From the NCBI GenBank assembly GCA_025360005.1, contig JANYDA010000012.1:1-41439 (forward strand): a DNA stretch of 41,439 nt. Reading direction: 5' to 3'. The translations under genes and the position numbers were made by a program. Origin of the DNA: Fibrobacteria bacterium (lineage in GTDB: Bacteria > Fibrobacterota > Fibrobacteria > UBA11236). Below are positions 1-41,439 of this stretch, piece by piece. The notes beneath the pieces were generated by a model, which did not search any database, was not told where the DNA came from, and was given only the letters and a program-made list of their open reading frames with translations. The stretch's first letter is position 1, and the number at the start of each line of letters is the position of its first letter.

Positions 1-119
1 CTTCCAAGGATCTGGCGCGCCAGTTGGTCGACGAGGCCAAATCGGAATTGCGCAAGCTGGCCATCCAAAGCGACATCCTGGAATTGATCGCCGACTACAT
101 CACCACCCGGGTGCATTGA
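1..119 (+). CDS. ispA: Polyprenyl (farnesyl/geranylgeranyl) diphosphate synthase, C-terminal fragment
   Basis: The window opens inside a plus-strand frame that stops with TGA at 117-119; only 38 codons are visible. The residues end in a helix of the type LADYITTRVH that resembles the last helices of short-chain trans-prenyl diphosphate synthases, which condense isopentenyl diphosphate with allylic diphosphates. The aspartate-rich catalytic motifs would lie upstream of the window, so the family call rests on the tail plus position. The gene sits 37 bases before dxs, and ispA-dxs adjacency is common in bacteria because Dxs feeds the isoprenoid precursor pathway. The exact chain length of the product cannot be judged. 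Confidence 0.6.
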   Translation, partial: SKDLARQLVDEAKSELRKLAIQSDILELIADYITTRVH

Positions 120-156
120 GCATCCGACACTTACGAGTCCCAGGGGACAATCAATA

Positions 157-2049
157 ATGCTGGAAAACATCAATTCGCCCGCGGATCTGCGCGGCCTGTC
201 CATCGAGCAACTCAAGCAATTGGCCAACGAGATGCGCGACACCATCGTTAAGCAGGTAGCGAACAAGGGCGGCCATCTGGCCTCTAGCCTGGGCACGGTG
301 GAATTGACGCTGGCCCTGCACAAGGTCTATAACACGCCCAAGGATAAGCTGGTATGGGATACCGGCCATCAGGCCTATCCCCATAAGCTGGTCACCGGCC
401 GTTACAAGGATTTCCATACCCTTAAGCAGTTCGGCGGGCTTTCCGGATTCCTTAAGCGCGACGAAAGCGAGTACGATACCTTCGGGGCCGGCCACGCTTC
501 CACTTCCCTTTCGGCCGCGCTGGGCATGGCCGCGGCGCGCACGCACCAGAACGCGGACTTCGACGTGGTGGCCGTGATCGGGGACGGCGCCATGACCGGC
601 GGCATGGTCTACGAGGCGTTGAACAACGCGGGCGAGACCGAGGAGAAGATCACCTTCATCCTCAACGACAACAAGATGTCCATCGCCAAGAACCTGGGCG
701 GCATCTCCAAATACCTGAACCGCATCATCTCCAATCCCACCTACAATAAATTCAAAGACGAGGTGTGGGATTTCACCGGCAAATTGCCGCGCGGCAAGGA
801 TCTGCAAAAGCTGGCCAGCAAGGTCGATGAAGGCTTGAAGAAGATTTTCCTGCCGGGCGGTTTCTTCGAGGATCTGGGCATCCGCTATTTCGGCCCCGTG
901 GACGGCCATAATCTGGAAGAGTTGATCGAAATCCTGGAAGCGGTCAAGAAGCGCCCGGGGCCTAATCTCATCCATGTGGTTACCACTAAGGGATTCGGCT
1001 GGGATAAATCCGAGGCGGACGCCATCAAGTGGCATGCTTCCAATCCCTTCGACATCGATTCCGGCAAGCCCAAAGCGGCACCGGCCAAGACGCCGGGCCT
1101 GACCCAGGTGTTCGGGGACGCCCTGCTGGAAATCGCCAAGCAGGATCCGCGCGTCATCGCCATCACCGGCGCCATGCCGGACGGGTGCGGCCTCAACATC
1201 ATGGCCAAGGAAATCCCCAACCGGGTCTATGATGTGGGCATCGCGGAGCAATATGCCGTGACCTTCGCCGCCGGCCTGGCCTGCGAAGGCATGAAACCGG
1301 TGGTCGCCATCTACTCCACCTTCCTGCAGCGCGCCATCGACCAGATAGTCCATGACGTGGCCATTCAGGAACTCAACGTTGTCTTCGCCATCGATCGCGC
1401 GGGATTGGTAGGCCTGGACGGCCCCACCCATCACGGCGCAATGGACCTCAGTTACCTGGCCATGATCCCCGGAATGGTGATCATGGCGCCCTCGGACGAA
1501 AAGGAATTGCGCAACATGCTGTTTACCGCCATCAAGTACGATGACGGCCCCGTGGCGGTGCGCTATCCGCGCGCCAGCGCCTACGCGCCCGACGAAAAGC
1601 TTCCCTTCCAGCAAGTCCCCATGGGCCTGCCCAGGATAGTGCAGGAAGGCGAGGATCTGCTCATCCTCGCCATCGGCAATATGCTCGCGCCCGCCAAGAA
1701 GGCGGCGGAGCTGCTGGCCAAGGACGGCATCCGGCCTACGGTAGTGGATGCGCGCTTCGCCAAGCCGTTGGACCGCAAGGCCTACACGGAGTTGCTCGCG
1801 CGCCATCGCGCCGTGCTCACCATCGAGGACAATGTCATTCAAGGCGGCTACGGGCAATCCGTGGCCATGTTGCTTTCCGAGTCGGGGCGTTTCGAGATTC
1901 CCATCCGCCACATCAGCCTGCCCGATGAATTCGTGACACATGGGGAAATCCCCGTGCTGCACAAGATCCTGGGCATGGACGCCGAAGGCATCCGGAAGAA
2001 GGCAGTGGAATTGATGGGCGAAATCAACCTCCACCCCAAGTCGACCTAA
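157..2049 (+). CDS. dxs: 1-deoxy-D-xylulose-5-phosphate synthase
   Basis: Dxs condenses pyruvate and glyceraldehyde 3-phosphate into 1-deoxyxylulose 5-phosphate, the first step of the methylerythritol phosphate route to isoprenoids. It is a thiamine-diphosphate (TPP) enzyme of the cytoplasm. The 630-residue length matches the family. Visible marks are the TPP motif GDGAMTGGM starting near residue 142 with its downstream NN pair, the pyrimidine-binding domain with the catalytic glutamate in GIAEQYAV (Glu364), the segment DRAGLVGLDGPTHHG, and a C-terminal transketolase domain. The ATG at 157 follows an AGGGGAC ribosome site at 142-148. The gene lies between an ispA-like gene and an RNA methyltransferase gene only 6 bases downstream, so it is probably cotranscribed with both. 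Identification is secure. Confidence 0.97.
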   Translation: MLENINSPADLRGLSIEQLKQLANEMRDTIVKQVANKGGHLASSLGTVELTLALHKVYNTPKDKLVWDTGHQAYPHKLVTGRYKDFHTLKQFGGLSGFLKRDESEYDTFGAGHASTSLSAALGMAAARTHQNADFDVVAVIGDGAMTGGMVYEALNNAGETEEKITFILNDNKMSIAKNLGGISKYLNRIISNPTYNKFKDEVWDFTGKLPRGKDLQKLASKVDEGLKKIFLPGGFFEDLGIRYFGPVDGHNLEELIEILEAVKKRPGPNLIHVVTTKGFGWDKSEADAIKWHASNPFDIDSGKPKAAPAKTPGLTQVFGDALLEIAKQDPRVIAITGAMPDGCGLNIMAKEIPNRVYDVGIAEQYAVTFAAGLACEGMKPVVAIYSTFLQRAIDQIVHDVAIQELNVVFAIDRAGLVGLDGPTHHGAMDLSYLAMIPGMVIMAPSDEKELRNMLFTAIKYDDGPVAVRYPRASAYAPDEKLPFQQVPMGLPRIVQEGEDLLILAIGNMLAPAKKAAELLAKDGIRPTVVDARFAKPLDRKAYTELLARHRAVLTIEDNVIQGGYGQSVAMLLSESGRFEIPIRHISLPDEFVTHGEIPVLHKILGMDAEGIRKKAVELMGEINLHPKST

Positions 2050-2055
2050 GCGCGC

Positions 2056-3405
2056 ATGGGCAAGGAACCGAAGCACGACAAGGGAAACGCCGGCCACGAT
2101 CATTCGGGCGGCGACGAAGATTTCGATCTCAGCGGATTCGCGGATAATACCGCGAGCCCGCGTCCCGCGCCCGCCAAGCGGGATGCGGCCGCCTCGGCTG
2201 CCGCTGCCGCCGAAGATCCCAAGCGCGGCAAGAAAATAGTAGGGAAACCTCTGCGTTACGATGCCTCCAAGCCCCGCCCCAGCGCGCCTCCGGAATCCCG
2301 GCCGGCACGCGGCGGCGAGGAGCGCCCTGCGCGCGGCGCCGGCAAACCCGCGGGCCATAGGCCCGGCGCGGATGGGCCCCGCCCGCCCCGCGGCGGCTGG
2401 GAAAAATTGCCCGCGCGCGAGAACTTCCGTGGCCGCGATCAGGGTTTCGTGCCGCGCGGCCCCAGGAACGCGGGCCCGCGCGATACGGGCGCCCGCGAAA
2501 GCGGTAATCGCCAGGCGGGCGGCGCATCCCGATCGTTCCCCAATGCGGGCGCGCCCCGAGGCTATGTGCCCCGCCCGGGCGGACCCGGCGCGCCTTCCCC
2601 CCGCGCCATGCGCACCGTGGAACGGGCGGGCGGCGATCATAAGCCGGTAGCGCCGGAGATACGCCCCTTCCTGCCCCTCAAGACCGACAAGGGCCGCTGG
2701 AAGGAAAGCCAATTCCTGCTGGAAGGCGCTAAGAACATCGCCGATGCCATGAGCGTTTCCACCGGCATCATCCAGACGGTTTTCCTGGCGGAGGGTTTCG
2801 AGGATAAGGAACTCCTTTCCGTCATCAAGAAGAACCGCATCGAGACCATCCCCATCTCGATGGACGACCTACGTAACCTGTGCGATACGGAGAATCCGCA
2901 AAGCATCCTGGCGGTGGCGAACTTCGCCACCCTGCGGCCGGACTACAATACGGCCCGCTACGTGACCATCCTGGACGCGGTGCAGGATCCCGGCAATGTG
3001 GGCGCCATCATGCGTACCTCTCTCGCCTTGGGCATGGACGCGGTGATCATGGGCAAGGGGACCTGCGACGTCTACAATCCCAAGGTGGTCCGCTCTTCCG
3101 TGGGCGCCTTGCTGCGCATGCCTTTCGAGACGGGCGAGGATATCGCGGCCAAGATGGAGTTCCTGCGCTTGAAGGGCTTTTCCATCGTGGCCACGTCTTC
3201 GCATGCACCCACCACTTTGGAGAACGCCAAGCTGCGCAAGAAGGTGGCCCTGATCATGGGCAATGAAGGCGCGGGCACCGGCGCCACCTACCTGGACATG
3301 GCGGACGCGGTGGTGAAAATCCCGCTCAAGAACAAGGTGGAATCACTCAACGTTTCCGTCGCGCACGGCATCCTGTCCTACCAGCTGATGCACGGCCGGA
3401 CCTGA
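2056..3405 (+). CDS. SpoU/TrmH-family RNA 2'-O-methyltransferase with long disordered N-terminal region
   Basis: The C-terminal ~150 residues (about 302-449) carry the three SpoU motifs: DPGNVGAIMRT, a GNEG motif before the cofactor knot, and a closing NKVESLNVSVAHG. These mark S-adenosylmethionine-dependent ribose methylases of rRNA or tRNA with a trefoil knot. Residues ~210-285 look like the L30e-like substrate-binding domain of RlmB-type members. The first ~200 residues are low complexity, rich in Arg, Gly, Pro and Ala with many RG and PR steps, and are surely disordered; they resemble RNA-binding RGG tails. That is unusual for this family, normally about 250 residues. The gene begins 6 bases after dxs stops and shows no strong ribosome site of its own, so translation may be coupled. 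Which nucleotide it modifies cannot be told. Confidence 0.88.
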   Translation: MGKEPKHDKGNAGHDHSGGDEDFDLSGFADNTASPRPAPAKRDAAASAAAAAEDPKRGKKIVGKPLRYDASKPRPSAPPESRPARGGEERPARGAGKPAGHRPGADGPRPPRGGWEKLPARENFRGRDQGFVPRGPRNAGPRDTGARESGNRQAGGASRSFPNAGAPRGYVPRPGGPGAPSPRAMRTVERAGGDHKPVAPEIRPFLPLKTDKGRWKESQFLLEGAKNIADAMSVSTGIIQTVFLAEGFEDKELLSVIKKNRIETIPISMDDLRNLCDTENPQSILAVANFATLRPDYNTARYVTILDAVQDPGNVGAIMRTSLALGMDAVIMGKGTCDVYNPKVVRSSVGALLRMPFETGEDIAAKMEFLRLKGFSIVATSSHAPTTLENAKLRKKVALIMGNEGAGTGATYLDMADAVVKIPLKNKVESLNVSVAHGILSYQLMHGRT

Positions 3406-3423
3406 TCGGGGGACCGACCCACC

Positions 3424-4014
3424 ATGGGCCGCTTCCGGATCCCGCTCAGGCCTACCTATAATTCCCCGGTCATCCTCACGTTCGCCCTGGCGGCTTGCGT
3501 GATCATGGCCGCCAACGGCCTTACCGGCGGCCGCCTTACGCCCACCTTCTTCGCCACCTATCCCGGCTTCCATTGGACCTCGCCGCTGTTCTACTTCCAA
3601 TTGATCAGCCATGTGCTGGGCCACAAGAATTGGGCCCATGTCACCGGCAACTTTTCCGTGATCCTCCTCATCGGCCCCATCCTGGAGGAGAAGTACGGAT
3701 CCGCGACTTTGATCAAGATGATGCTCATCACCGCCCTGGTCACCGGCGTGCTCAACGCGGCATTTTTCTCTACCGGCTTGCTGGGCGCCAGCGGCCTGGC
3801 CTTCATGATGATCCTGCTGGCCTCCTTCACCAACCACAAGGAAGGGGAGATCCCTCTCACCTTCGTGCTGATCCTGGTCCTGTACCTGGCTAAGGAGGCC
3901 GTGCAGGCTTTCTCCCAGGACGACATCTCGCAATTCGCCCATATCATCGGCGGGCTTTGCGGCAGCCTTTTCGGTTTCCTGCGGGGAACCGGCAAGGAAA
4001 GGGGCCGCGGATAG
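3424..4014 (+). CDS. Rhomboid-family intramembrane serine protease
   Basis: This 196-residue protein has about six hydrophobic segments and the rhomboid signature. The catalytic serine is in GASG (Ser123), the catalytic histidine is in the last helix (His173, in AHIIGG), and the HVTGN segment of helix 2 supplies oxyanion-hole residues. Rhomboids cleave transmembrane helices of client proteins inside the membrane. The length is typical of compact bacterial rhomboids without extra domains. It starts 18 bases after the methyltransferase gene and probably belongs to the same transcript. A GGGGGA stretch about 11 bases before the ATG is a loosely spaced ribosome site. The client protein is unknown. 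Confidence 0.9.
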   Translation: MGRFRIPLRPTYNSPVILTFALAACVIMAANGLTGGRLTPTFFATYPGFHWTSPLFYFQLISHVLGHKNWAHVTGNFSVILLIGPILEEKYGSATLIKMMLITALVTGVLNAAFFSTGLLGASGLAFMMILLASFTNHKEGEIPLTFVLILVLYLAKEAVQAFSQDDISQFAHIIGGLCGSLFGFLRGTGKERGRG

Positions 4015-4075
4015 GATGCTGGTTATTTTGATTTCCTGGATGGAACAATGATAAGGCCGGGTAAAGGGAATGGGA

Positions 4076-4447
4076 ATGGACAGCAAGAATAAAGTGGCCG
4101 TATTGGGCGCGTCGGATAAAGCCGACCGCACCAGCAATCTCCTCATCAAGCGGCTGCGGGTAAAGGGCCATGAGGTATACCCCGTCAATCCGGCCTTGAC
4201 CATAATCGATGGTCTACCCGTTTTCAAGGGCCTGGCGGATCTGCCTCCGGGCATCGACGTCCTCTCCATATACATGAACGCGCAGCGCAGCGACGCCTTG
4301 GCGGAGGCCATTCTGGCCAGCGGCATCCCCCGCGTCATCTTCAATCCCGGCGCGGAAAACCCGGCCCTGGCCGAACGCCTGCAAGCCAAAGGTGTCCAGG
4401 TGGAAGATGCCTGTTCCCTGGTGCTTTCCGGGCTCGATCAGATCTAG
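4076..4447 (+). CDS. CoA-binding domain protein (YccU-like)
   Basis: This is a 123-residue single-domain Rossmann protein of the CoA-binding family PF13380, related to the CoA-binding part of succinyl-CoA synthetase alpha. Visible marks are VAVLGASDKADRTSN near the N-terminus (a glycine-containing nucleotide loop), VYPVNP, a middle DVLSIYMN strand and the FNPGAENPALAE segment. The role is probably binding of coenzyme A or an acyl-CoA in the cytoplasm; no reaction is established. I chose the ATG at 4076 because AAAGGG at 4063-4068 is 7 bases upstream; the ATG at 4070 would leave only one base. The gene is 61 bases after the rhomboid gene in the same direction. Confidence 0.85.
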   Translation: MDSKNKVAVLGASDKADRTSNLLIKRLRVKGHEVYPVNPALTIIDGLPVFKGLADLPPGIDVLSIYMNAQRSDALAEAILASGIPRVIFNPGAENPALAERLQAKGVQVEDACSLVLSGLDQI

Positions 4448-4531
4448 CCGTTCCGCCGTTGCACGCGTGGCGAACCCCGTTCCACCCCCCAACTTATCTA
4501 GATTTCCCAAGGCACTGGCCCCGGGAGAACC

Positions 4532-5239
4532 TTGTTGGAATGGTTGTCGGATATCGATCGGGCGGACAAGCTGGTCGTCGATCTCGTCCTGTATCTTTTC
4601 AGCATCGGCGCCTTCGCCCTCATGCCGGTCCATTTCGGGCGCAAGGTATGGTTGTTGGTCGCCTGGTTCCTGATCCTGAATTTCGCTTTCCTGCTCGACA
4701 TCTGGGGTTTCTTCAACTGGGAAGGCCCCGGCCTGTTCATCGTGCTGGGCCAAGTCCCCTGGATTTTATTCGTGCTGGATTTGGTATTCAAGGGCCGCAT
4801 CAGCGGCAAGATCCTGGAAGTGCCCATGCGCGAGATCCTGCTTTGGCAGGTCACCCGCTTGATGGGGATCCATTTCGTCATCGCCATCTACGGCGGCTAC
4901 GCGCCGGAGGAGTTCGCGCTGCAAGTGGGCTTCAGCGAAGTCGTCACGGCGCTGGGCGCCTTGGCGCTATACTTCACCTACCGGCCGGAAAAAGGCTGGT
5001 ACCGCACCCTGCTCCTCTTCTGGAACACCTACGGCATCACGTCCGTGTTGTCCGCGGAGGCGAAGATATTCCTGTCCAATCCGCATTTGCCCTTCTCGCA
5101 TTTCTCGCGGGAGATTTTCCAATACATGACTTCCTATCCGCAGAATTGGGTGTACTGCTTCTGGTTCCCCATCGCCATCGGCATGCATGCGGCGGTTTAC
5201 TACAAGATGTACCATTCCCGCGGCGCCAAGCCCGGCTGA
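4532..5239 (+). CDS. Polytopic membrane protein of unknown function
   Basis: I do not recognise this 235-residue protein. It has about six to seven hydrophobic stretches, starting near residue 15, separated by short charged loops; the last carries FWFPIAIGMHAAVYYK. Aromatic residues are frequent and there is no signal peptide or known catalytic motif. The start is a TTG at 4532, with GGGAGA at 4523-4528 as ribosome site; the next TTG codon is an alternative. The gene sits between the CoA-binding protein and an M48 protease gene that begins 12 bases downstream, so cotranscription is likely. The lack of conserved polar residues in the helices gives no hint of a transport substrate. Confidence 0.75.
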   Translation: MLEWLSDIDRADKLVVDLVLYLFSIGAFALMPVHFGRKVWLLVAWFLILNFAFLLDIWGFFNWEGPGLFIVLGQVPWILFVLDLVFKGRISGKILEVPMREILLWQVTRLMGIHFVIAIYGGYAPEEFALQVGFSEVVTALGALALYFTYRPEKGWYRTLLLFWNTYGITSVLSAEAKIFLSNPHLPFSHFSREIFQYMTSYPQNWVYCFWFPIAIGMHAAVYYKMYHSRGAKPG

Positions 5240-5251
5240 GGGGAGGATAAG

Positions 5252-6097
5252 ATGAAGGCTTCCAACGCGAAAAGATGCCTGCCGATCGCCTTGTGCGCGC
5301 TCTTGCTCACGCGTTGCTCCTGCGATTTCTTCGGGACCACGGGAGCCCTGCTGGTCTCGGAAGCGGACGAGTCCAAGCTGGGCTTGGAATTCGACAGCCA
5401 GTTGAAAACCGACACTACCGGTAATTATCCCATCTATAAGGCGGTTACTCCCGACCAGCTCGTGTTCGAGAAATACGTAAAGGATTTGGCGAACGAGATT
5501 GTGAAATCCGTGCCGGCTTCGGATCGGCCCGGCTACGATTTCAAGTTCACCATTATCGACAAGGATGTGGAGAACGCGTTCGCGGTACCCGGCGGCTACG
5601 TATACATCTACACCGGCATCATCAAGAAGATGAGGAACGAATCCGAATTGACCGGCGTGCTGGGTCATGAGATAGCCCACGTCACCCAGCATCATTACCG
5701 GGATGCGATGGCCAAGGACGCGGCGCTCTCCTTGATCCTCCAGGCGGTCTTGGGCAACGATGACAACAAGTTCAAGCAGTTGGTGGCTTCCAATTTCGCC
5801 AACTTGGCGCAGCTCAAGGTTTCCCGCGACAACGAATCGGAAGCGGATTATTTCGGCACCAAATACACGGGCGCGGTGGGACGCAATCCGCTCGGCATCG
5901 CCACCCTGTTCTCCCGTTTCGATGCGGGCGGCCCGCCATCTTGGCTTTCCACCCATCCCGCCCCCGCCAATCGCGTCGGGGACGTTGCCAGTGAAGTGGA
6001 CGGATCCGCCGCCTTGAAGGCTTTGGCCGCGGATAGCGCCACCACGGATTTCACCTCGCGTTTTGAAGCTGGCACCAAGGTGATTCCCAAGCTTTGA
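5252..6097 (+). CDS. M48-family zinc metalloprotease, exported (first of two paralogues)
   Basis: A 281-residue periplasmic-type M48 peptidase (BepA/LoiP/HtpX relatives). The zinc site HEIAH is at residues 139-143, preceded by the family-typical VENAFAVPGGYVYIYTG; the third ligand is expected in the ESEAD segment. An N-terminal hydrophobic segment ends near Cys22/Cys24, suggesting a lipoprotein, but Arg before Cys22 makes the lipobox non-canonical. Such proteases degrade misassembled outer-membrane proteins. The start is supported by GGGGAGGATAAG just upstream of the ATG. The end overlaps the next gene by four bases (TTGA), implying translational coupling to the HAD phosphatase. A second paralogue lies 0.8 kb downstream, sharing long identical stretches. 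Confidence 0.92.
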   Translation: MKASNAKRCLPIALCALLLTRCSCDFFGTTGALLVSEADESKLGLEFDSQLKTDTTGNYPIYKAVTPDQLVFEKYVKDLANEIVKSVPASDRPGYDFKFTIIDKDVENAFAVPGGYVYIYTGIIKKMRNESELTGVLGHEIAHVTQHHYRDAMAKDAALSLILQAVLGNDDNKFKQLVASNFANLAQLKVSRDNESEADYFGTKYTGAVGRNPLGIATLFSRFDAGGPPSWLSTHPAPANRVGDVASEVDGSAALKALAADSATTDFTSRFEAGTKVIPKL

Positions 6098-6741
6098 TCT
6101 TCAGGCCCGGGTTCGTATTCCTCGATTTCGACGGCGTGATAATGGATTCCATGGGTCTCAAACTGGACTCCTATTGCCATGCCTTCGGGGAATTTGGATT
6201 CAGCCGTGACGATATCCACAAATTGCAAATCGCCTCCGCGGGGTTGTCCCGCTTCAAGACCATCCGCCTGATGTACCTGGCCCTTTCCGGGACGGAGATG
6301 CCGGAAGGCTTGTATGAACGCGCCCTGGCGCGCTTCGGCGAGCATGACGAGGCCAGCCGGGCCCGGATGAAGCTGATGCCGGGCGCGGCCGAGTTCCTGG
6401 CGGAGGCGCGCGCGCGCGGAATTCCCCTGGCCGTGGTAACGGGCACCCCGCAAGAGGCCATCGATCGCACCGTGGCGCATTTCGGCCTGGGCTTTTTTTT
6501 CACCAGGGTGTGCGGTTCTCCCGCGTCCAAGATCGAGCATCTGGAACGGTTGAAGGGGGAATATTCCCTGCCGCCTTCGCGCTGCCTTTTCGTTGGGGAC
6601 GCCATCAAGGATCAGGAGGCCGCGCTGGCCGCGGGGATCCCCTTCGCGGGAGTCAATAACGGCGACGATCCTTTCCGTCCGGACGGTCTGTGGTTGGAAG
6701 TCACGGGCCTGGGCGACTTAATCCCTTTTTTACGGGCCTGA
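6094..6741 (+). CDS. HAD-superfamily hydrolase (phosphoglycolate-phosphatase-like)
   Basis: A 215-residue haloacid-dehalogenase phosphatase. Motif I is FLDFDGV with nucleophile Asp11 and acid/base Asp13, motif II is the VVTGTP threonine, motif III the lysine in PASKIE, and motif IV VGDAIKDQEAA. An alpha-helical cap lies between motifs I and II, as in the Gph/PGMB subfamily. It probably removes phosphate from a small metabolite; the substrate cannot be read from sequence. The start is a TTG at 6094 that overlaps the TGA of the M48 gene, so expression probably depends on ribosomes finishing that gene. Placement between two M48 paralogues is odd, because a cytoplasmic phosphatase has no obvious link to periplasmic proteolysis. 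Confidence 0.9.
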   Translation: MIFRPGFVFLDFDGVIMDSMGLKLDSYCHAFGEFGFSRDDIHKLQIASAGLSRFKTIRLMYLALSGTEMPEGLYERALARFGEHDEASRARMKLMPGAAEFLAEARARGIPLAVVTGTPQEAIDRTVAHFGLGFFFTRVCGSPASKIEHLERLKGEYSLPPSRCLFVGDAIKDQEAALAAGIPFAGVNNGDDPFRPDGLWLEVTGLGDLIPFLRA

Positions 6742-6875
6742 CCGGCCGCGTTTCCAATCCCGCGGAGACGGGCTCTCCGGCGGTCGCCCGTAAATGAGGT
6801 TTTGCCCTGCGCTTTCCGAAAGCTAATTTCAACGCAGCCATGCCCGCCGTTCCGGGCAGGAAGGAAAGGCCATCT

Positions 6876-7754
6876 ATGTCCGTCATTCGATCCGCTTCAG
6901 CCTCTCAATCTCGCCCGGTGACCCGTTTCACCCTGGTGTTCGCAGCGTTGTTTTCCATCTCCGCTTTCGTGCAATGCGCCGGCCTGTTCAACAGCGCGGG
7001 AAAGTTCCTGGTCTCCGAGTCCGATGAGGCCAAGCTGGGCGCCCAGTTCAACAAATCCCTGAGCAGCAACGATACCGTCAAAAGGGAAATGCCCGTTTTC
7101 GTACCCAGGAATGCGGCGCAGGCCGAACTGCAATCATACATCATAGGGCTGGCCCAGGAAATCGTGGCCTCCCTGCCCGCCAGCGAAAGGCCTTCCTACC
7201 CTTTCACATATACCTTGATCGATAAAGATGTGGAGAACGCGTTCGCGGTGCCCGGCGGCTACGTGTACATCTACACCGGCATCCTCAAGAAATTGAAGGA
7301 TGAATCGGAGTTGATGGGCGTGCTGGGCCATGAAATAACGCATGTTACCCATCACCATTACCGGGAGCAATTGGCGGAAAACGCGGCGTTGAGCATCGCC
7401 TTGCAAACGGCGCTGGCGGCCAGCAACGCCGGCCAGGTAACGCAATTGGCGGCCGGGGCCGTAGGCCAGTTGGCCACCTTGAAATTCACGCGCACGGACG
7501 AAACCGATGCGGATAAGGGCGGCACCCTCACCCTGGGCCGCGTGCGCCGCAATCCCATGGGCATCGCCGCCTATTTCACGCGGGCGCAGAGCATGGGCGT
7601 GCCGGAGTGGCTATCCGATCATCCCGGCAACGGCAACCGCGTCAGCGCTATCACCAGGATCGTGAACGGCGATCCGGTTTTGAAGGCGTTGGCCGCGCAG
7701 GGAGAGGCCAACAAATTCGCGCAACGTTACCAAAGCCACGTCGCGGCGCTGTGA
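6876..7754 (+). CDS. M48-family zinc metalloprotease, exported (second paralogue)
   Basis: A 292-residue paralogue of the protease gene ending at 6097. It keeps the VENAFAVPGGYVYIYTG segment and has the zinc motif as HEITH (residues 152-156) instead of HEIAH. The N-terminus carries a basic stretch then a hydrophobic segment to about residue 33, ending in VQC, a poor lipobox, so export is clear but lipid attachment uncertain. The frame stays open upstream to an ATG at 6840, but AGGAAGGAAAGG at 6859-6870 positions the ATG at 6876 as start. The gene lies 134 bases after the HAD gene and may have its own promoter. The two M48 genes appear to come from an old tandem duplication. Confidence 0.9.
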   Translation: MSVIRSASASQSRPVTRFTLVFAALFSISAFVQCAGLFNSAGKFLVSESDEAKLGAQFNKSLSSNDTVKREMPVFVPRNAAQAELQSYIIGLAQEIVASLPASERPSYPFTYTLIDKDVENAFAVPGGYVYIYTGILKKLKDESELMGVLGHEITHVTHHHYREQLAENAALSIALQTALAASNAGQVTQLAAGAVGQLATLKFTRTDETDADKGGTLTLGRVRRNPMGIAAYFTRAQSMGVPEWLSDHPGNGNRVSAITRIVNGDPVLKALAAQGEANKFAQRYQSHVAAL

Positions 7755-7934
7755 AACGTCTTCCTTGGCAACACCCTGTAAGGCGTGAGGCCGGGTAACC
7801 TGGAGGTTTCGGCTCTTGAAGCGGCGCGGCGGATGCGCCTCGCGATCCCCGCCGGCCGGAATCCTCCCCCGCGGCTGGACCGATCGCTTACGGAAATGCG
7901 ATGATGGGCTGAGCATGGACGGGGAACGGACACG

Positions 7935-8438
7935 GTGAAATATCTGCTGAGGGCGCTGGGCGCTTCGCTCGCGATGGCCGGCTTCGTCTGGCTATGCGGA
8001 TCCCTGTTGCCGGCAAAGCATGAGGCCAGCGCCTCTGTCCGCCTGAAAGCCTCTCCGGAAGCGGTCTGGGCCGTGCTTTCCGCCGTGGAGAATTACCCCC
8101 GTTGGCGATCGGATGTGGCTGCGGCGGAAGTCATCGGGAGCGGGCCGGTACTGACGTGGAAGGAGGCGGACGCGCGCGGCCGCGTGATGGTGCACGCGCT
8201 CGGCCCGGGCGATATGCCGGAGAAATGGGTGGATAAGCTCATCAAGGGCGATTTGCCCCAGGGCGGGGAAAGGGTTTTCCTGATCGTGGCCGATGAGGAC
8301 GGGGGCAGCCGCGTGGCTCTCACGGAAATCGCCGAGTTGCGCGATCCCTGGGCGCGCTTCCGCGTCCGCTTCGTTTCCGGATACGCGGAAAACCTGGTAA
8401 AGCTGCTCGACGATCTGCGCAAGCGCCTGGCGGAGTAA
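7935..8438 (+). CDS. SRPBCC/START-like protein with N-terminal membrane anchor
   Basis: This 167-residue protein begins with a hydrophobic segment (about residues 5-26). A START/polyketide-cyclase-like domain follows, recognisable from SVRLKASPEAVWAVLSAVENYPRW, the usual first strand and helix of SRPBCC proteins. These folds bind hydrophobic ligands in a deep pocket. The position of the anchor suggests the domain sits on the periplasmic side. The start is GTG at 7935 preceded by GGGGAACGGA. It is 180 bases after the protease gene and convergent with mqnC, whose stop is 12 bases away. No ligand or pathway can be named. Confidence 0.75.
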   Translation: MKYLLRALGASLAMAGFVWLCGSLLPAKHEASASVRLKASPEAVWAVLSAVENYPRWRSDVAAAEVIGSGPVLTWKEADARGRVMVHALGPGDMPEKWVDKLIKGDLPQGGERVFLIVADEDGGSRVALTEIAELRDPWARFRVRFVSGYAENLVKLLDDLRKRLAE

Positions 8439-8450
8439 CTTCCCCGCTAC

Positions 8451-9530
8451 CTAGGCGGAAGCCTCGTATTTCCCGAATTCGTAATTGAGGGTGCGCCGCT
8501 TGGGCGTATAGCCCGCCTCGCGGATGAACTTGACGGCGGCTCCCAGGGTCTTGAGCCCGGCCGAACGCAATACGTTCTCTTCGATGACTATGCTGTTTAT
8601 GTCGTTGGCGCCCGCGAAGAGGGCCAATTCGCCCAAGTCCTTGCCCATGCCCAGCACGCTCACTTCGACGTTGGCGATGTTGTCCAGGAACAGGCGGGAT
8701 ACGGCTATCAACCGCAGGTATTCCCAACCGGGCACATGGCGCACGGTGAACTTCTTAGTCTGGGGCTGGAATACCCAGGGGATGAACGAGAGGAAACCGC
8801 CGGTCCTGTCCTGCTGATCGCGGATCAGGGTCAGGTGCTCCACCACGTCTTCCGCCGTTTCCACCGATCCGAAAACGATGTTGCTCGATCCGGGCAGGCC
8901 CATTTTGTGGCATTCGCCCATGACATGGCACCAATCCTGGCCGCTCAGCTTCTTGGGGGAAAGGATTTGGCGCATGCGATCGGTGAGGATTTCCGCGCCC
9001 GCGCCGGGCACGGAGCCCAGGCCCGCGTCCTTGAGCACGGCCAGCAGTTCCGGCAGCGGCATCTGCTCCTTGCGGGCCAGGCGCAGGAGTTCCACGGGCG
9101 AAAAGCCGCGCACATGCACGCCGTATTTGCCGGAGACCATGCGCAGCGCGTCCGTATAATAGGAAAGCGGCAGCTTGGGATTCACGCCTCCCTGGATGAA
9201 GATATGATCCGCTCCCAGCGCCAGCGCCTCTTCCGTCTTGGCGGCAATCTCCTCCAGGGAAAGCACGTAGCCGCGCTCGCTCTCGATTTCGTCCTTGAAG
9301 GAGCAGAAGCTGCAATCCACATCGCAGAAGTTGGTGTAGTTGATCACCCGATAAGCGGTATAGCTGACGGAGGCGGGATCATGCATCCGCTCCCGGACCC
9401 GATGCCCCGCGGCCACGATGGGATTCCATTCCGCCGAGGACAGCAACACATGCGCCTCCTTGGGGGAAAGACGCGACCCGGAAACGGCTTTGTCGAGGAT
9501 GGGCTGGATGGGGGAGGGGGAGGAAATCAT
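8451..9530 (-). CDS. mqnC: Cyclic dehypoxanthinyl futalosine synthase (menaquinone pathway radical SAM enzyme)
   Basis: MqnC cyclises dehypoxanthine futalosine by radical chemistry in the futalosine route to menaquinone. The iron-sulfur cluster motif CDVDCSFC (CxxxCxxC) lies near residues 69-76. The family-typical middle segments GAGAEIL and IRDQQDRTGGFLSFIPW follow, as does the RLFLDN helix. The length of 359 residues is normal. The frame extends to a TTG at 9542, but I prefer the ATG at 9530; neither has a clear ribosome site, and the upstream sequence is an array of 7-base repeats. The gene is last in a minus-strand run after moaD and moaE. Its presence implies quinone-based respiration through menaquinone. 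Other mqn genes are outside the window. Confidence 0.93.
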   Translation of the reverse strand: MISSPSPIQPILDKAVSGSRLSPKEAHVLLSSAEWNPIVAAGHRVRERMHDPASVSYTAYRVINYTNFCDVDCSFCSFKDEIESERGYVLSLEEIAAKTEEALALGADHIFIQGGVNPKLPLSYYTDALRMVSGKYGVHVRGFSPVELLRLARKEQMPLPELLAVLKDAGLGSVPGAGAEILTDRMRQILSPKKLSGQDWCHVMGECHKMGLPGSSNIVFGSVETAEDVVEHLTLIRDQQDRTGGFLSFIPWVFQPQTKKFTVRHVPGWEYLRLIAVSRLFLDNIANVEVSVLGMGKDLGELALFAGANDINSIVIEENVLRSAGLKTLGAAVKFIREAGYTPKRRTLNYEFGKYEASA

Positions 9531-9535
9531 AAGAG

Positions 9536-9577
9536 ATTGCAAATTGCAAATTGAAAATCGGAAATCGGAAATCGGAA
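9536..9577. repeat. Six tandem 7-bp repeats, consensus ATYGVAA
   Basis: Six heptamers run without a break: ATTGCAA twice, ATTGAAA once, ATCGGAA three times. They lie directly before the preferred mqnC start, where its leader would be. A second array in opposite orientation lies at 9624-9658. The composition differs sharply from the GC-rich surroundings. Confidence 0.85.
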
Positions 9578-9623
9578 AACAGAGTGCCCAGACACATGCA
9601 AAAGCGGGATCCGGTTTTCTCCT

Positions 9624-9658
9624 GCAATTTGACTTTTACAATTTTCAATTTTCAATTT
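9624..9658. repeat. Five heptamer units in opposite orientation, consensus NCAATTT
   Basis: Units are GCAATTT, GACTTTT, ACAATTT, TCAATTT and TCAATTT; the 7-base period is exact, with one diverged unit. The reverse complement, AAATTGN, is in register with the array at 9536-9577, so the two blocks form an inverted pair around a 46-base centre. The moaE stop codon (9652-9654) lies inside the last unit. Confidence 0.8.
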
Positions 9659-10113
9659 GCAAAATTCCTTTCTTCTTCTCCGTGTGCGATGCACCCCCTG
9701 CTCCACGCGCTGGTTCCGTCGCGCAGGATTTCTCTTTTCCAGATGGGCGCTTCGCGCTTGATACGGTCGATGATGGCGCGGGAAGCGCGGTAGGCTTCGT
9801 CCCGGTGGCCGGCGCTCACGGCGATGATGATGGTGGGTTCGCCCAGCTCCACGCGGCCCAGGCGGTGGCGCACCGCCAGCTTGCGGACGGGGATTTCCGC
9901 CCGCGTTTCCGCCAGGATGGCGGCGATGATTTTGGCGGCCATGGAGGCTTGCGCTTCGTATTCCAGCGCCACCACGCCGGTGAGCCCTTCGGAATGATCG
10001 CGCACCGTGCCTTCAAAAAGGAGGATGGCTCCCGCGGCGGCGTCGGCCACTTCCGCCCGCAAAGCCGCGGCGTCCAACGGGGTATGCGTGAGGAAGGGGA
10101 ACGCGGGATCCAT
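9652..10113 (-). CDS. moaE: Molybdopterin synthase catalytic subunit
   Basis: MoaE is the large subunit of molybdopterin synthase. With thiocarboxylated MoaD it inserts two sulfurs into cyclic pyranopterin monophosphate to make molybdopterin. The 153 residues show the MoaE pattern: FEGTVRDHSEG, LEYEAQASMA, VRHRLGRVELGE, AGHRDEAYRAS, and the C-terminal IDRIKREAPIWKRE with its active-site lysines. The ATG follows the moaD stop with no gap (TGAATG), so the subunits are translated together. The last residues and the stop codon are encoded by the 7-base repeat array, suggesting that the tail past the conserved core has been altered by the repeat. Confidence 0.94.
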   Translation of the reverse strand: MDPAFPFLTHTPLDAAALRAEVADAAAGAILLFEGTVRDHSEGLTGVVALEYEAQASMAAKIIAAILAETRAEIPVRKLAVRHRLGRVELGEPTIIIAVSAGHRDEAYRASRAIIDRIKREAPIWKREILRDGTSAWSRGCIAHGEEERNFAN

Positions 10114-10362
10114 TCAACCCCCGCTGATGGGGGAAATGATGTCCACGCCGGTAATGCCGGCCAACAATGCATCCGCGCCCACGTAGCCATCATCCACGGC
10201 CACGCGGCTGGACAGGAACAGATCCCTTTGCTTGGGATGCAGCCGGGCCAATGTCTCCAGGATATCGCTTTCCCGCGCCGGCAATGGCACGGCTATTTCC
10301 TCCCAACCGGTTTTCAAGGCTTCCCGGAGCTGGGCGTAATAGTTCACGCGGATGTTGGCCAT
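10114..10362 (-). CDS. moaD: Molybdopterin synthase sulfur carrier subunit
   Basis: This 82-residue ubiquitin-like protein ends in the obligatory Gly-Gly (SPISGG), the site of thiocarboxylation. The beginning VNYYAQLREALK, followed by a DILETLARLHP helix and a VAVDDGYV strand, fits the MoaD fold. It donates sulfur to MoaE in molybdenum-cofactor synthesis. The gene starts 23 bases after the lipoprotein gene stops and abuts moaE. No strong ribosome site is visible before the ATG. The enzyme that charges it (MoeB-like) and the other moa genes are not in this window. A cysteine desulfurase that could supply sulfur is encoded at 36.4-37.7 kb. Confidence 0.9.
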   Translation of the reverse strand: MANIRVNYYAQLREALKTGWEEIAVPLPARESDILETLARLHPKQRDLFLSSRVAVDDGYVGADALLAGITGVDIISPISGG

Positions 10363-10385
10363 ATCCGGAATTTAGAAAACTTGCG

Positions 10386-12170
10386 TTACGGGGCCTGGAA
10401 CTCCAGCAGGGTGGGGTTCAAGCGCTGGCTCTCGAAACACAGCTTGATCCAGTCCGCGTTACGTACCCGGTTCATCACCACCACTTCATCCAGCCAGCCG
10501 ACGAAATCGTATTCGCGCTTATCGGGCGAAAGGATATTGCCATGCCGGCCGATGTAGAAATCAGGGCCCAGGGTATAAGGGATGGGGGCTCTTGCAGCCA
10601 GGTTGCCCTTACTGACCCCGTCCACGTAGACGCGCATGGTATTGCCGTCATATGTGCCCGCCAGGTAATGCCAGGCCGAGTCCAGTACGTTGACTCCGGA
10701 GGTTCTCAGGTTCTGCCAAACCCAGGGGGAGCCCACGTAGGTGAAGAAGAGGATGTTGCCGTCGGGCTCCACGCGCAGACCGTAGGAATCGCCCAGTCCG
10801 GCGATAGTGCCTCCCAGGGAACTGGTGGTCTTGCCGCGGAACCAGGCGGAGATCACCAATTGGTGCGCGGGCCGCAGGGTATAGGAAGGTTGCAGCTTGA
10901 TATAGTCGCCCTTGTCGAAGCCGTGGCCGCGGCCGATGATTCCTTCCGTCGACGGGGAGGAAACCCGATCGTCCCCATTCTGGGCTCCGGGTGTGGCATC
11001 CTTGTAAAGCCCTTTGGCAGCGGTATCGGCGGCCTCTTCCGTCAGATGCCAGGCACCGCCGTATCCGTCCGCGCTGTCGAAAACATTGCGATCGTCGGAC
11101 CGGCCCGGGGCTCCCGCCTTCCCGTAATGCAAGGTCAGGAAATCCGTTCGGCTGTCGCCATGGATGGTATCCAGCTTGATCCAGATCTCGGCTTGCTGCC
11201 CTGCGGCGTCCCAACGCTCCACCTGGTAACGCAGGCGTTTCCCATTGCGGTCGGAGAAACGGACGTCCATTCCGTCCGAAAGCGAGAAATCGAAATTCCC
11301 CTTGTTGAGGCGGATGAGCAGGGGGAAATTCGCGACGGCGCCTTTGACGCCGGCGCCGGAAGCGGTGGTGTTGATCAGGATGCGCCGGGAATAGCGCCAG
11401 GCGGCATAGTCTTCGTCCTCGAAAGAAGCGATATTCATGTCCCCGACGAAAGTGGTGTCGGAACTGTAGGCGGCGACGCCCCCGATTTCACGAGCCTCCA
11501 CCGTCGAGGACGGCACCGAGGCGCGCAGCGTGAAGGAACCTTCCGGCAGGTCCGGGAAGGAAAACTTCCCGGTAGCGGAATCCGCCTTGGCCACCCGATC
11601 CAGGCCGTAGATTTGCACCACCGCTTCCGGGTTCCCCGCCAGATCGCCGTTCACCCGGCCCACTACCACGCCGGTGGGCTTGAGCAGGATGGAATCCAGG
11701 AAGATGGTATCCCGATCGCCCGCGCTGAAATCCCGCACGGACGCGTGCTCGGCGCGGTCATTGGCTTCGATGAGGTAATCGCCCGGCGCCACCGAGTCTA
11801 TCCCGTAATGGCCATTGGCGTCCGTGGCGGTTTCCGCGGAAAGGCGCGCGGTCTTGGGCAATGCCGCCGAGGTGTCCTTGAGGAAGCCGCGCGGCCGCAG
11901 GACTACGCGTGCGCTTACCGCCGGAGAGCCGTCCGGATTGGCAACAAAGCCCACCACCACGCCGTTGGTGGTTTCCGAGGAACCGCCGCCCATCGCCGCC
12001 TCATGGCCGCCGTCGAACAGGCAACCGCCGGCGGCCAAGGCGCAGGCCATCGCCGCCGCCGCGAAAGGACGCATGCCGCGGACTACCGGATGCCCCGGCC
12101 CGCGGAAGGTTAATCGCCGCAGGCCGAGCGGGGGCGGACCGCCGCTAAGGGTTCGCATGCCAGGTTTCAT
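10386..12170 (-). CDS. Surface lipoprotein with carboxypeptidase-regulatory-like repeats, DUF2341 and LamG-like domain
   Basis: A predicted lipoprotein of 594 residues. Its signal peptide core runs from about Met33 to Cys50 (ALAAGGC). Then come two carboxypeptidase-regulatory/prealbumin-like beta domains (starting GVVVGFVANPDGSP and GVVVGRVNGD), a DUF2341 domain (YSRRILINTTASG onwards), and a concanavalin/LamG-like lectin domain near the end (LVISAWFRG, GTYDGNTMRVYVDG, VGWLDEVVVMNR). These parts suggest a cell-surface protein that binds carbohydrate or another polymer. The ATG at 12170 overlaps the TGA of the upstream regulator gene (ATGA) and has GGAAAAGG upstream; a shorter start at 12074 would give a tidier signal peptide. 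No catalytic residues are evident. Confidence 0.82.
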   Translation of the reverse strand: MKPGMRTLSGGPPPLGLRRLTFRGPGHPVVRGMRPFAAAAMACALAAGGCLFDGGHEAAMGGGSSETTNGVVVGFVANPDGSPAVSARVVLRPRGFLKDTSAALPKTARLSAETATDANGHYGIDSVAPGDYLIEANDRAEHASVRDFSAGDRDTIFLDSILLKPTGVVVGRVNGDLAGNPEAVVQIYGLDRVAKADSATGKFSFPDLPEGSFTLRASVPSSTVEAREIGGVAAYSSDTTFVGDMNIASFEDEDYAAWRYSRRILINTTASGAGVKGAVANFPLLIRLNKGNFDFSLSDGMDVRFSDRNGKRLRYQVERWDAAGQQAEIWIKLDTIHGDSRTDFLTLHYGKAGAPGRSDDRNVFDSADGYGGAWHLTEEAADTAAKGLYKDATPGAQNGDDRVSSPSTEGIIGRGHGFDKGDYIKLQPSYTLRPAHQLVISAWFRGKTTSSLGGTIAGLGDSYGLRVEPDGNILFFTYVGSPWVWQNLRTSGVNVLDSAWHYLAGTYDGNTMRVYVDGVSKGNLAARAPIPYTLGPDFYIGRHGNILSPDKREYDFVGWLDEVVVMNRVRNADWIKLCFESQRLNPTLLEFQAP

Positions 12171-13063
12171 CCGGCCTTTTCCGATCCGCCGGGACCGAGG
12201 GTTTTGGAGAGAGGGAATACTTGGAAGTTGCATTGCAGGATGCGATCGGCAGCCGCATCGTTCTTGGCCATTTCCGCGAACTCCTGGCGCAATGCCTTGA
12301 GCCTCTCGCGCATGGCGTCGAAGGTGGCCTGGGAGCAGCTCAAGGTCATGGTGGACGTGTCGCGTTCCCCCTTGGCGAACCGATCCAGCGCCTGCTTGCC
12401 CAGATCGAAGGATTGCGATTGGAAGTTGGCGATGGCCAGGGATCTCCAAGCCTGGCCTGTGGAAATGGTGCTGTCCTTGCGCACGAAGCACCCGTCCGCG
12501 TTCTTTACGATCAAGCTCAACCGATTCAGCAATTCCACCGCCCGCCGGGCTTCCGCCACGGGTATGGCGGGCACCAGCGAACGCGCCAGCTTGGCATAAT
12601 CGTCCTTGAAGGGTTGGATGCCGATCCATTCCCGGATGGCGGAGTAATACCATCGCTCATAGAACTCGTATTGATCGGCGTCGACGATTTTCGCCGAGGT
12701 GCGCTTGAGGCAGATGAGCCGATCGAAGTAATGCTTCTTTTCCTCGTGGGACTTGGCTTGGTTGTAGCTGACCAGCAATTCGAAGTATTCGGCTTCCTGC
12801 TTGTTGAGCTTGAAGGCTTGCGCGAAGCGGAGCACCAGATGCGGGCTGAGATTGCGTTTGCCTTGCAATACCCAGGTGAAGAAGCCCGCCGATTTGAGCC
12901 CGGTCTTTTGCGCCAGGTAGCGATAGGAAAAGAATTTTCCTTTGGATTTCTTTTCCAAATACAAGTCCTGCAGGAACTTCCGGTAGTCCAGGTAGGTATA
13001 GACATTTGTCAGCAGGATAGGGGACACGAAGGCAAATGTAGCGTTCCGGCCGGCTTTGGACAA
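12167..13063 (-). CDS. TIGR02147/DUF4423-family protein, likely transcriptional regulator
   Basis: This 298-residue protein begins with the family hallmark YTYLDYRKFLQDLYLEKK. A helix-turn-helix-like part follows (YRYLAQKTGLKSAGFFTWVLQGKRNLSPHLV is the region; residues about 45-80), then a helical C-terminal domain containing YYSAIREWIG. TIGR02147 proteins form large paralogous sets in Fibrobacter and also occur in Bdellovibrio; their function is not established, but the N-terminal part looks like a DNA-binding domain. The start is uncertain: TTG at 13063 has a weak ribosome site, and the conserved region begins about 20 codons later. A perfect palindrome sits 11 bases upstream. The gene is coupled by ATGA to the surface lipoprotein, suggesting control of or sensing by that protein. 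Confidence 0.85.
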   Translation of the reverse strand: MSKAGRNATFAFVSPILLTNVYTYLDYRKFLQDLYLEKKSKGKFFSYRYLAQKTGLKSAGFFTWVLQGKRNLSPHLVLRFAQAFKLNKQEAEYFELLVSYNQAKSHEEKKHYFDRLICLKRTSAKIVDADQYEFYERWYYSAIREWIGIQPFKDDYAKLARSLVPAIPVAEARRAVELLNRLSLIVKNADGCFVRKDSTISTGQAWRSLAIANFQSQSFDLGKQALDRFAKGERDTSTMTLSCSQATFDAMRERLKALRQEFAEMAKNDAAADRILQCNFQVFPLSKTLGPGGSEKAG

Positions 13064-13073
13064 CGCAAATTTC

Positions 13074-13090
13074 GTTCACTGTTAGTGAAC
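13074..13090. promoter_or_regulatory. Perfect palindrome GTTCACT-N3-AGTGAAC upstream of the TIGR02147 gene, probable operator
   Basis: The two 7-base arms match exactly around the spacer GTT. The site ends 10 bases from the presumed start of the TIGR02147 gene and lies in the divergent intergenic region. It is short, symmetric and not followed by a T-tract, so it looks like a dimeric repressor site rather than a terminator. Autoregulation by the neighbouring protein is an inference. Confidence 0.6.
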
Positions 13091-13397
13091 AAAATTAACG
13101 CGGGGCAAATCCGCTCAAATCATCTTTCACCCCTATTTTAAAGGGCTAAATGGTTTCAATACCAAGATCCCATCCTGGGGAGGTGCTTACATACGGGGTA
13201 ATTACCGTGAACGAAATGCCCGGAGGGAGGCTACTTTTGAGAATGCCGACAGCGGGAGTATCAGCATTCGCACTCCGCTTGAACATTCGTAGACAAATAA
13301 TCACTAAAACAAAAACCGGCCCCGGGATTATCTTAGCGGCCGGTTGTCCGGTGCGGCGCTTATGTATTTGTGGTGAAGCCGGATCCCAAGGAGTAGC
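13091..13397. other. Divergent intergenic region
   Basis: About 300 bases lie between the palindrome and the DUF1080 gene. I see an inverted repeat ACCGGCC (13315-13321) / GGCCGGT (13338-13344) with a 16-base loop, and the ribosome site AAGGAG at 13388-13393. A 92-codon open frame (13150-13428) runs through but looks non-coding. Promoters for both divergent units should lie here; I could not assign -35 and -10 boxes with confidence. Confidence 0.5.
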
Positions 13398-14537
13398 ATG
13401 CCCACTATATCGAATCGCCGCACCTTGATGCGGAATGTCTGCTTGGCCGGGCTCCTCACGGCATTGACGCATTCCCATGCGCGGGCCGAACAGATCACGC
13501 AGGCGCAAAAGGATTCCGGCTGGGTGTCCGCTTTCGATGGCAAGTCATTGAACGGCTTCTATTCCATCCTCGGCAGCGATGCGCCCAACAATGACCCGCA
13601 AACCAATGCGGACGGTACCTTTTCCGTGCGGGCCAGCGACAGCTCTCTCCACGCCAGCGCCAACCGCACCGGGCACATTATCACCAAGAAATTGTATTCG
13701 CATTACCGAGTGCGCATCCGGGAAAAGTTCGATGTGGCCGGGAATCCGGGCCAGAACGCCGGCATGCTCTACCATGTCCGCATCGAGGGCCCGCGCATGG
13801 GCGCCTATCCGCGCTCCATCGAGTATCAGGGTCAGAAGCGCGGCATGGGCGAGATCTGGACCATCAGCAATGTCTGGGTCAATACCACTATCGACGAAAC
13901 CAAGAGCCAGCACCAGTTCAAGCTGGGCGGCAAAATGGTCAATCACGGCAACCCCAACGGGCGCCAATGCCTGGGCAGCTCGGTCCCATACATCGACAAT
14001 GCCTGGAACGTTATGGAGGCCACCGTGCGCGGATCGGACAGCGCCGTCCATTACGTGAACGGGGTGCTGGTTTTCAAATGTTGGAAAATGCGCTGGTCGG
14101 ACAAGGATGATCCCAACGACATGAGTCACATGCTCGGCGAAGGTTCCATAGCCCTGCAAGCCGAAGGCGCGGAAGTATCGTACAAGGATTACATGTTCAT
14201 GGAGCTGGATCCGGCCACCGGCAAGCCGCTTAACGCCAAGCCGGTATTGGCCGGGGAATTCCTGCCGGCGGTCAGAGGCAACCTCCTCCGGGTGGAATCC
14301 AAGGCCGGGGGCTGGTCCATTCATTATGCGTTTCCAACTTGGGATCGATCCCGGGGCGGGAACGGCAGCCTATCCGTCAAAACGTTGGATGGCCGGTTGC
14401 TGGATCAATTGCCGCTCCCCGCTTCCTCCGGCGAAGTCTATTGGCCGGGCTCCGGAAGGGCTTCCGGCTTGCCGGTGATTCTGCGGGAAAACCTTTCCGG
14501 GCTGGCGGTCCTCACCGTAACGCCCGTGGTACGCTGA
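13398..14537 (+). CDS. Secreted DUF1080 (3-keto-disaccharide hydrolase-like) protein with C-terminal beta domain
   Basis: An exported protein of 379 residues. A signal peptide ends near HSHARA (residue ~30). Residues ~38-275 form a DUF1080 (PF06439) beta-sandwich: GWVSAFDGKSLNGFY, then YSHYRVRIREKF, NAGMLYHVR, WNVMEATVRG and HYVNGVLVFK. Some DUF1080 proteins hydrolyse 3-keto-glycosides; others are uncharacterised lectin-like folds. The last ~85 residues form a separate beta domain resembling C-terminal sorting domains, with the segment VKTLDGRLLDQLPLP. The start is supported by AAGGAG at 13388-13393. It is followed 64 bases later by a sugar-dehydrogenase-like propeller gene, suggesting a joint carbohydrate role. 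The substrate is unknown. Confidence 0.85.
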   Translation: MPTISNRRTLMRNVCLAGLLTALTHSHARAEQITQAQKDSGWVSAFDGKSLNGFYSILGSDAPNNDPQTNADGTFSVRASDSSLHASANRTGHIITKKLYSHYRVRIREKFDVAGNPGQNAGMLYHVRIEGPRMGAYPRSIEYQGQKRGMGEIWTISNVWVNTTIDETKSQHQFKLGGKMVNHGNPNGRQCLGSSVPYIDNAWNVMEATVRGSDSAVHYVNGVLVFKCWKMRWSDKDDPNDMSHMLGEGSIALQAEGAEVSYKDYMFMELDPATGKPLNAKPVLAGEFLPAVRGNLLRVESKAGGWSIHYAFPTWDRSRGGNGSLSVKTLDGRLLDQLPLPASSGEVYWPGSGRASGLPVILRENLSGLAVLTVTPVVR

Positions 14538-14601
14538 GCCGCGCGGGATCGCGCGCTCTTGAATGCAATGGATGCGGCATAATTTCAATCCGGGGGAGTC
14601 G

Positions 14602-16353
14602 ATGAAGAAAGCACTATTCAATTTGGTATTGGGCGCCTCGTTCTGCGCCAGGCTGGCGGCCGCCAACCCCTACCCGGAGGTGGGGCTGCATCCTGGCTAC
14701 ACGCTGATGGGCCTGCGGCCCGCTGGTTTTGAACCCAAGGTAACGGGCATGGACTTCATGCCCAACGGAGACATGATCGTGCTGACCTGGCGCGGCCAGT
14801 CCGGGCCGGGCGCCACCCGCGCCGACGGCGTGGCCCTGACCAAATCCTATGACGGCGCTCCCAAACTGTACCGCGTCACCAACACCAGGGGCACGGACCC
14901 CAGCGCCATCAAATACACGGAAATCGGATCCGGTTTCAAGGATGCCCAGGGATTGTGCATCGTGGACGGCAACATCTATGTAGGCGATATCGATCGCGTG
15001 GTCAAGATGGTGGACAAGGACGGCGACGGCGTATACGAGACCCAGCAGGAAATCGGCAAGATCCCTTCCTACATGGGATGGTTCGAATACTCCTTCGGGC
15101 CTGTCTACAAGGACGGAAAGCTCTACATGGCCTTGGCTTCCAACGTCAAGAATTCCGGTTTCCCGGAAAAGCCGCTCGGCAAGGATCGCGGCACCATCGT
15201 CAGCCTCCCCATCGGCGGCGGCACCTATACCGTGGTGGCCACCGGGCTGCGCGCCCCGGACGGCATCGCCATCGGACCGGAAGGGGAAATCTGGGTGACC
15301 GACAACCAGGGCGGTTGGCGACCCTCCAGCCCTTTCATCCAGATCCAGGAAGGGAAATTCTACGGCTATCTGGCCGATGGCACCAGCGTCGCTCCAGGAG
15401 TAACAGTGACCTCCCCGAATCTCTGGGCGCCTTACCGGGATGCCAATGACAGTCCCACCGAACCCAACCTGATGACGGCCGGGCCTTTCAAGGGCCAATT
15501 CTTTTACGGGGACGTGGGCCGCGGCGGCATTTACCGCGCCTTCCTGGAAAAGGTGAACGGCGCCTACCAGGGCAGCATGGTTTCCTTTTCCGGTGGCCTG
15601 GAGTGCGGGGTCCATCGTTTGCGCACGGGGCCCAACGGTGAAATCTACATGGGCGGCATCGGCAACGGGGGTGATTCCAACCAAGGGTGGAACGGGAAAA
15701 CCTTCGGCTTGCAGAAGCTTGTTCCCAACGGGACCATGGCTTTTGAAATCCTGGCCACCCACTCGCGCGCCACCGGGATGGAGTTGGAGTTCACCTTGCC
15801 CGCGGGAACGGAAGCGGAGAATGCGGCTAACTATGTAGTCAAGCAATGGTCCTATATCCCGGTGGCAAGCTACGGCGCGGGCAAGCAACCCGATCAGCCC
15901 CGTACCGTCAAGAGCGTCACGCTTTCTTCGGATCGCAAGCGGGCCTTCCTGCAAATCGATGGCCTCAAGACCGGCATGATGGTGGGCATCGTAGCCAACA
16001 ATCTCAAGTCGCAGGACGCCAAGCCGCTCTGGTACAACAAGACATGGTATACCCTGAACGCCATCTCCCCCTCGCAACCGTTCGAGCCTTCCGTGGAAAT
16101 AAAGATCGCTGCCGCCAAAGCGCCCGCTGCCTTGGACCTGCAGGTGGCTCGCTTCCAGGATCGAATCAAGGTCACTTTGCCGAATGGTTCCTCTTATAAA
16201 GTCGAGTTGCTGGATTTCCAAGGCCGCTTGATTGGCGGGGAGGCATCCGCCACCGGCAGCGCGGAAATCATCCTCCCACGCGCAATCTCGGGATTGCATG
16301 TCCTCAGGGCCCAAGCCGCCGGAAAAACGCTTTCGCATACCATGGTGTTCTGA
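14602..16353 (+). CDS. Secreted beta-propeller protein, glucose/sorbosone-dehydrogenase-like, with C-terminal sorting-like domain
   Basis: A 583-residue protein with a signal peptide (MKKALFNLVLGASF, cleavage near LAAA). Propeller strands follow, recognisable from repeated patterns such as FMPNGDMIVLTWRG, GLRAPDGIAIGPEGEIWVTDNQG and RTGPNGEIYMGG. These resemble PQQ-dependent sugar dehydrogenases and the related propellers found with DUF1080 in Planctomycetes and Verrucomicrobia. Residues from ~510 form a beta domain with VELLDFQGRLIGG and ISGLHVLRAQAAGK, the pattern of type IX (T9SS) type-A sorting domains. The frame extends upstream, but GGGGGAG at 14592-14598 fixes the ATG at 14602. Whether it binds PQQ is untested; no heme motif CxxCH is visible. 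Confidence 0.8.
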   Translation: MKKALFNLVLGASFCARLAAANPYPEVGLHPGYTLMGLRPAGFEPKVTGMDFMPNGDMIVLTWRGQSGPGATRADGVALTKSYDGAPKLYRVTNTRGTDPSAIKYTEIGSGFKDAQGLCIVDGNIYVGDIDRVVKMVDKDGDGVYETQQEIGKIPSYMGWFEYSFGPVYKDGKLYMALASNVKNSGFPEKPLGKDRGTIVSLPIGGGTYTVVATGLRAPDGIAIGPEGEIWVTDNQGGWRPSSPFIQIQEGKFYGYLADGTSVAPGVTVTSPNLWAPYRDANDSPTEPNLMTAGPFKGQFFYGDVGRGGIYRAFLEKVNGAYQGSMVSFSGGLECGVHRLRTGPNGEIYMGGIGNGGDSNQGWNGKTFGLQKLVPNGTMAFEILATHSRATGMELEFTLPAGTEAENAANYVVKQWSYIPVASYGAGKQPDQPRTVKSVTLSSDRKRAFLQIDGLKTGMMVGIVANNLKSQDAKPLWYNKTWYTLNAISPSQPFEPSVEIKIAAAKAPAALDLQVARFQDRIKVTLPNGSSYKVELLDFQGRLIGGEASATGSAEIILPRAISGLHVLRAQAAGKTLSHTMVF

Positions 16354-16665
16354 ATTTCATCTGGCATGGTGTTTGGGCCGGAACCTATCGCCAAAGTTCC
16401 GTCCGAGCGACTTACGCTTTCCCAGTTTGGGATTTAAGCGAAAAAACAGCATTCCCGAAAAAAAAATCCATCGAATTCCTGTATTTGTCCAAGTCCGCGG
16501 CTTATTACTTGATTAGTATTTATATGGGGCTGGAATGCCGCGTTTGGGCCGGGTCGTACGCGTTTGAACCGGGGTTTCCAGTGTTTTGATTTGGGGGTTG
16601 GCCGGTACCCGTTCCGGCTATTTCAGGAGTCCGCGCGATGCTAACGCCGGAAACAGGGGTCAGAG
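16354..16665 (+). other. Intergenic region between secreted-protein genes
   Basis: This 312-base stretch holds no convincing gene. It is AT-rich in the middle, with poly-A runs near 16440-16470 and TTGATTAGTATTTATAT around 16510, which could contain a promoter, but I cannot place boxes at proper spacing. A short inverted repeat GCCGG/CCGGC lies at 16601-16618. AGGGG at 16654-16658 is the ribosome site for the next gene. Confidence 0.45.
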
Positions 16666-19600
16666 ATGCGTCGTTCGATGCCGATTGATAAGATAATTGC
16701 CGCGGGATTTTTTCTCATCGCCTTGCTCGCGCCGGCGATCCGGGCCCAGCCTACCATCCGGGTAGAGAAATCCTATGAGGATACGGTCCGCATTCTGGTT
16801 CTGTATAACAGCGGCGCCATAGGCCAGCCCGCTTGCGCGGCGGCTACCAGGCCCGTGGGTCCCCTGACCCGCGACTTCACGGTCAATTCCATCGTAGGAA
16901 TTCCTAACGTCAAAGTCCTGAAAGCGGAAGTGACCCAATGGGCGGATGTGCAGGCCGCATTTGGAAACGGCCTGCTCCCGCATGTCATTGTACATGTCAA
17001 CGCCGGCTGGACCTCCTTCAGCGGGCCCTACCTGGTCGACGTACTGAATCGCGCCGCGGACCAGGCCATCGGTGTGGTTTCCGTCGGCGATGATGCCGCG
17101 GCTTTCGCGGACAAAGTGTTCGGTTTCACCAACGTCAACAACGTGCCTCCTCCCATGGGCGACGCCACTCAGTACAAGGGCGCGAATACCAATCTTTGGA
17201 TAGCCTTGAACGGCAAAGCCGATACCTTGCAGAAGCCGGGCGTGATCCGCAATACCGTGGATAGTTTGAAAGTGTCCCGCCTGGATTTCAAGCCCTATGG
17301 TACGGACGCAGCCGGCGACTACCGTTGCCAGGCCGATGCCGATAAATACGGCATTGATCCCAAATTTCTGGGCAATTTGAATTTTCTTGGCTTCCAACGC
17401 GCCTTCAACGGTACCGATACCATCGCGACCCCTACTGAGTTGCAGACCATTGTCGCCTTCCAGAATTTGCAACGCCGCGGCGTTGCCCTTTCTTTCCAGC
17501 CCCAATTCCTGAAGAATGCCCAGGCCGCCAGCCAAATCGTCTATGACGCCATCATCTACGCCTCTTACGCCCATTTCTACAATCTGGTGGTCGCCACGCC
17601 GGTGGCTACGCCCGGATCGTCTTCCTTCCTGTCCCAGGTATCCGTTACATTGTCCACGGCCACCCCGGGCGCAACCATCTACTACACCCTGGACGGCACG
17701 GCTCCGAGCAATACCAATATCACCAGTAAAGTTTATGATCCCGCCAATCCCATCGTCCTCACCGGCAACGCAACCATCAAGGCGATTGCCTACAAGACCG
17801 GGTGGTTGGAAAGCGGCATCATGAGCGAGTCCTACACCAAGACCTTCACGGCCTCCACTTTGGAAATTTCCGATGAGAACGGGCGTCCCCTGGCCGGCGG
17901 ATACCTCAGCGAATTGAATACCGCCTATACGGTGCGCCTGATTACCACCCAGGCAGGTCTCTCGCAGGTTACCCTCTCCGGATCCACCGCCCTGGCAAAG
18001 GATGCGGAGTCGTTGATCCTGACCGATCCCGCCAACAACGGCACGCGGCTTACTTATACGGGCACGTCGCCCCTGGCCATAACGGCCGCGGGCGTTCCCG
18101 GCAATGCCAAGACGGAAGCGGCCGCATACGATACCTTGACGGTGATCTGGACCAATCCCAACGATGCCAAGGATGTAGCCGTGGCCAAGGTTCCGGTGCG
18201 TCCCTCGCCCCGTCAGGGCATCGCCTATTTCAGCACCAAGCCGGACGGCTCGGACACCACCGACCAATACCAGGGGACGGAAACCAAGATTTACCTGGTT
18301 GTCCGCGACGAGGTTTTGCCCCCGGGCGTGGTACCGACCGTATCCCTGGAGACCACCCCCAAGAACGGTTCGGGACGGAGCAAGGATACCGAGGTCATCA
18401 ACCTGACCGTCAATCCCGCCACCCCCGGAAAATACATCGCCGCCATCGACGTGGTCCTGAATCCCGTCAGCGCGCCCGGAGATAAAAAACTCCAGCTCCA
18501 GTTGGACGATCTGATCAAGGCTACCTATACCGATCCCATGGATACCGAGCCTCCGGCCTTCGCCAATGCCGGTTTCGGCGTGGCCCCGGACATCGATGCC
18601 CTGCTCCAGTTCACCGACAAGGCCGGCAACGTGCTTCCCCCCGGCATCTATTTCAGCCCCGCGGAAGGCTCATTGTATTTGACCTACAAGGACGATTGGG
18701 TCACGGGGGGTATCGCCACCAAGACGGTGACCTTGGCCATCGATAACAGCGGAGGCAAGGCCCCGGCGGATTCGGAGAGTTTCAAAATCAATCTGGTGCT
18801 GTCCAAACGAAAGGGATCCACCGGTGTATGGGAAGGATCGATCGCGCTGAAGGATTTGCCCAAACCCACGGCCGGTAACGGCACTGCGGAAACCTATGTC
18901 CTGGGCAAGGTCCATGCTTCCGTCACATCGCATACCAAGACGGGGGCGGATTTCACCACCGTCTCCGCGGACCTGTTGGTCGCCTATCCCAATCAGGATG
19001 CCCAGATCACCCTGGAAGGCTCGCAGGGACCGGGCGTGCAGGTGGTACGCGGCGATACCAGCGTGAAAATCATCATCCATGATCAAAGCCTCTCTTCCGG
19101 GAAGGATACCCTATACGCCACCTTGAGCTGCACGGAAAGCAAGGATTTCCTGACGGTAAGGTTGATCGAAAAGGACGGGGAACCGGGAACATATGTTTCC
19201 GAGGTAATCTCCAAATCCGAAGGCGCGGTTGTTGTGGACGGCACTCTGCAATGCAAAAGCCGCGACTATATCAAGGTCAGTTACACGGATATTGTCTACG
19301 GTTCTCCCACGGAAATCCAGGTACTGCTGGACAGCCCGGTGACCACCCGCATCCACTATGCCCTGACCTCGGCCGATTCGCTGCAGATCAATACCGTTTC
19401 GGAATCCGACGGCTCCACTTTCTGGGCCGTGGTGACGGCGCGCAGTCCTACCGTGGATAAGGTTGATTCCATCCAACTGACCATGACCACTGCTCAAGGG
19501 GAATCGGAAACCTTCTGGGCCGTGGAAACCGGGGCCTATACGGAGAAGTTCCTCGCCCGGATTCCTTATGGTTTCGTGAACGGGGCCATCGCCGCCGGGA

Positions 19601-20997
19601 ACGGCAAGGTGGAAGGAAAGTTGACCGCGACCAACCGTAACAACCAGGTTACTGCCACCGGTTCCGTCACCCTGGAAGGGAATACCGCCACCAACGACAT
19701 CAACCTCATCGCCGCCTACGTTCCGGTTGTCAAAGCCTATATCACGGATGAGGACGGGAACGGCAGTGCGGACAGGATCTACGTCCAGTTCCTGAAAAAC
19801 CTGAGCCGTCTGCCGGCCACTCTGGATGGCCAATGGAACCTGTCCTCCTCGAGTTATGTGGATGTATCCGGCGCGAGCCTCAGTTTCCTGCCGGGCAGCG
19901 ATTCCACCATCGTGGTAGCTGATTTCTCGGGCAAGCCTTTCGGGGCCGGCCTCACTTCCATCCCCGCAGGCGAAGCGCCCCGGGCGAAATTGCCCACCGA
20001 TCCGCTGTTCGGCGCGCAATCCCCTTTGCTTGACGATTCCATCGGACCGGTGATCCTGGCGGCGGTCAAGCATCCCGTCAACGTCAATTCCCTGAAGCCC
20101 GGCGATCCTTCTTTCAATCTGGATACGCTCATCATCACCCTTTCCGAACCGATCAAGACCTCGGGGGATTTCAAACAGGTGCTGAAGTTCTCCCCCACTT
20201 GCGGCGATTATGCCGGGGCCCGGACCATCAACGCTGTGAACAGTCCCAGCGCGGACGGAGCGGCCGGAAACCGTTATGTCATCATCGTGGACAACTCGAG
20301 TTCGGCCGTGCCGCAAACCGGGAATTGCGTTTACCTCAATGCGGACGGGCCCTATACCGATTTGCCCGGAAACCTGCCGCCCAAAACCGGATTCAAATTG
20401 CAAGGCGGCGATCGCGATCGCATCCTCCAATTGTTCCGCGGTTATCCTCCCGTGGCGGGCCTGGATCCCAACGATCCCAATTACCAGGTGGCGGTGCAGG
20501 ATTCCCGCGATCAAGACAAGAGCGGCATCGCCAATAGCAACGGGCCGACCTGGGTGGTCAATTGGATCCCGCCCGTCGGTTTCAACGAGGATGCGGCCAA
20601 GACCGGCAATCCCGAGCACGGGCCCATTCCCCACAATGCCACGGACAGCAGTTCCGGCGAAACGGACCCGACCCGCGTCGTAGCCATGCCGGCCTTCCTC
20701 AGCACTGTGCAGGTGGTTGCCACGGCCCCGTACATCGCCGATGTCAGCATCTTCGACAACCTGGGGAACTTCGTGGTCTCTTTCCGCCAGGCCTTCGGCT
20801 ACCGGGGCGAGTTGGGCAATAGCAGCCGCGTGGTTCCCAAGGGGCTGGTCAGCTATCTCTGGTGGAACACGCGCGATAGCAAAGGCCAATTCGCCGGCCA
20901 GGGCGTGTATGTCTGGAAGGCGGCCTTCCATTTCCAGAATGGGAAACAGGAAGTGATGTATACCCGCACCGGCCTGATCCGCTTGGCGCACAACTAG
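16666..20997 (+). CDS. Giant secreted multidomain protein with chitobiase C-terminal-type domain
   Basis: A 1443-residue exported protein; the signal peptide ends near AIRAQ (residue ~28). Residues ~35-310 form an alpha/beta domain of uncertain family, with strands VRILVLYN and LPHVIVHVN that recall ThuA-like or amidotransferase folds. Then comes a chitobiase/beta-hexosaminidase C-terminal beta domain (ATIYYTLDGTAPSNT, ATIKAIAYKTGW; about 335-390). Multiple Ig-like beta modules follow, one opening with the acidic ITDEDGNGSADR, a pattern like calcium-binding loops. The last ~100 residues (VSIFDNLGNFV to GQGVYVWKAAF) resemble FlgD-type or sorting Ig domains. AGGGG lies 7 bases before the ATG. 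It is probably displayed on the surface or released to act on polysaccharide. No catalytic motif is recognised. Confidence 0.8.
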   Translation: MRRSMPIDKIIAAGFFLIALLAPAIRAQPTIRVEKSYEDTVRILVLYNSGAIGQPACAAATRPVGPLTRDFTVNSIVGIPNVKVLKAEVTQWADVQAAFGNGLLPHVIVHVNAGWTSFSGPYLVDVLNRAADQAIGVVSVGDDAAAFADKVFGFTNVNNVPPPMGDATQYKGANTNLWIALNGKADTLQKPGVIRNTVDSLKVSRLDFKPYGTDAAGDYRCQADADKYGIDPKFLGNLNFLGFQRAFNGTDTIATPTELQTIVAFQNLQRRGVALSFQPQFLKNAQAASQIVYDAIIYASYAHFYNLVVATPVATPGSSSFLSQVSVTLSTATPGATIYYTLDGTAPSNTNITSKVYDPANPIVLTGNATIKAIAYKTGWLESGIMSESYTKTFTASTLEISDENGRPLAGGYLSELNTAYTVRLITTQAGLSQVTLSGSTALAKDAESLILTDPANNGTRLTYTGTSPLAITAAGVPGNAKTEAAAYDTLTVIWTNPNDAKDVAVAKVPVRPSPRQGIAYFSTKPDGSDTTDQYQGTETKIYLVVRDEVLPPGVVPTVSLETTPKNGSGRSKDTEVINLTVNPATPGKYIAAIDVVLNPVSAPGDKKLQLQLDDLIKATYTDPMDTEPPAFANAGFGVAPDIDALLQFTDKAGNVLPPGIYFSPAEGSLYLTYKDDWVTGGIATKTVTLAIDNSGGKAPADSESFKINLVLSKRKGSTGVWEGSIALKDLPKPTAGNGTAETYVLGKVHASVTSHTKTGADFTTVSADLLVAYPNQDAQITLEGSQGPGVQVVRGDTSVKIIIHDQSLSSGKDTLYATLSCTESKDFLTVRLIEKDGEPGTYVSEVISKSEGAVVVDGTLQCKSRDYIKVSYTDIVYGSPTEIQVLLDSPVTTRIHYALTSADSLQINTVSESDGSTFWAVVTARSPTVDKVDSIQLTMTTAQGESETFWAVETGAYTEKFLARIPYGFVNGAIAAGNGKVEGKLTATNRNNQVTATGSVTLEGNTATNDINLIAAYVPVVKAYITDEDGNGSADRIYVQFLKNLSRLPATLDGQWNLSSSSYVDVSGASLSFLPGSDSTIVVADFSGKPFGAGLTSIPAGEAPRAKLPTDPLFGAQSPLLDDSIGPVILAAVKHPVNVNSLKPGDPSFNLDTLIITLSEPIKTSGDFKQVLKFSPTCGDYAGARTINAVNSPSADGAAGNRYVIIVDNSSSAVPQTGNCVYLNADGPYTDLPGNLPPKTGFKLQGGDRDRILQLFRGYPPVAGLDPNDPNYQVAVQDSRDQDKSGIANSNGPTWVVNWIPPVGFNEDAAKTGNPEHGPIPHNATDSSSGETDPTRVVAMPAFLSTVQVVATAPYIADVSIFDNLGNFVVSFRQAFGYRGELGNSSRVVPKGLVSYLWWNTRDSKGQFAGQGVYVWKAAFHFQNGKQEVMYTRTGLIRLAHN

Positions 20998-21005
20998 GCT
21001 TCCGT

Positions 21006-21024
21006 GGCGGCTCTGGCAGCCGCC
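21006..21024 (+). terminator. GC-rich hairpin after the giant secreted-protein gene
   Basis: GGCGGCT (21006-21012) pairs perfectly with AGCCGCC (21018-21024) around a 5-base loop, 8 bases after the stop codon. No T-tract follows, so it may only protect the 3' end or back up the next hairpin. Confidence 0.45.
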
Positions 21025-21052
21025 CTGTTCCGCTCACATTTCCGTTAGACTT

Positions 21053-21080
21053 AAAGCCCGCTTTGCGGGCTTTAGTACTT
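21053..21080 (+). terminator. Rho-independent-type terminator hairpin
   Basis: AAAGCCCGC (21053-21061) pairs with GCGGGCTTT (21065-21073) over 9 bases around a TTT loop, followed by AGTACTTTT. It closes the secreted-protein cluster. It ends only about 14 bases before the next start codon, so it is also in position to affect the downstream gene's leader. Confidence 0.75.
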
Positions 21081-21087
21081 TTCCGGG

Positions 21088-23577
21088 ATGCCCAAGAATC
21101 TCCCCATTCTCCCCGCGCAGGTGCGCAAGCCCGGAATACTGGAGCTGGGGAAAATCGCCCTCAACGCGTACCAGTCCACTCCGAAGGCCGAAGCGGCGCG
21201 CTTCGGCCGCGCCGGTTTGCTGCGCATGTACCGCGACATGGTGCTTATCCGCGAGTTCGAGACGATGTTGCAGCGCATCAAGGTACAGGGGAATTACGAG
21301 GGCATCACCTGCGATCATAAAGGGCCCTGTCACCTCTCCATCGGGCAGGAGGCGGCGGCGGTGGGAATGGCCTGGCCCCTGGGCGCGGAGGACATGATCT
21401 TCGGATCCCATCGCAGCCACGGGGAAATCCTGGCCAAATGCTTTTCCGCCATCGACAAATTGCCGGAGGGGGAGATCCCCGCCCTCTTGGAAGGCTACGG
21501 CGGGGGGCGCACCCTGCGCGCGGTGGAACGTTACAGCCGTGCTACCCCCCGGGAACTGGCTCTGGATTATGTGCTTTACGGGACTCTGGCCGAGATCTTC
21601 GGTCGGGAAGCGGGCTTCAACCGCGGCATGGGCGGTTCCATGCATGCGTTCTTCCCGCCCTTCGGCGTGATGCCGAATAACGCCATCGTGGGGGGATCGG
21701 CGGACATCGCGGCCGGGGCCGCCCTCCACAAGCGCGTCAACCGCAAAGGTGGCGTGGTGATCGCCAATATCGGCGACGCGTCCGCCGGGTGCGGACCGGT
21801 ATGGGAGGCCATGGTCTTTTCGGCGATGGACCAATACCGCACCCTCTGGAATCCCGCCCTGGGCGGATCGCCCCCCATCCTCTTCAACTTCATGAACAAC
21901 TTCTACGGTATGGGCGGACAGACTTTCGGCGAGACCATGGGCTTCGGGGTTTTGGCGCGCATGGGCGCGGGCGTGAACCCGGAGAATATGCACGCCGAGC
22001 GGGTGGACGGCTACCATCCCCTGGCGGTGGCGGACGCGGTGGAACGCAAACTCAAGCTGCTGCGCGAGGGGAAGGGCCCGGCCCTGCTGGACACGGTCAC
22101 CTACCGCATCTCCGGCCATTCGCCCTCGGACGCCTCATCGTACCGCGATCGCCACGAGGTGGAACGCTGGCAGCAGGCGGACTCCATCGTGGCCTTCGGC
22201 GCCTACCTTACGGATAACGGCCATTGCCCGCCATCCGATCTGGAAGCCGTCCGCATCGGCGCGGTAGCGCGCCTCACCAAGGCCCTGGAACATGCGGCTT
22301 CCCCTGCGATTTCCCCGCGCATCCCGGGCGAGGCCATCGGCGGGCTGATGTTCTCGTTCGGCCGGGCGGAACGCACCGGTGACGGTATCTCGGAAGTTAC
22401 TGTGGATCCGGACCTGAACCCGCGCCTGGCATCGTTGCGGGACAAGCTCCGTTCGGGCCTCATGGCGGGGAAAGAAGGTAAAGATGGGAAGGACGGGAAA
22501 GACGCGGAGCCCGCGCCCAAGGGGCGGTCCGTGACCTACGCCGACGCGCTCTTCGAGGCCATGCTGCACCGCTTCCGCGAGGACCCGGCCATGATCGCCT
22601 ATGGCGAAGAGAACCGCGATTGGGGCGGGGCCTTCTCCGTGTACCGGGGACTTACGGAATGCCTGCCTTACCATCGCCTGTTCAACGCCCCGATATCCGA
22701 AGGCGCCATCGCAGGCACCGCGGTGGGCTATGCATTGTGCGGCGGCCGCGTAGTGGCGGAAATCATGTATTGCGATTTCCTGGGCCGCGCAGGGGACGAG
22801 ATTTTCAACCAGATGTCCAAATGGCAGGCCATGTCCGGCGGCAGCCTGCGCATGCCGCTGGTATTGCGCGTCTCGGTGGGATCCAAGTACGGGGCCCAGC
22901 ATTCCCAGGATTGGACCTCGCTGGTGGCGCACATCCCCGGCTTACGCGTAATGTTTCCGGCCACGCCCTACGACGCCAAAGGCATGCTCAACCTGGCCTT
23001 GCGCGGAACCGATCCGGTCGTGTTCTTCGAGAGCCAGCGCCTGTACTCGGATACGGAGATATTCGTCCCCGGAGGCGTTCCCGAAGGCTATTACGAAGCC
23101 GAGATGGGGATGCCGGCCTTGCGGCGTCCGGGTTCAGATGTAACTATCATAACGATAGGTTCCACTTTGTTCCGGGCGCTGGAGGCTGCGGCGGAATTGG
23201 AAAGCCGGTATGGAGTTTCCGCCGAGGTATTCGATCTCCGCTTCGTCACTCCGCTGGACTTGGGACCGATCCTGGATTCCGCCCGCAAGACCGGCGCCGT
23301 GCTGCTGGCTTCGGACGCTTGCGAACGCGGCTCCTTCATGCATACGCTGGCGAGCCGGATAAGCCTGGCCGCGTTCGATCACCTGGACGCTCCCGTGGCC
23401 GTGGTGGGCGCGCGCAACTGGATCACGCCGCCTGCGGAGATGGAGGATGCTTTCTTTCCGCAAAAGGATTGGATCCTGGACGCGTATCATGAAAGCATCC
23501 GTAAGCTGCCGGGCCGTGCGCCCATTACCCGCCAGGCCGGGTCCGATTTGCTGGAGCGGGATCGGATCGGCGTGTGA
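21088..23577 (+). CDS. Fused alpha-beta E1 component of a 2-oxoacid dehydrogenase complex (TPP-dependent)
   Basis: This 829-residue protein joins both E1 subunits. Residues ~40-430 match E1-alpha ([44 protein letters not shown] with a downstream NN pair). Residues ~480-810 match E1-beta ([50 protein letters not shown]). E1 decarboxylates a 2-oxoacid and hands the acyl group to lipoyl-E2. The TPP motif is GDA (residues 229-231) rather than GDG. The halves are joined by a linker with repeated K(E/D)G units. No E2 or E3 gene is adjacent, so the substrate (pyruvate, branched-chain 2-oxoacid or acetoin) is open. The ribosome site is weak, and a terminator hairpin lies just upstream. Confidence 0.9.
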
Positions 23578-23583
23578 ACGGAT

Positions 23584-23618
23584 CGGTCCTCCCGGGAGAG
23601 GTACCCGGCGGGAGACCG
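23584..23618 (+). terminator. Hairpin after the E1 gene
   Basis: CGGTCCTCCCG (23584-23594) pairs with CGGGAGACCG (23609-23618) over ten pairs with one bulged base, 6 bases past the stop. The following TTACCGCCTTT is only weakly T-rich, so this is a possible terminator or 3'-end stabiliser. Confidence 0.45.
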
Positions 23619-23723
23619 TTACCGCCTTTCCCGCGACGCGCGACCAGGTAACACCGGAGGTTCCGGCCGCGCGCAAAGCCTTTCACGGCGGGGCGATCGC
23701 GCGTTCGCGGGCCGGCCGCAACC

Positions 23724-23752
23724 TTGACAGAGGTTAACCTATAAGTTAACAT
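23724..23752 (+). promoter_or_regulatory. Sigma-70-type promoter for the XRE regulator gene
   Basis: A perfect -35 box TTGACA (23724-23729) is followed after exactly 17 bases by TAACAT (23747-23752), a 4-of-6 match to the -10 consensus. Transcription should start near 23759, leaving a leader of about 97 bases. Confidence 0.75.
23731..23750. promoter_or_regulatory. Paired GTTAAC operator inside the promoter
   Basis: GTTAAC occurs at 23733-23738, inside the perfect palindrome AGGTTAACCT (23731-23740), and again at 23745-23750 overlapping the -10 box. The centres are 12 bases apart, roughly one helical turn. The sites would block RNA polymerase when bound, as expected for autoregulation by the XRE protein encoded downstream; this is inferred. 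Confidence 0.55.
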
Positions 23753-23770
23753 AGAGAAAGAAGAAGGGCT

Positions 23771-23786
23771 CCCTCCTGTAGGAGGG
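23771..23786 (+). promoter_or_regulatory. Leader hairpin upstream of the XRE gene
   Basis: CCCTCC (23771-23776) pairs exactly with GGAGGG (23781-23786) around TGTA, early in the predicted leader. A second stem CCGGG/CCCGG lies at 23808-23823. The true ribosome site AAGGAGG (23843-23849) is outside both, but the CCTCC arm could in principle pair with it. Confidence 0.4.
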
Positions 23787-23855
23787 GAATTCCGGCTTAC
23801 TTATCGTCCGGGCAAAGTCCCGGCCACCAATCCAGCGACCAGAAGGAGGCCTTAA

Positions 23856-24116
23856 ATGGCAAAAGCGAAGAAAAGCAAAAGCGCCGCGAAACCCGCGAAG
23901 AAGTCCGCCGCAAAATCCGGCGACACCCGCGTGGGAGAGATGCTCCGCAAGGCCCGTGAGTCCACCGGCGTTTCCCAGGAAGAGTTGGCCAGCCGCTTGA
24001 AGACCAAGCGCACGGCCATCTCCCGCATCGAGAACCATGCCGACGACATCAAGCTCTCCACCCTGGAACGGGTGGCCAAGGCCCTCGGCAAGGAACTGAA
24101 AGTCAAGATCCTTTAA
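23856..24116 (+). CDS. Small XRE-family helix-turn-helix regulator with Lys/Ala-rich tail
   Basis: This 86-residue protein has a classic Cro/C1-type HTH at about residues 26-80: VGEMLRKAREST, VSQEELASRLKTKRTAISRIEN and LSTLERVAKALG. The first ~22 residues are almost all Lys, Ala and Ser, a basic tail that probably adds non-specific DNA affinity. The ATG has a near-perfect ribosome site, AAGGAGG, 6 bases upstream. A strong promoter overlapped by a paired GTTAAC element lies upstream, suggesting it represses itself. The similar domain organisation of antitoxins in type II toxin-antitoxin pairs was considered, but no toxin gene is adjacent. Targets beyond its own promoter are unknown. Confidence 0.9.
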   Translation: MAKAKKSKSAAKPAKKSAAKSGDTRVGEMLRKARESTGVSQEELASRLKTKRTAISRIENHADDIKLSTLERVAKALGKELKVKIL

Positions 24117-24281
24117 CCGCTCCGCATTGCTTGGCTGGGCGACGGAACTTTTCGTCCGCCCGGCCGGGTTCTCCTCGCGCCAGCCCGAAAATCCCGCTTC
24201 GCATCGAACCACCCCCCCTTGGGGTCGGGCCGGACCCCTTTCCACCTTGCTCCCTCCCGGCGTAATTGGGATAATTCCCCG

Positions 24282-24929
24282 ATGGCATACCTACTCCGAA
24301 TTCCGTTGAGCGCAAGCCTCCTGGCCCTGTTCCTTTCCGACCTGCACGCGGAGCGCAAACCCGTGGCTTTGGGATTGGTAGGCGGAATCACGGCCGCTTC
24401 CTTCTGGGGCGGGAACGTGAAGGAGTTCGATACCGAGATCTGGCCCACCACGGGATTCACCCTGGCTTTCCATCTACCGGTGTTCCTGGGGCTGGAAACC
24501 GATTTGCTCTACGTTGCCAAGAGCGGCGCCATCCGCACCTACGAGGAAGGCCGCACCAAGGTCAACACCCTCAAGATGCAGGCGCTGGAAATACCTTTCA
24601 TGATCAAGATCACGGCCCCAACTGAAAGCGAGGTGACGCCCATCTTCTTCGGCGGGCCTTCCGTGGCCTATCTTTTCTCCAAGAAGTCCTATTCGGAATT
24701 CATCGATATCGCGGCGAGCGGTACGGTGGTTCCGGAGGAGACGCCGCCCCTGATCAAAAAGGAGGACATGGCGGACTACGATTGGAGCCTGTGCCTGGGC
24801 GCGGGCGTGGAATGGGGGCTGGGATCCTTCCAACTGCGTTGCAATCTGGGGCAGAACAGCCTGGACAAGACCAAGCAAAAGGACGTGAAGACCGTGGTGC
24901 TCGCCCTGATGGCGGGCTTCATCTTCTAA
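24282..24929 (+). CDS. Outer-membrane beta-barrel protein (PorT-like)
   Basis: A 215-residue exported protein with a signal peptide cleaved near DLHA (residue ~21). A series of amphipathic strands with alternating hydrophobic residues follows, ending in an aromatic residue (VLALMAGFIF), the usual C-terminal signal for barrel insertion by the BAM machinery. Segments such as LGLVGGITAASFWGG, VFLGLETDLLYVAKSGA and LCLGAGVEWGLGSFQLRCNLG fit the eight-strand OMP_b-brl family. The open frame extends to 24219, but only the ATG at 24282 gives a signal peptide; no clear ribosome site is seen. Its stop overlaps that of the convergent DUF3592 gene. The function is unknown. Confidence 0.8.
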   Translation: MAYLLRIPLSASLLALFLSDLHAERKPVALGLVGGITAASFWGGNVKEFDTEIWPTTGFTLAFHLPVFLGLETDLLYVAKSGAIRTYEEGRTKVNTLKMQALEIPFMIKITAPTESEVTPIFFGGPSVAYLFSKKSYSEFIDIAASGTVVPEETPPLIKKEDMADYDWSLCLGAGVEWGLGSFQLRCNLGQNSLDKTKQKDVKTVVLALMAGFIF

Positions 24930-25465
24930 AGCGAGAGTTTCTTCAGCCAACCGCCTACGGGCAGTACGGCCAGCACCATGCCGACCAGAAGGAAGCCGGC
25001 GCCCAGCAGCATTTTCAGCCAGATACGATAAAGCCCATCGTGTTTTTTTTCCAGGATGGCATCCTTGGGATTCGCCCCGTCATAGTACACCGCGACCGAA
25101 CCGCCTTGCGAGTAGCCCGCCAGGCGGCCTTCCCAATAGGCCTTCGGCTTGGGCTCCTCCTCGTAGGACAGACGCCATCCCCAGATGCTTTTGCCGGCCA
25201 CGGAATATTCGTAGAGCACGTCCGGATAGTAATCCTGCCCGGAACCGGTGGAATCCCGGCGCACCTTGACCCGGAGGAATCTTCCCGGCGCTTCCGCGAA
25301 GCGATCCAGGCCATGCAGTTTGCTGATACGGGAATAATCCTGCCAGGTGGATTTGAATCCCAGGTAAGCTACCAGCAGCCCGCACAGGAAGGCGAGGATC
25401 TGCACGCCTTGCGGCATGCCTCCGCCGGCATCCTGATCTTCTTCGCGGTAACTCGCCGGTTTCAT
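24926..25465 (-). CDS. DUF3592 membrane protein
   Basis: A 179-residue protein with two transmembrane helices: one near residues 20-40 (ILAFLCGLLVAYLG) and one near the C-terminus (LLGAGFLLVGMVLAVLPVGG). Between them is the DUF3592 domain, seen in VLYEYSVAGKSIWGWRL, the SQGGSVAVYYDGANPKDAILE strand-turn motif, and the preceding acidic-aromatic stretch. The domain is extracytoplasmic and of unknown function. The ATG at 25465 is supported by GGAGA about 7 bases upstream; the longer open frame is not. Convergent with the barrel gene, sharing the four bases CTAA so that each gene's stop lies in the other. Confidence 0.85.
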   Translation of the reverse strand: MKPASYREEDQDAGGGMPQGVQILAFLCGLLVAYLGFKSTWQDYSRISKLHGLDRFAEAPGRFLRVKVRRDSTGSGQDYYPDVLYEYSVAGKSIWGWRLSYEEEPKPKAYWEGRLAGYSQGGSVAVYYDGANPKDAILEKKHDGLYRIWLKMLLGAGFLLVGMVLAVLPVGGWLKKLSL

Positions 25466-25767
25466 CGGAATTCTCCGCGCGGGGTCTTTGCATGGGCGCG
25501 GTAAAACCGTATCTTTTGTCGGTATCCCATTTTCCGCAGCATGCAGATCATTCCCATCCTTCCGCGCAACGATCCGGCTTCCGCATTTTTCCGTGCCGGC
25601 GGCTTCCATGAACGGAGCGGACGCAAGGCCGGGAGGGAAGGGAAAGCTTTCGCATCGATCAAGTCGGAGATGCTACAATATACTCCAACCCAAACGGCAT
25701 GCCAAATGCCGGGAACGGACGCGCGGCCGTCCGGGAATGCCGCCGCTGCGGCGGTGAAGGTGCTGAG
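25466..25767. other. Divergent intergenic region with probable promoter for the PBP gene
   Basis: Between the DUF3592 and PBP genes lie 302 bases. TACAAT (25674-25679) and TATACT (25679-25684) are good -10 candidates on the plus strand, without a convincing -35. GGTGAAGG before 25768 is the likely ribosome site. Open frames crossing the region (25541-25771, and the upstream extension to 25699) look non-coding. Confidence 0.45.
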
Positions 25768-28700
25768 ATGATCGAGCCTGGAGACGGGCGGGCGAAACCG
25801 TTGCAAAAGCATCCTTCCATCGGCGATCCTTTTTCCGCCATCGATCGCTTGCTCAAACGCAGGTTTGTCCGGCGCATGCTCAAATCATTCTTCGCGACCG
25901 CCCTGATCATGGGCCTGGCCGCGGCGGGCTTCCTGGTCTACGAGGCTTCCACATCCAGGTTCCAGGCGAAGTATTTCACGGCGTTGAACAAACGCGTCTA
26001 CTACAATGCCGAGCCGGGCGAGAGCGGCAAGATCCTTTTCCCGGACAAAGGGCCCACCGACGATCGCCGCGGTTACCTGCGCATCCCTGACTTCATCGCA
26101 TCGTTGCGGGAGCAGGGCTTCTTCGTGGAAAGCCAGGTGCGGTTTTCCCCCCAGCTGCTGGCGCTGGCCAAACGCGGCATCTATCCCACCTATCCGGAAA
26201 AGACGCAGGCGGGCCTGAACCTGCTGGACAAGCGCGGGCAATCCATGTTCACGGTCAACTACCCGCTGAAAGTCTATCCGGCTTTCGACTCCATCCCCGA
26301 TCAGGTGGTTAAGACCCTCCTGTTCATCGAGAACCGATCGCTGCTGGATTCCGCCTATCCCCGCCGCAATCCCGCCGTGGAATGGTCACGCATGGCCAAA
26401 GCGGGCTTCGAGCTGGCCAAGCAGAAGCTGGGCCGGGACGGCAACGTGGCGGGGGGTAGCACGCTGGCTACCCAGCTGGAGAAGTACAAGCATTCGGAGG
26501 AGGGGCGCACCATCGGCCCCACGGAGAAATACCGCCAGATGATTTCCGCCAGCCTGCGCGCCTACCAGAACGGCGAGAACACCGCGGAGGCGCGGCGCCA
26601 CATCCTGCTGGAATACGTGAACACGGTGCCTTTGGCGGCCTTGCCCGGCTACGGCGAAGTCAACGGATTGTCGGACGGATTGCTGGCCTGGTACGGCGCC
26701 TCGCTGGATTCCATCAACCGCCTGCTCAAGCATCCGCGCAGCCACGGCGGGCGCGGCGGCATCGATACCGGCCTGGACATGGAAGCGATGGGGAAGGGGT
26801 ACCGGCAGGTACTGAACCTGTTCATCGCGCACCGACGGCCCACCTCATACCTGTTGCAGCATCGGGACGCGCTGAAATCCATCAGCGAGAACTACCTGCA
26901 GATCCTGGGGCGCGAAGGCGTCATCAGCCCGCAATTGCGCGACGCGGCGCTGCGATCCAATCCGGAGCTGATGCGCCGGGCCGCGGCCTTCTTCCCGGCG
27001 GCTTTCGTGGAGCGCAAGCACGTGAACGCTGTGCGCACCACCTTGCTCACCATGCTGGGGCTGCCGCGCCTCTATGATCTGGATCGGCTGGACCTGACCG
27101 TAGGCACCAGCCTGGACGGGCAGGTGCAGAAGTCCGTTGTGCAGATCCTCAAGCGCCTGGCGGAGCCCAAGTACGTGGATTCCGTGGGCCTGCATTCCTT
27201 CCGCCTGCTGGATAAGGGCGATCCCTCCAAAATCGTTTACAGTTTCACCTTGTACGAGACGGTGGAAGGCAAGAACCTGTTGCGCGTGCAAGCGGACAAT
27301 TACGATCAGCCGCTCAACATCAATGAAGGCGTGAAGCTGGATCTGGGGTCCACCGCGAAGCTGCGCACCCTGGTCAATTACCTGGAGATCATCACCGACC
27401 TGCGCGCGCGCCTTTTGGGCAAGGATAAAAAGGAATTGAAGGAAACGGAGGCGAACGGCCCGGATCCGCTGACCCGCTGGGCCGCAGGTTACCTGGCCGC
27501 CTTTCCGGAAAAGGATTCCGCCGGACCCGGCGATAGCAGCGGGCTGGCCAAGATGCTCAATGCCTCCATGGAAAGGAAATACTCCGGAAGCCCAACGGAG
27601 AAATTCTTCACCGGCGGCGGCATCCATTCCTTCGTCAACTTCGAGGCCAATGAAAACGGGATCCAGACCCTCAAGGAGGGCTTCCGCCATTCCGTGAACC
27701 TGGTCTTCATCCGGCTGATGCGGGACATCGTCTATTACTACATCGCGCAGGCGCCGGTATCGCGGGCCACCTTGCTGGACTCGTCCTCCACGCAGAGGCA
27801 GGCCTACCTGGCCAAGTTCGCGGAGCAGGAAGGCCAGCTTTTCCTGGGCCGCTTCTACCGCAAGTACCGGGGGATGGAAAAGAAACAGATCCTGGAAACC
27901 TTTTTCCACGGTTTCCGTCCCGTCCCCAGGCGCGTCGCCACGGCCTTCCTGTACCTGGAACCCAAGGCCGACGCCGCGGCCTTCTCCGCCTTCATGCGCG
28001 AGCAGTTGGGGGACTCCCTCTTTCCGCAAAAGCAATTGGACCCGCTCTATGCCGGATACTTCCGGGACAGCTTGGGACTGGCCGATGCGGGCTATGTGGC
28101 GGGCGTGCATCCCCTGGAATTGTGGCTGGTGCGTTTCCTGCACAACCATCCCGGGGCCGATTGGAGCCGGGTCAAGGATGCCAGCCGCTCGCAGATCCAG
28201 GAGACATACCAATGGCTTTTCAAGACCCGGCACAAGCAGGCGCAGGACTCGCGCATTCGCGGCATCATGGAACTGGAGGCATTCCTGGAAATCCACCGGG
28301 CCTGGCAACGCATGGGCTACCCGTTCGGATCGCTGGTGCCTTCCTACGCCACCGCCATCGGCAGCTCCGCGGACAGGCCCAACGCCTTGGCGGAGCTGGT
28401 GGGTATCATCTTGAACGACGGCGTGCGTTATCCTTCCCAGCTCATCGATAGGCTCCGTTTCGCGGAGGGCACGCCATATGAAACCGTGTTCGCGGAAGCG
28501 GATGCCGCGCCCCAGCGCCTGCTCGATCCGGAAATCTGCCGGCGCATCAAGGTCTCGCTGCTGGACATCGTGGAGAAAGGCACGGCGGTGCGCGGCTACA
28601 AGGCATTTCCCCTCAAGGACGGCGGCTATATCCCGCTGGGCGGAAAAACCGGCACGGGCGATCAGCGCTTCGAGACGTTCGGCAAGGGCGGGCAATTGCT

Positions 28701-29061
28701 GGAATCGCGCACGGTCAACCGCACCGCTACCTTCGTATTCTTCCTGGGCGATCGTTTCTTCGGGACCTTGACCGCGCACGTGCACGGGGAGGAGGCCAAG
28801 GAATACGGTTTCACCAGCGCGCTGTCGGTGGCGATCCTCAAGCTGATGGAACCCGACCTGATGCCCATGCTCCAGCCGCGCGAGCGGCAAGGCCGTCCCG
28901 AGGATTTCCCCATCGCGGCCCCGGAAGCGCGCGGTAACGCCCTATTGGTACCGGCGGCGATGATGGTGCCGCATCATCCCGCCATGACCACGGAAATGCT
29001 TTCCAAAATGCTACAAGGTCCGGCCGTACCGGATACCAATGCCGCCAATCCGGCTGAATGA
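25768..29061 (+). CDS. Class A penicillin-binding protein (glycosyltransferase-transpeptidase), atypically large
   Basis: A bifunctional peptidoglycan synthase of 1097 residues. A short cytoplasmic tail precedes one transmembrane helix (about 38-58). The GT51 glycosyltransferase domain shows the catalytic glutamate in FIENRSLLD (Glu188) and GGSTLATQLEKY near residue 229. The transpeptidase has the SxxK serine in GSTAK (Ser528), SVN (Ser642) and KTG (Lys960). The SVN-KTG distance of ~318 residues is far longer than usual, so a sizeable extra region sits within the transpeptidase fold. The downstream HxxxxG-type part of the first GT51 motif is degenerate. The start at 25768 fits a ribosome site; a longer frame begins at 25699. 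The stop overlaps the next gene (ATGA). Confidence 0.88.
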   Translation: MIEPGDGRAKPLQKHPSIGDPFSAIDRLLKRRFVRRMLKSFFATALIMGLAAAGFLVYEASTSRFQAKYFTALNKRVYYNAEPGESGKILFPDKGPTDDRRGYLRIPDFIASLREQGFFVESQVRFSPQLLALAKRGIYPTYPEKTQAGLNLLDKRGQSMFTVNYPLKVYPAFDSIPDQVVKTLLFIENRSLLDSAYPRRNPAVEWSRMAKAGFELAKQKLGRDGNVAGGSTLATQLEKYKHSEEGRTIGPTEKYRQMISASLRAYQNGENTAEARRHILLEYVNTVPLAALPGYGEVNGLSDGLLAWYGASLDSINRLLKHPRSHGGRGGIDTGLDMEAMGKGYRQVLNLFIAHRRPTSYLLQHRDALKSISENYLQILGREGVISPQLRDAALRSNPELMRRAAAFFPAAFVERKHVNAVRTTLLTMLGLPRLYDLDRLDLTVGTSLDGQVQKSVVQILKRLAEPKYVDSVGLHSFRLLDKGDPSKIVYSFTLYETVEGKNLLRVQADNYDQPLNINEGVKLDLGSTAKLRTLVNYLEIITDLRARLLGKDKKELKETEANGPDPLTRWAAGYLAAFPEKDSAGPGDSSGLAKMLNASMERKYSGSPTEKFFTGGGIHSFVNFEANENGIQTLKEGFRHSVNLVFIRLMRDIVYYYIAQAPVSRATLLDSSSTQRQAYLAKFAEQEGQLFLGRFYRKYRGMEKKQILETFFHGFRPVPRRVATAFLYLEPKADAAAFSAFMREQLGDSLFPQKQLDPLYAGYFRDSLGLADAGYVAGVHPLELWLVRFLHNHPGADWSRVKDASRSQIQETYQWLFKTRHKQAQDSRIRGIMELEAFLEIHRAWQRMGYPFGSLVPSYATAIGSSADRPNALAELVGIILNDGVRYPSQLIDRLRFAEGTPYETVFAEADAAPQRLLDPEICRRIKVSLLDIVEKGTAVRGYKAFPLKDGGYIPLGGKTGTGDQRFETFGKGGQLLESRTVNRTATFVFFLGDRFFGTLTAHVHGEEAKEYGFTSALSVAILKLMEPDLMPMLQPRERQGRPEDFPIAAPEARGNALLVPAAMMVPHHPAMTTEMLSKMLQGPAVPDTNAANPAE

Positions 29062-29900
29062 CTATTTTTCAGGGGATGCGTCCACGCTTTTCCGTTTTTC
29101 CGCGCCGGCATTTGCCGCTCATCCTCGCCTTTGCGTTCCTGGGGAATGTAGGCGCCAAGTCTCCGGAGGAATTCCTGGGCGCGGAATCCAGGCCCGCCCC
29201 GCAGTCGGCGCCGGATTCCTCCCGGCGCCCGGGTCCGGGAAAGCCCACCCCAGCGTCTGCCCGGCCCGCCTCCAGTAACGCGAAAGTTACCCCGGCCAAG
29301 CCCGCAACCGGCCCGGGTTCCGCCTCGGCATCCGCGTCCGCGTCCGGAAAACCGGCCATGGCCAAACCCCAGGCCCAGAAAACGGTGATGGACACGGCCA
29401 AGCTGCACGCCACCTATCTGGACGGGGATTTCGATCAGGCCATCAAGGTCATGGAGCGGGCTCTGAAAAGCAAGCAGCCGCTTACCCACGGGGACAGCGT
29501 GTTCATCTTCAAGCACCTGGGCGTGATGTACGCGGCCACGCCCGCCACCCGCGAGAAGGGCCGCTATTATATGGCCCAGCTCATCTACATCGAACCCACC
29601 GCTAAAATCCTCGATATGTATGCCAGCGACATGATCGATCTCATCTTCCGCAAGGTCCAGGAAGAGTTCGAGAACAAGCACCCCTCCGCGTTCAAGCAGC
29701 CGGCGCCGGCGGCGGACACGACTCCCAAACCGGTGGCGGCCGTTCCCGACACGGTACCCGCAGTGCGGCCGAAAGCGAAATCCAGGACCCTGTATTGGGT
29801 CACCGGCGGCGCCGTGGTAGTAGCCGGCACCGCGGGCCTGCTCTATGTTCTGCTCGACGATCCCAAACCTAAGAAGCACAACATAGTCGTCCCCGAGTAA
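29058..29900 (+). CDS. Membrane-anchored protein with Pro/Ala-rich linker and TPR-like core
   Basis: I do not recognise a named family. The 280 residues comprise an N-terminal hydrophobic segment (signal or anchor, about 20-33) and a Pro/Ala/Ser-rich disordered linker with a run of SASASASASG (about 35-110). A helical region resembling tetratricopeptide repeats follows (KLHATYLDGDFDQAIKVMERAL; FKHLGVMYAA), then a second Pro-rich linker and a C-terminal transmembrane helix (VTGGAVVVAGTAGLLYVL) with a short basic tail. Such a build can span the periplasm as a scaffold. It is coupled to the PBP gene by an ATGA overlap, so it may be a PBP partner, by analogy with lipoprotein activators of class A PBPs. 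Confidence 0.72.
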   Translation: MTIFQGMRPRFSVFPRRHLPLILAFAFLGNVGAKSPEEFLGAESRPAPQSAPDSSRRPGPGKPTPASARPASSNAKVTPAKPATGPGSASASASASGKPAMAKPQAQKTVMDTAKLHATYLDGDFDQAIKVMERALKSKQPLTHGDSVFIFKHLGVMYAATPATREKGRYYMAQLIYIEPTAKILDMYASDMIDLIFRKVQEEFENKHPSAFKQPAPAADTTPKPVAAVPDTVPAVRPKAKSRTLYWVTGGAVVVAGTAGLLYVLLDDPKPKKHNIVVPE

Positions 29901-30062
29901 TTCAGGGAAAGTCAAGTCCCCTGCGATTCCCGATAATTGGGGCCGCCGGGCCGGATCCCTTTTTCCATGCCGATTTTCCCAGGCCTAAGGCGGGGAAAGC
30001 GGGCGATTCCGTCGATTGTATCGGGCCGGTCCCGGGGTTATCATATCCTGGTCGGAGGGATC

Positions 30063-31589
30063 GTGAAACGGTTTTTTCTCGAAGTCCTGGATGCATCGGC
30101 CGGCGGCGCCAAGGTGGAGATCCGTTCTTCCGTCACCTTGGGGCGGCATATCGGGAACGATCTGGCATTCACGGGAGAAGACGCCGGCATCGTTTCGGCG
30201 CGGCATGCCTTGGTAGCCCTGAAAAACCGGACCTTGTGGCTGCGGGATTTGGACAGTACCAACGGCACTTTCGTGGGCAAGGTGCGCGTTACGGAACGGG
30301 AGCTGCTGGGAGGCGAGATCATCAGCCTGGGGCCGGATGGTCCCGCCCTCCGCGTGGCGGTGGCGGAGGGAGAGGAGCCGGCGGGCGGGAGTTGCGATCG
30401 CCCCAACGGGCGCGAGACCACCAGTATGTCCGCGGCAGAAGTGGGATTATTGTCCAGGCAGGCCGGCTACGGGGGCGGGAACAAGAGCCTGATCCTGGAA
30501 ATGGCCCGGCGACTGCGCGGCGGCAACGGCCAGCAGGAAGTGATGCAGGGCCTGCTGCGCGATCCCGAGCGTCTGGCCCGCTTGCTGCAAGGAGGAGTGA
30601 TGCCGGAAAGAGTGGCGGATTGGCTGGGCGGAATCGGCAGCGCCTTCGCGCGATCCCGCAAGCGCATCCTCTGGATGGGCGGCCTGCTGGGCACGGCGGC
30701 GTTCGCGGCCCTTTCCGTGCTGGCTTGGCAGAACTTGAGCTATCGCGCCAAGATCCGGAAGCAAGGGGATTTGCTGGGGCAAATCCATGCGCTGGAACAG
30801 GGCCTGGATGGGTTTGCGGGCACCGGCGATGAGAAGGCCGCGGAGAAGGCGCGGCTGGTCCACAAACTGCTGGCGGCGGAGAAGCAATTGCTGCAGCTCC
30901 GTGAAAAGCTCAACGCCCCCGATCGCGCGGCCACCTATAGCGAACCGCTGGGAGCGGACGTGCATCAGGTGCTGGAGGAGTTGGGTAAAAAAGGTTTCAT
31001 GGTCCCGGAGAGTTTCATCGGCAGCGTTCGGGAACAGATCGATTATTTCGTGAAGCCGGGCAACCGCGCCACCCTGGAACGCTGCTTCGCGCGCAAACCG
31101 CGCTTTGAAAAGCTGATCCGCCAGGAACTGGAGCGCATGAAGCTGCCGGCCGATTTCCTATACATCGCCATGCAGGAAAGTCTGCTGGATTCGGCCGCGC
31201 AAAGCGGTAACGACGCGCGCGGCCTATGGCAGATGGTCCCTGAGACGGCGCGTGAATTCGATCTGAAGGTGCCCGACGACTGGAAGACGCTACCCCTTCG
31301 GCAGGACGAACGCACCCGCCCGCGCCCGGCCACGCGCGCTGCCGCCAGGTACCTGCACACCCTCTATTCGGAATTCGGCGACGCGGCCCTGTCGATGGCG
31401 GCCTATAATGCGGGTTCCGGCAAGATGCGCAAGACGCTGCGCCGCATCGAAGACCCCATCAACGACCGCGACTTCTGGTACATCTACCGGATGGGCTTCA
31501 TGTCCCCGGAAACGCGTGAATACGTTCCCAAGATCATCGCCATGATCCTGATCGATCGCAACCGCGGCAAGTACGGGTTCAAGGGCTAG
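30063..31589 (+). CDS. FHA domain - transmembrane helix - lytic transglycosylase fusion
   Basis: A 508-residue fusion. Residues 1-100 form an FHA domain, which binds phosphothreonine peptides: GRHIGNDLAF, SARHALV, LWLRDLDSTNGTFVG. A linker leads to one transmembrane helix (~200-222), a coiled coil (~225-285) and, from ~350, an SLT lytic transglycosylase domain. The latter has catalytic Glu372 in MQESLLDS, then GLWQMVPETARE and AAYNAGSGK, close to the MltD group. The FHA domain would face the cytoplasm and the enzyme the periplasm, cutting glycan strands. GTG at 30063 is chosen because GGAGGG (30054-30059) precedes it. FHA proteins are common T6SS regulators and the T6SS genes lie next door. 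The stop shares CTAG with the convergent DUF2169 gene. Confidence 0.9.
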   Translation: MKRFFLEVLDASAGGAKVEIRSSVTLGRHIGNDLAFTGEDAGIVSARHALVALKNRTLWLRDLDSTNGTFVGKVRVTERELLGGEIISLGPDGPALRVAVAEGEEPAGGSCDRPNGRETTSMSAAEVGLLSRQAGYGGGNKSLILEMARRLRGGNGQQEVMQGLLRDPERLARLLQGGVMPERVADWLGGIGSAFARSRKRILWMGGLLGTAAFAALSVLAWQNLSYRAKIRKQGDLLGQIHALEQGLDGFAGTGDEKAAEKARLVHKLLAAEKQLLQLREKLNAPDRAATYSEPLGADVHQVLEELGKKGFMVPESFIGSVREQIDYFVKPGNRATLERCFARKPRFEKLIRQELERMKLPADFLYIAMQESLLDSAAQSGNDARGLWQMVPETAREFDLKVPDDWKTLPLRQDERTRPRPATRAAARYLHTLYSEFGDAALSMAAYNAGSGKMRKTLRRIEDPINDRDFWYIYRMGFMSPETREYVPKIIAMILIDRNRGKYGFKG

Positions 31590-32692
31590 GCCGTGATTCC
31601 GTATTCCAGGTTGGTGAATTTCTCCATAGCCTTGAGGCCTCCGTAGCCGCAACTGCCGCGCCACACCAGGGTAAGTTGGTTGGTGGGCTTATAGATCACG
31701 GCCGTATGCAGGACCATGTCCATGGCATGGGGGCCTTGCCCCACGTCAATCCAGCCGCGCGGCCGGATGCCCGGCAGGTTGAAGGTGAAGCGCCCCAGCT
31801 TGGGATCCAGGTTGGCCATGCGCACCGGCTCATTGCCCGCCAGGTAGGGGAACTTCAGGCCCGGGGACGCGCCGTTGAAAAACTCCAGGTTCAGCATGGG
31901 CACAACGGGCGCAGGCTGCCGGGAAGGTTTGCTGCCGATCTCAGGATTCTTTTGCAGACCGCGTTGGCGATCCGCCTCCGCATTGGCCCATTCCTCGGGA
32001 GGAAGGCCGGCCAGAGTATAGCGCGGGTAGGAATTCTTGTTCACGCAGCCCAGAGAGACCGGATCCGGATACTCCTTCCAGCGCTCGAAGCGGCCAAGCA
32101 CCAGGTTTTGTGGTGTAAACGGCCTGTGCGGATCCTCCAGGTTGGGCAAGGCCAGGCCCTGCAGCGCCGCGGGCGTGTTCTTGACGATAAAGCCTTTGCC
32201 CACCTGATTGCGCGGGAATACGTACATGGCCCCGGGATCCGATTTCTCGTCCCGGCCGCCATATGCGCGCGTATAGTCGATGGGCATTTCCGAAAAGGGT
32301 TCCGGCTCGGAAAAGGCGATGTTGGTCCCGGTCACGATCACCTTGCGCTCCCCGATGGCCCGGCCTATCTTGCGCGCCCCTCCGATCTCGATCCCGAAAT
32401 CCAACTGGGGCAATTTCGATCCGCCCGGCACGCAGGCCTTCCCGATGAAGATGACGTCGGTCATTGGCTTATAGGCCACCAGATCCGATTCCAATCGCAA
32501 AGCGTCCGTCGCCGGATTGCCTTCGCCCATGAACTCGTCCGCTTCCAGGAAAGGGATCTGCTCTTCTTCATCCTCCCATGCGGTCTTGCCGTTCTCGAAC
32601 CTGTAGGTACGCTTGCCCAGCACGGACAGGATGGGCTTGCCGTCCGGGGCGGTCCCGGGGATGAACTTGGAAAACCATTCGGCGGATTTCAA
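31586..32692 (-). CDS. DUF2169 family T6SS accessory protein
   Basis: This 368-residue protein fits DUF2169, a family found almost exclusively beside vgrG genes of type VI secretion systems. Marks include a start with ILSVLGKRTYRF, VYKP-like and KAC strands, the central segment MPIDYTRAYGGRD, the NQVGKGFIV motif and the closing LTLVWRGSCGYG. DUF2169 members are thought to act as adaptors or chaperones that load PAAR-type or other effectors onto VgrG. It starts with a TTG overlapping the vgrG stop (TTGA), so it is translated with vgrG. No effector or PAAR gene follows; its downstream neighbour is the convergent FHA-transglycosylase gene. Confidence 0.88.
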   Translation of the reverse strand: MKSAEWFSKFIPGTAPDGKPILSVLGKRTYRFENGKTAWEDEEEQIPFLEADEFMGEGNPATDALRLESDLVAYKPMTDVIFIGKACVPGGSKLPQLDFGIEIGGARKIGRAIGERKVIVTGTNIAFSEPEPFSEMPIDYTRAYGGRDEKSDPGAMYVFPRNQVGKGFIVKNTPAALQGLALPNLEDPHRPFTPQNLVLGRFERWKEYPDPVSLGCVNKNSYPRYTLAGLPPEEWANAEADRQRGLQKNPEIGSKPSRQPAPVVPMLNLEFFNGASPGLKFPYLAGNEPVRMANLDPKLGRFTFNLPGIRPRGWIDVGQGPHAMDMVLHTAVIYKPTNQLTLVWRGSCGYGGLKAMEKFTNLEYGITA

Positions 32693-34863
32693 TTGATCAT
32701 CACCATGGCACCCTTGAGGGTATTGATGGCGGTGGATTCCACGTTGGTCATCACTCCGGTCACTTTGTTCTGCACGCCGGCCTTGGATTCCACGTTAACC
32801 TTGCCTTCCAGCTTCAGGTTGAGCCCCTTGACGCTGGCATCCATGGTCGCCTCCAGGGCTATCTTCTGCTTGGCCTTGGCGCTTACGTTCATGGCGTCCA
32901 GCACCAAGTCCTGCTTGGCCGTGACATTGACGGCGCCCTGCTTGGCTTCCAGGGTGATTTCCTTGGCCTCGATGTTGAGCGATCCCTTGGCCTTGAACTC
33001 CATGTCGCCTTCCGTATTGATGGAGACCTTGCTCCCGCCCGCATCGATCTGGATCACGTGCTTGCCTTTGCCGTCCTGGAGCGAGAGCAGCTTCTTGTCG
33101 TCGTCGAGCTGGAGAATGTGCCCGTCCTTAGTCTGCATGGCCGTTATCTTGGCCTCATCGTCCATGGTGAACCTGTGCCCGTACTTGGTTTCCACTGAAA
33201 AGACCTTCTTATCGTAATCCATCTTGAGTACGTGCGCCGCTTCCGGCGTGGACATGCGGATGTTCTTGTTCTTGTCGTCGAAGACCAGCTCGTTGCCGTC
33301 CGTGGTCTTGACGCGGATTTCCCGGTGATCGGCGTCATCGTTCAAGGTGATGACGTGCTTGCCCTTGGTGATGATTTCGATGATGGTCTTATCGTCCTTG
33401 TCGTCCAGGCGGATCTGGTGGCCGGATGCGGTGCGGATAATGCTTTCGGACGGGTTGCGCTTGTTGACGGGGGAGCCGTTGCCGGGATTGGGCACCGTGC
33501 CCAGCGCGATGGGGCGATCCGGATCGCCGTCCTCGAAGGCCAGCACTATCTCGTTCCCGTTGTGGAGGGGGAAATGCATGCCGTAGTTGGGGCCGCCGTA
33601 AGGCTGGTTCATGCGGATAGGCAGGCTGGCCTGGCCGTCCTTGTTGTCGCTCAAGTCGAAAGGCAGCTTGGCATGGTAGCGGCCGTCATCGTCCAGGTAG
33701 GCGTAATGGCCGTCCACGCCGTCCACCTTGGCGGAGAGGATGCCGTGCACGCGCGGTTTGGGCGTGCGCAGGCTCGGCCGGAATACCACGTCCGCGGGCA
33801 TGCATTGGAATGTGTTGGCGTAGATGATCTTTTCCTGATCGCCCTCGAAGCCCTCGCGTTGATCGCCGCGGTGGACCACGCGCAGCAAGGTGTACTTGCC
33901 CTGGAAATGGCTTTGCCCCTGCGGGTCCTTGAGCTCGAAGCGCATGCCCGCGCGGAAAGCGCGACAGATGCTTTCGCCTTCCAGGTGAATCTTGCCGGCG
34001 GCATGCATTTCCGCGCGCAGGGCGGCGATGCGCTCCGCTTCCGTGGTATTGAGCGCTTGCGGCCCGTAATGGTAGTCCTCGCCCTGTCCGGGCTTGGCGG
34101 CCTTGCCGATGACGGCGACGCCGGGAGTGCGATCGTTATAATCCTTGATGATCGCCTTGCCGGTCACCATGCGTTGGGTGCGGCGCATGCGCGCGACGTG
34201 GTCCGGGGGCTCCCCTTCCTTGGCCAGATGCGACAATCCGGAGGCCCCGATCAAGTCCACCGCCGGCGTTTGCGGAACCGGCTTGATTCCGTCCACCGCG
34301 TCCGCCAGCACCAGCTTATCCTTCTCGCCGGTATGATCGAAGAAGTAGAAGACGCCTTCATCCTCCAGCAGGCGGCTGACGAAATCCAGATCGGACTCGT
34401 TGTATTGCACTGTATAGTCCCGTTGCCGCAAAGCGCCCTTGACGTTGATCTCGAAGGGGGCTATGGCGTAGGCTTGGAAAACATCGGTCAGAATGGCCTT
34501 GAGATCCTTTTTCTGGAAGATACGGTTCTGGGTGGTGTAGGAGAGCAGTTTGAAGCGCGGCTCGATGACGATTTCGTAGAGGTAGCTTTCGTGCCCGAAA
34601 TTCTCGCTGCCGTCCGGGTACTGGTTGAATTCCGTGACCATGCCATGATGCCGGATGGGGAAGTCCTTGCCCTCCACGGTCAAGGTGGCGTCCTTGCCGA
34701 TCATGTCCGCATAGGCCACGTTGCCGTCTTCGCAACTGGCCTGGATCCGCAGGTGGAAGCATTCGGAAACCGCCTCGTTCATGGTGAACTCCAGTACGCG
34801 GAACTTTTCCGGGCCCAAGGCGCCGATTTTTAGGCTGAATTTCAGGCTGGTGGAGGAGGGCAT
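32689..34863 (-). CDS. vgrG: T6SS spike protein VgrG
   Basis: VgrG trimers form the spike that tips the contractile T6SS tube and carries effectors. The 724 residues show the gp27-like base (residues ~1-380, with YNESDLDFVSRLLEDEGVFYFF) and the gp5 OB-fold with YAYLDDDGRYHAKLPF and PLHNGNEIVLAFEDGDPDRP. A long needle follows. Between ~465 and 610 lie about seven units of roughly 20 residues, each built around G-H-x-hydrophobic-x-hydrophobic-D-D. The last ~110 residues are beta-helix-like, rich in KAK and alternating hydrophobics. No C-terminal effector domain is present. The ATG at 34863 has GAAGGGAAA upstream, whereas the longer frame does not. It heads a two-gene operon with DUF2169; other T6SS genes are outside the window. 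Confidence 0.93.
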   Translation of the reverse strand: MPSSTSLKFSLKIGALGPEKFRVLEFTMNEAVSECFHLRIQASCEDGNVAYADMIGKDATLTVEGKDFPIRHHGMVTEFNQYPDGSENFGHESYLYEIVIEPRFKLLSYTTQNRIFQKKDLKAILTDVFQAYAIAPFEINVKGALRQRDYTVQYNESDLDFVSRLLEDEGVFYFFDHTGEKDKLVLADAVDGIKPVPQTPAVDLIGASGLSHLAKEGEPPDHVARMRRTQRMVTGKAIIKDYNDRTPGVAVIGKAAKPGQGEDYHYGPQALNTTEAERIAALRAEMHAAGKIHLEGESICRAFRAGMRFELKDPQGQSHFQGKYTLLRVVHRGDQREGFEGDQEKIIYANTFQCMPADVVFRPSLRTPKPRVHGILSAKVDGVDGHYAYLDDDGRYHAKLPFDLSDNKDGQASLPIRMNQPYGGPNYGMHFPLHNGNEIVLAFEDGDPDRPIALGTVPNPGNGSPVNKRNPSESIIRTASGHQIRLDDKDDKTIIEIITKGKHVITLNDDADHREIRVKTTDGNELVFDDKNKNIRMSTPEAAHVLKMDYDKKVFSVETKYGHRFTMDDEAKITAMQTKDGHILQLDDDKKLLSLQDGKGKHVIQIDAGGSKVSINTEGDMEFKAKGSLNIEAKEITLEAKQGAVNVTAKQDLVLDAMNVSAKAKQKIALEATMDASVKGLNLKLEGKVNVESKAGVQNKVTGVMTNVESTAINTLKGAMVMIN

Positions 34864-35050
34864 GGTTTCCCTTCGGACATGGGTTGATTCCGCCCCGGAG
34901 CGCCGAAAACGGCCGCCGGAGAACGATTCCAATAATAGTATGTTTCCTCAGCCGCCCAGACGGTGACCCGGCTCACACAACCGGCCAAGTCCAGGTTATT
35001 TTCCCGATGCGCCGCTTAGGCATAACTCCGCTCGCCGAGGATGGATCCCT

Positions 35051-35614
35051 ATGCAGAAAGCCGAACGTCTCTCCACCGCTTGCGCCCGGGGGCATTCCGC
35101 AATGCCGCTTGCGCCGCTCCCGATTATAAGCGCCCTCGTTTGGGTTGTCCTTGCCCTGGCCGCGCTGACAGGCTGCCAATCCACCACGGCTGTCTTGGCC
35201 GGATCCCAGTTGGCCCTCGGCCACTATTATATCCAAAGCCAATCGGATGACGTTTACCATTACGATCAATACTTCGTGGCGCTGCCGGACAATCATTGGG
35301 AGTTCGTCGAATACGGGTACAAGATATCCGATCGCACCAGCGTATGCCAACTGGTCCGCAGGGCCGGAACCTATACGCTGGGGGATTCGACCATCACCTC
35401 CACCCTCACAGCCTCCGGGGATCCGCTGACGCAATGCGGGCTTACCAAGGCGCAATTCCAGGCCTATGCCATGACCAATGCCCCCGATCATCCCGTGGGC
35501 ATCACCGGCATCCGTAACATCACCGATACCGGGTTCGATGGCAAGGATATGTTCGTCGGCGTGACCGGTTGGAAGCATTACACCAAGGTGGCGGATCCTT
35601 TTGGCTTCTATTGA
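35051..35614 (+). CDS. Small putative lipoprotein of unknown function
   Basis: The 187 residues begin with a long N-terminal region whose hydrophobic core (LVWVVLALAALTGC) ends in a good lipobox, LTGC, at about Cys42. After lipidation a soluble domain of ~145 residues remains, rich in Tyr, Asp and Thr, with repeated aromatic pairs (YHYDQYFVALPDNHWEFVEYGY) and two further cysteines that may form a disulfide. I recognise no family. The start at 35051 has GAGGATGG about 10 bases upstream; an ATG at 35102 would shorten the n-region and is possible. It is divergent from vgrG, so it might be an immunity or accessory lipoprotein, but nothing in the sequence proves this. Confidence 0.65.
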   Translation: MQKAERLSTACARGHSAMPLAPLPIISALVWVVLALAALTGCQSTTAVLAGSQLALGHYYIQSQSDDVYHYDQYFVALPDNHWEFVEYGYKISDRTSVCQLVRRAGTYTLGDSTITSTLTASGDPLTQCGLTKAQFQAYAMTNAPDHPVGITGIRNITDTGFDGKDMFVGVTGWKHYTKVADPFGFY

Positions 35615-35660
35615 TGGCGAGGGGGGTAGGCAAGGCGCGGAGGATGCAAAGCGATGGTAT

Positions 35661-36404
35661 TTAACTCGGGTCTCCAGCCTTAGAATAACCCGCCAACTTC
35701 CCCGGCATCCATTCCCGCCAACCTTTGGGAACCCGCGACCAATCCATCGCTTCCAAACGTTTCCCCAAATCCGGAAGCCCCTCCGCATCCCAAGCCCCCA
35801 ATCCCGCCACGCGCTTTTCCCAGCGACGCCTTCCCCACCCCGTCACCAGGGATTCCGCCAGCGGCAACGCGCAAATGGGCGAAAGGCCCAGCAGCAGCCA
35901 GGGCCATCCCCCGCGCCACACGTACCATAGGCAAACGGGCAGGCAGGCCAGGATGAAGTTGAACGCCGCCGCCCGCAGAAAGCGCGTTTCCTGCAATAGG
36001 CTCCGCGTCCAGAATAGCCAGCGGTAAGTTTTGATCCGATCCATGGACGGAACCAGATAGTCCGTATTCTCCGGCAAAGGCGCCACCAGGCTTCGCAGGG
36101 ATTTATTCAAGGCATGGGGATGATTGGCCATGGTCTGCGCGAAGATGCCCATGCACAGATCCGAATCCCCCCACAACGCCAGCACCCGATCTTCCCAAGC
36201 GAAAAGGATTTTCTGTTCCCGATACATGAAAAGCGATCCCGACAGGATGAGCGCGGGCAATCCCGCCAACACCCACCAAGTTCGGAATACAATCGCGACA
36301 AGGATCATAATCAATATGGAAGTCAGGCTGAAGATGGCGCCCAGGCGGAGATTCTTCAAGCGGGCGGTCATGGTGGACCAGGTAAGGGCGATGGCTTCTT
36401 CCAC
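35661..36404 (-). CDS. Membrane protein of unknown function
   Basis: A 247-residue protein with two N-terminal transmembrane helices (IFSLTSILIMILVAIVF and WWVLAGLPALILSGSLF) and two more around residues 145-190 (FILACLPVCLWYVW, WPWLLLGLSPICALPL), separated by a ~75-residue cytoplasmic segment. The C-terminal tail is rich in Trp and basic residues. No family is recognised. It starts with GTG at 36404, 9 bases after the cysteine desulfurase stop, with GAGGG as ribosome site, so the two genes form an operon. A role linked to sulfur transfer is not supported by any motif. It is convergent with the small lipoprotein gene. Confidence 0.65.
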   Translation of the reverse strand: MEEAIALTWSTMTARLKNLRLGAIFSLTSILIMILVAIVFRTWWVLAGLPALILSGSLFMYREQKILFAWEDRVLALWGDSDLCMGIFAQTMANHPHALNKSLRSLVAPLPENTDYLVPSMDRIKTYRWLFWTRSLLQETRFLRAAAFNFILACLPVCLWYVWRGGWPWLLLGLSPICALPLAESLVTGWGRRRWEKRVAGLGAWDAEGLPDLGKRLEAMDWSRVPKGWREWMPGKLAGYSKAGDPS

Positions 36405-36413
36405 GGGTTGCCC

Positions 36414-37724
36414 TCAGGAACCCGTAAAGGATGACGAAGCATTCGCGCGCAGTTTCCGATACGATTCCGCCGCTATCTCCACCGTCCTGGCGACTTCCTC
36501 GGCGGTAGCGAAGCGTCCCAGGCTGAAGCGCACCGAGGCGAAGGCATGGTCATCGCTCAATCCCATGGCCTTCAATACGTGGCTCGCCTGCGAAGATCCG
36601 CTGCTGCACGCCGATCGGGTGGACGCGGCCACCTGATGCATGTCCCGGATCAAAGCGCGCGCATCGATACCGGGAAAGCAAAGGTTGGCCGTATTCGCCA
36701 AGCGATTGTCCCTGTCCCCGTTGACGCGGATTTCCGGGCAGCGGGCGATCAACGCCGCCTCCAAGCTATCCCGCAACCCCAGTAACCGGGATGTTTCCCC
36801 GGCTGGTCCCGCGCTTCCCGCGCCCTCCGCCCGCGCCAAGCGGCAGGCTTCGCCGAAACCCACGATGGCGGGGACATTGAGGGTACCGCCCCGCAGGCCG
36901 CCTTCCTGCCCGCCCCCGGAAACCAACGGCTGCAACGCGATTTCATCCCTGCCCCCGCGGACGAACAAAGCGCCGATGCCCTGGGGACCGTGCAGCTTGT
37001 GCGCGGAGAAGGCGGCCAGGTCGAAACCATCGGCGCGGGCATCCAGGGGAATCCTGCCCAAGGCCTGGGCCGCATCGGTCAGCAGGAGCGCGCCGTGGGC
37101 ATGGGCGATGGCAGCCGCGGCGCGGATGGGGAAAAGGGTGCCGGTCTCATTGTTGGCGGCCATCAGGCAAACCACGGCGTAAGGATGGGCGCGGAGGACG
37201 GCGTCGAGCCGGGCCAGGTCGATGTTGCCGGAGGAATCGACCGGTAGGATGGCGGTGGGAACGCTTTGCGCTTGCAAGCGGCGGTAGGGGGCCAACACGG
37301 CTTCATGTTCGACGGCGGAAAGGAGTAGGCCGGTGTTGTGAAAACGGCGCGATGAGGAGGCCGAAGGGGAGGGAGGGGAGGGAATGGCAGCGAAAAATGG
37401 GGCGGAGACGGAGGGTACAGGCGGGAAAAATCCGTGGAGAGCCAGGGCCAGGCTTTCCGTGGCGCCGCTGGTGAAGAAGATTTCCCGGGGGCCGGCGTGG
37501 ATGAGTTCCGCTACTTCCGCGCGGGCTTCCTCGACGGCGTCGCGGGCGTCCCAGCCGTAGGCGTGATCGCGGCTGGAGGCGTTGCCCCATTTGTCCGTGA
37601 GGAACGGAAGCATCTTGGCGAGCACGCGGGGGTCCAGGGGAGAGGTGGCATTGTGGTCGAGGTAGATCAAGGATTTGCCGCAGACTGGGAAGTGATTTTC
37701 ATAAGTCCATCGTCCGCATAGCAA
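36414..37724 (-). CDS. Cysteine desulfurase (NifS/IscS-like)
   Basis: A 436-residue pyridoxal-phosphate enzyme that takes sulfur from cysteine as a persulfide for Fe-S clusters, thionucleosides or cofactors. Key features are YLDHNATSPLDP near the start, TSGATES (85-91), the His of AVEHEAV (His140), the PLP-lysine in SAHKLHG (Lys243) and the persulfide cysteine in STRSACSSG (Cys373). Residues ~99-127 are a Pro/Ser/Ala-rich insertion with no counterpart in typical class I enzymes. The start is uncertain: TTG at 37724 has GAGAAG at a stretched distance, and a TTG at 37670 would fit the family better. It precedes the membrane-protein gene in an operon. No iscU or thiI gene is adjacent. It could supply sulfur for MoaD, among others. 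Confidence 0.88.
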   Translation of the reverse strand: MLCGRWTYENHFPVCGKSLIYLDHNATSPLDPRVLAKMLPFLTDKWGNASSRDHAYGWDARDAVEEARAEVAELIHAGPREIFFTSGATESLALALHGFFPPVPSVSAPFFAAIPSPPSPSASSSRRFHNTGLLLSAVEHEAVLAPYRRLQAQSVPTAILPVDSSGNIDLARLDAVLRAHPYAVVCLMAANNETGTLFPIRAAAAIAHAHGALLLTDAAQALGRIPLDARADGFDLAAFSAHKLHGPQGIGALFVRGGRDEIALQPLVSGGGQEGGLRGGTLNVPAIVGFGEACRLARAEGAGSAGPAGETSRLLGLRDSLEAALIARCPEIRVNGDRDNRLANTANLCFPGIDARALIRDMHQVAASTRSACSSGSSQASHVLKAMGLSDDHAFASVRFSLGRFATAEEVARTVEIAAESYRKLRANASSSFTGS

Positions 37725-37737
37725 GGTAATATCTTCT

Positions 37738-37798
37738 CAATGCGCGAATCGGGATCTGCGGCGGCGCCGGTGCCGCCGCCCACGCGATTCGCGCATTG
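37738..37798. repeat. 61-base two-tier hairpin (long inverted repeat)
   Basis: Outer arms CAATGCGCGAATC (37738-37750) and GATTCGCGCATTG (37786-37798) match perfectly over 13 bases. Inside, CGGCGGC (37759-37765) pairs with GCCGCCG (37772-37778) around a 6-base loop, leaving an internal loop of 8 and 7 bases. It lies 13 bases upstream of the cysteine desulfurase start and could be a leader RNA structure, a terminator for neither strand (no T-tract), or a REP-like element. Confidence 0.8.
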
Positions 37799-38167
37799 CT
37801 GGCGGATCAGGGAATACCGCACATGGGTTCCCGCCTCGAATCATGTTCGTTTCGCTTTCGGATTTTGGGCAAAGGATACGCGTGACAGGACGCATAAAAA
37901 CCCCTAAGGCCATTTGGAATAAACGCGGAATGATCACTTTTGCGGCTGCCCTGGCGAAGCTGGGAAGGTACGATAAGCGCGGAGGGATGGGAAAATCAGG
38001 TTCCATTTCAGCCACAGCGAGAAATGGAAAGCGGGAAGACCGGGGAGAGCCGATATTTGGAACGACTATCCTTGTCGCCTGGGTCGCTCTCCGAGATGGC
38101 AACCCGCCAGCATTTTTGCAAGGGTGGTATTCTTCTGTTCCGGTCGGCCGGGGTTAGGTTTTACCAA
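37799..38167. other. Intergenic region before the SUMF1-like gene
   Basis: This stretch of ~370 bases has no convincing coding sequence. Two open frames (37843-38157 on plus; the frame reaching 38102 on minus) lack recognisable sequence and a ribosome site. It should hold the promoter of the SUMF1-like gene and perhaps of the divergent desulfurase gene, but I could not place boxes. Confidence 0.4.
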
Positions 38168-39400
38168 ATGAAAACACATTCAAAAAAAATGCGTCTTTTA
38201 ATTGCACCCAGGGTGCTGGTCACTCTGGGCTTTTCGTTTGCATCCGTCTTTTCGCAGACCCAGGGATTATCCCGGATGAAGAATATCGCCATGAAGGGCA
38301 AAAGCTTTACCATGGGATTTCCGACTGGCGCAGATACATGGTCATGCGTCACCGGAGCGCATAAGGTTTCCTTCACCTATGATCTCCTTGTCGATTCAAC
38401 CAAAGTCACGCAAACCGATTTCAAAGCCATCATGGGTTTCGATCCGTCGAATAACACGAGCGGCGTGGCCGGACTTCCGGTGGACAAGGAAACTTTTTTT
38501 GATGCCGCGCTCTATTGCAATGCCAGGAGCAAACGGGACGGGCTGGACACCGTTTACACCTACACTTCGGTTCCAACGAAGGGCGCTCCAGTTACGAATT
38601 TGGCGGGGTTTACTTATGACATCCATAAAAACGGATACCGTATTCCTACCAATTCCGAGTATGAGTATTTATGGGGGGCCGGCACCACGGCGACCTATTT
38701 CTGGGGAGAAGACAAGACTGACGCAACCTTCACTCTCTATTCCTGGTACGGCAACGGCACCGGTTCCGCCACCGGCGGCAATTCCGGAGGCCATAGTCAT
38801 CCTGTGGCGTTGAAAAAGCCGAACCCCTTAGGCCTATACGATATCAGCGGCAATTTATTTGAATGGACCAGCGATTGGGACTCGCCTTATCCCACCACCG
38901 ATCAGATCGACCCGGTAGGTCCGGCCCTGGGCGTTTTGAATGCTTGCGGTAAAGGTTCAGCGGTGCAATCAAAAGTTTGCCGGGGGGGATCATGGTACTG
39001 CGATGCCAGTGGTCATCAGAGGATCCGGTATCATTATAAATGGCCGCCCTCAGCGTCACACCGGGAGATCGGTTTCCGCTGCGTGGCTACGGCTACCGGG
39101 TCTACCGTGCCCATCAAACAAAGCTCTTCATCCCGGGAATCCTCATGGGGCATGGACAGGGCTGTGCGGACGCCATCGGGCGCGGTTCATCTGTTTTTCC
39201 GGACCGCTTCCACGGCCCCCGTGCTAATCCATTGCTCCAATGCGCAGGGGACGATTGTCCGCCGCGCCTTGATTTCCCAACCGAAGGTTGGAGCCAATGA
39301 AATGGTCTTGGATGCCGATATAAAGGGAGTCTTCTTTGTAAGCCTGGAGCAAAGCGGAAAGGTAGCCAGGGGTTCCTTGGCGGTCCTGGGACAACCCTAA
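38168..39400 (+). CDS. Exported SUMF1/formylglycine-generating-enzyme-fold protein with C-terminal sorting-like domain
   Basis: The 410 residues start with a signal peptide (LVTLGFSFASVFSQ). The SUMF1 domain (PF03781; about 35-320) has VTQTDFKAIMGFDPS, NGYRIPTNSEYEYLWGAG, NPLGLYDISGNLFEWTSDW, a CRGGSWYC segment and GFRCV at its end. In genuine formylglycine-generating enzymes two active cysteines sit five residues apart; here the first is kept (SWYC) but the second position is His, so catalysis is doubtful and a binding or structural role is likelier. The last ~80 residues form a beta domain like the sorting domains at 14-16 kb. ATG 38168 gives the signal peptide; the frame extends upstream to 37940 without support. 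No partner sulfatase is present. Confidence 0.82.
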   Translation: MKTHSKKMRLLIAPRVLVTLGFSFASVFSQTQGLSRMKNIAMKGKSFTMGFPTGADTWSCVTGAHKVSFTYDLLVDSTKVTQTDFKAIMGFDPSNNTSGVAGLPVDKETFFDAALYCNARSKRDGLDTVYTYTSVPTKGAPVTNLAGFTYDIHKNGYRIPTNSEYEYLWGAGTTATYFWGEDKTDATFTLYSWYGNGTGSATGGNSGGHSHPVALKKPNPLGLYDISGNLFEWTSDWDSPYPTTDQIDPVGPALGVLNACGKGSAVQSKVCRGGSWYCDASGHQRIRYHYKWPPSASHREIGFRCVATATGSTVPIKQSSSSRESSWGMDRAVRTPSGAVHLFFRTASTAPVLIHCSNAQGTIVRRALISQPKVGANEMVLDADIKGVFFVSLEQSGKVARGSLAVLGQP

Positions 39401-39523
39401 GCTTTTCCAGTAAGGATCGGCTTCCGCCGGGGGTGTGTCGCATCCGACAACCCGGGAAACCGGCTCGGTGAGGCGAAGCCCCTTTTCCAGCCTCCAAAAG
39501 CCGCAAAATGAAAAATCCGGGGC

Positions 39524-39553
39524 TTGACGCGTAAGTGATTACTTACCTATTAT
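39524..39553 (+). promoter_or_regulatory. Sigma-70-type promoter of the ArsR operon
   Basis: TTGACG (39524-39529) and TATTAT (39548-39553) are separated by 18 bases, both 5-of-6 matches to consensus. The start point expected 6-8 bases after the -10 box coincides with the GTG start codon at 39560. Confidence 0.75.
39531..39546. promoter_or_regulatory. Probable ArsR operator GTAAGT-N4-ACTTAC
   Basis: A perfect 6-base inverted repeat with a 4-base centre fills the promoter spacer, the usual position for repression by a dimeric ArsR-family protein. The gene for such a protein begins 14 bases downstream. Confidence 0.65.
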
Positions 39554-39559
39554 TTCCCC

Positions 39560-39892
39560 GTGAAATTCGCAGTCGAGCATGAACCCGAGGTTTTCAACGC
39601 CATCAGCTGTCCCGCCAGGCGCCGGATCCTGGATCTTTTAGTCGAAGGGGACCAACCCGTCAAGCAAATTGCCGGGCACTTTGAAATGAGCCGGCCGGCC
39701 ATTTCCCAGCATCTACGCATCCTGCTTAGCGCCGGCTTGGTGTCCGAACAGCGCCAGGGACGAGAGCATCATTATCGCCTTGTCCCAGAGCGGCTCGCCC
39801 CGGTACGAAATTGGATTGCCCACTACGAGCGGTTCTGGGACGACAACTTCAAACGGCTGCAAACCCATCTCGCGAAAAGGAGCCATAGATGA
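39560..39892 (+). CDS. ArsR-family transcriptional repressor
   Basis: A 110-residue winged-helix protein. The recognition region runs through SCPARRRILDLLVEGDQPVKQIAGHFEMSR (about 15-45), then PAISQHLRILLSAGLVSEQRQGREHHYRL. It lacks the ELCVC metal-binding motif of metal-sensing ArsR proteins and belongs to the group found with SRPBCC and DoxX genes. The start is GTG at 39560, with no ribosome site and nearly no leader, because the predicted transcript begins at about the same base. An inverted repeat in the promoter is its likely operator. Its stop overlaps the next gene by ATGA. The inducing signal is unknown. Confidence 0.93.
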   Translation: MKFAVEHEPEVFNAISCPARRRILDLLVEGDQPVKQIAGHFEMSRPAISQHLRILLSAGLVSEQRQGREHHYRLVPERLAPVRNWIAHYERFWDDNFKRLQTHLAKRSHR

Positions 39893-40302
39893 AAAAAAGC
39901 ATTAAGAGAGAACTTATGGTTCCGCAATCCCGCGACGAGGTGTGGCGGGCGCTGACGGACCGCGCCGCCCTGGCCGAATGGATGTTCCCGAATGATTTCG
40001 AAACGCGCGTCGGCCATCGCTTTACCTTCCAGGTACCGCCTAATCCGCAGGCGAAGTTTGATGGCCTTGTTGTTCACTGCGAAATACTTAAATGTGTTCC
40101 ACCCAAGGAACTCTCTTTCTCGTGGATCGCAGGGGAGATCGATACCCGGGTTGACTATCGTCTCGAAGACACCGGTAGCGGCACCAGGATTTTCTTCGAG
40201 CAATCCGGCTTTGATCACGAACACGCTTACCAGGGAGCCGGCTATGGTTGGACTCTCATGCACGGTAAATTGACCGCTCTTCTTTCACGGGTTTCCGCAT
40301 GA
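39889..40302 (+). CDS. SRPBCC (AHSA1-type START) domain protein
   Basis: This 137-residue protein begins IKRELMVPQSRDEVWRALTDRAALAEWMFPNDFE, the standard opening of AHSA1-like SRPBCC proteins (about residues 4-35). It continues through the strand-turn PPKELSFSW to the terminal helix GWTLMHGKLTALLSRV. Such proteins bind hydrophobic ligands or help Hsp90-like proteins; the exact role in ArsR operons is unknown. It overlaps the arsR stop by four bases (ATGA) and in turn overlaps the DoxX-like gene by four, so all three are translated in a chain. The composition is AT-richer than the left part of the window. Confidence 0.9.
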   Translation: MKKSIKRELMVPQSRDEVWRALTDRAALAEWMFPNDFETRVGHRFTFQVPPNPQAKFDGLVVHCEILKCVPPKELSFSWIAGEIDTRVDYRLEDTGSGTRIFFEQSGFDHEHAYQGAGYGWTLMHGKLTALLSRVSA

Positions 40303-40703
40303 GAAAGGCGGATAAAATCATCTATTGGATTTCCACTCTCTGGCTTGCATTGGGAATGGCATCAACCGGAGCGGTACAGTTATTCAGAGTGAAATCGGAA
40401 GGCGCCGTGTCGCCGCCAGGGGTATATGGGATTGTGCATTTGGGCTATCCCATCTATTTTTTGACCATACTGGGCGTATGGAAAATGTTGGGAGTAGTAG
40501 CCGTGCTTATTCCCAAATTCCCTTTACTGAAGGAATGGGCTTATGCCGGCTTTTTCTTTACCATGTCGGGGGCAATATTTTCACATATCGCATCGGGTGA
40601 TGCCATGAAGGAAGATTTCCCAGCGCTGCTCCTGTTGGTCCTGACCTTGGTATCGTGGTATTTCAGACCCGCGGACAGAAAAACCATTTCGGGGAACCCA
40701 TAA
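40299..40703 (+). CDS. DoxX-like membrane protein
   Basis: A 134-residue protein with four transmembrane helices: IIYWISTLWLALGMASTG (about 8-25), a second around LGYPIYFLTILGVWKMLGVVA, a third around WAYAGFFFTMSGAIFSHI and a fourth LLLLVLTLVSWYF. The order and the short segment PKFPLLKEWAYAG are typical of DoxX-like proteins encoded with ArsR and SRPBCC genes. Its start overlaps the SRPBCC stop (ATGA). Its function is unknown; relatives are linked with quinone- or thiol-based redox balance, but no redox residue is visible here. Confidence 0.88.
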   Translation: MRKADKIIYWISTLWLALGMASTGAVQLFRVKSEGAVSPPGVYGIVHLGYPIYFLTILGVWKMLGVVAVLIPKFPLLKEWAYAGFFFTMSGAIFSHIASGDAMKEDFPALLLLVLTLVSWYFRPADRKTISGNP

Positions 40704-41291
40704 ATGACTAAAACGAATCCCAAGGCGGATTTTTATTTCAGTAAATCCGAAAAGTGGCAAAAGGAATTGAAAAAGCTGAGGACGATCGTTCTAGGCTGTG
40801 GACTGACCGAAGAATTGAAGTGGGGTTGTCCGAGCTATACGCTCCGGAAAAGCAACGTCGTTTTAATCCATGAATTCAAAGGATACTGCGCGCTTTTGTT
40901 TTTCAAGGGCGCATTGCTGAAGGATGGCAAAGGTATTCTAATCCAACAAACGAAGAATGTGCAGGCGGCCCGCCAGATTCGGTTCACCCATGTCCGGGAA
41001 ATAGCCGGGATGGAAACCATCTTGAAAGCTTATATCCATGAAGCCATTGAAGTGGAAAAAGCCGGATTGAAAGTGGAATTAAAAAAGACCGCCGAATTTC
41101 CAATGCCAGAAGAATTCCGAACCAAGCTGGATGAGAACCCTGCCTTGAACAGGGCTTTTCATGCCTTGACGCCGGGACGGCAAAGGGCATACCTGCTTTA
41201 TTTTTCCGCAGCCAAGCAATCCAAAACCCGCGAGTCGAGGATTGAAAAATACATGGATCTAATTCTCGATGGAATGGGATTAAATGATTAG
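40704..41291 (+). CDS. YdeI/DUF1801-like protein (OmdA-associated family)
   Basis: The 195 residues contain a DUF1801 domain (about 15-120) starting WQKELKKLRTIVLGCGLTEELKWGCPSYTLRKSNVVLIHEFKGYCALLFFKGALL, followed by a C-terminal helical part with the YdeI-type motif ALTPGRQRAYLLYFSAAKQSKTRESRIEKYM (its region ~150-185). Proteins of this kind are often called YdeI and have been linked to iron or to peptide stress, without a defined reaction. It begins immediately after the DoxX stop (TAA then ATG), so it is the fourth gene of the ArsR operon. The codon composition is AT-rich relative to the window, consistent with transfer of this operon. Confidence 0.85.
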   Translation: MTKTNPKADFYFSKSEKWQKELKKLRTIVLGCGLTEELKWGCPSYTLRKSNVVLIHEFKGYCALLFFKGALLKDGKGILIQQTKNVQAARQIRFTHVREIAGMETILKAYIHEAIEVEKAGLKVELKKTAEFPMPEEFRTKLDENPALNRAFHALTPGRQRAYLLYFSAAKQSKTRESRIEKYMDLILDGMGLND

Positions 41292-41357
41292 CCACATGGG
41301 CTCCTCGTCCACCTTGCCGGTCTTTTTGAACTCGATATCGCGGGTGGAGATCTTGAT
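41280..41357 (-). pseudogene. Possible remnant of the 3' end of a minus-strand gene
   Basis: On the minus strand, 25 codons before a TAA (41280-41282) read as protein-like sequence, IKISTRDIEFKKTGKVDEEP followed by MWLII. The frame is cut upstream by a TAG at 41358-41360. Up to the window edge another minus-strand frame is open. This could be a decayed gene end, a frameshift, or chance. I do not recognise the family, and the part that would decide lies outside the window. Confidence 0.25.
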
Positions 41358-41439
41358 CTACGTAGTATGAAAATTTGATCCCGGCGATACGAACAACGCG
41401 CGGTTTGAAAGGTGGGCTCGCTTGGGTTACGTTCAAGTT

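Follow-up and report, generated by a model that had tools for sequence, protein, structure and literature searches.

TIGR02147/DUF4423 proteins of Fibrobacterota as candidate autogenous activators of regulator–lipoprotein operons

We consider it reasonably probable that the TIGR02147/DUF4423 proteins are phylum-wide autogenous activators, each of which would drive its own regulator–lipoprotein operon from a private operator. This proposes a concrete function, with named DNA targets, for a role-less family found in nearly all genomes of a plant fiber-degrading phylum. TIGR02147 was detected in 157 of 168 Fibrobacterota genomes and in 0 of 14 control genomes, and the family names (TIGR02147, Fsuc_second; DUF4423) assign no function. 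In the literature searched, TIGR02147 was not mentioned, a DUF4423 protein appeared only as a table entry, and no operator, lipoprotein linkage, or activator geometry was found described for either. Such operons would account for how these bacteria select among dozens of surface lipoproteins when few regulators have been recognized near their fiber-degrading genes, as noted for cellulases (PMC3079729). The protein studied here is encoded in a window of 41,439 nucleotides (the whole stretch of DNA analyzed) and belongs to a large paralogous family of Fibrobacterota, with 32 DUF4423 genes in the source genome. Family members for comparison were drawn from the window's genus, from other families of its class, and from other classes, all within Fibrobacterota.

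The regulator–lipoprotein pair

The gene at 12167–13027 on the minus strand encodes a full-length TIGR02147 protein, as first predicted: it scored 288.8 bits against the NCBIfam model (cut-off 50) over model positions 3–271 of 272, and it also matched DUF4423 (Pfam). Its reading frame is open to a TTG at 13063, but this codon is unlikely to be the start and reads better as the beginning of a −35-like hexamer, TTGTCC (13058–13063, minus strand), located 17 bp from a −10-like hexamer, TACATT (13035–13040, minus strand). The start is probably GTG 13027, which lies 11 codons ahead of the conserved YxDYR, as in other family members, and has an in-frame GTG counterpart in a 73%-identical orthologue. 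Only 13 nt separate the first base of the −10 from this GTG; therefore, the regulator mRNA would be nearly leaderless. A scan of the region with the sigma-70 consensus returned nothing above shuffled sequence, which fits a weak promoter and by itself gives it no support.

Among TIGR02147 loci of this genus and of other families, short spacings of just 6–17 nt between the −10 and the start codon are frequent, which suggests that many transcripts lack a leader.

The perfect palindrome GTTCACTGTTAGTGAAC (GTTCACT-GTT-AGTGAAC, also readable as GTTCAC-N5-GTGAAC) is present exactly as reported at 13074–13090 and is the proposed private operator. It had been placed 11 bases from the regulator start; with GTG 13027 as the start and TTG 13063 as part of the −35, it instead lies about 46 bp ahead of the start codon and just upstream of the −35, with its center at about −54. 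The symmetry extends to two 11-bp arms, ATTTTGTTCAC / GTGAACGAAAT. The corresponding pattern, GTGAACRAAAT, has three matches in the window, all within 13069–13217: the half-sites GTGAACGAAAT (13069–13079, minus strand) and GTGAACAAAAT (13085–13095, plus strand) and a third half-site, GTGAACGAAAT, at 13207–13217 (plus strand), which is the sole further window match at up to 1 mismatch. This third copy, a possible extra contact, lies between the regulator and a divergent gene (13398–14537, plus strand) whose secreted product has a 3-keto-disaccharide hydrolase domain; control might therefore extend to the divergent operon. In 41 kb, a 7-3-7 perfect palindrome on its own would be unremarkable; the palindrome with its extension within 150 bp upstream of a gene was matched by 0 of 60 shuffles. 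We regard it as above chance because palindromes recur across the family.

The locus of the close orthologue (genome G005, also as JAHFCH010000104.1) preserves the ATGA overlap, the lipoprotein, and the neighborhood, including the 3-keto-disaccharide hydrolase-domain gene and a secreted NHL-repeat protein gene (14563–16353, plus strand), in a changed gene order. The upstream DNA has otherwise diverged, but TTTGTTCACTAACAG is identical, so that one half-site and the spacer are exact; the second half-site is degenerate (GAGTAC). By hand count, the palindrome is about 42 bp from the −10 (TAGATT), the same spacing as in the window. A scan of genome contigs with the window–orthologue pair found only this one close orthologue.

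The next ORF, at 10386–12170 on the minus strand, bears out the predicted DUF2341/LamG lipoprotein: it has a lipobox followed by CarboxypepD_reg-like, DUF2341, and Laminin_G_3 domains, and its ATG is overlapped by the regulator TGA in an ATGA at 12170–12167 (minus strand). With translation from the ATGA, the signal peptide would be about 50 residues long, and the window lipoprotein may begin at an internal ATG at 12074 (MRPFAAAAMACALAAGGC); in the orthologue, the overlapping ATG yields a normal signal peptide.

Linkage to a lipoprotein gene also holds in relatives. Across Fibrobacterota, a lipobox ORF was next to the TIGR02147 gene in 165 of the 184 family members with enough downstream sequence (about 90%), 88 of these 165 modules have a 4-bp overlap, and the regulator is first throughout. 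By set, the counts were 92/98, 30/30, 21/27, and 74/81, with 30/30 representing genus g4 (Fibrobacter-type), which is outside the 184 and likewise shows the linkage; related sequences inflate some family counts. Under control scoring, 86/98 family genes versus 31/320 other ORFs had a lipoprotein next, and 9/61 adjacent control pairs did so, with control rates of 10%–15% overall. The original proposal of a DNA-binding protein controlling its own operon with a surface lipoprotein is well supported. A CarboxypepD_reg-like domain was present in 40 of 56 downstream lipoproteins, the remainder of the protein being variable; LamG was found in 20 and DUF2341 in 17.

The first 30 residues after the Cys of the downstream lipoproteins contain a common motif, (K/R)(V/L)AGG..(S/T)ET.(N/S), which is possibly a sorting or assembly signal.

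An AlphaFold2 model of the window regulator (pLDDT 91, pTM 0.75) predicts an N-terminal helix-turn-helix (HTH), two linker helices, a winged-helix-like unit (H127–138, H145–151, H158–170, and two strands), and two long helices. The HTH may be of the lambda repressor-like Cro/C1 type, with model helices at the right places, and Pfam HTH_3 matched only 3 of 63 members; a profile search with the N terminus gave weak matches to HigA antitoxins and phage CI (E 0.04–0.8). Foldseek returned winged-helix fragments only and found no whole-chain structural relative (best E 0.25). The layout bears on two other readings of the gene pair. RRNPP systems (PlcR-PapR, Rgg-Shp, and PrgX) pair an HTH regulator with an adjacent gene for an exported product in local feedback, and some pheromones, such as those of PrgX, derive from lipoproteins. 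By this analogy, and given that a lipoprotein follows in about 90% of cases, the C-terminal part of the regulator might sense a peptide from the downstream lipoprotein's signal peptide. We rejected this as very improbable because partner and fold do not fit: RRNPP loci encode a short pheromone precursor and a regulator with C-terminal TPRs, whereas here the partner is a lipoprotein and the modeled middle is winged-helix-like, the AlphaFold2 model has no C-terminal TPR domain, and the 50 best fold matches listed include no RRNPP structure. A toxin–antitoxin-like pair with a HigA-like antitoxin, which the faint resemblance of the HTH to HigA (E 0.04) and the gene overlap might suggest, is scarcely credible and was also set aside; the partner is no small cytoplasmic toxin but an exported lipoprotein of large size that bears adhesin-like extracellular domains, and the regulator always comes first.

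Private candidate operators and co-variation with the helix-turn-helix

The expectation that the same palindrome would precede paralogues was not borne out, and the shared-palindrome idea was rejected: GTTCACT-N3-AGTGAAC is single copy in the genome, where the only other matches, two with 2 mismatches, were no more than a reversed control pattern produced. What recurs is the position and the form of the site. In 186 genes aligned on the YxDYR codons, strong palindromes peaked at −100 to −90 (18 in the 10-bp bin versus 0.9 in shuffles), and 20 of 29 perfect 6-N4/5-6 palindromes in this peak start with GYT compared with 11 of 63 elsewhere. The general site is GYTNNN-N4/5-NNNARC, in which the outer bases are fixed and each regulator has inner bases of its own; the window palindrome is a perfect instance. 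This form occurred in 66 of the 186 genes, versus 5–11 in shuffles and 4–7 in windows inside genes, so a clear operator by this rule is found in only about a third of genes. Windows further upstream gave 20–23, somewhat above background, and appear to hold some background or additional palindrome-like sites. Direct repeats were tried as a general operator form and rejected, being modestly above shuffles with no common spacing outside genus g4. In 49 close pairs, identity was 0.7–0.96 inside the operator and about 0.3–0.4 in the flanks. In pattern searches, on which the genome-wide counts rest, four operators (that of the window and those of three paralogues) were each single copy in 5 Mb.

Operator bases also track the residues of the adjacent gene's HTH. 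Whether base 2 of the operator is C or T goes with whether helix 2 carries His or Tyr/Phe (16/6 versus 6/35, Fisher p = 1e−5), an association that was retained with one gene per 55% cluster (10/5 versus 4/17, p = 0.006), and base 4 gave the strongest signal with a recognition-helix column; because these columns were picked after scanning 162 combinations, with partial correction for descent, the single p-values are only indicative. Between clusters, HTH similarity and operator similarity were weakly correlated (0.16), above 500 of 500 permutations. At the level of sequence, the family thus appears to have what is expected of autogenous regulators, namely a conserved operator at the regulator's own promoter that is matched to its recognition residues. 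The family's diverged HTH–operator pairs would also form a natural set for reading out a recognition code.

Some groups recur across genomes, such as NSPSFLK with GTACAC-N5-GTGTAC and NSAPYFKF with GTTTAC-N4-GTAAAC. The latter palindrome has two further intergenic copies, each with one mismatch, near secreted-protein genes; one adjoins a 3-keto-disaccharide hydrolase-domain gene, like the divergent neighbor in the window. These copies suggest that some members may act beyond their own operon. They could also be taken to mean that the palindromes are bound by another factor, or are promoter-strength elements, and have nothing to do with TIGR02147. We judge that improbable, given that the operators are single copy and that private sequences co-vary with the HTH residues of the very gene they adjoin.

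Near-perfect GTTTAC-N4-GTAAAC sites were also seen in intergenic DNA by secreted-protein genes at L179:3813, L180:5010, L181:5024, and L182:7161, the genes being a 3-keto-disaccharide hydrolase (twice), a PD40 lipoprotein, and a glucose/sorbosone dehydrogenase. These sites may be remote targets of a single TIGR02147 protein, or they may belong to the regulon of another factor.

Activator-like site geometry, possible autogenous repression, and genus g4

Class I activators bind near −61.5, or whole turns away from it, at promoters with a weak −35, and a repressor usually covers the promoter. The position of the family operators was measured in 102 genes with a clear −10, which was chosen independently; palindromes were required to have at least 5 of 6 pairs and were subject to no sequence rule. 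In 38 of the 102 genes, a 6-N4/5-6 palindrome was centered 48–51.5 bp upstream of the −10, compared with 4–8 genes in most other windows; at 58.5–62 bp there was a second peak, of 15 genes. Spacings of about 50 bp, also 60 bp, and in a few cases near 40 bp keep the site at a fixed helical phase, and the main position puts the operator center at about −62 from the transcription start when the first base of the −10 is taken as −12. The −35 is near random in the family (2.5 of 6 matches versus 2.1 by chance). The window palindrome, centered 41.5 bp from its −10, is about 8 bp short of the family position of about 50.

This arrangement resembles CRP class I promoters, such as lac with its CRP site at −61.5, in that the family operator center is about 49.5–50 bp from the −10, moves in helical-turn steps, and accompanies a weak −35. 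Unlike CRP, the TIGR02147 fold is unrelated, and each regulator has its own site and would act on its own operon. There is also a parallel with the XRE-DUF397 pairs of Streptomyces, in which XRE-type regulators likewise exist as numerous paralogues with a partner gene behind each one, and Scr1/Scr2 is reported to act positively; there the partner is a small DUF397 protein, whereas the TIGR02147 partner is a lipoprotein (PMC6262351).

The main rival is an autogenous repressor that would bind the same private palindrome and hold the operon down until a signal releases it, as many XRE-type regulators repress their own operon. The operators and their co-variation with the HTH fit this equally well, the N-terminal profile matches are to HigA antitoxins and phage CI, and half-sites adjoin the −10 in some genus g4 genes. 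However, in the window's genus and the other sampled families, the site lies upstream of a poor −35 at a fixed helical phase, which is an activator pattern. We therefore prefer autogenous activation, given that the site sits ahead of a poor promoter, centered at about −62 and with a second position one turn off, and consider repression rather unlikely.

Under autogenous activation, a regulator dimer would occupy its cognate palindrome, which lies immediately ahead of a promoter whose −35 is poor, and, from about −54 in the window and about −62 in most relatives, would recruit RNA polymerase as class I activators do. The resulting mRNA would carry the regulator and, by translational coupling, the surface lipoprotein, so that the pair would form a positive feedback loop and each module could be bistable; the family would have multiplied in this form to the roughly 30–60 modules per genome seen in the window's genus. 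In this scheme, binding as a dimer and the coupling of translation are our inference, as are bistability, an inducing signal, and the sign of regulation (activation, not repression). The modules are likely to be insulated from one another because the outer operator bases are shared, whereas the inner bases and the recognition residues have diverged together. A more far-reaching version, which we regard as possible although doubtful, is that each Fibrobacterota cell holds dozens of insulated, self-activating, and perhaps bistable switches, each committing the cell to one surface lipoprotein, so that the surface would be varied epigenetically without DNA rearrangement and three or four inner operator bases plus a few recognition residues would serve as the address.

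Genus g4 departs from this geometry, with the −62 position found in 1 of 40 sampled genes. One orthologous group there (upstream of L075–L093, L151, L160, and L162) carries GTGGAC/GTAGAC (GTRGAC) half-sites, which are about tenfold enriched relative to the remaining loci, are often direct repeats 23–24 bp apart, and in places lie near the −10. In another g4 group (upstream of L141–L150, L152–L156, L158, and L161), the element GTGTTCCC is repeated, with a copy near the start codon and another about 100 bp upstream.
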